This document shows, piece after piece, positions 1-44,071 of a stretch of 44,071 nt of DNA. Numbering within the stretch: position 1 is the stretch's first letter; each line of letters begins with the position of its first letter. The stretch comes from Candidatus Yanofskyibacteriota bacterium (lineage in GTDB: Bacteria > Patescibacteriota > Minisyncoccia > 2-02-FULL-40-12 > GWA2-44-9): positions 1-44,071 of the forward strand of contig CAIKUK010000021.1 in assembly GCA_903830625.1 (NCBI GenBank), given 5' to 3'. The position numbers and the translations under genes were made by a program. The notes beneath the pieces are model-generated. The model ran no database searches, had not been told where the DNA came from, and worked only from the letters and a program-made list of their open reading frames with translations.

Positions 1-52
1 TCCCCAACTGCTTTAAAATGTAACATATGTTACATTTTAAAGCAGTTGGGGA
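1..52. repeat. Perfect 52-bp palindrome
   Basis: The first 52 bases form an uninterrupted inverted repeat (26 + 26, centre ACAT|ATGT, ends TCCCCAACTG / CAGTTGGGGA). As RNA or cruciform it would be one long hairpin. No T-run follows, so it is not a standard terminator. It resembles the other dispersed palindromes in this window in having a GC-rich foot and an AT-rich stem. It may continue beyond the left edge. Confidence 0.9.
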
Positions 53-100
53 AAATTAGAGGAAAGATGGGGGAGGGATGATTGGTAATATAGATACTTG

Positions 101-130
101 ACCCCCACACTCATGCATGAGTGTGGGGGT
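101..130. repeat. Perfect 30-bp palindrome
   Basis: ACCCCCACACTCATG followed directly by its reverse complement, with no loop. It lies between the first palindrome and the surface-protein gene. The downstream TTGACA overlapping its right end has no well-spaced -10 box. It could act as a terminator-like hairpin for an upstream gene outside the window, or be a palindromic insertion. Confidence 0.88.
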
Positions 131-235
131 TGACAAGTTTTTTACGAAAGAGCACTGTGACATTATAAACAAATCTTGTTGAAAAACGCGGGTTATTAAC
201 TAATAACTCCCGAAATTCAATAGATACCTCAAACC

Positions 236-427
236 GTGAAAAACAGCACCGGACTGGTCGGGAGTGTAAGCGTTAGTAAGTCAGTTTTCGCAGTCATTAT
301 CGCCGCTACCTTTGTTGTCAGCGGTTTTTTTGCGGCTAATGCAAGGGCAGCAATCACTTCCATTACTATCAATTCACCTACTAGTCACCTACTAGTATTG
401 ATATTTGGAGTGGTATACGGCAAATAG
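236..427 (+). pseudogene. Signal-peptide 5' fragment of the giant beta-helix protein (frameshifted)
   Basis: The frame opens at GTG 236 and encodes a basic N-terminus, a hydrophobic stretch (about residues 16-33) and an ANARA-type cleavage site: a Sec signal peptide. It continues to ITINSPTS and then runs out of frame to a stop at 425-427. The shift is caused by a perfect tandem duplication of CACCTACTAGT at 375-385 and 386-396. Removing one copy joins ...INSPTS to IDIWSGIRQIGW in the frame that continues through 4761. This is therefore the export signal of the next gene and not an independent protein. It may be a real reversible (slipped-strand) switch or an assembly or consensus error. Confidence 0.85.
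375..396. repeat. 11-bp tandem duplication causing frameshift
   Basis: Two adjacent identical copies of CACCTACTAGT. Eleven is not a multiple of three, so one extra unit shifts the reading frame exactly between the signal peptide and the mature surface protein. Loss of one unit, or gain of two, restores the frame. Confidence 0.95.
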
Positions 428-501
428 GGTGGGCAGTAGTTGGTGGCGAAGGAAGTGATACGGTAGCTCTTTCTTATGCTCCTGCTGGTACTGAAAATTG
501 G

Positions 502-3500
502 GTGAATATCCCTAATGGTGTAGTGCCCTTTACCACAACCTCTTTTCTTTGGAATACAACCGGACTAAACGGTAATTTTAAGGTTCGTGTATTGGAGGGA
601 GGAGATCCAAATTCTGCTCAAGGTGTTTCTAATGACTTTGTTATCGATAATGCTTTTCCAGTTGTTAGCGCAGGCCCCGATAAAACAACTAAAGTTCTAT
701 TCACACAAACGGGGACCGTTAATGATCCTGCACCAAGTTCAGATATTGCCTCAATTCAGTGGGCTAAGGTTTCTGGCCCTTCAACCGGAAATATTACTTT
801 TGGATCATCGATTGCCGCCATAACAACTATCTCGGCCGATACAGATGGCACTTATTATATTAGTTTAACCGCCGTTGATAATGCTGGGAATACCTCAACC
901 GATACAATGCAGTTGATTTGGGATACCACTGCACCAATTCCAACATATACATTAAATGGTTTGGTGCAAAATGCTTATTTCAATCCTCACGCTGTATCTA
1001 ACAATACTATTGCAATCGCTATTACAGCTAATGAACCTGTTAAGTTTGACAGAGTCTATATTTGTTTAAATGGCGACGATGTCTGTAGCAATACCACAAA
1101 TATTAGACATTATTTTCAACTGTTGCCCTTAAGCGCTTCGTATGTTGGCTCTTGGAACGGTAAGAAAGCCGGTGACGTAGATTTTGTTGCCGATGGCCTT
1201 TATAAAATAAAAGTTCACATAGAAGATGAGGCGGGGAACGATACCACATTAGTTTTGTCTCCCTATCTAATGGTAGTGGATACTGTTAATCCGACTGTTT
1301 CTGTTCCGACAAGCCCAGTAGCTGAAACGGTTTATAGAACAGATCCGGCTTTGACATTTACCGCTACCGACCCGGTTCCGGGGACGGATATTTCTTGTAC
1401 TTATAAAATAGACACCCTAACTCCGGTTTCTGTGCTTTGCACAGGTGGGAATTTAACTGGTCTAACTGACGGCAGACATTCTGTTGTGGTAACGGCAACC
1501 GATGTAGCGGGCAATTCAAAATCATCTGACCCAATTTTGTTTGTTTATGACAATGATAACACCCTAACAGTCGGAGCCAACGCCGCAGATTTTACTACAA
1601 TTCAGGCCGCGGTGAATGCTGCGGTTTCTGGCATAACTAAAATAAATGTTTTCCCCGGTCCCTATGCTGAAATTGTACATATTGCTATGCCTAATCTTGT
1701 AATTGAAGGAGCCAACGCCGACGTGTCAGCAGTCACGGGAACGAGGACGGCGGAATCAATTTTAGATGGCAGGTTTGATCTCTATGCGAATAGCATTACT
1801 ATAAATGGCTTCAAATTGTTAAATGGCAGCGCCGTTGGTGGCGTTGATAAATCGGTTGTCTATATGGTCGCTAACACGACCGGTCATACAGTTTCCAATA
1901 ACATCGTAACCGGCGCCAATGAGTCGGGTACACGAGGGATACTTTTTGGTTACACCGTGAGCAATGTGACGGTCAGTAATAACGATGTTAGTGGGTGGAA
2001 TAGTGGCATTTATATTAACCCTTCTGCGACTCTCATTTTTAGTCTCAATAAATTCCACGGCAATGTGGTCGGGATTGGTTCGGACGGCATTAGCAATGTT
2101 CAGGTGAACGGGAATGTTTTTGACGGAAATACAGTTGAAGGTTGGGGAGCTTCAGCAGTCGGTATTAATGTAACCGGCCGCAATAATAAATTTATCAATA
2201 CGCCAGTTTCTGATAAGGCAGTTGCGCAGTATAGCGGTAATGCCATTGATGCAATCCAGAACTGGTGGGGAACGGCCTACAAGCCAACAATCCAAAGCAG
2301 GGTAAGTGGTTCTGTAACTTTTGAATCGTATTATGTTGATGAGGCAATGACCACATTGAGTAACGTTCCGGTAAGCACGGTTTATGTTGACGATGATTAT
2401 ATTGATGGCTCTGCTGGCGGACATATTTTCGGCTACAATGCCTTTTCAAAGATACAAGATGGTATTAACAAAGTTCAGGCAAGCGGAACAGTAAATGTCG
2501 CGGCGGGAACATATGATGAGTCAATAGATATTACCAAACCATTGACCATTCTCGGACACGGACAGGCAGATACCTTCCTTGATAGATCTACCAATGCTAC
2601 TGCCGGAGATGTTGTTGATATTCATAACCTGAGTGGTGATGTAAGGGTTGACGGATTTACCGTCAAAACAGGGCCCGCTTCATCAGTGGCTTCCAATGGT
2701 ATTCATATCTATAGCCTGACGGGCCCGGGTACCATCACTATCTCCAACAACACGATCTGGGGTGTACAATCTGCAATACAAACAGCGAAGGACAACTATG
2801 GTCTTATTGCAGGTTATTTTACGGCGACTACCCCAAAACTGGTATTTGATCATAATACCGTTCGTGGCGGAAGCGATAATCCTATTCTTATTGAAAAATG
2901 GATGGGACCGACTGAAATCACCAATAATACTCTTTACCAAAATCCTCTTAAAGACCTTAGCTCCAGTGATGTAATCTTCATGATGAATCATGATGGAAGT
3001 CATAACAATGCTAAGCAGTTGATTTCCTGCAACACAATTGATATGGGCTGGGGAACTGTTTATACCTATGACACAAGAGGCACAGGCATTACTGTTGCCG
3101 GTTCCTTTACTGGTAATACTTCTCTGGGTGGATTCACTAATGTTGAGATAAAAAATAATATACTTCTCAATCTAAAACCATTCCGTCGCGGTATTGGCCT
3201 TTGGAATAATTCAAGCAACGGAACGAGCGGAGAAATAACGAATGCTGTCATTTCGGGCAACACTATTTCAAATGCTACGGGTTATACAGGTGAATTTGGT
3301 ATCAGAGATCTTGGTAAAAATACTGGAACTCAAATTACAAATAACCTCATTAGTGGTGTTATAGATGCAGTGAAGTTTCAAGCCTATGCTGGTGGTAGTC
3401 CATCAGGAGCTGTGGTGCATAATAATTCCTTAGTTGCGACGACATATGGGATTAATAATACCATTACAAATTTGGTAGATGGAATTAACAACTGGTGGGG

Positions 3501-4761
3501 CAACGCGACTGGTCCCTACCATTCGCCGGAAAATACTCTTGGCGCTGGTAATGCGGTAAGCGACAATGTTGATTACAGTCCATGGTGCACTGACGTGCCA
3601 TCCGGAGATCCTCTTAGTTGTCCGCTTGGTTCAAGCGATCCGCTTGCTCGCTATGACATTACTACCTCATCACCAACATCCGTTGTCAGTACACCAATTA
3701 CCTTAACTATAACTGCCAAAGACAGCGCGGGCGTTACTAGAGTCAATGATACAAGCAGTGTAACAATGAGTGCCGATCACGGAGCGTCACTTGGTGCGCT
3801 AGTTGTCGCCATTGCGGATGGTGGTGCAGACGGCTCAAATACCGTGACAGTTAATAATTCTGTGACTGGTACGGTTAATGTTGCCGCAGTTCAGGTTGGT
3901 GGCACCAAGACAGGCGCTACACAGGTTGAATTTACCAGAAGCGATACTGTCGCGCCGGTCATTTCCGGTCAAACACCAGCAGATGGGGCAATCAATGTTC
4001 CAGTTTCTGTTGTTCCGACAATTACTTTTAGTAAGTCCTTGAATTCAACGACTGTCAGCTCGGCTACTGTTCAGCTGAAGAAGAAGATGGACGGTACACT
4101 CATTGGTGCAACCGTGGCGCTGGTTGAGGGAGGTAAAAAAGTTACAATTACTCCAGATTCTACATTAGAGAATAATACCCAATATTATCTGGCTGTTACT
4201 ACTGGTGTTACAGATTTGTCGGGTAACCCCTTGGCTTCGGTTTGGGATACATCAGCCACTCCGTTCACGACAGTGGCAATGCAGCCGATTGTCGTGGACG
4301 AAATTGTAGTGCAAAGTAATACTGCCACACCAACAGATTCATATCTCAATGGCTGGCACTACACTTTCCGGATTACAGTCAATGATGGTTTAACTCATCT
4401 ACGCATACTGTTTACTGACTGGGTAAACAGCGCAAACCATACAGCGAGTGTCTCGGCCAATGGCAATATGCAACTGCTCTTCAACACTTCCACTGGCAAT
4501 GGCCTTGGCTCTATCGTTGGTCTGACTGATGCTGATATTATCGCTGGTGTTGGCCCGATTAAAAGTTATGAGATTGGCAACAATTACGCAGATCAGAAGC
4601 TTCTCATCGGTGGTGTGCTAACACCGACCGCGATTAATATAAACACGCTTGATATTAGCACTGATCCGGGTCAACAGATTAAGTTTGACGTCTTTACTAA
4701 ACTGCCAATTACCACCGCGGCCGGATTCTACGAGACCACGTACGGTATTCAAACTGAATAA
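502..4761 (+). CDS. Giant surface protein with Ig-like domains and two NosD-type beta-helices
   Basis: Predicted exported protein of 1419 aa from GTG 502; the coding frame really extends back to about 397 and, but for the 11-bp duplication, to the signal peptide at 236. In order: Ig/PKD-like modules (about 50-350), a right-handed beta-helix starting at DFTTIQAAV and closing with NWWG (about 360-600), a second beta-helix starting at FSKIQDGI and closing with NNWWGNATGP (about 640-1010), a Big_1-like Ig module (about 1050-1150), an SbsA-like Ig module (about 1150-1260, starting with TPADGAINVPV), and an unrecognised C-terminal beta-rich domain. NosD/pectate-lyase-like helices often bind or process polysaccharide, but no catalytic residues can be assigned. 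No dockerin, sortase motif or C-terminal membrane anchor is visible. It is followed after 3 nt by the dockerin gene and is probably co-transcribed with it. Confidence 0.85.
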   Translation: MNIPNGVVPFTTTSFLWNTTGLNGNFKVRVLEGGDPNSAQGVSNDFVIDNAFPVVSAGPDKTTKVLFTQTGTVNDPAPSSDIASIQWAKVSGPSTGNITFGSSIAAITTISADTDGTYYISLTAVDNAGNTSTDTMQLIWDTTAPIPTYTLNGLVQNAYFNPHAVSNNTIAIAITANEPVKFDRVYICLNGDDVCSNTTNIRHYFQLLPLSASYVGSWNGKKAGDVDFVADGLYKIKVHIEDEAGNDTTLVLSPYLMVVDTVNPTVSVPTSPVAETVYRTDPALTFTATDPVPGTDISCTYKIDTLTPVSVLCTGGNLTGLTDGRHSVVVTATDVAGNSKSSDPILFVYDNDNTLTVGANAADFTTIQAAVNAAVSGITKINVFPGPYAEIVHIAMPNLVIEGANADVSAVTGTRTAESILDGRFDLYANSITINGFKLLNGSAVGGVDKSVVYMVANTTGHTVSNNIVTGANESGTRGILFGYTVSNVTVSNNDVSGWNSGIYINPSATLIFSLNKFHGNVVGIGSDGISNVQVNGNVFDGNTVEGWGASAVGINVTGRNNKFINTPVSDKAVAQYSGNAIDAIQNWWGTAYKPTIQSRVSGSVTFESYYVDEAMTTLSNVPVSTVYVDDDYIDGSAGGHIFGYNAFSKIQDGINKVQASGTVNVAAGTYDESIDITKPLTILGHGQADTFLDRSTNATAGDVVDIHNLSGDVRVDGFTVKTGPASSVASNGIHIYSLTGPGTITISNNTIWGVQSAIQTAKDNYGLIAGYFTATTPKLVFDHNTVRGGSDNPILIEKWMGPTEITNNTLYQNPLKDLSSSDVIFMMNHDGSHNNAKQLISCNTIDMGWGTVYTYDTRGTGITVAGSFTGNTSLGGFTNVEIKNNILLNLKPFRRGIGLWNNSSNGTSGEITNAVISGNTISNATGYTGEFGIRDLGKNTGTQITNNLISGVIDAVKFQAYAGGSPSGAVVHNNSLVATTYGINNTITNLVDGINNWWGNATGPYHSPENTLGAGNAVSDNVDYSPWCTDVPSGDPLSCPLGSSDPLARYDITTSSPTSVVSTPITLTITAKDSAGVTRVNDTSSVTMSADHGASLGALVVAIADGGADGSNTVTVNNSVTGTVNVAAVQVGGTKTGATQVEFTRSDTVAPVISGQTPADGAINVPVSVVPTITFSKSLNSTTVSSATVQLKKKMDGTLIGATVALVEGGKKVTITPDSTLENNTQYYLAVTTGVTDLSGNPLASVWDTSATPFTTVAMQPIVVDEIVVQSNTATPTDSYLNGWHYTFRITVNDGLTHLRILFTDWVNSANHTASVSANGNMQLLFNTSTGNGLGSIVGLTDADIIAGVGPIKSYEIGNNYADQKLLIGGVLTPTAININTLDISTDPGQQIKFDVFTKLPITTAAGFYETTYGIQTE

Positions 4762-4764
4762 TTT

Positions 4765-5421
4765 ATGACGAACATGACCAAACAACTTGTCAGTTTAATT
4801 ATTGCTCTAGTATTTATTGCGACTGGTTCGGTATTGGCCTCGGAAATTACGGGCGGACTTTCAAATCAGGGCAGTGTGCCCGTAGCTCCATCTGGTATAT
4901 CCGCCCGTAAGACCGGAGATGGTCAGATAACTATAATTTGGAATGCCGTTGGAAGCGTTGATGGTTATAAAGTATATAGAAAGAAAGACAGTGGAAGCTT
5001 TGAGCTGATTGCTGGAAATGTTGTGGCTTTAAACTACGTTAATTCCGGCTTAAGTAATGGAACTTATTCGTATCAGATTCAGTCATTTCTAGGTTCATTA
5101 ATGCCAGATCTCAACAATATCACGCCGACATCTCCCATTACGATTGTTATTCCAACACCCACTCCGACGCCATCTGGGGGGGGCGGTGGAGGTGGTGGAG
5201 GCGGAAATTATATTCCACCATCTACTCCGACTCCAACCCCTTCTTTAGCCCCATTGAGTCCAGAAGCGCAGGCTGTAGATGTGTTCTCTGATGGCAAGAT
5301 TGATATTCTGGACTTCAACGTTTTAATGGGTAATTGGGGAGGTTCAGGCACCGGAGACATAAATCATGATGGCGCAGTCGATATTCTAGACTTTAACATG
5401 TTAATGGCCAACTGGTCGTAA
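4765..5421 (+). CDS. Secreted Fn3-dockerin protein
   Basis: 218 aa. Signal peptide (about 1-26, ending VLAS), a fibronectin type III-like domain (about 38-118), a low-complexity TPTPTP linker containing a run of ten glycines, then a type I dockerin-like C-terminus (about 172-218). The dockerin has two duplicated F-hand Ca2+ loops: DVFSDGKIDILDF and the canonical DINHDGAVDILDF. Dockerins bind cohesin modules, and the next gene encodes a membrane-anchored cohesin-like protein, so this protein is probably docked to the cell surface by its neighbour. It starts 3 nt after the beta-helix gene, suggesting an operon. The substrate or partner of the Fn3 part is unknown. Confidence 0.85.
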   Translation: MTNMTKQLVSLIIALVFIATGSVLASEITGGLSNQGSVPVAPSGISARKTGDGQITIIWNAVGSVDGYKVYRKKDSGSFELIAGNVVALNYVNSGLSNGTYSYQIQSFLGSLMPDLNNITPTSPITIVIPTPTPTPSGGGGGGGGGGNYIPPSTPTPTPSLAPLSPEAQAVDVFSDGKIDILDFNVLMGNWGGSGTGDINHDGAVDILDFNMLMANWS

Positions 5422-5430
5422 TCAATGAAT

Positions 5431-5552
5431 CCCGTTAGAGACATACTGGATGGTCTATTGCTAAAAAGTGGTGGACAGAGTATCTTAACGGGAATCAAAA
5501 ATAAACTAAATTAGGCACGGTTGCGGCCAGGTCGCAACCTGTCTCTAACGGG
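5431..5552. repeat. Palindromic element with CCCGTTAGAGACA ends
   Basis: A 122-bp unit bounded by a perfect 13-bp inverted repeat (5431-5443 and 5540-5552). It contains a second, partial end (TCTTAACGGG at 5483-5492) and an inner hairpin GGTTGCG/CGCAACC just before the right end. The right end abuts the ATG of the cohesin gene. Its ends match the elements at 7045-7322 and 14613-14683. Confidence 0.88.
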
Positions 5553-6260
5553 ATGAAAACAAAAATAGCTTTAATTTCGGTAGTCGGAATTTTTCTGGGA
5601 GCATGCGCTTTTGCGTCGACTATGTCTTTGTCGCCATTGAGTGTGGCCGTGAAGCCGGGGCAAACTTTTAATGTTCTTGTCTCGCTTGACCCTCAATCCG
5701 GGAAAATCTCAACCGCCAAAGTTGAATTAAAATACCCAGCAGATTTAATTGAGGCGACTAATTTTAGTTTTGTCGGACCCAGTTGGATTGCTCTGGCTCA
5801 AGAGGGATATGATTTGATGGATAACGTAAATGGCTCCATGATAAAAACGGCTGGTTATCCTAAAGGCGCTTCAACGCCAGTAGCGTTCGGCACGGCTACA
5901 TTTCGAGCCAAAAAGGCAGGAGTGGCTACAATATCAGTGGGCGACAAGACATTGCTTTTGGGAGCCGATGGTAAAAATAGTTTATCAACTGCCGTTACGT
6001 CAGTAAACGTAGCTATAACAACGCCAATTGTTTCTGTAAGGCCAGTTATATCTGGAACAGTTGGTTCGCCAACTCCTACACCTAGTGTATCGGCCGCGCC
6101 AACACCATCAGTTGCCCCTGCAGTCCAACAGGCGAGCATTTTGGGTACTATTGGCAATGTCGTCAATTTAGGGACGGGCAATTGGTTTCTGGGCTTAATC
6201 GTAATCCTTGTCTTAATTTGGGCCGCCTACTGGCTTATCAAGCGAGTCCTCAAAAAGTAG
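5553..6260 (+). CDS. Membrane-anchored cohesin-domain protein
   Basis: 235 aa. Signal peptide (about 1-21, ending CAFAS), then a cohesin-like beta-sandwich (about 24-150: SVAVKPGQTFNVLVSLDP, KVELKYPADLI, FGTATFRAKKAG), a Pro/Thr/Ser/Val linker (about 160-195) and a C-terminal transmembrane helix (about 206-230) ending in the basic KRVLKK stop-transfer tail. This is the layout of a surface anchor that displays one cohesin. With the dockerin protein upstream it forms a plausible pair outside any cellulosome. ATG 5553 lies directly after an element ending in CTCTAACGGG, whose GGG is the only Shine-Dalgarno-like sequence. The cohesin call rests on pattern recognition; a generic cell-surface Ig fold is the alternative. 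Confidence 0.8.
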   Translation: MKTKIALISVVGIFLGACAFASTMSLSPLSVAVKPGQTFNVLVSLDPQSGKISTAKVELKYPADLIEATNFSFVGPSWIALAQEGYDLMDNVNGSMIKTAGYPKGASTPVAFGTATFRAKKAGVATISVGDKTLLLGADGKNSLSTAVTSVNVAITTPIVSVRPVISGTVGSPTPTPSVSAAPTPSVAPAVQQASILGTIGNVVNLGTGNWFLGLIVILVLIWAAYWLIKRVLKK

Positions 6261-6371
6261 TACTGTTCATAACTCCATTTATTGATTTCTTAAATTGTAA
6301 GATAATGGTATCAGGATCCCCAGAGGATCGGTCGAAGGTATATTTAAATTATTCCTTTGTACGCATAATTT

Positions 6372-6557
6372 ATGTTAAAAAAGATTGTTTATGTCCTCGT
6401 AGTCGTCGGGGCTCTTAACTGGGGATTGGTCGGTTTCTTTAACTTCAATCTCGTGACGGCTATTTTTAGAGCGCCGTCAGGAATGTGGAGTCTCACGAAT
6501 ATTGTCTACGACCTCATCGGTTTGAGCGCCGTCTACATGGTTCTAAAGAACAAATAA
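6372..6557 (+). CDS. DUF378 family small membrane protein
   Basis: 61 aa with two hydrophobic segments (about 4-24 and 36-56) and the family signature ALNWGLVGFFNFNLV. DUF378 proteins (such as Bacillus YuzA) are common in CPR genomes; their function is unknown. A perfect palindrome that can act as a terminator follows immediately, so it is probably a single-gene transcript separate from the Dsb genes downstream. Confidence 0.88.
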   Translation: MLKKIVYVLVVVGALNWGLVGFFNFNLVTAIFRAPSGMWSLTNIVYDLIGLSAVYMVLKNK

Positions 6558-6561
6558 GATT

Positions 6562-6603
6562 CAGATTAAAAGAATCCCGGCTAGCCGGGATTCTTTTAAT
6601 CTG
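6562..6603. terminator. 42-bp perfect palindrome, likely bidirectional terminator
   Basis: CAGATTAAAAGAATCCCGG followed by its reverse complement (centre CTAG). The stem has a GC core and A/T-rich flanks that give a T-stretch on both strands. It sits 4 nt after the DUF378 stop and just before dsbB. Confidence 0.75.
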
Positions 6604-6617
6604 ATAATATAAAGCAA

Positions 6618-7052
6618 ATGCTCAATAATATTAACCATTGGTTGTCTAAAAATAGCCTGTATTTAGCCTGGATTATGGCTCTTATTTCTTTGGTGGGGAG
6701 CTTATATTTCAGTGAAATTGTCGGTCTCGCGCTTTGTAGTCTGTGCTGGTATCAAAGAATTTGCATGTATCCGCTGGTAGCGATTATCGGGGCGGGTATT
6801 ATCCGCCGAGATAAAGCCGTGGCCATATATGCTCTCCCTCTTAGCATTATCGGCGGGGGCATCGCTTTGTATCAAAACCTGCTCATTTGGCGTATTATCC
6901 CTGAGAGTCTGGGGCCGTGCGCGATTGATACTGTTTCCTGTGTAACCCAGAGTTTTGTCGTTTTAGGTTTTATCACTCTTCCATTATTATCACTGGTATC
7001 TTTTATTCTAATAACCGGACTGATGCTTGCAGATAGGAACTCGTCCCGTTAG
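6618..7052 (+). CDS. dsbB: DsbB/BdbC-family disulfide bond formation protein
   Basis: 144 aa with four predicted transmembrane helices. The first loop carries LCSLCWYQR (CxxC around residues 39-42), the quinone-side cysteine pair and WYQR motif of DsbB/BdbC. The second loop carries a further cysteine pair in CAIDTVSC. The family re-oxidises extracytoplasmic DsbA-type thiol oxidases and passes electrons to quinone. Two DsbA-like genes follow, so this is the electron sink of the module. The stop codon TAG lies inside the left inverted-repeat arm of the GIY-YIG cassette (CCCGTTAG). The last residues (NSSR) are therefore partly encoded by inserted DNA and the original C-terminus may have differed. 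Confidence 0.92.
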   Translation: MLNNINHWLSKNSLYLAWIMALISLVGSLYFSEIVGLALCSLCWYQRICMYPLVAIIGAGIIRRDKAVAIYALPLSIIGGGIALYQNLLIWRIIPESLGPCAIDTVSCVTQSFVVLGFITLPLLSLVSFILITGLMLADRNSSR

Positions 7053-7322
7053 AGCCATGACGTGCTACTATGTCTATATTCTGCAAAGTGTTAAGGATAA
7101 ACGTTGGTATACAGGGTTTACGGTGGATTTACGGAAGCGCTTTCGGGAACACAATGACGGGAAGTATACTTCGTGGACGAAAGGAAGAGGCCCATTCAAA
7201 CTGATATATTATGAAATGTGCATTAATAAAACAGATGCACGAGAACGGGAAGTGTATCTTAAAACTGGCATGGGCAAGCGCTATATTCAAAATAGGATTA
7301 AGCGCTTCCTGGCTCTAACGGG
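7045..7322 (+). mobile_element. Inverted-repeat-capped GIY-YIG cassette
   Basis: A 278-bp unit bounded by a perfect 13-bp inverted repeat: CCCGTTAGAGCCA at 7045-7057 and TGGCTCTAACGGG at 7310-7322. The enclosed GIY-YIG gene begins with the last base of the left arm and stops 4 nt beyond the right arm, so it fills the element. The left arm supplies the stop of dsbB and the right arm directly precedes the ATG of dsbA. The ends match those of the gene-less elements at 5431-5552 and 14613-14683, implying one family with empty and gene-bearing members. That the unit is mobile is inference. Confidence 0.72.
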
Positions 7323-7326
7323 ATGA
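7057..7326 (+). CDS. GIY-YIG single-domain endonuclease (UPF0213/YhbQ-like)
   Basis: 89 aa from ATG 7057; an upstream in-frame start at 7027 would overlap dsbB and read through the repeat. The GIY-YIG core is intact: YYVYILQS (strand 1), WYTGFT (YIG-equivalent), RKRFREHN (catalytic Arg helix) and the metal-binding Glu in AREREVYLKTG. These are single-domain nucleases of unclear natural substrate. The gene lies exactly inside a perfect inverted repeat, and its TGA overlaps the ATG of the downstream dsbA (ATGA). Placement between dsbB and dsbA suggests later insertion into an older dsbBA operon. It could move the element or be a passenger. Confidence 0.88.
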   Translation: MTCYYVYILQSVKDKRWYTGFTVDLRKRFREHNDGKYTSWTKGRGPFKLIYYEMCINKTDAREREVYLKTGMGKRYIQNRIKRFLALTG

Positions 7327-7964
7327 CTAAAGAAGTAAAAATAATGGCTTTGGTCTTTATTGTGATATTCGCTGGCCTTGGTTTTTTGATTGTCCGCAAT
7401 AATCAAACCGCACTGGCGCCCATATCCAAGGAACAGCTTATTAGACCAACCAGCCACAGTACTGTCAGCCCAAATGCGAAAGTTAATATCGTGGAATTTG
7501 CCGACTTTCAATGCCCGGCTTGCGCCGCCGCGTATCCGATTATGGAACAGATTCTCGCTTTTTATAAAAATAACCCCCAGGTAAATTTTGTGGCTCGGAA
7601 TTTCCCGTTGCCCCAACACCAGTACGCGCTTTTGACGGCCGAAGCCGCCGAAGCTGCGAGCGCTCAGGGGAAGTATTGGGAAATGTACGGACTTATTTAT
7701 ACCGGCCAGAATGATTGGGTTAATTCCGCCGACCCGATGTCAATCTTGGTGGGTTATGCAGCCCAATTAAAACTGGATGTAAACAAGTTTAAAGCCGAAG
7801 TGACTGCCAATAAATACGACAATATCATTCAACAGGACAAACAAGATGGCGTCGCTATCGGCATTAATTCCACACCCACCTTCTTCATTAACGGCGTGAA
7901 AGAAATAGGTATTCAAAGCGTCAGTGATTTTAAAGCAAGGATAGACTCAGCTTTGACTAAATAA
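7323..7964 (+). CDS. DsbA-family thiol:disulfide oxidoreductase, membrane-anchored
   Basis: 213 aa. An N-terminal transmembrane anchor (about 8-25) is followed by a DsbA/thioredoxin fold. The active site is in FADFQCPACAAAYP (CPAC) and the cis-proline loop in NSTPTFFING. Helical insertion domain lies between. Acts outside the membrane to oxidise secreted proteins, presumably recharged by DsbB encoded upstream. It overlaps the GIY-YIG stop by 4 nt and shares its last base with the next start (ATAATGAG), so it is tightly coupled in the operon. Confidence 0.92.
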   Translation: MTKEVKIMALVFIVIFAGLGFLIVRNNQTALAPISKEQLIRPTSHSTVSPNAKVNIVEFADFQCPACAAAYPIMEQILAFYKNNPQVNFVARNFPLPQHQYALLTAEAAEAASAQGKYWEMYGLIYTGQNDWVNSADPMSILVGYAAQLKLDVNKFKAEVTANKYDNIIQQDKQDGVAIGINSTPTFFINGVKEIGIQSVSDFKARIDSALTK

Positions 7965-8629
7965 TGAGATTATTCCATAAACATTCCCGAACCGTAATTG
8001 CGATTATTGTTATCGCTGGTGGGGCGGTATTTTTGTATTTTGTGCCGATTACGCAGTCATTATTTAGTCTGAAATTAAAACCGTCGCCGACAGCGACGCC
8101 TGATTATTCCAGTTGGCGGAACTATACGAACAAGAAGTTCGGTCTGGCTTTAAAATATCCAGCCGAATTTTTGTTGAAGCCTGGTCAAACCGGCCCTCTG
8201 GCTGAATGGGCGTTGTACGGGTTAACCGCCGGCAACGAGATTGCCAGTATTGAAATTCCACGTTCGGTCCAAACCAGAACTAATTTTGTCGGGGCTTCGC
8301 TTCGGATAGGCATAAGCACGGAAGCGACAGCTGTTAAGGAATGCTTGAATCAACCTTCATCGTCCGGATACAGCGACACCTTTACTAAAAGGATTATCGG
8401 CGGAGTGCCTTTCGGTAAATTTACCCGCTCAAATTCGGCTGTTGGCAATAATTATCAATATACCAGTTATCGCGCCGTGCGTAATAGCGGATGCGAAGTC
8501 TTTGAGTACGTCATTAACCACAGAGATATTCAAAACTATCCGCCAGAGTCGGGGATTAAAGAATTTAATCAAACCATGGTCGTAAATTCTCTGGAATCAA
8601 TATTGGATACGGTGCAATTTATAAAATAA
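7964..8629 (+). CDS. Membrane-anchored PsbP-like protein of unknown function
   Basis: 221 aa. One N-terminal transmembrane segment (about 10-32), a PSPTATPDYSS linker, then a domain starting YTNKKFGLALKYPAEF, the opening typical of PsbP-like or DUF-type domains often found on CPR surface proteins. Two cysteines in the domain (in VKECLNQ and NSGCEVFEY) could form a disulfide, which would suit its place between two DsbA-like genes. The start overlaps the previous stop. No function can be assigned. Confidence 0.75.
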   Translation: MRLFHKHSRTVIAIIVIAGGAVFLYFVPITQSLFSLKLKPSPTATPDYSSWRNYTNKKFGLALKYPAEFLLKPGQTGPLAEWALYGLTAGNEIASIEIPRSVQTRTNFVGASLRIGISTEATAVKECLNQPSSSGYSDTFTKRIIGGVPFGKFTRSNSAVGNNYQYTSYRAVRNSGCEVFEYVINHRDIQNYPPESGIKEFNQTMVVNSLESILDTVQFIK

Positions 8630-8640
8630 TCTGATACAAT
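8613..8640 (+). promoter_or_regulatory. Candidate leaderless promoter for second DsbA
   Basis: TACAAT at 8635-8640 with TGCAAT 16 nt upstream at 8613-8618. The ATG at 8647 is 6 nt after the -10 box, where transcription should begin, so the transcript would lack a leader. The -35 is poor. Confidence 0.4.
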
Positions 8641-8646
8641 CGACAC

Positions 8647-9447
8647 ATGAATAACCAACTAGACGACATTGATGCTGAACCAGTCATTCAACTAACTGAT
8701 ATGCCTGCCATGTCGGCGCCAATACCGAATTATCATCCTCCAGTTCAGCCCAGTTTTGATAAAACAAAATTGATTCTGCCGGTTTCGATACTAATCGCCG
8801 CCGTTTTAATAAGCGGTTCGATTCTTTACACCCAATACAGCACCGGCCAAAATACTGGTACTCCGACTGTTACTCAAAAACCGGCCGGCAAAGTCACTAT
8901 CGATCTCACAAATGCGATGGTACTTGGCGATGCCAAGGCGCCTGTTACTATTGTTGAATATGCCGATTTCCAATGCCCTTTTTGTGATAGATATTATCAA
9001 CAAGACCAAATACAATTTATCAGCCAATATGTTAATTCCGGCAAAGCCAGATTTGTCTGGAAGGATTACGCCTTTCTTGGGCAGGAATCAGTCTGGGCGG
9101 CCGAAGCGGCCCGATGCGCCAACGACCAGGGCAAGTTTTGGGCTTATCATGATTATCTTTACAGCCATCAAGGCGCAGAAAACTCCGGCGCGTTCTCAAA
9201 AGCCAATCTAAAGAAATTCGCTTTAGCGCTTGGTTTAAATGCAAGCCAATTCAACACTTGTCTTGATACAGACAAATATGCGTCTGCCGTCCAGCAGGAA
9301 ACTCAGGCCGGAAGCGCCATCGGTGTCAGCGGTACACCGGCGACGTTCATTAATAATCAACTTGTGGCAGACAGTAACGGCAATTCTGTTGGGGCAGCTT
9401 CGTTCGCCACTTTTAAAGCTATTATCGACCAAATCTTAGCCCGGTAG
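8647..9447 (+). CDS. DsbA-family protein (thioredoxin fold, membrane-anchored)
   Basis: 266 aa. A cytoplasmic N-terminus of about 40 residues, a transmembrane helix (about 42-62), then a DsbA-like domain opening VLGDAKAPVTIVEYADFQCPFC with active site CPFC near residue 110, and the cis-Pro loop SGTPATFINN. Compared with the first DsbA (CPAC) it has a different dipeptide between the cysteines, suggesting a different redox potential or client set. It lies 17 nt after the PsbP-like gene and is followed by a hairpin and a terminator, closing the Dsb module. Confidence 0.92.
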   Translation: MNNQLDDIDAEPVIQLTDMPAMSAPIPNYHPPVQPSFDKTKLILPVSILIAAVLISGSILYTQYSTGQNTGTPTVTQKPAGKVTIDLTNAMVLGDAKAPVTIVEYADFQCPFCDRYYQQDQIQFISQYVNSGKARFVWKDYAFLGQESVWAAEAARCANDQGKFWAYHDYLYSHQGAENSGAFSKANLKKFALALGLNASQFNTCLDTDKYASAVQQETQAGSAIGVSGTPATFINNQLVADSNGNSVGAASFATFKAIIDQILAR

Positions 9448-9450
9448 TAG

Positions 9451-9494
9451 ATATCCGACTGGCGACTTCGTCGCTTTCTGCAATGGTCGGATAT
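9451..9494. repeat. Hairpin after dsbA
   Basis: ATATCCGAC at 9451-9459 pairs with GTCGGATAT at 9486-9494. Inside is a small CGACTTCGTCG hairpin, also found in the loop of the rpmG-end element at 28110-28167. Probably a palindromic element at the 3' end of the transcript. Confidence 0.65.
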
Positions 9495-9516
9495 TCACTA
9501 TCCGGGTTGGGCAAAT

Positions 9517-9539
9517 AAGCCGTTTTCGAGGCTTTTTTG
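9517..9539 (+). terminator. Rho-independent terminator
   Basis: AAGCC, an 8-nt loop, GGCTT, then a run of T. Positioned between the Dsb module and the RRM gene promoter. Confidence 0.7.
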
Positions 9540-9546
9540 TTGTGTA

Positions 9547-9575
9547 TTGCCTATACTCCGCTAGTATGCTATAAT
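9547..9575 (+). promoter_or_regulatory. Sigma70-type promoter for the RRM gene
   Basis: TTGCCT (9547-9552), 17-nt spacer, TATAAT (9570-9575), with an upstream TATG giving an extended -10. This is the best promoter in the window. The -35 lies inside the left arm of an inverted repeat (TTGTGTATTGCC 9540-9551, matched by GGCAATACACAA 9720-9731). Confidence 0.8.
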
Positions 9576-9581
9576 TCAAAT

Positions 9582-9730
9582 ATTGTAGGAACTTCGGTAG
9601 ATCCTCACAGCGACCTTTGTCGCTAGCAGGGACTCGACGAGGGGTCGCCCTACTAGTAATTTTTGTCTGGGAACGGAATAGCGGGCGGGTAGAATATTCG
9701 CTCTCTAGTCTGGTTCGCAGGCAATACACA
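9582..9730 (+). ncRNA. Structured 5' leader of the RRM gene (candidate cis-regulatory RNA)
   Basis: About 150 nt of non-coding leader from the predicted start to ATG 9731, long for a genome whose other promoters sit next to start codons. GTAGG (9585-9589) can close with CCTAC (9649-9653) around a hairpin AGCGAC-CTTT-GTCGCT (9609-9624) and a second CGAC-GAGGG-GTCG. The end of the leader is the right arm of the inverted repeat whose left arm lies at the -35. It could be a cold-shock-type or autoregulatory leader bound by the RRM protein; this is inference. Confidence 0.45.
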
Positions 9731-10069
9731 ATGGCAAAACGATTATACATCGGCAACCTGTCGTTCAATACGACTGAAGCCGGCCTCCGCGAAGCTTTCG
9801 CGGCCGCTGGTGAAGTCACGTCCGCAGTAGTGATGATGGACAAAATGACAGGCCGATCGCGTGGTTTCGCTTTCGTGGAGATGGCAACTGATGAAGCTGC
9901 CCAAGCCGCTATTGATATGTTCAATGGCAAAGACTTGGATGGCCGAAATCTGACAGTCAACGAGGCTCGGCCTATGACTGAACGTCCTCCTCGACGCCCG
10001 ATGGGCGGCGGTTTCGGCGGAGGCCGAGGCGGCTCCGATCGAGGCGGTTATGGCGACAACGATCGCTAA
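9731..10069 (+). CDS. RRM-domain RNA-binding protein with Gly-rich tail
   Basis: 113 aa from ATG 9731; an upstream in-frame start at 9617 would turn the structured leader into protein and is not favoured. One RRM (residues 1-80): RNP2 is RLYIGNLSF, RNP1 is GRSRGFAFVEM, followed by DLDGRNLTVNEARP. The tail is rich in Gly, Arg and Asp (GGGFGGGRGGSDRGG). This is the bacterial glycine-rich RNA-binding (Rbp) type, known in cyanobacteria as cold-responsive RNA chaperones. It has its own promoter and terminator. Confidence 0.93.
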   Translation: MAKRLYIGNLSFNTTEAGLREAFAAAGEVTSAVVMMDKMTGRSRGFAFVEMATDEAAQAAIDMFNGKDLDGRNLTVNEARPMTERPPRRPMGGGFGGGRGGSDRGGYGDNDR

Positions 10070-10080
10070 ACTCGCAAAAC

Positions 10081-10110
10081 AAAAAGCTCTGGCAATTGCC
10101 AGAGCTTTTT
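10081..10110. terminator. Perfect-palindrome terminator after the RRM gene
   Basis: AAAAAGCTCTGGCAA followed by its reverse complement, then TGTTTTAAT. A strong GC stem with a T-run downstream. Confidence 0.88.
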
Positions 10111-10124
10111 GTTTTAATAAGTTT

Positions 10125-10514
10125 GTGATAATCAACCTGCCAAAAAACGACGCCAAGTATCATTGGACCAATCATGTCGCCCAGAAAATGATATACTATG
10201 GATTATCGGCTGACAGAGTGAAACGGGTAATTCGCAGTCCGCACCGAAGCGAAAAAGGTATTGCGCCCGACACGATTGCAGTGATGCAACCCTCCTCCGC
10301 TAAAGCTTCGGCGGGCAAGCCGGGCCAGCAAACATGGAAAGAAGAAATTTGGGTCTTGTATGCCACTAAAAAGACAAAAACCAAAGAACAAAACTTCGTT
10401 GGTCCCAAGAAAGTAATCATCACTGCCTGGCGTTATCCCGGCAAAAGCCCTATTCGTGAAGCCATTCCCATCCCCAACGACATTCTTGAAGAATTAAAGA
10501 ATATTAAATATTAA
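10125..10514 (+). CDS. DUF4258-like small protein with in-frame palindromic insert
   Basis: 129 aa from GTG 10125; an earlier in-frame ATG at 10050 would read through the terminator. The N-terminal part (YHWTNHVAQKMIYYGLSAD, RVKRVIRSPHRSEKG) resembles DUF4258/toxin-like folds in which an H..RM helix is followed by a VxxVI..P strand. The C-terminal part contains WVLYATKK, KVIITAWRYPG and is beta-rich. Between them the segment SSAKASAGKPGQ is encoded by a palindromic repeat (10290-10327) that has relatives in tgt and fba. The stop is followed 1 nt later by nfo. DUF4258 assignment is tentative; no toxin or antitoxin partner is adjacent. Confidence 0.65.
   Translation: MIINLPKNDAKYHWTNHVAQKMIYYGLSADRVKRVIRSPHRSEKGIAPDTIAVMQPSSAKASAGKPGQQTWKEEIWVLYATKKTKTKEQNFVGPKKVIITAWRYPGKSPIREAIPIPNDILEELKNIKY
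10290..10327. repeat. In-frame palindromic element (CTTCGGCGGGCAAG family)
   Basis: CCTCCTCCGCTAAAGCTTCGG then GCGGGCAAGCC: the inserted DNA is translated as PSSAKASAGKPG. Its core AAAGCTTCGGCGGGCAAG aligns with segments in tgt (12183-12216, reverse strand), fba (20904-20938) and the region after tRNA-Tyr (27152-27206). Confidence 0.75.
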
Positions 10515-10515
10515 T

Positions 10516-11349
10516 ATGCGAAGAATTGGTTGCCATGTCTCAATCGCGGAAAGTATCACTAAAGCGCCAGCGCGGGCGAAAGAATTAGGGTGTGAAGTTT
10601 TTCAGATGTTTACACGGCCTCCTCAAGGCGGACCGGCGCCGAAAATTACACCGGAAATAGCGGAACAATTTAAATTGGAAATGAAAGCGAACAATCAGTC
10701 CGAGTGTTATATTCACGCTCCGTATTACATTAATTTTGCTTCGGCCAATAAAGTTATCCGGGCGACCTCGGCCAAGAATATCAGGGAAGAACTGGAGCGG
10801 GGCAGTCAGATCGGCGCTAAATACGTTATGTTCCATCTAGGCAGCGCCAAAGATATGGAGCGGGCCGAAGCTCTAAAAATAACGGCCGAGGGCGTGGCAA
10901 GAGTAATGGATGGCTACAAGGGTTCTACTGAACTTTTATTGGAAATATCGGCTGGGGCGGGGAATATAATGGGCGACACTTTTGAAGAATTAAAAGAAAT
11001 AATTAAATTAAGTGGTTATAATCTCGGCATTTGCCTGGATACGGCTCATATTTTTGCCAGCGGATATGATTTTCGAACCGCTGAAGAGATGGGAAAAACC
11101 CTGGATGCCATTTCCAAAACTGTCGGTCAGGAGGCGATTAAATTGATTCATGCCAACGATTCCAAAAATGATTTAGGCGAACATAAGGACCGCCACGAAC
11201 ATATCGGCGAGGGCAAAATCGGCCAAGAAGGATTGGTTCAGATTATGTCCACATTTAATCTTGATTTAATCCTGGAAACAGAGCATGATAAAGTAGAACA
11301 GGACATCAGGATTTTAAAGGCGATTAGAGATGACCTTTCTAATGGCTAA
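10516..11349 (+). CDS. nfo: Endonuclease IV (AP endonuclease)
   Basis: 277 aa, normal family length. The TIM-barrel metal-site motifs appear in order: GCHVSIAES, IHAPYYINFAS, FHLGS, LEISAG, CLDTAHIFASGYD, HANDSKNDLGEHKDRHEHIGEG, and ILETEHD. The enzyme cuts DNA 5' to abasic sites in base-excision repair using three Zn ions. It follows the DUF4258-like gene by 1 nt. The stop lies in a short direct repeat (two copies of TAAGTCC) typical of the intergenic repeats seen here. Confidence 0.95.
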   Translation: MRRIGCHVSIAESITKAPARAKELGCEVFQMFTRPPQGGPAPKITPEIAEQFKLEMKANNQSECYIHAPYYINFASANKVIRATSAKNIREELERGSQIGAKYVMFHLGSAKDMERAEALKITAEGVARVMDGYKGSTELLLEISAGAGNIMGDTFEELKEIIKLSGYNLGICLDTAHIFASGYDFRTAEEMGKTLDAISKTVGQEAIKLIHANDSKNDLGEHKDRHEHIGEGKIGQEGLVQIMSTFNLDLILETEHDKVEQDIRILKAIRDDLSNG

Positions 11350-11373
11350 GTCCTAAGTCCTAATTACTAAATA

Positions 11374-11613
11374 ATGAACTATCCATACGCAGAGCATGGG
11401 CAGTGGTGGTTGAGTACGCCGTTCGGGTTCGGGCTAGGTGTAGTGGTCGCGTTGGTGCTCGTCTGGAGTCTGTTTTGGAAGGGGATGGCTCTCTGGAAAT
11501 CAGCCCGTCATGGCCATAAATGGTGGTTTATCGCTTTATTGGTTATAAATACCGCCGGTATCTTGGAAATTCTTTACATCTACGTCTTTTCGAAGAGAAT
11601 GAAGAAAAACTAG
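11374..11613 (+). CDS. DUF5652 family membrane protein
   Basis: 79 aa with two transmembrane segments. Signature WKGMALWKSARHGHKWWFIA followed by LLVINTAGILEILYIYVF, typical of DUF5652, which is widespread in CPR bacteria and has no known function. It converges on tgt, with the last 4 nt overlapping the tgt 3' end on the other strand. Confidence 0.85.
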   Translation: MNYPYAEHGQWWLSTPFGFGLGVVVALVLVWSLFWKGMALWKSARHGHKWWFIALLVINTAGILEILYIYVFSKRMKKN

Positions 11614-12824
11614 GAGGTAAACTTTTTCAAGAAATTTTTCTTATAACGTTGATACGAGCCACGCGCGAGCGAGGCTCGTATTTCGTTTAGGAAATTATTA
11701 AAAAACCACATGTTGTGCAAAAGGCACCAGCGCTGACCCTGGGCATTGAGTTCTCGGTCCGCATTTTTAACCAGGGCTCGGATTTCCGAGCGATGGATTT
11801 TACTTGAACAAGTGAAGCAACCGCAGTCTTTTTCAATGGTTTTTTTGTCGCCGATGTATTTGCCTTTACGTATGTCCATATGGCCGTGCCTGGTATAAAG
11901 CCGGCCATGTCTGGCCTCTCGGGTTGGAATGACACAATCAAAAGTATCAATGCCGTTTTCAATGGCTTCAAAAACATCAGCCACTTTGCCGACACCGAGT
12001 AAATGTCGGGGCTTCTCTTCGGGCAAATAGGGAATGACCCACTTTAGCATCTTGGAGATTTGTTTTTTGGTATACGAACCGCCGATACCGAAACCGTCAA
12101 AGGGAAGCGAACCAATGTATTTGGCACTTTTTTTGCGAAGTTTCGGATAAATACCGCCCTGAACAATGCCGAAAAGCTCTTGCCTTGGCTCGCCGGAGCG
12201 TTCGCGGAGGCGGCTTATTCTTTCGTGTTCCTTTAAACAAATCAGGGCCCATTTGTCGGTCAGCGCCAGCGCTTTTTCGTTGTATTTAAAATCGTCCAAC
12301 GGGGAAGTGATATGGTCAAAGGCAAAAATAATGTCGGCGCCGATAGCTCTCTGAATTTTCATGGATAATTCCGGTCCCAAAAACAGCTTTTGGTCGTTGA
12401 ATTTAAAGTGAACACCTTTTCGTGTAATACGAATTCGGCTTCGTTTGTAGGTGGCGTCCACCTTAGCTGAATCGGTCATGAACTTGCCGACCCTGTTTTT
12501 GTCGCCGAAAGCCAAAGACAAGACCTGAAATCCGCCACTGTCAGTCATAGTCGGCATGGCGACGCCGAGTTTTTGGGTCAAAAACGTGTCTAGCTTTCCT
12601 TTTTTTGGTTTTTTATTCTTCAGTGCCTGTTCCCAGAGGTGGAAAGTGTTGGCGATTATTAGTTGGGATTCGGTCCGTTTAATGTCCGATGGAGTGAGAT
12701 GGCGGAATTGGCCGTAAGTGCCGACGAATACATATGAAGGCGTTTGAACTGTGCCGTGAGGCGTGGTTAAAATACCCAACCGGGCTTTTGTCTTCTTATC
12801 TTTTTTGATGATTTTGAATGGCAT
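11610..12824 (-). CDS. tgt: tRNA-guanine transglycosylase (queuine family)
   Basis: 404 aa. Carries the catalytic base motif MTDSGGFQVLSL, substrate-site GIVQGG, LLGVGK, nucleophile region DTFDCVIPTREARHGRLYT, and the zinc site CGCFTCSS with a distal His in LLHNMWFF. It exchanges guanine at position 34 of GUN-anticodon tRNAs (Tyr, His, Asn, Asp) for a queuine precursor. tRNA-Tyr(GTA) in this window would be a substrate once its intron is removed. At the middle of the protein RLRERSGEPRQ is encoded by a palindromic element (12183-12216) absent from the usual family sequence. No queuosine biosynthesis gene is nearby. Confidence 0.95.
   Translation of the reverse strand: MPFKIIKKDKKTKARLGILTTPHGTVQTPSYVFVGTYGQFRHLTPSDIKRTESQLIIANTFHLWEQALKNKKPKKGKLDTFLTQKLGVAMPTMTDSGGFQVLSLAFGDKNRVGKFMTDSAKVDATYKRSRIRITRKGVHFKFNDQKLFLGPELSMKIQRAIGADIIFAFDHITSPLDDFKYNEKALALTDKWALICLKEHERISRLRERSGEPRQELFGIVQGGIYPKLRKKSAKYIGSLPFDGFGIGGSYTKKQISKMLKWVIPYLPEEKPRHLLGVGKVADVFEAIENGIDTFDCVIPTREARHGRLYTRHGHMDIRKGKYIGDKKTIEKDCGCFTCSSKIHRSEIRALVKNADRELNAQGQRWCLLHNMWFFNNFLNEIRASLARGSYQRYKKNFLKKFTS
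12183..12216. repeat. In-frame palindromic element inside tgt
   Basis: On the minus strand GCCTCCGCGAACGCTCCGG followed by CGAGCCAAGG; translated as RLRERSGEPRQ. It aligns with the fba insert, which reads RLRQGSGGQ in the same frame. Confidence 0.75.
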
Positions 12825-12833
12825 GATAATGAG

Positions 12834-12854
12834 AAGGCCCCACTAGGGGGCCTT
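12834..12854. terminator. Hairpin between the secreted protein gene and tgt
   Basis: AAGGCCCC, 5-nt loop, GGGGCCTT. It contains the stop of the minus-strand gene at 12843 and ends 10 nt before the tgt start. There is no T-run on the minus strand, so it may be a weak terminator or RNA processing site. Confidence 0.5.
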
Positions 12855-13499
12855 GAGACGGAAGTTGTAGAATTCAAAACTGGTGTTGTCGTGTGAATGG
12901 TGCCAGCCCAGGAAGTAAGAGAACTCGGCTTTAACAACAATCTCTCTTGGGACCCAGATCTCCCCAAGCCGGTCCTGTTCCAAGGTCGACTCCATGCTAT
13001 AAAGTCGTCCGACGATGAATATCTTTTCGGGCGGATTATTGGCATGAGTGACTACTCGGACAATGCCGAAATCGTCCTGGTCGACATAAACTGTGCCTCG
13101 CAGATGATTCAGGATCTCGTTCTTTATCTTTCCGCGCTGGTTAGCCCCTTTGGGTGCATCAGGCTGATTGTCTGACTCCGGGAAGAAGTTAATGAGATAC
13201 ACTGGCCGCCCACTGAGACTAAGAGGGACATCGTAATCCATCTCGTAGCGATAGCGTACTCGGCCAAATAGTTCCTCGATGCTTAGGCTGTCACTAGCTC
13301 CTTCATTACCCGATGTCTTCTGGTTTTTGATGACATCGAATTGGTACTGTTCCCGAAGAATCTGGCGATCCGAGACGCTTTTGGTCACGCCCTTTCGCAT
13401 AACTTCATTCACGAACTCTTGATCGCCTGTCTGCTCTGTCTGAGCAGACAGGCTGGTCTGCACGGTCAACAGAGTTAACAAGGCAATCACGATTCTCAT
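12843..13499 (-). CDS. Secreted protein of unknown function (LolA-like fold possible)
   Basis: 218 aa with a short signal peptide (MRIVIALLTLLTVQTSLSAQ). The mature part is rich in charged residues and alternating strands: RVRYRYEMDYDVPLSLSGRPVYLI, GTVYVDQDDFGIVRVVTHA, EIWVPREIVVKAEFSYF. Reading of a sugar or lipid from such strands recalls LolA/outer-membrane lipoprotein-sorting folds, as in proteins that end '...F.NF', but I cannot confirm it. It has a strong Shine-Dalgarno (AAGGAGCC, 7 nt before ATG), as does the gene at 13958, unlike most genes here. If it is LolA-like it would be odd in a cell without an outer membrane and could be acquired. Confidence 0.6.
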   Translation of the reverse strand: MRIVIALLTLLTVQTSLSAQTEQTGDQEFVNEVMRKGVTKSVSDRQILREQYQFDVIKNQKTSGNEGASDSLSIEELFGRVRYRYEMDYDVPLSLSGRPVYLINFFPESDNQPDAPKGANQRGKIKNEILNHLRGTVYVDQDDFGIVRVVTHANNPPEKIFIVGRLYSMESTLEQDRLGEIWVPREIVVKAEFSYFLGWHHSHDNTSFEFYNFRLKAP

Positions 13500-13586
13500 G
13501 TGGGCTCCTTTGTGTGAATGTCGAAGAACGATTTGTCTATTTTACCACAGAAAGCAGATTTTTCAAGAGACTTGGAAACGGGCTAA

Positions 13587-13613
13587 TTGCATCTTTTGTA
13601 GATGTGATATAAT
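13587..13613 (+). promoter_or_regulatory. Candidate promoter for the glutaredoxin gene
   Basis: TATAAT at 13608-13613 preceded by TG (extended -10), with TTGCAT at 13587-13592, a 15-nt spacer. The ATG lies 48 nt downstream. Confidence 0.55.
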
Positions 13614-13660
13614 ACCTTTGCTAGATTTTGTAATTAGGTATCATTAACTAAATTAAATTT

Positions 13661-13897
13661 ATGGCCAAAATAATTATTTATAGCACCCCCACTTGCCATT
13701 TCTGTCATTTAGCCAAAGATTATTTCAAGTCCAAAGACATCGCCTATGAAGATATAAACGTGGCTGGCAATGTTGAGAAGCAAAAAGAACTCGTGGCTAA
13801 GTCCGGCCAATTCGGCGTGCCAGTTATAGATATTGACGGCAAGATTGTTATCGGCTTTGACCGGCCCAGGATTAATCAATTACTGGGGATTAACTAA
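13661..13897 (+). CDS. Glutaredoxin/NrdH-like redoxin
   Basis: 78 aa, one thioredoxin-fold domain. Active site TPTCHFCHLA (CxxC), cis-Pro in QFGVPVIDI, and GFDRPRINQLLGI near the end. Such small redoxins reduce disulfides in the cytoplasm and can feed ribonucleotide reductase. The thioredoxin reductase at 16146 may be its reductant, as no glutathione genes are seen. Followed by a terminator shared with the convergent gene. Confidence 0.9.
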   Translation: MAKIIIYSTPTCHFCHLAKDYFKSKDIAYEDINVAGNVEKQKELVAKSGQFGVPVIDIDGKIVIGFDRPRINQLLGIN

Positions 13898-13911
13898 TAT
13901 TTAAAAAAGAT

Positions 13912-13945
13912 AAAGGCCGGAACGTTCGGAAACGTCCGGCCTTTT
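13912..13945. terminator. Bidirectional terminator
   Basis: AAAGGCCGGAACGTT pairs with AAACGTCCGGCCTTTT. It lies between two convergent genes, with T-runs in both directions. Confidence 0.85.
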
Positions 13946-13957
13946 GGTTCGCGGGTC

Positions 13958-14536
13958 TCATCGGCCGCCATAACATGGCTGGCCCCTCTGGCAGCGAACA
14001 ATGCGTGGAGGTGGTGGTTGGAACTGAAAGTCGCTGGCCGGCGCGGTCGGCGGCGGTGATGGATTTGCCGGCGTCGATAAAGTAGGTCGCGGTGTTACTG
14101 GCGTCGTCGGCGGAGGCGGAGGACATGGCTGGGCCAGCTGTTCTCCAGTCAAACCTTCAGCGATTCTTCTTGCCGGTCCCCCCGAGGCGTCAATTAGAAT
14201 GTGGTCTCCGGCGACAATCGGTCTGACCACTGCGGGCGCTCTTGGCGTGGGGGCAGGTCTCGCTGGCGCTGGCCTGACCGTCCGCTTGATTGGTTTGGCT
14301 CTGTGGCGAACCTCATCGCATTGACTGTTGTCGATGCAGGGTGCCCCAGGAGTTCCAGGGCAATTCAACGTGATGCTGGCTGGCGCCTGTTGACCGCAAG
14401 TTGGACAGGGCACCATTGAAGCACGATGCCATCCTCGGGAAGCAACACTTGCCATGACGTAGACGGCGCCGAAGGCGAAGAAAAACGAGAGAACTACCAG
14501 TACAATTCCCCCAAGAACCTTCAAAAGCGTGTTCAT
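13958..14536 (-). CDS. Proline-rich single-pass membrane protein, unknown
   Basis: 192 aa. N-terminal transmembrane helix (about 7-31), a possible zinc ribbon or disulfide site (CPTCGQ, then LNCPGTPGAPCIDNSQC), an Arg/Pro-rich stretch, the segment GDHILIDASGGPARRIAEGLTGEQL, and a long Pro/Thr/Ser tail ending CQRGQPCYGGR. Start chosen by the AAGGAGCC Shine-Dalgarno upstream of ATG. No homologous family recognised. Strong base composition bias towards C in the tail. The related regulation signal (same SD) with the gene at 12843 suggests a similar origin. Confidence 0.6.
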   Translation of the reverse strand: MNTLLKVLGGIVLVVLSFFFAFGAVYVMASVASRGWHRASMVPCPTCGQQAPASITLNCPGTPGAPCIDNSQCDEVRHRAKPIKRTVRPAPARPAPTPRAPAVVRPIVAGDHILIDASGGPARRIAEGLTGEQLAQPCPPPPPTTPVTPRPTLSTPANPSPPPTAPASDFQFQPPPPRIVRCQRGQPCYGGR

Positions 14537-14612
14537 GTGCCGGCTCCTTTTTGGAAAAAAGCTCGCGTTGATCAGAGTCTATATATTGTCATGAAAGTCC
14601 CTATTTTGTCAA

Positions 14613-14683
14613 CCCCGTTAGAAGTAGCCTCGCCGAGGTCCAAAGGACTCGCGCTTGGAGCGCGAGCGAGACTTCTAACGGGG
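14613..14683. repeat. Palindromic element with CCCCGTTAGAAGT ends
   Basis: A 71-bp unit bounded by a perfect 13-bp inverted repeat (14613-14625 and 14671-14683), with a GC-rich interior containing CTCGCGCTTGGAGCGCGAG. It lies between two minus-strand genes, upstream of one and at the 3' end of the other. Same family as 5431-5552 and 7045-7322. Confidence 0.9.
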
Positions 14684-14697
14684 TCAACTTCTATATT

Positions 14698-16119
14698 TTA
14701 TTGCCACGAGGAGAGCCACAGGCGATTTTGGAGGGCGTGAGCTTCCAGGGGTAGGCCATAAGAAAGCGGGGCAAAGTAGAGAAAAGCAATACCAGCTATA
14801 ACCAAAGCGCCGATTAAAATATTGCGCCGGTTTCGGCTTTGATCAATTAGGTAAGATAAGATTAGGATGGCAAAGATAAGCGAGGCAAAATAATGATAAA
14901 GAAACATGACTCGGCCGATACCGATAAAGGGCAGATAATTTAAGAAATAGCCACCGATGAGTATTAAGGGGACTGTATTAAGGGATAAGGCGAGCCGTCT
15001 TTTCGAAATCCATTCTGCCATAATACTTAATACTAAATACATAATACTGACTGTACTTGTCCACCAAATGACCGGATTACCGACAAGATAAATTTTGGAT
15101 TCGGTCGGCGTGGTTGATGAGGCTTGATTCCAATAGTAAATGGGTCGTATCATAAACGGCCAGGTGTACCACTTGGAACTGTAGGGATGAGTGGCGGTAA
15201 GATTTTTATTGGCTTGATACATCTCTACATTTAATTCGGTGAATTTTTGAAAGATGTTGAGCGGTTTTAAATTTGAATTTCCGGCGTAACCGGAATCTTG
15301 GAGAGAACTTTGAAAGGCCGGCGTCATAAAGGCGTCACCCTCGCCGGATTTGGTCAACAAGGAAAAATGAACCACAAAGATTGAAAAATAAACGGCAGTT
15401 GGAATAACGGCGAAATAGAGAATCAATTTTGGTAGTTGTTTGAGTATATTTTGTATTCCATAATACTTATCCCTTATCCCATGCCCCACGATTGTAATGA
15501 GCTCAATGATTCCGGCCAAACCGAGAAAGGCGATACCTGTCCACTTAATAGACATGGAAAGTCCGCCGAACAAGGCCATCAGTATTAAGGGGTATGTATT
15601 ATGGGATATGGCAGAATTTTGAGCCCTATTTTTATATTTAAAATAGAACAGCAGAGCCGAAAAACCGAAAAGAAGCAGGAACGGATCCAATAGGATAAGA
15701 CGCGATTGAGTAAGCAGGGCGTTTTCCAAGGCTACCATCATGCCGGCGCCAAAAGCACCGAGTGTGGAAAACCCCAATTCAAGAGCGAGGAGATATATTA
15801 CAACGACCAAGAGTGTTCCAGCTACAGTTGGCAAGAATCGCAGAGACAAATACTTATTGTCCGGGAATGTCTGGCCAATCTCAACAAAGCTATATTCCGG
15901 CGAGAAGTTGAATAACTTAGCGAATCCGGCGATAATGAGTTTGCCTCCCGGCGGATGAATGTCAAAATAGTATTGATGAGTGTAGTAGGCTGAAACAAAT
16001 TTGCCGAAGTGAACTTCGTCAAAAACCGTCTCGTTTGGATGGCCGAAAAAAGCAAAGTGGACGCCGATACTGACCAGGATGAGGATAATAAGACTTGTCT
16101 TCTTGGACATTACGACCAT
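14698..16119 (-). CDS. PMT-family protein mannosyltransferase-like membrane glycosyltransferase
   Basis: 473 aa with about ten transmembrane helices. The first loop has FDEVHFGKFVSAYYT followed by DIHPPGGKL, matching the DE and HPP motifs of dolichyl-phosphate-mannose-protein mannosyltransferases (GT39). C-terminal PLSYGLPL and RLWLSSW also fit. It would transfer a sugar from a polyprenyl phosphate carrier to secreted proteins, possibly the Thr/Ser-rich surface proteins in this window. Several copies of an AT-rich repeat (AGTATTAAGGGG, TATGTATTA) fall inside the gene, at about 14960-14990, 15023-15050, 15452-15480 and 15581-15610, and encode in-frame segments such as NTYPLILM and NTVPLILI in loops between helices. 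Alternative start: ATG 16110 (MSKKTS). Confidence 0.88.
   Translation of the reverse strand: MVVMSKKTSLIILILVSIGVHFAFFGHPNETVFDEVHFGKFVSAYYTHQYYFDIHPPGGKLIIAGFAKLFNFSPEYSFVEIGQTFPDNKYLSLRFLPTVAGTLLVVVIYLLALELGFSTLGAFGAGMMVALENALLTQSRLILLDPFLLLFGFSALLFYFKYKNRAQNSAISHNTYPLILMALFGGLSMSIKWTGIAFLGLAGIIELITIVGHGIRDKYYGIQNILKQLPKLILYFAVIPTAVYFSIFVVHFSLLTKSGEGDAFMTPAFQSSLQDSGYAGNSNLKPLNIFQKFTELNVEMYQANKNLTATHPYSSKWYTWPFMIRPIYYWNQASSTTPTESKIYLVGNPVIWWTSTVSIMYLVLSIMAEWISKRRLALSLNTVPLILIGGYFLNYLPFIGIGRVMFLYHYFASLIFAILILSYLIDQSRNRRNILIGALVIAGIAFLYFAPLSYGLPLEAHALQNRLWLSSWQ
15581..15610. repeat. AT-rich dispersed repeat inside the PMT gene
   Basis: AGTATTAAGGGGTATGTATT followed by ATGGGATATG. A near-identical segment flanks the four-helix-bundle gene (22524-22554 and, inverted, 22918-22949). 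Shorter copies lie elsewhere in this gene. Confidence 0.75.
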
Positions 16120-16145
16120 AATATACTGAAGAGCATATCAATTCA

Positions 16146-17159
16146 ATGTTTGACTTAATTATTATCGGCGGTTCAGTGGCGGCCACCACGGCCGGAGTAT
16201 ATGCCGCTCGGCGCGGTCTTAATTTTAAAATAATCGCTAAAGAATTCGGGGGCGAAGTGGCCACATCGGGAGAGATTGAGAACTGGCCCGGTATAGCTCA
16301 TACCGACGGTATCCAGCTGGCCGAACAGTTCAAAGCCCATCTTTCGGCGAATAAAATCGAACCTATTGAAGGGGTTGAAGTCAGTTCAGTTGTCCGTCAA
16401 GCGGATGGCCTGTTTTGCGTTTCAGTGGCCAAAGACGGTCTAATGATGGCTTCTGACAAGATGGAGGAAATAAACACAGAAGGCGCTCCTACAGAGATTC
16501 TAAGGGCGGCTTCGCACGCCCCAGAAACTTCTCCGACCTGTGATTATGAAGCCAAAGCGGTTATCGTCGCGACTGGCGTTCATCCCAAACAGCTTAAAGT
16601 GCCCGGTGAAAAAGAATTCCGCAATAAAGGCGTGACCTATTGCACCACTTGCGACGGGCCTTTGTTCACAGGGAAAGTCACGACCGTTATCGGCGGAGGC
16701 AATTCGGCTCTTGAATCGGGTCTGATGCTGGCCGACATCGCTTTGCAGGTATATGTGATAAATAAGAATGCTTATTTTAAAGGCGAACAGGTTTTAATTG
16801 ACAAGCTTAATACTAAATCAAATGTTAAGATTATTTACGAAGCCAAAACCACAGGCATTAAAGGCGAGCAGATGGTAACCGCCGTGACTTATACTGATGC
16901 TTCAGGTGTAGAACAAGAATTAGAAACAGACGGGGTGTTCATTCATATCGGCATGATTCCGAATTCCGGGATTGTGTCCGAAGAGGTGCTTAAAGATAAA
17001 TTCGGTCAAATTATCGTTGACGCGCATTGCGCCACAAATATACCGGGACTGTTTGCGGCCGGTGACGTGACCGATGTGCCATTTAAACAAATTGTAATTG
17101 CTGCTGGCCAAGGCTGTACTGCGGCACTTTCGGCTGTGGAATATTTGAACCGAAAGTGA
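16146..17159 (+). CDS. trxB: Thioredoxin reductase with extra loop
   Basis: 337 aa. FAD site GGSVAATTAGVYAARR, NADPH site GGGNSALES, redox pair in YCTTCDGP (about C166 and C169), and C-terminal FAD motif GLFAAGDVTDVPFKQ. It passes electrons from NADPH to thioredoxin-like proteins in the cytoplasm. About 35 residues (about 98-133, from GLMMASDKM to ETSPTCD) are inserted before EAKAVIVATG relative to the family. The insert DNA includes GGGCG-8 nt-CGCCC flanked by short complementary arms and may be a palindromic element. The gene is divergent from PMT with 26 nt between starts. It begins a run of sugar-phosphate genes. Confidence 0.93.
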   Translation: MFDLIIIGGSVAATTAGVYAARRGLNFKIIAKEFGGEVATSGEIENWPGIAHTDGIQLAEQFKAHLSANKIEPIEGVEVSSVVRQADGLFCVSVAKDGLMMASDKMEEINTEGAPTEILRAASHAPETSPTCDYEAKAVIVATGVHPKQLKVPGEKEFRNKGVTYCTTCDGPLFTGKVTTVIGGGNSALESGLMLADIALQVYVINKNAYFKGEQVLIDKLNTKSNVKIIYEAKTTGIKGEQMVTAVTYTDASGVEQELETDGVFIHIGMIPNSGIVSEEVLKDKFGQIIVDAHCATNIPGLFAAGDVTDVPFKQIVIAAGQGCTAALSAVEYLNRK

Positions 17160-17189
17160 ATTTAAAATTTTTAATTTAAAATTAATCAT

Positions 17190-17633
17190 ATGATATATAT
17201 CGGCGCTGACCATCGCGGGTTTGAACTAAAAGAAAAGTTGAAAGAGTTTTTTGACGAGCTTAGTTTTGAATATGAAGACGTAGGCGCTCTGGAACCCAAT
17301 CCCGAAGACGATTATCCCGAGTTTGCTTTGAAAGTAGCCAAAAGTATTATTGACCAAGAAGACCGGGGTATTGTCATTTGCGGTTCGGGGGTGGGCGTCG
17401 ACGAAGTGGCCAACAAGGTTTCCGGTATCCGTTGCGGTTTGGCCATCAACAAAGAACAGATTCGGGCGGCTCGGCACGATGATGATATCAATGTTTTAGC
17501 CTTGGCGGCCGATTTTACCCCCGAAGATGAAATAAAAGATATAGTAAAAATATTCCTTGATACCGATTTTTCCGGCGAAGAACGCTATAAACGCCGTATT
17601 CACGAAGTAGAAAATATTGACGAAGAGTATTAA
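17190..17633 (+). CDS. rpiB: Ribose-5-phosphate isomerase B
   Basis: 147 aa, the usual RpiB length. GADHRGFELKE opens the Rossmann-like fold, ICGSGVGVDEVANKVSGIRCG holds the catalytic Cys and anion-binding loop, and RHDDDINVLALAADF completes the signature. Interconverts ribose-5-P and ribulose-5-P in the non-oxidative pentose phosphate pathway. It is followed 9 nt later by rpe, the next step. Confidence 0.95.
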   Translation: MIYIGADHRGFELKEKLKEFFDELSFEYEDVGALEPNPEDDYPEFALKVAKSIIDQEDRGIVICGSGVGVDEVANKVSGIRCGLAINKEQIRAARHDDDINVLALAADFTPEDEIKDIVKIFLDTDFSGEERYKRRIHEVENIDEEY

Positions 17634-17642
17634 ATTCCATTG

Positions 17643-18308
17643 ATGATTGAAGTTGTACCATCGATACTGGTGGCCACGAAAGAAGAATTCGAAGCGCTGG
17701 TCCGAAAACTTGAACCGGTGACCAATCGGGTTCATTTGGATATCCTAGACGGTATTTTCACTTCTACTCAAAAAACAATTTCAGGTTATGAAGAAGTACT
17801 GGCTTTGGATACCCGTCCGAACGGTTCATCCGGGCGGGCAAAACTCCAGTTTGATGTCCATTTGATGGTGGCGCATCCTCAGGAACTTATGGCTCAATGG
17901 TTCAAGACCAAAGTTGACCGGATATTTATTCAAGCGGAAGCCCAGGGTGATATAAAGGAATTACTCCTGGAGATTAAGTGCCAAGGTCGGAAAGCGGGCC
18001 TTTCATTAAATCCAGAGACATCCGTGGATACTATTACGGAATGTTTGCCCATGTTAGACTATGTGCAGTTCATGACCATTCATCCAGGCGCCTACGGCCG
18101 GCCGTTTTTGGCCGATACGGTTGATAAAATATTAAATTTCCACGATTTATATCCGGATATCACGATTGCCGTTGATGGTGGCATGAATCCGCAGACCGCT
18201 CGTCTTGTCCGCAACGCCGGCGCCAGCATTATTATTTCCGGCAGTTATGTGGAAAAGAGTTCTGATATGGTTAAGGCTATCGCCGAATTAAAAGGCGAAA
18301 TTATATAA
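17643..18308 (+). CDS. rpe: Ribulose-phosphate 3-epimerase
   Basis: 221 aa from ATG 17643; a TTG directly upstream at 17640 is possible. TIM-barrel motifs: VPSILVA, VHLDILDGIF (metal-binding His and Asp), FDVHLMVAHP, MTIHPGAYGRPF and AVDGGMN. The phosphate-loop motif differs from the common MTVxPGFGGQ, which is a moderate divergence. Converts ribulose-5-P to xylulose-5-P. Its stop is directly followed by the kinase start. Confidence 0.93.
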   Translation: MIEVVPSILVATKEEFEALVRKLEPVTNRVHLDILDGIFTSTQKTISGYEEVLALDTRPNGSSGRAKLQFDVHLMVAHPQELMAQWFKTKVDRIFIQAEAQGDIKELLLEIKCQGRKAGLSLNPETSVDTITECLPMLDYVQFMTIHPGAYGRPFLADTVDKILNFHDLYPDITIAVDGGMNPQTARLVRNAGASIIISGSYVEKSSDMVKAIAELKGEII

Positions 18309-19295
18309 ATGAAATACGATATTATTACCATCGGTTCGGCTTCAAGGGATGTATTTTTAAATTCACCGGATTTTAAAATTGTTCCTAATTTGGAATTTTC
18401 CACCGACCAGGGCTTGTGTATGCCCTTTGGTTCTAAAATAGAAATTAAAAAAATTGTCTTTACCACCGGCGGAAGCGGAGGCAACACCGCCGTCACTTTT
18501 GCCCGCCAAGGGTTGAAGACCGCCTGCATCAGTATTGTTGGCAATGACCTCCATGCCGGTATTATTCTTGATGAGCTAACCAAAGAAGGCGTGGATACCG
18601 GTTTTTTCCAGAAACATACCGATGATATGAGCGCCTATTCGGTCATTTTGGTTCATGATGGCGGGGAACGAACCATTTTGTCATATAAAGGCGAAGCCCA
18701 GCATTTTGAGGCTTCAAAAATTTCTTTTGAACAGCTGGAAACACCGTGGCTGATGCTTAGCAGTCTTGGCGGCCATTTTGATTTGTATGAAAAGGCGATA
18801 AATTGGGCAATGACTCATGGAGTGAAAATCGCAACTAATCCCGGCACTAAAGATCTTGAACTGGGACTGGAAAAATTAAAACCATTATTAAAACAATGCG
18901 CGATAGTCTCTATGAACCAAGAAGAAGCGTCGCAGCTACTGGGGATAGATATTGGCCAAGAAGATGAAATATTTAAAGCCATGGACGAAGTTGTGGACGG
19001 AATTTTTATCATGACTAAGGGCCATGACGGCGTGGCGGTGTCAGACGGCCAGCATGTTTATCGCGCCGGCGTGCCCGATTCGCCGATTGTGGAACGTACC
19101 GGAGCGGGAGATGCCTTTATCTCCGCTTTTGTGGCCGAATATTCCCGTTCAAGCGATATTACAAAAGCGATTCAGCTGGCGATAGCCAACTCGTCATCGG
19201 TGGTTACTCAATACGGTTCCAAAGCTGGCATTTTAAAAAAAGGCGACATGGGTCCATGGCCCTTGGTAGAAGTAAATATTGATTCAAGAGCGTAG
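18309..19295 (+). CDS. PfkB-family carbohydrate kinase
   Basis: 328 aa. Opening IGSASRDVFL, substrate loop TTGGSGGNTAVTFARQG, and the catalytic motif ERTGAGDAFISAFV with the base Asp near residue 266. This is the ribokinase/PfkB fold. In this run it might phosphorylate ribose or fructose-6-P; the sequence alone does not decide. It abuts rpe with no gap and precedes an unknown protein and aldolase. Confidence 0.92.
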   Translation: MKYDIITIGSASRDVFLNSPDFKIVPNLEFSTDQGLCMPFGSKIEIKKIVFTTGGSGGNTAVTFARQGLKTACISIVGNDLHAGIILDELTKEGVDTGFFQKHTDDMSAYSVILVHDGGERTILSYKGEAQHFEASKISFEQLETPWLMLSSLGGHFDLYEKAINWAMTHGVKIATNPGTKDLELGLEKLKPLLKQCAIVSMNQEEASQLLGIDIGQEDEIFKAMDEVVDGIFIMTKGHDGVAVSDGQHVYRAGVPDSPIVERTGAGDAFISAFVAEYSRSSDITKAIQLAIANSSSVVTQYGSKAGILKKGDMGPWPLVEVNIDSRA

Positions 19296-19314
19296 CGATT
19301 GATTATCAATATTT

Positions 19315-19331
19315 ATCCGCCTCTGGCGGAT
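19315..19331. repeat. Short hairpin in the sugar-phosphate operon
   Basis: ATCCGCC-TCT-GGCGGAT in the 49-nt gap before the unknown gene. Small member of the palindromic insertions, or a processing site. Confidence 0.6.
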
Positions 19332-19344
19332 TTCGTGATTATTT

Positions 19345-20541
19345 ATGAATAACATAGAAAAACTGGCCCAAATATTAAACACTTCGTCAGAAGCGCTTTT
19401 GGATGCGGGCAAAGCCGACGTTTTAGATTCGGTGATTAGTAATAACGACCAGAATGTAGATAGGGTGTTGGTCGACTTAAATTTAACCCGCGTTTCGATG
19501 GCGGAAGAGGTTTATGACGCACTGACGCAAAAACTTTTAGAAATTGATAAAAAATTATTTGAATTGCTAGGCAAACCAGATCTTTCTCAAATGTCGTCAG
19601 ATTCAAGCAAACTTCTGGATACGGTGTTGAATGCTTTTAATCCATCGGAAGGGTTCTATATTAAGAAAGAAAAAGCAGTTGAGTTATTGGCTAAACAACC
19701 GCCCCAGTCTTTGCTTGAACATTTTGGTTATCAAAACGTCAGTGAACTGTTTAAGAAAGAAGGTTTTGCTTCAGTCGTGGCGGCGTTGCGCTTTACTCAA
19801 ACCGAAGAATGGATGCATCAATTATTTGATGTCGCTTATCAGGATTTAAAACCGGAAGATTTTGAAGACCGAGACGTGGAAATTAAAGTGCTGGACACTA
19901 AATGGCTGGCCATATCCGAAAAGTTCATGGGCAAGAAGTTCCACAATGTCAGTCATCTCAAAGAATACGGAGTTATTTTTATCAGTCCCGACCCGATTGA
20001 TAAGCCCGGAGAAACTTTGCGTTTGGTTTTGCTTCTGCTTCATTATCTACACGAGGTGCCTTTCTATTCAAATTTGTTTAAAAAGTTTTCGGCTGATGAT
20101 GATTTTATTTCCAAGTTGCAATCATTGTTGAGAAGTGATGTCCTAGCCGGTCCAATCCCACCGGGTAGCTGGCGCATCGCCCAGCGTTATCTGGCCAAAA
20201 GTAATCCGGCTGACCCCAGACTCTCGGAACGTCATGTTAATCCTGAAGCCGAGCATTGGTATAAAGTGTCCGAAGATTTTAAAGGAGTTTTATCTGAATT
20301 AACTTTTTGGACCGGTCTTGACCATGTTGGAGATTTCTTTAAAAATAGAGATGGTGTTGATACTTTTGTGAGCTTCAATGTGGTAGATTTAGTGATGTCT
20401 ATGGTGACGCAAGGCGAAACCAAATACACTTACCATCAAAAAGAAGCCCTGTGGAATTACATCTTTTCCGAATATATGGGCCGCGACAAAATGAATCAGC
20501 TTATAGAAGAAAATATTATTAAAGGATTTATAGAACTCTAA
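19345..20541 (+). CDS. Conserved-looking 398-aa protein of unknown function in the pentose-phosphate run
   Basis: I do not recognise the family. It is soluble, with no signal peptide or transmembrane helix. An N-terminal helical part (about 1-120; ENIEKLAQILNTS-like and repeated L/E/D spacing) precedes a mixed alpha/beta part with KWLAISEKFMGKKFHNVSH, YGVIFISPDPIDKPGETLR, LLLLHYLHEVPFYSNLF, AGPIPPGSWRIAQRYLAKS and NPEAEHWYK. The last helix region is acidic. Its stop overlaps the aldolase start (TAATG), so translation is coupled. Position between a sugar kinase and aldolase suggests a role in sugar-phosphate metabolism, for example a scaffold or an enzyme replacing a missing step. That is inference only. 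Confidence 0.8.
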   Translation: MNNIEKLAQILNTSSEALLDAGKADVLDSVISNNDQNVDRVLVDLNLTRVSMAEEVYDALTQKLLEIDKKLFELLGKPDLSQMSSDSSKLLDTVLNAFNPSEGFYIKKEKAVELLAKQPPQSLLEHFGYQNVSELFKKEGFASVVAALRFTQTEEWMHQLFDVAYQDLKPEDFEDRDVEIKVLDTKWLAISEKFMGKKFHNVSHLKEYGVIFISPDPIDKPGETLRLVLLLLHYLHEVPFYSNLFKKFSADDDFISKLQSLLRSDVLAGPIPPGSWRIAQRYLAKSNPADPRLSERHVNPEAEHWYKVSEDFKGVLSELTFWTGLDHVGDFFKNRDGVDTFVSFNVVDLVMSMVTQGETKYTYHQKEALWNYIFSEYMGRDKMNQLIEENIIKGFIEL

Positions 20542-21416
20542 TGTCATTTAACGAATACTTAAAACAGGCGAGAGAAGGAAAATATGCTATCGGGCATTTT
20601 AATTTTGCGACCGGAGATGTCTTGAAAGCCATCGTGGCCGGAGCCAAAGAAGCCGGCGCGCCGTGCGTGATGGTGGGGACTTCGGAGGGGGAAGCGGATT
20701 TCATCGGATTAAAAGAAGCTGTCGCCTTGGTTCGGGCCGTGGCCGACGACATGCAGTTTCCAATATTTCTTAATGCAGACCATTTCAAGTCATTCGAAAA
20801 ATGTAAATCAGCCATTGATGCCGGTTTTGACTCGGTGATTGCCGATGGTTCCAAATTGTCGATGGCTGAAAATATGGCTTTTGCTAAACAAGTGGTTGAT
20901 TATGCCCGCCTTCGCCAAGGCTCCGGCGGGCAAGGCCCGATTTCCGTGGAAGGCGAACTCGGATATCTCAAAGGTGCTTCTGAAATCCAAACCAAAATAG
21001 AAATAAGCGAGGCCGATTATTCCAAACCGGAAGAAGTGGCCGATTTTGTGGCTCAAACCGGTGTGGACCGGATGGCGGTGGTTTTTGGCAATATTCATGG
21101 CATAGTCACTGACCAGGAAGAGAAGCTTGATATAGAACATTTTTCTAAAATTGTGGCCGCGGCACCGGCGCCGTATTATGTTTTGCATGGCGCATCTGGC
21201 CTTAAAGACGAAGACATCGCGGCATCCATTAAAGCCGGCATCGTAAACGTGCATTTCAATACCGAACTCCGCGTCGCTTATCATAACAAACTCAAACAGG
21301 AATTTGCCGATTCAGCCACAGCCGGCGAAACCACGCCTTACAAATATCTCGGTCCCGCCGCCGAAGAAGTCAAAAAGTTAGTCATGGCCAAAACCCGTCT
21401 CTTTATGGCCAAATAG
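20541..21416 (+). CDS. fba: Class II fructose-bisphosphate aldolase
   Basis: 291 aa. Zn and substrate motifs: YAIGHFNFAT, LNADHFKS (catalytic Asp/Zn His), SVEGELGYLKG, GNIHGIV, LHGASGLKDEDI and KAGIVNVHFNTELR. Splits fructose-1,6-bisphosphate or related ketose bisphosphates; needs a divalent metal. The sequence RLRQGSGGQ between VVDYA and GPISVEGE is encoded by a palindromic element (20904-20938) and is not part of the usual fold. It should fall in the surface loop just before the catalytic glutamate strand. Ends the sugar-phosphate run. Confidence 0.94.
   Translation: MSFNEYLKQAREGKYAIGHFNFATGDVLKAIVAGAKEAGAPCVMVGTSEGEADFIGLKEAVALVRAVADDMQFPIFLNADHFKSFEKCKSAIDAGFDSVIADGSKLSMAENMAFAKQVVDYARLRQGSGGQGPISVEGELGYLKGASEIQTKIEISEADYSKPEEVADFVAQTGVDRMAVVFGNIHGIVTDQEEKLDIEHFSKIVAAAPAPYYVLHGASGLKDEDIAASIKAGIVNVHFNTELRVAYHNKLKQEFADSATAGETTPYKYLGPAAEEVKKLVMAKTRLFMAK
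20904..20938. repeat. In-frame palindromic element inside fba
   Basis: GCCCGCCTTCGCCAAGGCTC then CGGCGGGCAAGGCCC. It is translated as RLRQGSGGQG. GCCCGCC / GGCGGGC form the stem. Same family as 10290-10327 and 12183-12216. Confidence 0.85.
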
Positions 21417-21420
21417 GCTA

Positions 21421-21449
21421 TTGATTTGGATGCTTAACTATGATATTAT
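21421..21449 (+). promoter_or_regulatory. Promoter for the rplY ribosomal run
   Basis: TTGATT (21421-21426), 17-nt spacer, TATTAT (21444-21449). ATG follows at 21467, so the leader is only about 10 nt. Confidence 0.65.
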
Positions 21450-21466
21450 ATTAGGGCTTAATTTAT

Positions 21467-22198
21467 ATGGTTACTCAACAGCACAAAATTGAGTTAAATG
21501 CCCAGCTCCGGACGGTCATGGGGAGCAAGGTCAAGCAAATACGCAAATCCGGCTTTATTCCGGCGGTTTTGTATGGCAAAGGCCAGGATTCAATCGCTAT
21601 TCAAGTCCCGAACAAAGATTTTAATAAGACTTTCCGCGAAGCGGGAGAATCCACGCTCATTTACGTGAATATAGACGGCCAAACCTATCCGACCATTATC
21701 CATGATATTGCTCGTCATCCGGCTTCAAATGACATTATCCACGCCGATTTCTATAAAGTTAACCTGTCCAACAAGATTAAAACCAAAGTTCCGGTGGCGT
21801 TCATCGGCGAGTCCCAGGCGGTGGCAGATGGCGGTATCTTCATCCGCAACGTGAATGAGGTGGAAGTTGAAGCTTTGCCCCAAGACTTGCCTCACGAAAT
21901 TACCTTTGACATGGCCAGCCTGGTGGCATTCGGCGATCAGATTTTATTGAAAGACGCCAAGATAGATAGCAAAGTTGAAGTTATCGGCCATGCCGATGAG
22001 ATTGTGGCGACTGTGCAGGCTCCTATTTCAGAAGAAGCTCTGGCGGCCTCTCTCGAAACTCCAGGTGAGACTGTTGACGATGTTAAGATTGTGGAGAAAG
22101 AAAAGGGAGCCGATGAAGTGCTTGATGAAGCTGAAACTCCGGCGCCAGCGGCTATTCCGGTCACCGATAAAAATCCAGCCGAAAAGGAAAAGAAATAA
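21467..22198 (+). CDS. rplY: 50S ribosomal protein L25 (CTC/TL5 type)
   Basis: 243 aa. N-terminal L25 domain binding 5S rRNA (LNAQLRTVMGSKVKQIRKSG, IPAVLYGKGQ) and the C-terminal beta domain typical of the long CTC form (ADGGIFIRNVNEVEVEALPQ, DLPHEITFD). The last 45 residues are acidic low-complexity tail (EKEKGADEVLDEAETPAP) common in CTC proteins. Confidence 0.95.
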   Translation: MVTQQHKIELNAQLRTVMGSKVKQIRKSGFIPAVLYGKGQDSIAIQVPNKDFNKTFREAGESTLIYVNIDGQTYPTIIHDIARHPASNDIIHADFYKVNLSNKIKTKVPVAFIGESQAVADGGIFIRNVNEVEVEALPQDLPHEITFDMASLVAFGDQILLKDAKIDSKVEVIGHADEIVATVQAPISEEALAASLETPGETVDDVKIVEKEKGADEVLDEAETPAPAAIPVTDKNPAEKEKK

Positions 22199-22207
22199 AA
22201 TATCCCT

Positions 22208-22294
22208 ACTAATTACCAATCTATACAAATCTACAAATACAGCCAGTTTCAGTAATTCGTATATTCGTAAAAATTAGTAATTTGTAGTAAAACT
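22208..22294. repeat. AT-rich intergenic palindromic repeat (TTTCAGTAATTCGTA family)
   Basis: ATTACCAATCTATACAAAT ... ACAGCCAGTTTCAGTAATTC ... AATTTGTAGTAAA, with AATTAC-like arms that pair with TAGTAATTTG. A close relative occupies 25199-25290, sharing GTTTCAGTAATTCGTA and ATTCG blocks. Both lie immediately upstream of ribosomal/translation genes. Confidence 0.75.
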
Positions 22295-22295
22295 T

Positions 22296-22520
22296 ATGAA
22301 ATCTGACATACATCCAACATATTATCCCAAGACCAAAGTGACCTGCGCTTGTGGCCACTCCTGGCACGTCGGCTCCACCGCCGAGGATATTCGCATTAAC
22401 GTTTGTTCCAAATGTCATCCGTTCTATACCGGTACTGAAAAGATCGTTGATACTCGCGGCCGCGTTGAAAAATACCAGAAGCGTGTCGCTGCCGCCAAAA
22501 AGCCAAAAACCAAGAAGTAA
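22296..22520 (+). CDS. rpmE: 50S ribosomal protein L31 (zinc form)
   Basis: 74 aa. MKSDIHPTYYPKTKVTCACG, then CSKCHPFYTGTEKIVDTRGRVEKY; the cysteine pairs CACG and CSKC are the zinc-binding form. Lysine-rich tail. It lies between rplY and the inserted four-helix-bundle gene. Confidence 0.96.
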   Translation: MKSDIHPTYYPKTKVTCACGHSWHVGSTAEDIRINVCSKCHPFYTGTEKIVDTRGRVEKYQKRVAAAKKPKTKK

Positions 22521-22523
22521 GAT

Positions 22524-22949
22524 AGTATTAAGGGGTAAGTAGTATGTATTATGGCAGACAAAATACAAAGCTTTACCGACCTCAACGCTTGGCAAAAAGG
22601 CCATACTCTTGCCATCAACGTCTATAAGCTCACTCGCGATTTTCCTAAAGATGAATTGTTTAGTTTAACGAGTCAATTGCGAAGAGCTGTGGTATCTATT
22701 ACGTCAAACATAGCCGAAGGATTTAGTAGGGGATTCCCTAAAGAAAAAATTCAGTTTTATACTATCGCGCTTGGTTCGCTGACTGAAGTTCAAAACCAAC
22801 TTTTGATTGCTCGTGATATTGGTTATATAAATAAAGATCAATTTCAAAAAATAGCAGAAGAAACTGTCGTGGTAAGCAAACTCATTAACGGATTAATTAA
22901 GAGCTTAAGAATTAGAACCCTTAATACTTAATACATATCCCATATCCCC
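22524..22949 (+). mobile_element. Repeat-bounded four-helix-bundle cassette
   Basis: A unit inserted between rpmE and prfA. The left arm (22524-22554: AGTATTAAGGGG, TATGTATTATGG) and right arm (22918-22949: CCCTTAATACTTAATACATA, ATCCCC) are imperfect inverted copies of the repeat also found in the PMT gene. GGGG and TATGTATTA blocks pair across the ends. The ORF start lies in the left arm and its stop in the right arm; prfA begins directly after the right arm. Mobility is inferred. Confidence 0.6.
22551..22931 (+). CDS. Four-helix-bundle protein (S23/IVP family)
   Basis: 126 aa. Signature: FTDLNAWQKGHTLAINVYKLTRDFP, LTSQLRRAVVSITSNIAEGFSRG, FYTIALGSLTEVQNQLLIA. This is the TIGR02436 four-helix-bundle family first described from intervening sequences of 23S rRNA genes; biochemical function unknown. 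A second member lies at 39060. The gene splits the rpmE-prfA pair and is bounded by imperfect inverted repeats. Confidence 0.93.
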   Translation: MADKIQSFTDLNAWQKGHTLAINVYKLTRDFPKDELFSLTSQLRRAVVSITSNIAEGFSRGFPKEKIQFYTIALGSLTEVQNQLLIARDIGYINKDQFQKIAEETVVVSKLINGLIKSLRIRTLNT

Positions 22950-23768
22950 ATGTCTCCTGAATACGACTGGAAGCAGTGGCAGAACTATCAGCCTGACCAT
23001 GCGGACAAACCGAAACCGGATGGTCCTAAGCATGGTCATGAGGCCATTATTGAAATCCGGGCCGGGGCCGGAGGCGATGAAGCGGCTCTCTTTGCCGCTG
23101 AAATAGCGGGCATGTATAAGAAATACTCGGCTCTCAAGGGTTGGGGTTTTGAAGTCATTGATTCCAACATGAACTCGCTGGGCGGATACAAATCCGTCGT
23201 CTTTGAATTACACGGCTCGGATGCGTTTGAAAAAATGAAATATGAATCCGGCGTGCACCGGGTCCAACGAGTGCCGGATACTGAAAAGTCCGGCCGAGTC
23301 CACACTTCCACTATTACTGTGGCGGTCTTAGCTAAAGCGACTGAAAAAGAACTGGTTATCCGGCCCGATGAAATTGAAGTTAGTTTTTCACGCGCCGGCG
23401 GACCGGGCGGGCAGAACGTCAATAAAGTGGAAACGGCGGTTCGCATTTTACATAAACCATCAGGAATTGTGATTTCTTCCCGTTCCGAAAGAAGCCAGCA
23501 GGCCAACCGGGAAAAGGGGATGGAAGTTCTGCGTTCCAAACTCCTGGAAATTAAAAGATTGGAAGAAAGCGGCAATGTTTCCGATGAACGTCGCAAACAA
23601 GTCGGCACCGGCGACCGCTCCGAAAAAATACGAACTTACAATTTTCCTCAAGACCGTATTACCGATCACCGCATCAAAAAAAATTGGGGCAACATCAACA
23701 AGATACTCGAAGGCAATTTAGACCCCGTCTTTGACGCTTTGGCGGAAGGCATGAAAGTAGAAAAGTAA
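22950..23768 (+). CDS. prfA: Peptide chain release factor 1 lacking the N-terminal domain
   Basis: 272 aa compared with about 360 in typical bacteria. The protein begins just before [20 protein letters not shown], so domain 1 (about the first 100 residues, a helical region that contacts the L7/L12 stalk base) is missing. The stop-codon recognition loop [14 protein letters not shown] (PxT, here PDT) and catalytic GGQ ([10 protein letters not shown], near 152-154) are intact. UAG/UAA recognition is therefore likely retained. Start ATG 22950 follows directly after the repeat arm of the upstream cassette. The TAA stop lies inside a 29-bp inverted-repeat arm. The short N-terminus may be lineage-typical or caused by the cassette's insertion. 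Confidence 0.93.
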
Positions 23769-23979
23769 AGCTGGACTGGATTTTTCTCAGGCTTCCGCTC
23801 GGACTATTTCTAGCCTCTTCTCCTCATTTCTTCGGCCAGCCGAAGCCACTCCTGTCAGGCCATGCGGACTTAGGCCGTTCCTGACATCCTCGGACTGGCA
23901 CCCGAAGAAATATCATCGAAGTAGCTGAAATAGTGGCCGATTGTGCAGATTGAGAAAAATCCAGTCCAGCTTTACTTTT
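23761..23979. repeat. 219-bp long-hairpin element with 29-bp perfect terminal inverted repeats
   Basis: Left arm 23761-23789 (AAAAGTAAAGCTGGACTGGA then TTTTTCTCA) is the exact complement of 23951-23979. Inner arms also pair: TTTCTTCGG with CCGAAGAAA, CTGTCAGG with CCTGACA, and CTATTTC with GAAATAG. The whole unit can fold into one long branched hairpin. The left arm carries the prfA stop codon and the right arm contributes the -35 region of the next promoter. Confidence 0.92.
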
Positions 23980-23999
23980 TAGTTGTATCGTTTTATAAT
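23971..23999 (+). promoter_or_regulatory. Promoter for gene at 24026
   Basis: TTTACT (23971-23976), 17-nt spacer, TATAAT (23994-23999). The -35 is in the right arm of the 219-bp element. Confidence 0.65.
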
Positions 24000-24025
24000 C
24001 TGTGCAGGTCTGGGAGGGCCGACAA

Positions 24026-24391
24026 ATGATTTCACACGACGTTGACCGTGACCGAATTCTAAGCCACTGTCTGTCATTGATAGAGGCAAAAGCGGCTGTC
24101 AAGAAGTATTCGGATGAACTTGGCGAAATGCAAGAACTTCTTTCCTCGCTTGTTCCGTCGCCGGAGTTACGGATGTTCCTCGATTCGTCCGATGTTTTCC
24201 TACGGCTTTTCCGGGATCTGATGGTCGAGGTTACATTCGGTGCAGCTCCAGACCGCAACGTTTTTGGTTTTTCAGAATCGGAAGCTCTCCAGAAATGCAA
24301 AGAGCTCAAAGCGGCATTGTCTGACCAAGTAAACCTGGACATTCATCCCTCTCCGAGCAAAATCACACTCGTCTTCAGACTGAGGCCATAG
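24026..24391 (+). CDS. Small soluble protein of unknown function
   Basis: 121 aa from ATG 24026, preceded by GGGAGGG 10 nt upstream; an earlier in-frame ATG-like start at 24002 would overlap the promoter start region. Predicted mainly helical N-terminal half (RDRILSHCLSLIEAKAAVKK, LGEMQELLSSL) and a C-terminal strand end KITLVFRLRP. It has its own promoter and terminator between prfA and rpsB. No family recognised; composition is somewhat different from the neighbouring translation genes. Confidence 0.65.
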   Translation: MISHDVDRDRILSHCLSLIEAKAAVKKYSDELGEMQELLSSLVPSPELRMFLDSSDVFLRLFRDLMVEVTFGAAPDRNVFGFSESEALQKCKELKAALSDQVNLDIHPSPSKITLVFRLRP

Positions 24392-24446
24392 CCTCGACAT
24401 CAGGCCTCGCACATTGTGCGGCCCTATGATGTCGGGGCCTTTTGTT
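24391..24446 (+). terminator. Branched rho-independent terminator
   Basis: GCCTCGACATCA (24391-24402) pairs with TGATGTCGGGGC (24427-24438), enclosing CGCAC-ATT-GTGCG, followed by CTTTTGTTTTTG. Confidence 0.85.
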
Positions 24447-24459
24447 TTTGAGCGGGGGC

Positions 24460-24487
24460 TTGATTAACCATTATAAATCCTGTATCA
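24460..24487 (+). promoter_or_regulatory. Promoter for rpsB
   Basis: TTGATT (24460-24465), 16-nt spacer, TATCAT (24482-24487). The ATG of rpsB at 24499 is 11 nt after the -10, so the leader is at most a few nucleotides. Confidence 0.6.
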
Positions 24488-24498
24488 TAGAAAAGCTC

Positions 24499-25197
24499 AT
24501 GGATACCATACAAGACAACCTTATTTCGTACGACGACATGCTCAAAGCGGGGGCTCATTTTGGGCGCAAAAAGACCGTCTATAACCCGAAAATGGCGCCG
24601 TATGTCTATACTGTCCGGGATGGTATTTGTATCATTGACCTTTTAAAAACTCAGACGGAATTGATAAATATGGTCAAATTCTTGAAGAAAACCGTTGAAA
24701 ACAGTGGGATGATACTTTTTGTCGGTCTAACTAAACAGTCATCAGGTGGCATCAAAGAACTGGCCCAAGCATTGAACATGCCCTATGTCATTGACCGTTG
24801 GATTGGCGGGACGCTAACGAACTTTAAAATCATTAATGACCGCGTCAAGAAACTTGAGGAAATGGAGAGCGGCTTAAAAACCGGCGCTTACGACAAGTAC
24901 ACCAAAAAAGAACGCTTGATGCTAACCCGCGAGATGAATAAAATGTCCACCCATTTTGAGGGTCTGAAGAAGCTGACCCGCATGCCGGACGTCGTTTTCG
25001 TATCATCTTTGAAAGAAAGCGCTTTACCTCTTCATGAAGCGAAAAAGATGAGCGTGACTTGTGTCGCTATCACCAATACCGATTCCAATCCCAAATCCGT
25101 AGATTATATCGTGCCCGCGAACGACCGCTCCAAGAAGTCGGTAGACCTCATTTTAGACGCACTCAAGCGAGAATTGACCGCCGTAGTTACCCAATAA
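24499..25197 (+). CDS. rpsB: 30S ribosomal protein S2
   Basis: 232 aa from ATG 24499 (MDTIQDNLISYDDM); an earlier in-frame ATG at 24442 is upstream of the promoter. Family motifs LKAGAHFGRKKTVYNPKMAPY, IIDLLKTQTEL, IDRWIGGTLTNFKII, PDVVFVSS, VAITNTDSNP and DYIVPANDRS. Near-normal length. Precedes tsf as in most bacteria. Confidence 0.96.
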   Translation: MDTIQDNLISYDDMLKAGAHFGRKKTVYNPKMAPYVYTVRDGICIIDLLKTQTELINMVKFLKKTVENSGMILFVGLTKQSSGGIKELAQALNMPYVIDRWIGGTLTNFKIINDRVKKLEEMESGLKTGAYDKYTKKERLMLTREMNKMSTHFEGLKKLTRMPDVVFVSSLKESALPLHEAKKMSVTCVAITNTDSNPKSVDYIVPANDRSKKSVDLILDALKRELTAVVTQ

Positions 25198-25198
25198 T

Positions 25199-25290
25199 TA
25201 GTTACTACAAATTACTAATCCTTACGAATATACGAATACAATCAGTTTCAGTAATTCGTACATTCGCTTTATTCGTAATTGGTAGGAGAA
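25199..25290. repeat. AT-rich intergenic palindromic repeat (second copy)
   Basis: ACTACAAATTACTAAT ... ACGAATATACGAATAC ... CAGTTTCAGTAATTCGTA ... CGTAATTGGTAGGAG. Inverted halves pair (AATTACTAAT with ATTCGTAATT-type arms). It matches 22208-22294 and ends in the tsf Shine-Dalgarno. Confidence 0.75.
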
Positions 25291-25293
25291 TTT

Positions 25294-25737
25294 ATGCTTG
25301 ATAAAATTAAATCATTGCGCGACGAAACCGGATTATCGGTGGCCGATATTAAAAAAGCTTTAACCGAAGCCGGAGGCGACATTGAAAAAACTCGCGCTTT
25401 ATTAGCCTCCCGAGGCGGGGATATTGCCGCTAAAAAAGCCGGGCGTGATTTGAAAGCCGGCATTGTGGATGCTTATATCCATAACAATAAGCTTTCTGGC
25501 TGCATGCTGGAATTGCTTTGTGAAACCGATTTTGTCAGCCGGGGAGAAGTCTTTCAGGCTTTGGCCCATGACCTGGCTCTCCATATCACGGCCATGAAAC
25601 CCCAGAACATCGAAGAGCTGATGGAGCAGATGTTCATCAAAAATCCCGAACAAACTATCCGCGATCTCATTACTTCGCACGTTGCCAAACTAGGTGAAAA
25701 TATCCAAGTTGGCCGATTCGAAGTGTTTCAGATATAA
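25294..25737 (+). CDS. tsf: Elongation factor Ts, very short form
   Basis: 147 aa from ATG 25294, with TAGGAGAA upstream as ribosome-binding site. UBA-like N-terminal domain IKSLRDETGLSVADIKKAL...GGDIEKTRALLASRG, then one core subdomain with ELLCETDFVSRGEVFQALAHDLALHI (the TDFV motif that touches EF-Tu), ending LITSHVAKLGENIQVGRF. The second core subdomain and coiled coil of longer EF-Ts are absent. Guanine-nucleotide exchange for EF-Tu should still be possible. Confidence 0.94.
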   Translation: MLDKIKSLRDETGLSVADIKKALTEAGGDIEKTRALLASRGGDIAAKKAGRDLKAGIVDAYIHNNKLSGCMLELLCETDFVSRGEVFQALAHDLALHITAMKPQNIEELMEQMFIKNPEQTIRDLITSHVAKLGENIQVGRFEVFQI

Positions 25738-25756
25738 GTTTTTGTTCAAGAGTGAA

Positions 25757-25814
25757 ACGATTGGGTAACAAAAAGTTACCCGCCAAAATTTTCCGAAGGA
25801 AAACTTAGGCGGGT
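25757..25814. repeat. Double hairpin with GCCTAA-TTTTC palindromic element
   Basis: GGGTAAC-AAAAA-GTTACCC is directly followed by CCCGCCAAAATTTTCC-GAA-GGAAAACTTAGGCGGG (25779-25813). The second hairpin matches the one inside the tRNA-Thr(GGT) group I intron (27620-27654). Confidence 0.88.
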
Positions 25815-25856
25815 GCGAAATTGTAACCACTCACTACATTCGCGGACAATTATCGC

Positions 25857-26471
25857 ATGTTTATTACTATTCCGCTTATCTTAATTGGCCTCTCTCTTGT
25901 CGGTATGGCCGTTATTATCCAACGAAAGATGCCGTATCTTCGGAAGCTTTCCCCTGAAGCCCATGAGGTCAGCGACAATATTCTTGAGGATTTTTTCCCC
26001 GAGCTAATCATATGGTTTAGCCAAATTCCATGGCACCAATACCGCCAAGTAAGCCTCCAAGAGCTTGAAAAAGGCCTTCGTCGCCTACGATTGGTATTTT
26101 TGAAGATAGACCACGCTTCGGCCCGCTTAATCCAAAAAGTACGCCACATAAACCATGCTGCCCATATTGAACACGCAGTATCAGTTCAGTCGGAAACTTC
26201 AATCGAGGCAATAGAGCCTGAAAAAACAGCTATGGTGGCTGAACCCGAACCGGAAGATTTGAAAGGCCAAGAACAGCAGCTCATTATTGAAATTGCTCAG
26301 AATCCAAAAAATGTAGTGCTTTATGAAACACTAGGGGATTTGTATTTGAAAATGGGCAATATTCAAGATGCCAAAGAAGCCTATGAAGCCGGATTGGGAT
26401 TTAATCCTGATAATCAAAACCTTGCTCGTAAGTATTCTAAATTACTAAAGAAGGACGAGGTTATAGTCTAA
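25857..26471 (+). CDS. Single-pass membrane protein with TPR domain
   Basis: 204 aa. N-terminal transmembrane helix (about 3-22), a basic amphipathic region (LEKGLRRLRLVFLKIDHASARLIQKVRH), an acidic linker, and at the C-terminus a TPR unit: NVVLYETLGDLYLKMGNIQDAKEAYEAGLGFNPDNQNL. Probably a membrane-linked assembly or scaffold factor. It lies upstream of the tRNA region. Confidence 0.8.
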   Translation: MFITIPLILIGLSLVGMAVIIQRKMPYLRKLSPEAHEVSDNILEDFFPELIIWFSQIPWHQYRQVSLQELEKGLRRLRLVFLKIDHASARLIQKVRHINHAAHIEHAVSVQSETSIEAIEPEKTAMVAEPEPEDLKGQEQQLIIEIAQNPKNVVLYETLGDLYLKMGNIQDAKEAYEAGLGFNPDNQNLARKYSKLLKKDEVIV

Positions 26472-26472
26472 A

Positions 26473-26540
26473 GCCGGCGTAGCTCAGTGGTACCCGCCCG
26501 AACGACTGAGATCGTTCAGTCGGGCGGGGAGCAACTATAT
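26473..26540 (+). pseudogene. Broken tRNA 5' half with palindromic insert
   Basis: GCCGGCGTAGCTCAGTGGTA (26473-26492) followed after a 36-bp palindrome by GAGCAACTATAT. Without the insert it reads as a tRNA acceptor strand, D-arm and start of the anticodon stem, closely matching the intact tRNA-Thr(TGT) 280 bp downstream (GCCGGTATAGCTCAATGGTAGAGCAAC). There is no 3' half. It and the intact gene flank the GIY-YIG gene as direct repeats. Confidence 0.8.
26493..26528. repeat. Palindromic element inside the tRNA fragment
   Basis: CCCGCCCGAACGACTGA, 2-nt centre, TCGTTCAGTCGGGCGGG. It interrupts the D-loop/D-stem junction exactly between GTGGTA and GAGC. Confidence 0.9.
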
Positions 26541-26780
26541 ATGTATACTGTCTATATATTGAAGGATAGAACCGGGAAACTGTATAAAGGGGCAACAAGT
26601 GATATTCAGAGGAGATTGCGTGAACATAGATTTGGAGAAGTAATCACAACAAGTAAAATGAGAGACCCTCGTCTGGTTTACAAAGAAGAATATACATCAT
26701 GGGGAGAAGCTCGAAAACGAGAGGTATATTTAAAATCAGCTGCAGGTCGTCGGTTTCTTAAAACTAAATTGCCGGTATAG
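26541..26780 (+). CDS. GIY-YIG endonuclease beside tRNA-Thr
   Basis: 79 aa from ATG 26541; an in-frame start further upstream would translate the tRNA fragment and palindrome. GIY-YIG elements: MYTVYILKD, LYKGATSD, IQRRLREH (catalytic Arg), ARKREVYLKSAAGRRFLK (Glu). Its stop codon TAG falls inside the first ten bases of the intact tRNA-Thr(TGT) gene. The gene lies exactly between two copies of the tRNA 5' half. It may be a homing-type nuclease specific for this tRNA gene; that is inference. Confidence 0.85.
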   Translation: MYTVYILKDRTGKLYKGATSDIQRRLREHRFGEVITTSKMRDPRLVYKEEYTSWGEARKREVYLKSAAGRRFLKTKLPV

Positions 26781-26845
26781 CTCAATGGTAGAGCAACGCA
26801 TTTGTAATGCGTAGGTTGTGGGTTCAAGTCCCTCTGCCGGCTCCA
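26771..26845 (+). tRNA. tRNA-Thr(TGT)
   Basis: Cloverleaf GCCGGTA / TGCCGGC acceptor, D-arm GCTC-GAGC, anticodon arm ACGCA-TTTGTAA-TGCGT with anticodon TGT, T-arm with TTCAAGT and one T-T mismatch. Discriminator T at 26842 and an encoded CCA (26843-26845), which the other tRNAs here lack. Its first ten bases overlap the end of the GIY-YIG gene. Confidence 0.93.
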
Positions 26846-26869
26846 GTGTGGTAGAATAGGGTAGGGAAT

Positions 26870-27151
26870 GGGGGTGTGGTGGAGTGGTCAATCACAACAG
26901 ACTGTCTTTAAAAGCAGCTTTTTGCCGAGAGGCAGATTGAAACTCTCTGGGATAACGGTGAAGGCTAAATCTTCAGCAAGACATGCGAACACCGTGGGAA
27001 CTTATCTTCAGTAAGATGAGAGCGCCGTAGAGACTAGATACCAGAGCATCCACAATATGGATGAAGATATAGTCCATGCCAGTACGAAAGTATTGGATAC
27101 ATGAAATCTGTCGGCCGTGTGCCTACGTAGGTTCGAATCCTACCGCCCCCA
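26870..27151 (+). tRNA. tRNA-Tyr(GTA) interrupted by a group I intron
   Basis: Exons 26870-26905 and 27104-27151. Acceptor GGGGGTG / CGCCCCC, D-stem GTG-CAC, and spliced anticodon arm ACAGA-CTGTAAA-TCTGT with anticodon GTA. It has the long variable arm (GGC-GCC stem) of bacterial class II tRNA-Tyr and a T-arm GTAGG-TTCGAAT-CCTAC. The intron lies between anticodon bases 35 and 36, so the tRNA cannot be read without splicing. Confidence 0.9.
26906..27103 (+). mobile_element. Group I intron in tRNA-Tyr (198 nt, no ORF)
   Basis: The 5' splice site follows U (ACUGU|) and the intron ends in G (ACAUG|), as in group I introns. Exon CUGU pairs with intron GCAG about 10 nt downstream, giving the conserved U-G wobble at the splice site (P1). 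P7 is GACTA (27032-27036) with TAGTC (27070-27074) in the typical AAGATATAGTCC context. Compact, resembling the small tRNA introns of cyanobacteria. Confidence 0.88.
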
Positions 27152-27206
27152 CCTTCGCTCGCCGTAGCGAGCTTCGGCGGGCAAAGCCCACAGGAGCTTG
27201 CGAAGG
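27152..27206. repeat. Palindromic element after tRNA-Tyr
   Basis: CCTTCGC ... GCGAAGG outer arms (27152-27158, 27200-27206) enclosing GAGCTTCGGCGGGCAAAGCC, the core of the family found in frame in fba, tgt and the DUF4258-like gene. It fills the gap between tRNA-Tyr and the next GIY-YIG gene. Confidence 0.75.
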
Positions 27207-27217
27207 AGAGAGCTTTT

Positions 27218-27454
27218 ATGTATTACGTTTATATTTTGATCTGTGCTGACAGGCTGTTTTATACTGGTTGTACAAATAATTTAACAAATAGGTTGCTTAG
27301 ACATCAACAAAGACAAGTTACTGCCACAGCAACCAGGCTTCCTGTTAGACTTGTAACATATATTGTTTTTCAAGATAGGTATAAAGCATACGATTTTGAA
27401 AAATATCTTAAATCCGGTTCAGGCCGTGCTTTTTTAAATAAACATTTAGTCTAG
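27218..27454 (+). CDS. GIY-YIG endonuclease between intron-bearing tRNAs
   Basis: 78 aa. MYYVYILICADRLFYTGCTN gives the GIY-YIG strands, NLTNRLLRHQQ the Arg helix, AYDFEKYLKSGSGRAFLNKHL the Glu helix and the characteristic tail. SD-like GGAGAG lies upstream. It is free-standing between the tRNA-Tyr and tRNA-Thr(GGT) genes, each of which has an ORF-less group I intron. It could serve as the homing nuclease for one or both introns in trans; family members of this size also exist without introns. Confidence 0.87.
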   Translation: MYYVYILICADRLFYTGCTNNLTNRLLRHQQRQVTATATRLPVRLVTYIVFQDRYKAYDFEKYLKSGSGRAFLNKHLV

Positions 27455-27563
27455 TACCTAAAGATTTAGAGAGTTGAAAAAAATGGGTTTTCGTGATTAA
27501 ATAAGTAGTCCCAGCTCCTTTCAATTATGCCGTTGTAGCTCAGTGGTAGAGCACCTCCATGGT

Positions 27564-27806
27564 AAATAATTGCCCGCAGAAAAGGTAACTTCTCTGTGAA
27601 TCCCGAATAACGGTTAAAGCCCGCCTAAGTTTTCTGAAAGAAAATTTAGGCGGGTAAGACCGTAGCGCTCTCGGATAAGTTTCTAAGCGTGCTTTAGCCG
27701 CTTAAGAATCTCTGTGGCGCTCGAACGACTGACAAGGGGTCCCGCCAGGGCGGGACAAGATACAGTCTAATCCTCATATAAGATTTTCAAAATTGAGGTA
27801 CTCATG
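27564..27806 (+). mobile_element. Group I intron in tRNA-Thr(GGT) with palindromic peripheral helices
   Basis: 243 nt, no ORF. Exon ends in U and intron in G (CTCATG|AAGG). P7 is GACTG (27727-27731) with CAGTC (27763-27767), next to AAGATACAGTC. The P8 position is a perfect palindrome GTCCCGCC-AG-GGCGGGAC (27739-27756). Another peripheral arm is the dispersed GCCTAA-TTTTC hairpin (27620-27654). Exon GGU pairs with intron GCC about 8 nt downstream with a terminal U-G pair. Confidence 0.85.
27620..27654. repeat. Dispersed palindrome inside the intron
   Basis: CCCGCCTAAGTTTTC-TGAAA-GAAAATTTAGGCGGG. It is nearly the same as 25779-25813 in the tsf-TPR intergenic gap, with both sides carrying the AAAAT/TTTAGGCGGG arm. 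Confidence 0.88.
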
Positions 27807-27852
27807 AAGGAGGGGGTCGTCAGTTCAATCCTGACCAACGGCTCAAGGTAAG

Positions 27853-27872
27853 CCTGCCTACCGGTAGACAGG
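27853..27872. repeat. Short palindrome CCTGCCTACCGGTAGACAGG
   Basis: Twenty bases with a perfect central CTACCGGTAG and CCTG/CAGG ends, in the gap between tRNA-Thr(GGT) and rpmG. The surrounding 27844-27952 also has GCGTAAGA / TCTTACG arms. Confidence 0.75.
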
Positions 27873-27952
27873 TAGTTAAATAATAATTGCGTAAGATTTT
27901 GGAGTATTTAAGTAGTTAAGTGCTGAAACTCTTACGTGGTTCAATACAATTT

Positions 27953-28117
27953 ATGCCACAGCCAAATCTGTTGCGTTTGAGGTGTACGGTTTGCAAAAGC
28001 GCGAACTACTATACCAGTAAGAATAAAAAGAAGGTTGAGCGGAAGATTGAACTTAAGAAATTTTGCAAAAGATGCAAAAAGCGAACTCCACATAAGGAGG
28101 CGCGGATGACCGGGTAG
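27953..28117 (+). CDS. rpmG: 50S ribosomal protein L33 (zinc form)
   Basis: 54 aa from ATG 27953 (MPQPNLLRLRC); an upstream in-frame ATG at 27920 lacks conservation. Zinc-ribbon pairs CTVC and CKRC, with YYTSKNKKKVERKIELKKFC typical of L33. The stop codon TAG is within the left arm of an inverted-repeat element, so the last residues (RMTG) may be element-derived. Confidence 0.94.
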   Translation: MPQPNLLRLRCTVCKSANYYTSKNKKKVERKIELKKFCKRCKKRTPHKEARMTG

Positions 28118-28167
28118 CAGAAGTTCAAGCGACTTCGTCGAAAGAAAACTTGAACTTCGCTACCCGG
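28110..28167. repeat. Inverted-repeat element at the rpmG end
   Basis: CCGGGTAGCAGAAGTTCAAG (28110-28129) pairs with CTTGAACTTCGCTACCCGG (28149-28167) except for one bulged A. The loop has a CGACTTCGTCG mini-hairpin. It overlaps the rpmG stop and ends 12 nt before tRNA-Trp. Confidence 0.9.
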
Positions 28168-28178
28168 CTATGCCGGAA

Positions 28179-28249
28179 GGGAGCTTAGGTAAGTGGTATA
28201 CCGGCGGTCTCCAAAACCGCATTCGGGGGTTCGATTCCCTCAGCTCCCG
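28179..28249 (+). tRNA. tRNA-Trp(CCA)
   Basis: Acceptor GGGAGCT / AGCTCCC, D-arm GGTA-TACC, anticodon arm GCGGT-CTCCAAA-ACCGC with anticodon CCA, T-arm GGGGG-TTCGATT-CCCTC, discriminator G. CCA tail not encoded. No intron. The normal CCA anticodon fits the use of TGA as stop. Confidence 0.94.
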
Positions 28250-28251
28250 CA

Positions 28252-28287
28252 GAAACTAAAAATCGCCCTCAGGCGATTTTTAGTTTC
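28252..28287. terminator. Terminator after tRNA-Trp
   Basis: GAAACTAAAAATCGCC, CTCA loop, GGCGATTTTTAGTTTC: perfect 16-bp stem between convergent transcripts, likely bidirectional. Confidence 0.85.
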
Positions 28288-28290
28288 GTT

Positions 28291-28512
28291 CTACTCTGAT
28301 TCTATCTTTACTTTGACTGGGCTATATCCATCTTTGCTGTGCTCAATTTGTTTTAGAATAGATTCTACTTCTTCTATCTTATACATCCGATAGTTATTCA
28401 CAGGGTTGCGGTAAGCCCGAAGTTTGCCTTTGTGGTCCCAGTTGCGAACCGTCAAGGGGCTAACCCCGAGTAAACGGGCAACGTCATTTACGGTTAGAAA
28501 TTTTTTGGGCAT
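28291..28512 (-). CDS. MerR/HTH_17-type DNA-binding protein
   Basis: 73 aa. FLTVNDVARLLGVSPLTVRNW is the helix-turn-helix, followed by the wing HKGKLRAYRNPVNNYRMYKIEEVESIL. It is only a DNA-binding module, without effector domain, similar to excisionase/HTH_17 proteins. It is divergent from the giant adhesin gene and may act on the 523-bp region between them, which holds two palindromes. Confidence 0.9.
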   Translation of the reverse strand: MPKKFLTVNDVARLLGVSPLTVRNWDHKGKLRAYRNPVNNYRMYKIEEVESILKQIEHSKDGYSPVKVKIESE

Positions 28513-28811
28513 AGATTTATTCGTTTTATTTTTAAGACTCTTGGCTCATATACCTTGCTATTGATATTCGGTAGGATTTTTAGATTTTTATAAAAGATAT
28601 CCATCCACCATGTTACTAACCTTTTATAAGGATAGCATACTTTTATACTCCACAAAGAGTCAATGTGGATAAGTACAGCTATTTTAACTTAATTAACGAG
28701 GATTAATGATGAGGCTTGCCCGCTTGAGTTTTTGTTCTACAAAAAATCTGGCGGGTTATCCACTTTTTTAGAGTTGCCAATGGTACAATTTATCTAGATT
28801 TAAAGCCGAGA

Positions 28812-28848
28812 TTTATATCTATCCGATATCGTATCGGATAGATATAAA
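28812..28848. repeat. 17-bp inverted repeat with TCG loop
   Basis: TTTATATCTATCCGATA-TCG-TATCGGATAGATATAAA followed by AAAATTTAAAAAA. Possible operator for the divergent HTH protein or a palindromic element. Confidence 0.85.
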
Positions 28849-28897
28849 AAATTTAAAAAAAGATGCACGTCTGAATGTCGTCAGAACCAGAAAAACA

Positions 28898-28925
28898 CTT
28901 GCCCCTCCGTGAAGGGAGGGGCAAG
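28898..28925. repeat. GC-rich hairpin upstream of adhesin
   Basis: CTTGCCCCTCC, 6-nt loop, GGAGGGGCAAG. No T-run follows. Could shape the adhesin leader. Confidence 0.8.
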
Positions 28926-29035
28926 AGGAATGCACGCCTTAGCCCCGTCGGAAAACGAAGCCTTTGGCCCTTCAAGTATAACGTAAAAAGGGAGTCCAAT
29001 CAATAAAAAAACACTAGTCCACTCAATCATTTCAA

Positions 29036-32000
29036 ATGTCCGATTATCAGCCTAAAAAATCCCTGCCCGCTAACCGGAGGGTCCAAACATGGATCTCAAT
29101 CCAAGAAGCGACGCATCACGCGCCGTACTCTCAAGAGTATTTAAGTTTACTCGCTCGGCGGGGTAAAATATTTGCTAAAAAAATTGGACGCAATTGGTAT
29201 ACAACTCATGAAGCGTTGCAACGTTATATTTCAGAGCAAGCCCTACTATCTCCGATAGCAAAAATTAATCCGAAAGTAGAACTGGCAACTGCTCCTTCAG
29301 CGCCTAACGATTTAGTGGAGGAATTTAAACGTCTCAATCCTCAAATTTTTGCTTCGCAAGAAACCAAACCCGCATTACCTAATGTTGCGCCGGCGCCGGT
29401 TGTAAAATCGCCACTTTCTATTCCAAGTACTCCGGCCAATATTATTCCCCAAAACACCAACAATATTCCTTCGACAAATCTTCAAAAAAGCGAGGAATTA
29501 AATCCAAGGCCAGTCGAAAAAGATATCCTTGGAAAACTGGATCGTTTATCCGATTCTTTGGAGACGTTCGCTTCAAGCGTTACTCAAGCCATTCCTTTGG
29601 TCGGGCAAGCGGCTATAAATCAAGCAAATCAAGCGGCACCGTTAGATCCAGAAGTGGAAGAATTCGTTCAAGAAAGAAAAAATTCGCAGTTACATCGGCT
29701 CAAACATTTTAATAATTTTGCCAAATCAACCGCTCGGTCGCCGATACGTTTGATGACGATTATGGTTGCGGCTATTGTCTTGTTATTTGTTCTAGTGGGC
29801 GGATTCAGTTTTGGCCAAGCGGATGTTATTGCCCAGAAAATTAAAAAAGCTTTTACCGATGCGACCACGATTGACGGCCATTTCGCCGGGACACACGCGA
29901 ACGAAGTTTTAGTGCTTGATAAAGCCGGCAACGTTTCCATTTACGGCCACATTGAAACCGAAGGCCAGCTTCGCAGCCATGCTCCGGACGGCGTGGCGCC
30001 AATTGTCGTTGACTCAATGACGAAGGTGGAAAATCTAAATGCGAGTTACTTGGACGATCTCGGTTCAAAAGATTTTACTCTCGCTTTCATCACTAAAAAT
30101 GGCAACCTCACTTATGAGGATGTAAATCTAGAAGGCAATGTTGAAGTTGGTAAAACATTAACGGTTAAAGGCGCGACTAAATTACTTGATTCGTTGCAGG
30201 TCTACGGCACGCTCGGCGTCTTCTCCGACGCCGTTTTCGGCAAAGACGTAACATTAACGAACGGCGATTTAATTATCGGCAAAGGCACCATCAAGATTTC
30301 CAATATGACCTTGGTTAAAAATCTCAATGCCGAATATTTGGACGGCCTGACCAAGAGCGGTATCAATCTGCAGTTTGTCACTTCCAATGGCGCGACCACA
30401 ACCAGTGCTATTACTATTGGCGGGTTGAACGTCAATGGCGCCAGTAATTTCAATGGCGTCGGGTTTTTCAATAATGGTCTCTGGGGTTCGGCCGGAAGTT
30501 TCGGTTCGCTTGGTGTGACGGGGGATGTCAGTATTGGCAAAAAAGATAATCCTGAAAATTCCCGTTTTGTAGTTTATTCAAAATATTTTTCCGTCAACGA
30601 TGCCGGAAACGTAAGAGCCAGCGGGACCCTGACTGCCGGGAACACGACCATTGGCAATTTGCTGGTTGGAGGAAATGTTCTCTCCAGTCTCATTCCCTCC
30701 GGTTCGTTTGATCTTGGCTCAGCTGGTCAGCCCTGGTCTAATCTCTATGCTATCAACGGAACTTTCAGTGGGGATGTAAATTTTTCCGGCAGTTTGAATT
30801 TTGCCGGCACGGCCTCTAATTCATTTGTTATCAATACTGACAACGCCACCGCTGATGCTGAAAATTCATACATTCGGTTTAACCGAGGTTTGGTAACACC
30901 AAGTGCCATGCTGACTTGGAACGCTGTATTAAAGAGATTTGATTTCAATGAGCCGGTCAATGTGGCTAGCGGTTCGCTTACTATCGCGGTCGGGCCGGTC
31001 AGTATTGGAGCCACTTCGGCTGACCCGACAGCGATTTTGGATCTTACTTCCACGACCCGAGGTTTTCTTGCGCCTCGGATGACTCAAGCCCAACGAGACG
31101 CAATATCTGCTCCTGCGGCTGGTTTGCTCATCTTCAATACCGATACCACCACCTACAACGCTTATAACGGTTCAACTTGGTTGCCAGTCGGCGCATTAAA
31201 AACCAGAGAAGGTTTGGTCAATGTGCAATTAAATAGCAATACTTTGTCTTTCTCGCCGAGCGGTTTTACTGTGACCGCTTCCGGTTCCACTGAAACACTC
31301 GTCGGCATCGATTATCTCCATGGTCCGGCTTCCCGTTCCATTGACCAAAGTATTACTGGTTTATGGACCTTTACTAATGGCACCTCGGTTTCAACAAATT
31401 TTGAAGTTGGAGGGCGTGCGTCTATCGGCGGAAATTTATTTGTAGGCGGGAGCTCTACGCTCTCTGGACTTCTTTCTTTTAATGGCACCAATCATGCCGG
31501 TCTTAAATTAAATAATCTAACCACTACCGAAAGGGACTTGCTTTCTCCAGTCTCGGGTATGACTATTTTCAACACCACCGCTACCAAGATGCAGGTTTAT
31601 AACGGCACCTCTTGGAAAAATGTCGGTAATCCGGAAATCGGCGCCGAAGTGACCGGGGGCACAGCCGGTTCGGTTTTGTTCGTGGATGCCTCCGGCAACC
31701 TTGGTCAAAATAATAGCAATTTCTATTGGGATGTGGCCAATGCAAGGTTGGGCATTGGGACAACGAGCCCGACATCTTTACTTTCGGTTACAGGTACTTC
31801 GGTAAATCAATTTGCTCTGGCATACGATAACACCAGCTACATGACTGATAGTGTTTCTAATGTGGGTGGAGTCACGCGCACCCTCAACGGAAGCAGCCCT
31901 AACTACACTATTGCTCTGAACAAAACTAATAGTTTGAATTTAATTCCGACGATGACGAGCAACACTTCACCGAGTGGAATAGCAGCGGCCAGCAGCATAT

Positions 32001-35000
32001 TTAGCGGGGCTTACGATGCCTTTAATGCCTTCGATGGCGTCGCCGACAATACTCATCGTTGGACATCTAGTGCTGTTATTAGTTGGTTATCATATGAGTT
32101 CACTTCCACTCAAGTAGTCACTCAATACAAGGTGAACTCGGCATCTAATCCGACTTACGCCCCTAAGAACTGGACATTTGAGGGGTACAACGGGAGTACT
32201 TGGATTCCCTTGGATACCCAAACAAACCAAACGAACTGGAGTAGCACAAATACTTACTCGTTTGCGAACACAACCGGGTATATCTCATATCGTATCAATA
32301 TCGCAACGAATAATGGCGGTGCCGGTGCGACTGCCATTGATGAGTTACAAATGTTTGGTTCATCGCCCAATTTCGTCAATATCTCTGGTGGTAATCTTGC
32401 GGTGAACGATACGGCTCCTGCCTCAAAATTGTCCATCGTAGGCAATGCCCAGATTGGATATTTATCCGGTCAGACAGCTCCTGTCAACGGCCTCATTGTT
32501 TCCGGCAATGTCGGCATCGGCACGACAAGTCCTCAAACCAAACTGGAAATTGTCGGTACTTCCTCTGCTTCCTACGGAATTTTAACCGGTGCCCTGAATG
32601 CTGGTTTGGGCAGCGTGGCTACGGTAGCTTATTCCCGTTTTGGCGCGTTAACTGCCAGCCACGGGCTTTCAACAGCATCAGACCTATTTGTCTCCGGCAA
32701 AATGGAGGTCGGTGGAAATATTTGGTTTGATGGTACGGTCAATTTCCCCGGCATTGCCTCATCGGCTTACTTTTATGCCCAGCCGGGTTCGGCAAGCTCG
32801 CCATCTTTCTCATTCGTCAATGATCAGAATACCGGTTTATTCAGAAAAGCGGCTGATTCCATTTCCATTTCCGCCGGAGGAGTAGAACGGCTGAACTTAA
32901 CCAACACCACTGCTTCCATATCCAATACTTTATTTATTGATTCTGCCAGCAACGTCGGCATTGGGACGACGGGGCCCTTGAATAGACTGGAAGTTATGGG
33001 AGCTAATAACATAAGGAGCGGAGAATTTATCAGAGTTTCCGGGAATCTTAATGGTGTCCGTGATAATACTGGTGGTTTGGGGATAGACGACAGCGGCACG
33101 TTTTGGGGAACATCGTTATTTTTTGGTGGTGTACGATTATTTACCTTGGAAGCTAATGGCGGATTGTTAATAGGCGCAGGATATCAAACAAATGATGCGC
33201 CGACTAATGGTGCAATAATTCAAGGCAACGTCGGCATCGGGACAACAGCGCCGGGAGCAAAACTGGATGTAGTCAGCGATGTTATCTTCCGAGAGGGATT
33301 GCAAGTGGCCGGAACAGCGACGGCTTCATATTCACGATTTGGAGTCAATAATACCGATCACGGATTATCAGTTGCTTCCGATCTTCTTGTCTCGGGGAAG
33401 CTAGAGGTTGATGGGGTGGCCTATTTTGACGGCACGGTTAATTTTAATATTTCTTCATCTTCATATTTTTATGCCGGGAATGGCACAGCCGCTTCGCCTA
33501 GTTTCTCTTTTGCTATTGACCAGAACACCGGCCTCTTTAGAAAAGCGGCCGATTCCATTTCCGTTTCTGCTGGAGGATTAGAAAGATTAAATCTTACTCC
33601 CACTACTGCTTCCATTTCCAATGCTCTATACATTGATTCAACTGGCAACGTGGGGATTGGGGCGACAACGCCGGGTCAAAAATTCCATGTAAAAGGAGTT
33701 TCAGAAATCGAAGCTGGAGGTGTGAGCGGAACTCTCGGAGACAGTATCCTGTTTAGTTATACAGGTTTTCCAACAACATATCTTCATAGAATCCAAACTT
33801 CATTTGACAGTAGTATTGCCGCAAATAATAAAATCGATTTTCTGCTTTCAAATGCAAACTCGGCTACAAATGTAAACGTTTTGTCATTGAGAGGTAGTGG
33901 CTATGTTGGTATCGGCGCCATCGGTCCCGAGGAAAAGCTTGAAGTAGCCGGAAATATCATCGCTTCAGCATCGGGCAATGTGGATTTAATATTGAGAGCA
34001 ACCAATGCCACCTCCAATGACGGAAAGTTTATCATCCGTTCCACTGGTGCTTCCGATCGCCTCGAGTTCATGAACGGCACGACTCCGACTTCACTAATGA
34101 CCATTGCTTCAAGCGGTTATGTCGGTATTGGGACGACGGGGCCAAGCACGCAGTTACATATTCTTACAAATTCTAATGCTTTGGCTCCAGAATTGAGGAT
34201 AGATAATCCTAATACAGGTAATGCTACATATTCACAACTGTCTTTTTACCAAGGGGCTACCAGTAAAGCATTGATACGCTCGGTTGGTTCTGGTTTTTCC
34301 GGTGCCGATGGGGGAGCTTATGCTTTGCAAATTATGAATGTGCAGAATGCGCCAATGTTGTTTTATACCAATAGTTCGGAAAAGGTAAGAATAGATGCCA
34401 GTGGCAATGTTGGCATTGGTACCACTTCTCCGGTCGGCACTTTGGATATTGTCGGTAATCAAACTGGAACTTCCGGCGCCTTATTCAGAGTGGCTTCCGC
34501 TTCCGAATTGTTCAGAATAACCGAGGCAGGCAATGTCGGGATTGGGGCGAGTGTGCCATCGTCAAAACTTGAAGTGTATGATTCAACTGTGACGGGAAGC
34601 ACTGCTGGAACTGTTCTAACTATCAGACGAAAGGGAGCATCCAACAATACCGACGGGCCTCGGCTTCTCTTCCAAACACAGGACCCTGGTGCAGATATTG
34701 CGACCATAGACGCTGTTAACGATATAGCAAACGGCGGTTCACTTCGGTTCTCTACCCGTAAAGCCGGGACTGTTACGGAGGGGATGAGGATAGACACTAA
34801 CGGCAACGTCGGCATCGGCGCCACTTCTCCTGAACAAAAGCTTGAAGTTGGCGGGAATATCATTGCCTCAAGTTCTGTAGATACTGAATTAATCCTCAAT
34901 AGCCTCGGTACCGGTCTTAATGAAGGTAAATTCTCAATCTTAGCTTCCGGTGCCGCTGGAATAGACCAACTCCGTATCAATAACGGGACCAACAATACTA

Positions 35001-38000
35001 ATCTGGTTACCATTTCTTCTATTGGTTATGTTGGTATCGGGACAACGGCGCCGAATTATATTCTAGATGTGCAAAGAGATTCTGCTTATGCATTTATACA
35101 TACTACTACCGGACTAACGGGCAGCTCGAATCGCTATTCAGCCTTAGCATTTGGCGATGGTGCCAACATCCGTTCCCAACTTATTGTTTACGATAATGCT
35201 ACTTATGGCGGGAGCGGTTTGGATTTATTGATTAGAGCCCAGGGGGGCATTGGTTTTACCGCAGGCAATACTGTTGCCGGCGTTGCAAACCAAATGTACA
35301 TAAATAGTACTGGCAATGTCGGCATCGGTACAGCAAATTTGGAAACCAAATTCGAAGTGGCCGGTACAGCTTCAATTTCGGGCAACTTGCTTGTCGGCGG
35401 GTTCACTCAAGTAAGTGGCACAGCCTCATCATCATTCGCGGGCTTACTTGAATTAACGGGCTTACCAACGGGGACAGGAATCAATCAGGGTTCGTTGTAT
35501 ATTAACCCTCTCTCATCGGGTGTAAATAATGTTCTCATTGGTGTGGCGGTGGCCGATGTGGAAAAAGCTCGCTTGGATGCATCGGGTAATTTGAGTATTG
35601 TTGGTAACTTTAATTCAACTACGACCACAGGGACCAGCCAGTTGTCAGGCCACTTGTCGGTTCTGAACAACACGACTCTAGGCGATGCAAGTTCAGATTT
35701 ATTGACAGTCAATGCTGGTCTTAATTCAAATTTACTCCCGTCAGAAGACAATACGGTTAACCTTGGTTCGCCGGCTAAACGATTTGCTAATTTCTATGCC
35801 GTTAACGCAACATTTTCCACCAATACCGACCTTCCTGGTACAACCTCCGCTTCGTTTACAATTTTCACTTCTAATACCACCAACGATGCCTCCAGTTCGT
35901 ATCTGGCTTTCCATCGCGGTACAGCTACGCCGGATGCAAAATTAACTTGGGATGCGGTCAATAAAAATTTCAGTTTTAATTTTCCGGTCAGTTTAAACGG
36001 CGCATTACTTGGTCAGGGCACGACGTCTTCGTCATTTGCCGGTCCGGTTTGGTTTACGGGCATTCCGACTGGGGCAGCTATTTCAAACGGCTCGGTCTTT
36101 ATCAATCCTTCTACTGCCGCTGTTAATACCACCGTTTTTGGGATCGGAGTAAATAATGTTCAAAAATTCAAAGTTGATGCCGAGGGCGATGTTTTTGCTT
36201 ATAGCGGATTGACAGTAACAAACGAAGCGACTATCCAGGGGGTAAATGGTTTAACTCTTTCCGGTGCAAACGCCCCAATCACATTCTCTGGCGGGGGAAC
36301 CAATATTCTTTCTTCAAGCGGTGTTCTTCAGATAAATGCTTTTACACTCGGCGGGACAGTAACGGGCAACAACCAAAATGTTGTCGGGCTTGACCATCTT
36401 TCGGCCAAAACGGCTTCTCTCTCGGTTGGGTTAGAAATAATTAGCGGGGGAACAGCTTCAATTTCAGGCAATGCTAATTTCTGGGGCAATGTGGCTATCG
36501 GAGGAACAACACCGCTTAATATTTTTGATATTACGAAAGTCGGGACCACAATGGGGGGGGCAGCGGATTCGGGATTGCACATCGGCCAAGCTGGGGCCAC
36601 AAATAACTTAGCCCAAATCGGACTCGGATATGCCGGAACATATGTACCGGTGGCGATAGGATCAAAAACTACCACTCAGACTGGGAGCACAATTGCTGAT
36701 CTATATTTTGCAACCAGAGCATTAAATACGGATACCGCCCCAATAGAACGAATGAGAATTACGGGTGCGGGTAATGTTAGTATCGGCGACGAAACTACGC
36801 CAGATGCGGCGCTTGATATTAATCCCACCTCCACCTATGCCGGCCCCCTTCTTATTGTTGCTTCTGGTTCTAATGAAAGATTTCGTATTACCAGTGCCGG
36901 CAATGTGGGAATCGGGACAACTGCGCCGGGCCAAAAATTACACGTTCATGGAGGAGACATGCAAAATACTAACAGTACTACAGGAGCTGCGAGTACAGAC
37001 GGCTTTTTATTCGGATTAGATGGCTATGATTCAGATTTAGGAGTAACACTATGGAATTTTGAAAATGCCGGAATGAGATTTGCAACTTACAATGCCGTAA
37101 GGATGACTATTCAAGCAGCCGGCAATGTGGGTATCGGGACGACGGGACCTTTAGCTAAATTAAATCTTGCCGGGAGTGATCAATATATTCGTATCGATAG
37201 CACCAACTATTATGGTGGTGTATCATTTTATAGTTCCGTAAGTGGTTCGAGTAGAAGTAATGGTTCTATATTTCAGTACGATGGCCAAGGGATGTACCTT
37301 GACGCCTTGGCCAGTATTGTTTTCCGGCCGAATAATGGCAATGAAGCCATGAGAATTGCAACTACCGGCAACGTCGGCATCGGGACGACAAACCCTTCAT
37401 CGGCAACACTACAAATAGCAGGTGGTACTTATGGATTGTATGTATCTGCGGGTAATGTGGGATTTGGTGATTTAAACGCTAATGTTAAATTGTATGCTAG
37501 AAGAACTACTGATGGCTACGCGGCTTATTTTTCAAGTACCGCTAACTCAATCAATGCAATTGGCATTAGGGTTATTGCCGGTAGATTTGATCAGGCCGGG
37601 ACTAACACGTTGATTCAATTCTCTGATGGTGATGGTGATAATATCGGTTCTATCGATTTTACCGGAGGTACCGTTACCTATGGCGCATTTACCGCTGGCC
37701 ATGACGCGATATTACCGGATGCAGATAATGCCGCTGGCTATCCATACGGCACATTAGTGTGCACTACTTCATTGGCATTAGTGGATCCTTTATTGGAGCG
37801 AAGTATAGAATATAATGTTACGAAGTGTACTGAACCGTATGCAAAGAATATCCTTGGCGCTTATGCCGGGAAACGTGATAATCAGCCGAATAAGCATCAA
37901 GTCTATGTATTGGGTGATGGCCATATCTTAGTGAATGGAGAAAATGGGAATATCAAAATAGGCGACCCGATAACAACCTCGTCTACTACCGGCCAAGGCA

Positions 38001-39028
38001 TGAAAGCAACAATGTTCGGCATGATCATTGGCTATGCCCAAGAGAATTATGATTTTTCTAATCCTCAGGAATCAAAACTTATCGCCGTCCAATACGGGCT
38101 TAACTACTGGGTGCCTAACATAGCTTCTATTGAAGGCACTACCGCATCTGGCAGCGCGAGCGTAACCATGACTTCTGGGAATGCGGTTACCGATGTATTG
38201 GGGACTCTGGCAAATGCGGTTTTGACTCGCGTCCAGTCATTGTGGGCAACAGGGGATATAATCGCCGAGGGGATAAAGAAGACATATTACGCTATCGCTA
38301 ATATTTCAATATTTAAAGATTTAAATATAACCGATTGGGGGACACGAAGCATTACCATCGCCAACACGGCTGATGATACGACAAAAGCATTATTTACCGG
38401 CAATTCCGCCCAAGCGGCTGACCAATCTAAGGTTGATTTGGCCGATGAAGGCAATTATTTGGCTACTTATGGCGTGGATTCCACCAGGGGAGAGATACAG
38501 CTTTCCGGTTCTTCGCAAATTACAAGCGGTGAAGCCAGGGTGTACTTTGATTTCTCATTCTCATCTATTATTTCCGAAAAAGCGCCGATTAGAGTGATGG
38601 TTACGCCGACAACTCAAATGACGGGCCAGCTATATATTGATACAAAGACACAATATGGCTTCGTGGTGAAAGAACTTAATGCATTCGAAAGTGGTAACTT
38701 TGACTGGCTTGTCATTGCTCGCAGAAAGGGATTTGATACCGACATTGCTTCCGGTTCGCCAAGTATTGTAATAACACCCACACCGACCCCAGAATCTACT
38801 CCCGTGCCGTCAGAAAGTCCGACCCCGACCCCATCACTAAATCCGACGCCCGAGGCAACACCGGAAATAACGCCGACTCCGAGCGAGACGCCGACTCCGT
38901 CTGAGACCCCCGCTCCGTCCGAGAGCCCAACCCCAACCCCAGAGATAACACCAGTACCGAGCGAGACACCTGCGCCAACGCCTTCAGAAACCCCGACACC
39001 GGATGTCAGTCCTACCCCCACTCCTTGA
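29036..39028 (+). CDS. 3330-aa HTH-transmembrane-repeat surface adhesin
   Basis: The largest gene in the window. Residues about 18-66 form an HTH domain ([39 protein letters not shown]). A Pro/Asn-rich linker leads to one transmembrane helix (about 237-258, [17 protein letters not shown]). There is no signal peptide, so the HTH end should be cytoplasmic and the rest outside. The outer part has trimming repeats of the type [16 protein letters not shown], about sixteen copies, as in phage tail-fibre and adhesin stalks, plus [20 protein letters not shown] and similar collar motifs. A discoidin (F5/8 type C-like) module lies at about 965-1112. The end is a Pro/Thr/Ser/Glu tail of about 85 residues without anchor motif. 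Probably an attachment fibre; the HTH suggests possible signalling to DNA. Confidence 0.88.
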
Positions 39029-39059
39029 TTTAAACATTTAAATATATAAATATTCAGAC

Positions 39060-39548
39060 ATGGCTACTATTGAAAAATTCGAAGATCTTATTTGCTGGCA
39101 GAAAGCGCGTTTGCTGACAAAAGAGATATACCGACATTTAAATATTCAAAAATTTAAAAATTTAAGCATAGCGCCGGATTACGGATTCTGCGACCAGATA
39201 CAGCGCGCGAGCGTGTCAATCATGTCTAATATTGCCGAAGGATTTGAGCGAGGGACTAAACAAGAGTTCTTGAACTACCTCTTTATTGCCAAAGGTTCGG
39301 CCGGTGAGGTACGCGCCCAGCTATATGTGGCTCTGGATGCCGACTATTTAAATATTGAAACATTTAAATATTTAAACTCGCTCGCGACCGAGTGCTCGCG
39401 TCTTTTGTCGAGTTTTATCGCCAAAGTGAAGATTTCAGAGGTTAAAGGACTGCAATACAAAAAAGAGAAAACGGAAGCCCAGAAGAAAAGCGAAGAATTT
39501 GACTTGTACTTGGCTGAAATTATAAAGAAAAACAAGACTGGTGTTTAG
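39060..39548 (+). CDS. Four-helix-bundle protein (S23/IVP family), second copy
   Basis: 162 aa. [43 protein letters not shown] and [23 protein letters not shown] match the family seen at 22551. The C-terminus is charged and longer. Two internal stretches ([13 protein letters not shown] and [15 protein letters not shown]) are encoded by TTTAAATATT-rich repeats that also fill both flanks (39028-39059 and 39549-39580), suggesting that AT-rich repeat DNA has spread into the gene. It lies 31 nt after the adhesin. Function unknown. Confidence 0.9.
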
Positions 39549-39613
39549 GGATTTAAAGTTTCAAGATTTAAAAATGACAATATTTATTGAAAATTGTTAT
39601 ACACATAGCGGCC

Positions 39614-39641
39614 TTTATCCTGGTTTTTAATGGTATATAAT
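39614..39641 (+). promoter_or_regulatory. Candidate promoter for the O-antigen-ligase/TPR gene
   Basis: TTTATC (39614-39619), 16-nt spacer, TATAAT (39636-39641). An 80-nt leader follows with a perfect hairpin GCCTATCCG / CGGATAGGC (39670-39699). Confidence 0.5.
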
Positions 39642-39721
39642 GTATGTATTAATCAATATTTAAAGCGTTGCCTATCCGGAGATGAATGCACGGATAGGCC
39701 ACTCTTTAAGTATCCATAGTG

Positions 39722-42115
39722 ATGGATATATCTTTTATGGGCGGGGAGACCTCGCCCGAGATTGAAGCAGATTTGGCCATGGCCGGTTCAGATCGTGGCC
39801 AATCGGCTGATGGAACAAAGGTTTATCGGGCTATTGTCCGGTGGGCGTTGGTAATTGGCGTGTTTTTGACGCCGATTTTCTTTTTGCCATGGACGACGAG
39901 CGTTCTCGAGTTAAATAAAGGGCTCCTAGTGCTAGGTGTAGCCGGTACGGGTTTGATTGCCTGGTTGTTGGCGCTTGTATCCAGCGGGCGGTTCACTTGG
40001 CGGCCGAATGTTTTTGACAAAGGCGTTCTGGCAATACTAGGCGCGACGCTGGTGGCGACAGTATTTTCAATTGCCCGGGTCAATAGTCTTTTCGGCGTGT
40101 CAAATGTGATGTCATCATCACTGATGATGGTCTGCGCTTTTTCTATCATTTACTTTCTTATTGTCAATTCAGTCCAAGATGAAGGCCAAGCCTTGTCCAA
40201 TATCCTCACTACGTCGCTGACCCTGGCGTTATTATTCGGGTTTCTTCAGGTTATCGGAGTGCATGTCCTTAAATATTTGAGTTTGTTTAAATTCACCGAC
40301 TCATATGCATTCAATTCAGTCGGTTCCGTCAATGGTCTGGGTGTTCTGGCCGCTATTGGTTTACCCTTGCTCGGCGGGAGCAAGGCCCAGGGCTGGCTTA
40401 AATATGTCCACATGATCGGCGTCGTTATGGCTGTAGCCATTCTTGTGGTTCTGAACTGGTGGGTGCTCTGGACCATTGCCATTGTCGGTATGGCCGGCTG
40501 GATTACTTTTGAAAGCCTGGCCTACGAGCGATTTTCTATTTCCAGATTTATCGTGCCGATGACAGTAATTGTGATTGGAGTTTTTTTGATGGTTGTTAAT
40601 TTTAGTCTGACGGCTGTTAAAGCTAATCTTCCGACTGAAGTAGCGCCGTCATTCCGGCTTTCCAGCCATGTGACCAATGCGGTTTTTAAAGAAAGCTTGG
40701 CGACCGGATATGGGCCGACTAATTTTTCAGTGGCATTTGATAAATTCGGAGCCAGCCAACTGGTTGATTCCACGCTTTCCAGCGCCAAGTTCTTCGCCGG
40801 AACGTCCGAATTTTTCAGCAGTATCGTGAATGGCGGACTCATTATGATACTAGCCCTGCTGGTTATGTTATGGGCCGGGGTTCAAGGCGTTATCCGCTAT
40901 GTTCGTGACAAAGAAGCAGTTCATCAAACGAATGCCCAGTATATTTGGGCTACTCTCTGCGCTTTAGTTGCGGCTTTTCTACTGTATCCGTTTAATGTGA
41001 CCCTGATGTTCGTGGCTTATCTTGTTCTCGCCTTGGCGGTGCTGACACTTTGGGGGAAAACTTCCAGAGTTTATGACGCTGAACACAATGTAGCTGTTTC
41101 ATTGGCCTCGTCTCTGGGCTTTATCGGCGGATTGATTCTCGTTCTGGTCGGCGCTTACTTTGGCGTTTCGGCGTATATTTCCGATGTTCAGTATGCCAAG
41201 GCGCTGAACGAGCCGGATATCGGCAAAGCTTCGGCGGATTTGGTGAGCGCGGTGAATTGGAATGGCCAGAGCGATATTTATTACCGGGCAGCGTCTCAAG
41301 CGGCACTCGGTCTCTTGAGCCAGGAATTAGGCAAGAAAGCCGACAAAACCGATACCCAGCAGGCTACTCGTATCCAAAATTATATGAGCTCGGCTATTAA
41401 TTTGGCCAAAAAAGCCACGGATCTAAATCCCCGAGAGTCATTAAACTGGAGCAACCTCGGCAATGTTTACCAGAATCTTCTAAATCTTGTCGGGGGAGTG
41501 GATATTCTTTCGGCCAGTGCCTATCAGAAAGCGGCCGATTTACGTCCCGGCGACCCGGCCTTCTACAATCAGATCGGCACTCTCTATCTCACTGAATCAC
41601 AGCTTTTGCGCCAAGCCGCCGCCGGCAGTACCAATGCTGCTCAATTAAATCAGCAAGCCACTGCCGCTTTAGCCACTGCGGAGACAAACTTCAAGAAAGC
41701 GGTTGATATGTCTAATAATTTCGGCCTGGCCATTTATAACTTAGGCGTGGTTTACGACCAACAAGGCAAACTGACGGACGCTATAAAACAATTGGAAAAA
41801 ATTGCGCCCTACAACAACGACCAACCCAATTTATTATTTGAGCTGGGCTTACTCTATTACCGCAACGGCGAAAAAGATAAAGCTTTCAGCACCTTGCAAC
41901 AGGTATTGCTGTTGCAACCGAACTACTCTAATGCCAGCTGGTATTTGGCTTTAATCTATGAAGAACGCAAAGATGTCCCGAATGCAATTATTCAGCTTAA
42001 AAATATCTTAGCCATAGAGGCGAATAAAGATAATCAAACCGTCTTAGATAAACTTAATCAACTTGAAGCCGGACAAGCCGCAACGACTAAGGGCATCAAT
42101 CAGAAGCCGTTGTAG
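39722..42115 (+). CDS. O-antigen ligase-like membrane protein with TPR domain
   Basis: 797 aa from ATG 39722 (GTG 39719 is possible). About twelve transmembrane helices in residues 40-480, with a large outer loop containing TGYGPTNFSVAFDKF, the region where Wzy/WaaL-type ligases have conserved Arg/His residues. From about 540 to 790 there are several TPR repeats (NLGNVYQNLLNL, YNQIGTLYL, YNLGVVYDQQGKLTDAIKQLEK, LFELGLLYYRNGEKDKAFSTLQQ, WYLALIYEERKDVPNAIIQLKN). Probably transfers or polymerises a surface glycan, or acts as an oligosaccharide ligase for glycoproteins. Followed by mltG. Confidence 0.85.
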   Translation: MDISFMGGETSPEIEADLAMAGSDRGQSADGTKVYRAIVRWALVIGVFLTPIFFLPWTTSVLELNKGLLVLGVAGTGLIAWLLALVSSGRFTWRPNVFDKGVLAILGATLVATVFSIARVNSLFGVSNVMSSSLMMVCAFSIIYFLIVNSVQDEGQALSNILTTSLTLALLFGFLQVIGVHVLKYLSLFKFTDSYAFNSVGSVNGLGVLAAIGLPLLGGSKAQGWLKYVHMIGVVMAVAILVVLNWWVLWTIAIVGMAGWITFESLAYERFSISRFIVPMTVIVIGVFLMVVNFSLTAVKANLPTEVAPSFRLSSHVTNAVFKESLATGYGPTNFSVAFDKFGASQLVDSTLSSAKFFAGTSEFFSSIVNGGLIMILALLVMLWAGVQGVIRYVRDKEAVHQTNAQYIWATLCALVAAFLLYPFNVTLMFVAYLVLALAVLTLWGKTSRVYDAEHNVAVSLASSLGFIGGLILVLVGAYFGVSAYISDVQYAKALNEPDIGKASADLVSAVNWNGQSDIYYRAASQAALGLLSQELGKKADKTDTQQATRIQNYMSSAINLAKKATDLNPRESLNWSNLGNVYQNLLNLVGGVDILSASAYQKAADLRPGDPAFYNQIGTLYLTESQLLRQAAAGSTNAAQLNQQATAALATAETNFKKAVDMSNNFGLAIYNLGVVYDQQGKLTDAIKQLEKIAPYNNDQPNLLFELGLLYYRNGEKDKAFSTLQQVLLLQPNYSNASWYLALIYEERKDVPNAIIQLKNILAIEANKDNQTVLDKLNQLEAGQAATTKGINQKPL

Positions 42116-42195
42116 AAGGTCGCTAGTCATTAGGATTCTAGGAAGCTAGTCTGAAAACTAAGCACCCTAGACACCTGAGCACCCTAGATTATCGA
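42116..42195. repeat. Intergenic CTAG-rich repeat tract
   Basis: Contains GCACCCTAGA twice, 7 nt apart, and GCTAGTC twice (42122-42128 and 42151-42157 region). Similar to the TAAGTCC repeats after nfo. No coding potential. Confidence 0.6.
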
Positions 42196-43200
42196 ATGTC
42201 CAACTATCAGTATTATCAAGCCCATAAACATCAAATTCATATTATAGCCATCATTTTGGTGGCTATAATAGTTTTATGGCTGGGCTGGGTTATCTTTGTC
42301 CCGACGCCGTCTATGGATGCGGCTCAGCGCATTCATATTAGTTCGGGCCAAAGTTTGACTGCCATCTCCGGCATGCTTAAAGAACGCGGGCTAATCCGCA
42401 ACGCAATTGTCTTTAGATTTTACGTTTCGGCTTTAGGTCGGGAGCGGAATCTTAAAGCGGGGGATTATACTCTTCCGGCCGGTTCAACGCTTAATAGTAT
42501 TACTTGGCAGATTGCCGGTGGCAGCGGTTCATCAACCGACATCGTTGTGTTTATCCCGGAAGGCTCAAATATTTGGGAGATAGACAAACGTTTGGCCGAT
42601 GCCAAACTGATTACTGAAGGCAAATTCGCCGCTGCCTACGGTTCAAAAGAAGGTTATTTATTTCCCGATACCTATCGTTTCCAACCCGGAAATCTGATGA
42701 TGGAAATAGAACAAAAGATGGAATTGAATGGCCAGGACAAAACTCAGGAATTAATTGGCGGTTTGAGCGCGCCGGCCAGAGACCGGATTCTCATCATTGC
42801 CTCTATCATTGAAAAAGAAGCCCGCGATGAATCCGACATGCGTCTTGTTTCAGGAGTGATTGCCAATCGTCTGAAGCGGGGAATGGCTCTTGCTATCGAT
42901 GCTACGGTTAGCTATGGCGCTTGTCTCCGTATGTTCAATGCCAAGCCAACAGTCGATTGCCAGGTCAATCTCGTCGGCGTTGGAGCCGAAATTAAAATAG
43001 ATTCCGCTTACAACACTTATACCCGTGCCGGTTTGACGCCTCACCCCATTTCTAATCCTGGGCTGATGTCTATTGAAGCGGCCCTAAATCCTACCGGCAA
43101 TTATTTATATTATCTCTCCACTCGAGATGGCAGCCAGATGTTCTTCTCTAAAACCGCCGCCGAACACATCGCTAATCGCCGTAAATATTTAGGATTATAG
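42196..43200 (+). CDS. mltG: Endolytic murein transglycosylase MltG (YceG-like)
   Basis: 334 aa. N-terminal transmembrane anchor (about 14-36), a LysM-like part (IHISSGQSLTAISGMLKERG, LKAGDYTLPAG), and the YceG catalytic domain: EGYLFPDTYRF, IIASIIEKEARDESD with catalytic Glu at 206, VIANRLKRGMALAIDATVSYG, YNTYTRAGLTPHPISNPG. The enzyme cuts nascent peptidoglycan strands outside the membrane and is a probable terminator of glycan chain growth. It sits next to a surface glycan ligase candidate. Confidence 0.94.
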   Translation: MSNYQYYQAHKHQIHIIAIILVAIIVLWLGWVIFVPTPSMDAAQRIHISSGQSLTAISGMLKERGLIRNAIVFRFYVSALGRERNLKAGDYTLPAGSTLNSITWQIAGGSGSSTDIVVFIPEGSNIWEIDKRLADAKLITEGKFAAAYGSKEGYLFPDTYRFQPGNLMMEIEQKMELNGQDKTQELIGGLSAPARDRILIIASIIEKEARDESDMRLVSGVIANRLKRGMALAIDATVSYGACLRMFNAKPTVDCQVNLVGVGAEIKIDSAYNTYTRAGLTPHPISNPGLMSIEAALNPTGNYLYYLSTRDGSQMFFSKTAAEHIANRRKYLGL

Positions 43201-43207
43201 TATCCAC

Positions 43208-43235
43208 TTGCGGGCTTAAACTGACGGGGTATAAT
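43208..43235 (+). promoter_or_regulatory. Leaderless promoter for the coiled-coil gene
   Basis: TTGCGG (43208-43213), 16-nt spacer, TATAAT (43230-43235). ATG starts 6 nt after the -10, where transcription should begin, so the mRNA would start at or within a base of AUG. Confidence 0.75.
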
Positions 43236-43241
43236 TCAAAC

Positions 43242-43550
43242 ATGAAAATAGAAAATAAAAAAACAGAGAAAATGACACTTGATAAACTTGGTGTCATAGT
43301 GGAGAAAGGTTTTATTGGCATCGATAAACGTTTTGAAACGGTTGATAAACGTCTCGATAGTATTCAAAAAGAGGCTAGTTTTTTGGCTAGTTCGACGGCC
43401 AGAGAATTTAAAAATGTGTCTCATAGATTTGATTTGCTTGAAATAAATGTAGACGGAATCAAGAAAGTTATAATCAATGGCAAATTTGATAAAAGATTAG
43501 AACGGTTGGAAGGGGATATGGACAAGGTTAAAGAAACCCTTGCATTATAG
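43242..43550 (+). CDS. Small coiled-coil protein, unknown
   Basis: 102 aa. Heptad-like repeats: VEKGFIGIDKRFETVDKRLDSIQKEAS, then FKNVSHRFDLLEINVDGIKK and KRLERLEGDMDKVKETLAL. Probably a parallel helical oligomer with no enzymatic motif. Similar small 'DKRFE' coiled coils are frequent in CPR genomes. It has its own leaderless promoter and precedes the rplJ leader. Confidence 0.8.
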   Translation: MKIENKKTEKMTLDKLGVIVEKGFIGIDKRFETVDKRLDSIQKEASFLASSTAREFKNVSHRFDLLEINVDGIKKVIINGKFDKRLERLEGDMDKVKETLAL

Positions 43551-43565
43551 GTTTTAATTTGTTAG

Positions 43566-43684
43566 TATATCTAGGTACATCGTAGACAGGGCACTAATTG
43601 CCCCGAGATGAGCACTCAAGTCGCAAGACTGGTCGAAGCTTATTTCTGCGGTAGAAACGCGGTTTTTTAATCAAAAAATCCGCA
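43566..43684 (+). promoter_or_regulatory. L10 autoregulatory leader (rplJ leader)
   Basis: The core CGTAGACAGGGCACTAATTG then CCCCGAGATG (43581-43610) matches the L10 leader: GUAGACAGG-loop-CCCCGAG stem with a kink-turn, which binds the L10(L12)4 complex. Downstream a CGGTTTTTT-AATC-AAAAAATCCG hairpin (about 43660-43683) could act as terminator or sequester the start region. L10 leaders repress rplJL when free L10 accumulates. Confidence 0.75.
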
Positions 43685-43691
43685 AACACAA

Positions 43692-44071
43692 ATGAAGTCC
43701 AAAAAACAGAAATCGGAAGAACTTAAGTCGTTAAAGAGTAAATTGCCGAAATCGCAAATCACGGTCTTTACGTCGTTTGCCCGAACTGGCGAGAAGGGTT
43801 TGTCGGTGGCCCAAATGATGCAATTGAAGCGTCTTTTGCGCGAAGCCCATTCCGAGTACGTCGTCACCAAAAAAACATTGGTGGAAATGGCGGCCAAGGA
43901 TATGGCCAAAGATGCCAAGATTGATGTTTATAGCATGGATGGTTCACTCGGATTGGTAGTCGGTATGGAAGAGCCGTATGGTATCGCTAAGAAACTCTAC
44001 GAATTCGCCAGAAAGAATCCGGCCTTGAAATTCTTCGGCGCGGTGGTAGAGGGAGCCTTTATTTCCAAAGA
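43692..44071 (+). CDS. rplJ: 50S ribosomal protein L10 (5' part)
   Basis: 126 codons from ATG 43692, running off the right edge. N-terminal lysine-rich start (MKSKKQKSEELKSLKSKL), ITVFTSFARTGEKGLSVAQM, LKRLLREAHSEYVVTKKTLV and LGLVVGMEEPYGIAKKLYEF, matching the rRNA-binding domain of L10. The C-terminal L12-binding helix lies outside the window. It follows its leader directly. Confidence 0.92.
   Translation, partial: MKSKKQKSEELKSLKSKLPKSQITVFTSFARTGEKGLSVAQMMQLKRLLREAHSEYVVTKKTLVEMAAKDMAKDAKIDVYSMDGSLGLVVGMEEPYGIAKKLYEFARKNPALKFFGAVVEGAFISK

Follow-up and report, generated by a model that had tools for sequence, protein, structure and literature searches.

A GIY-YIG nuclease gene bounded by terminal inverted repeats: a candidate minimal transposable element inserted at bacterial start codons

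The DNA analysed here, hereafter referred to as the window, is a stretch of 44,071 nucleotides from a Candidatus Yanofskyibacteriota genome (G000). Between dsbB and a dsbA-like gene it carries a unit of about 280 bp (7044–7323) with terminal inverted repeats (TIRs), the sole gene of which encodes an 89-aa GIY-YIG nuclease (Table 1). The original prediction, made from the letters of the window, described a perfect 13-bp inverted repeat around this single ORF, and this description is exact: the left arm (CCCGTTAGAGCCA, 7045–7057) and the right arm (7310–7322) are perfect inverted repeats, of 14 bp if the outer T/A pair is counted (7044–7057 and 7310–7323), and the ORF matches the Pfam GIY-YIG model with an E value of 2.9e-16. 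The products of the neighbouring genes matched DsbB (5e-10), and Thioredoxin_4 (7e-29) and DSBA (4e-13). The tight packing of the three genes was also read correctly. The nuclease ORF and the left arm share one base, the A at 7057, with which the arm ends and the ORF starts; the final codon of the ORF, GGA, takes in position 7323, and the nuclease stop codon (7324–7326), just beyond the right arm, overlaps the dsbA ATG (7323–7325). The left arm provides the stop codon of dsbB, and the dsbA start adjoins the right arm. The frames of both neighbours were said to be kept, and this holds for the dsbA start; however, the last codons of dsbB were replaced by the insertion, since the stop codon of the dsbB orthologue at an empty site falls in the dsbA start region. 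The nuclease at this junction has its own ATG as start.

Table 1. Genes and repeat features of the window, with their coordinates
Feature	Position	Strand	Remarks
dsbB, upstream host gene	6618..7052	+	Stop TAG 7050–7052 inside left TIR
Left TIR TCCCGTTAGAGCCA	7044..7057	+	Exact inverted repeat; outer T is part of the variable terminal pair
GIY-YIG nuclease, 89 aa	7057..7326	+	Stop TGA overlaps dsbA start ATG (ATGA)
Right TIR TGGCTCTAACGGGA	7310..7323	+	Last A doubles as first base of the dsbA ATG
dsbA-like thioredoxin, target gene	7323..7964	+	Start codon adjoins element
Gene-less unit (MITE), CCCGTTAGA family	5431..5552	+	Flanks ATGAAT / ATGAAA; hairpin z -3.8
Gene-less unit (MITE), CCCGTTAGA family	14614..14682	.	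Direct repeat flanks GTCAAC / GTCAAC; hairpin z -7.6
28-bp perfect palindrome CCCCCACACTCATGCATGAGTGTGGGGG, second family (CCCCCACACTCA ends)	102..129	.	Flanks TTGA / TTGA

The 89-aa protein has the domain and the conserved catalytic residues of the GIY-YIG superfamily, with Y7, Y18, R28, H32 and E65 invariant in 59 members, G20 conserved and N79 near-invariant. Its predicted fold (pLDDT 92) and its sequence are closest, among solved structures, to the UPF0213 proteins (1zg2, 1ywl) and SLX1. Pfam identified in it the GIY-YIG domain only, and no transposase of known chemistry (DDE, HUH, serine or tyrosine). The median dN/dS was 0.24 (615 pairs), and the gene appears to be under purifying selection. 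The protein tree, which is poorly resolved (91 columns), mixes phyla, and the plasmid and phage collections contained only distant, YazA-like relatives (34–42% identity). Several GIY-YIG genes of the host genome have no TIR (on contigs C5 and C9, and at C21:26541 and C21:27218), so not every GIY-YIG gene fits. The last two lie at 26541 and 27218 of the window, in a tRNA-rich stretch bracketed by long, hairpin-like CCCGCC...GGCGGG repeats (25776–25813 and 27620–27657).

In the 598-kb host genome, the TIR 9-mer is present in 22 copies, 20 of them arranged as 10 convergent pairs, and its reversed control in 7; the repeats are therefore not due to chance. A search of related genomes for paired ends had been proposed, and it recovered CCCGTTAGA-N(245–275)-TCTAACGGG in at least 45 of the 384 genomes of the host's class (reversed control, 0). 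A scan of a species-level genome collection yielded at least 114 stretches with paired ends at the GIY-YIG spacing, in Patescibacteria, Omnitrophota, Desulfobacterota, Nitrospirota, Planctomycetota, Bacteroidota, Cloacimonadota, Elusimicrobiota and other phyla. Among 150 units at this spacing, 127 encode a GIY-YIG protein and two more are damaged or missed copies, all such counts being conditioned on the nine core TIR bases, since these were fixed by the search pattern. No adjacent convergent pair spanning more than 300 bp was found in the fetched loci, and no other cargo gene was therefore seen between these ends. Viral contigs yielded two spacing matches only, both without a GIY-YIG gene. 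A match in a Rossellomorea isolate (L216) was rejected as a filled unit, as it encodes no GIY-YIG protein and the 9-mer is not enriched there, and two 100%-identical Brumimicrobium units, considered as a recent jump, were left out of the count because their flanks also match, as in a duplicated or overlapping contig region.

A comparison of the ends covered 115 distinct filled units. The base that borders the 9-mer on its outer side is variable (T, C or G), yet it is complementary across the two ends in 112 units (shuffled, 53), and arm positions 10, 11 and 12 are variable yet paired in 115, 108 and 107 units, respectively (shuffled, 65, 71 and 50), with pairing at chance level by position 14. 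The TIR therefore consists of one variable outer base and 12 bp, so the perfect 13-bp repeat first described is valid for the dsb copy but not family-wide. The outer base differs even among close relatives in the nuclease tree and has therefore been re-set often, with its pairing kept. Co-variation of ends and GIY-YIG sequences, another of the checks suggested at the outset, was observed, as end sequences and protein clades shift together.

Target-site duplication, a feature expected of transposons, is absent at the dsb copy, where the flanks (CTCG and TGAC) show no clear repeat, but is present family-wide: an exact 4-bp duplication lies just outside the outer pair in 48 of the 115 filled units (shuffled 13.9, maximum 22) and in 29 of 60 gene-less units (shuffled 4.3, maximum 11), and about half of all copies are without one. 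Copies with T..A ends adjoin a start codon in 86 of 96 cases (56/61 and 30/35; null 2%), and their orientation before start codons is fixed, whereas only 9 of the 69 C..G-ended copies do so (null 2%). The pattern at start codons is ATGAA-T-[element]-A-TGAA, in which the outer A of the element and the duplicated TGAA rebuild the ATG of the target gene. Where the upstream copy still has its ATG, this codon is in frame with the nuclease, and the reading frame is open, in 27 of 40 units; in 77 of 115, the first bases of the flank complete the stop codon of the nuclease. The duplicated target thus often lends the nuclease both a start and a stop. Many of the C..G-ended filled copies have inverted flanks (TTYAC...GTRAA) rather than direct ones.

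The insertion sites are unrelated genes with only about 4–6 bp in common, and for this reason we do not favour the idea that the gene is a free-standing homing endonuclease, copied into cognate alleles by break repair, with incidental inverted repeats. Such a reading could appeal to the GIY-YIG domain as a classical homing fold and to a weak match of the protein, below the cut-off, to a group I intron endonuclease model. However, copies of one nuclease type occupy numerous unrelated gene starts with target duplications, and not one cognate allele or conserved long site, no DNA-recognition domain exists beyond the 89-aa catalytic domain, and gene-less copies bear the same ends and target duplications. 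Homing thus seems to us scarcely credible as an explanation of these units.

For the comparison of orthologous sites, almost the whole host genome was set against 346 kb of a congener (G002), each species being represented by one genome, mostly a metagenome assembly. The dsbB–dsbA junction is without the unit in G002 (L033; dsbA 77% identical) and in a confamilial species (G013; L035), and at both empty junctions dsbB continues straight into the dsbA start. The inspection of such junctions had been proposed together with the idea of mobility, and the outcome supports that idea: neither relative has the unit at the dsb locus, and the repeats are associated with filled and empty orthologous sites for many copies. 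There are 10 CCCGTTAGA units in G000 and 21 in the part of G002 examined, with one nuclease-bearing unit in each, and 27 of these 31 adjoin the start codon of an ORF that is 75 aa or longer; the genes downstream include rplM, rplO, rplR, rplB and rpsB (names assigned from sequence). In about 12 further cases, among them rpsB (92% identity), rplO and a 950-aa ORF (83% identity), a site filled in one of the two genomes is empty in the other, and the sister orthologue starts at the same codon without a unit; a single unit, common to both genomes, is older. The nuclease unit of G002 is at a different gene start and is identical to that of the window at 258 of 278 positions (93%). Synonymous difference (pS) between the two is 0.23, as against a minimum of 0.55 among 124 orthologous genes, so the unit entered at least one of the genomes later than the divergence of the two species. 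The nuclease frame of the G002 copy is interrupted by one stop codon, although this genome is rich in gene-less units.

The repeats might instead be regulatory or RNA-processing hairpins kept by the host at gene starts, with a GIY-YIG gene captured once and inherited vertically. The fixed orientation of the T..A-ended copies directly before start codons and the strong folding of the units are in keeping with such a role. However, the empty sites in sister-species orthologues and the target duplications at the flanks argue against a purely regulatory one, most C..G-ended copies lie elsewhere than at start codons, phyla are intermingled in the nuclease tree, and the nuclease unit that the congeners have in common is far younger than their split. 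We therefore consider this alternative very improbable, although the units probably affect the gene that follows, and such an effect, if regulatory, may go together with mobility.

The two gene-less units with the same end family, already recognised in the window by the original prediction, are confirmed, and that at 5431–5552 precedes the start of a 235-aa ORF for which the orthologous site in G002 is empty. Units of this type correspond to MITEs, as they are gene-less and have the ends of an autonomous element present in the same genome. Three end families were distinguished in G000, each with one GIY-YIG unit and gene-less units with its ends: the CCCGTTAGA family (one GIY-YIG and nine gene-less units), the CCCCCACACTCA family (one GIY-YIG unit and palindromic units of 28 and 62 bp, one of which is in the window and has its GIY-YIG-bearing relative at G000 C24:46797–47090) and the CCCGCACATAA family (one GIY-YIG-like copy with a stop and six gene-less units of 134–136 bp, most of them adjoining an ATG). 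Other GIY-YIG genes in relatives have still different ends, mostly beginning with CCC, and in an Elusimicrobiota genome the MITEs retain, at each end, about 20 bp of the nuclease unit. The median number of 9-mer copies was 42 in genomes with a filled unit versus 3 in those without (p 6e-8; control pattern not significant). A test of a second family in G061 (CCCTCACC ends) revealed no clear gene-less partners, and 15 genomes, some of them incomplete, have at least 15 9-mer copies but no close nuclease relative.

The latter genomes favour the view that the units are mobile TIR elements moved in trans by another enzyme, either a Y1/HUH REP-type transposase or a host recombinase, with the GIY-YIG gene as a captured passenger. 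The hairpin-forming paired ends, which look like REPINs, and a nuclease without known strand-transfer chemistry also point in this direction. However, no match to the Y1 transposase (PF01797) was found in G000 (complete) or G002, which excludes a Y1-driven REPIN-like system for the host genome, or in other copy-rich genomes (G061, 85 copies; G070, 83; G050, 64), and copy number is not related to the presence of Y1 (p 0.18). Moreover, GIY-YIG is the only gene seen between these ends, each end family has its own, and the gene shows signs of purifying selection, so that we regard a passenger role as unlikely, on a survey that covered transposases of the Y1 type.

Several other repeat arrangements were observed. 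UvrD-like helicase genes of the two congeners (33% identical) have start-codon units of two different end families (G000 C9:39814–39949 and G002 C6:6466–6534). In a Saccharibacteria genome (G391; L376–L380), TCTAACGGG-6 nt-CCCGTTAGA units arranged tail to tail recur at many loci, and the sequence beside one arm is conserved; these correspond to adjacent elements or to a distinct composite unit. The window itself contains repeated inverted sequences of the TCTGCCATAATACTTAATACTAAATACATAATACT type (14957–15050, 15578–15617 and 22521–22558, with 22692–22724 and 39213–39245); the SNIAEGF motif at 22692 and 39213 is typical of four-helix-bundle (23S IVP-like) proteins, and these repeats possibly mark another small gene bounded by inverted repeats. 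A 29-bp perfect inverted repeat (23761–23789 and 23951–23979; arms 161 bp apart) is unrelated to the CCCGTTAGA ends, and the contig opens with a perfect palindrome of 26 bp (1–52), which may be real or an assembly-end artefact.

With TIRs bounding a gene, and filled and empty orthologous sites, the reading of the dsbB–dsbA unit as a mobile element is well supported on sequence evidence. We infer from its association with the ends that the GIY-YIG protein is the mover, and we consider it probable that the unit is an autonomous TIR transposable element whose UPF0213/SLX1-like nuclease mobilises both itself and gene-less derivatives in trans. In the mechanism that we propose, the nuclease would recognise the paired TIRs, either in duplex form or folded into a cruciform or hairpin in single-stranded DNA, and would cut at the outer base pair of the element. 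It would make a staggered cut at a TNNA-like target, the TGAA of ATGAA start codons being favoured, and host polymerase and ligase would then fill and seal. The nuclease could be translated from the upstream ATG copy (Met-Asn-Pro-Val-Arg...), and the downstream ATGA would provide its stop and the restart of the host gene; insertion at a start codon would thereby borrow the translation start of a gene that would still be translated. Some observations do not sit easily with this explanation: GIY-YIG nucleases are hydrolytic and, to our knowledge, have no strand-transfer activity, a simple cut-and-fill model does not account for the inverted flanks, the G002 nuclease copy is interrupted despite the many gene-less units there, and the 15 copy-rich genomes mentioned above have no close nuclease relative.

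Bacterial DNA transposition is known to rely on a few chemistries, on DDE and HUH enzymes, on tyrosine and serine recombinases and on Cas1, and we know of no case in which a GIY-YIG enzyme drives it. On balance, and somewhat more tentatively, we suggest that these units represent a new class of bacterial transposons, in which the transposase is a minimal GIY-YIG nuclease of a single domain (89 aa, in an element of about 280 bp) that mobilises MITE families with co-evolving ends in many phyla, and in which insertion is specialised for start codons, rebuilding the host start and borrowing host translation signals for the start and stop of the nuclease. Start-codon targeting, target duplication, the multi-family pairing of GIY-YIG units and MITEs, and the spread beyond Parcubacteria were all missed by the original prediction. 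If this is correct, a hydrolytic GIY-YIG nuclease as the sole gene of a mobile element would imply a new transposition chemistry, the unit would rank with the smallest autonomous mobile elements yet known, and many small GIY-YIG genes of CPR genomes would be explained. Start-codon targeting with start repair would be a way of living in gene-dense, streamlined genomes, even before ribosomal protein genes. GIY-YIG is not mentioned in a review of prokaryotic MITEs (PMC10969869), the matches listed for the TIR 9-mer strings were all in unrelated papers, and a search of open-access papers gave no description of a bacterial GIY-YIG TIR element; with this scope, the novelty is provisional.

The closest proteins by sequence and fold are the UPF0213/YazA-YhbQ and SLX1 nucleases, SLX1 being a structure-specific repair nuclease of branched DNA; we know of no TIRs reported for either group. 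The rRNA genes of CPR bacteria contain unexplained GIY-YIG insertions and many short ORF-less insertions (PMC11270868), which the element might possibly explain; inverted repeats are not mentioned and no mobile TIR family is described there. Homing endonucleases of the I-TevI type and Penelope-like retroelements also place a GIY-YIG domain in a selfish element, but here there is no long target site, DNA-binding module or reverse transcriptase. In the REPIN/RAYT system, paired REP sequences are mobilised by a REP-associated Y1 HUH transposase (PMC3116915), and the resemblance extends to short, paired, inverted hairpin units in many copies, a nuclease gene with the same ends and gene-less units mobilised in trans; the units described here differ in having GIY-YIG rather than HUH, with no Y1 in the genome, and in their 4-bp target duplication and start-codon sites. 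Pairs of DDE-type insertion sequences and MITEs likewise have TIRs, a target duplication and internally deleted, gene-less derivatives, whereas the element described here, of about 270–290 bp, has in place of a transposase domain only an 89-aa GIY-YIG protein, and rebuilds the gene starts at which it is inserted.
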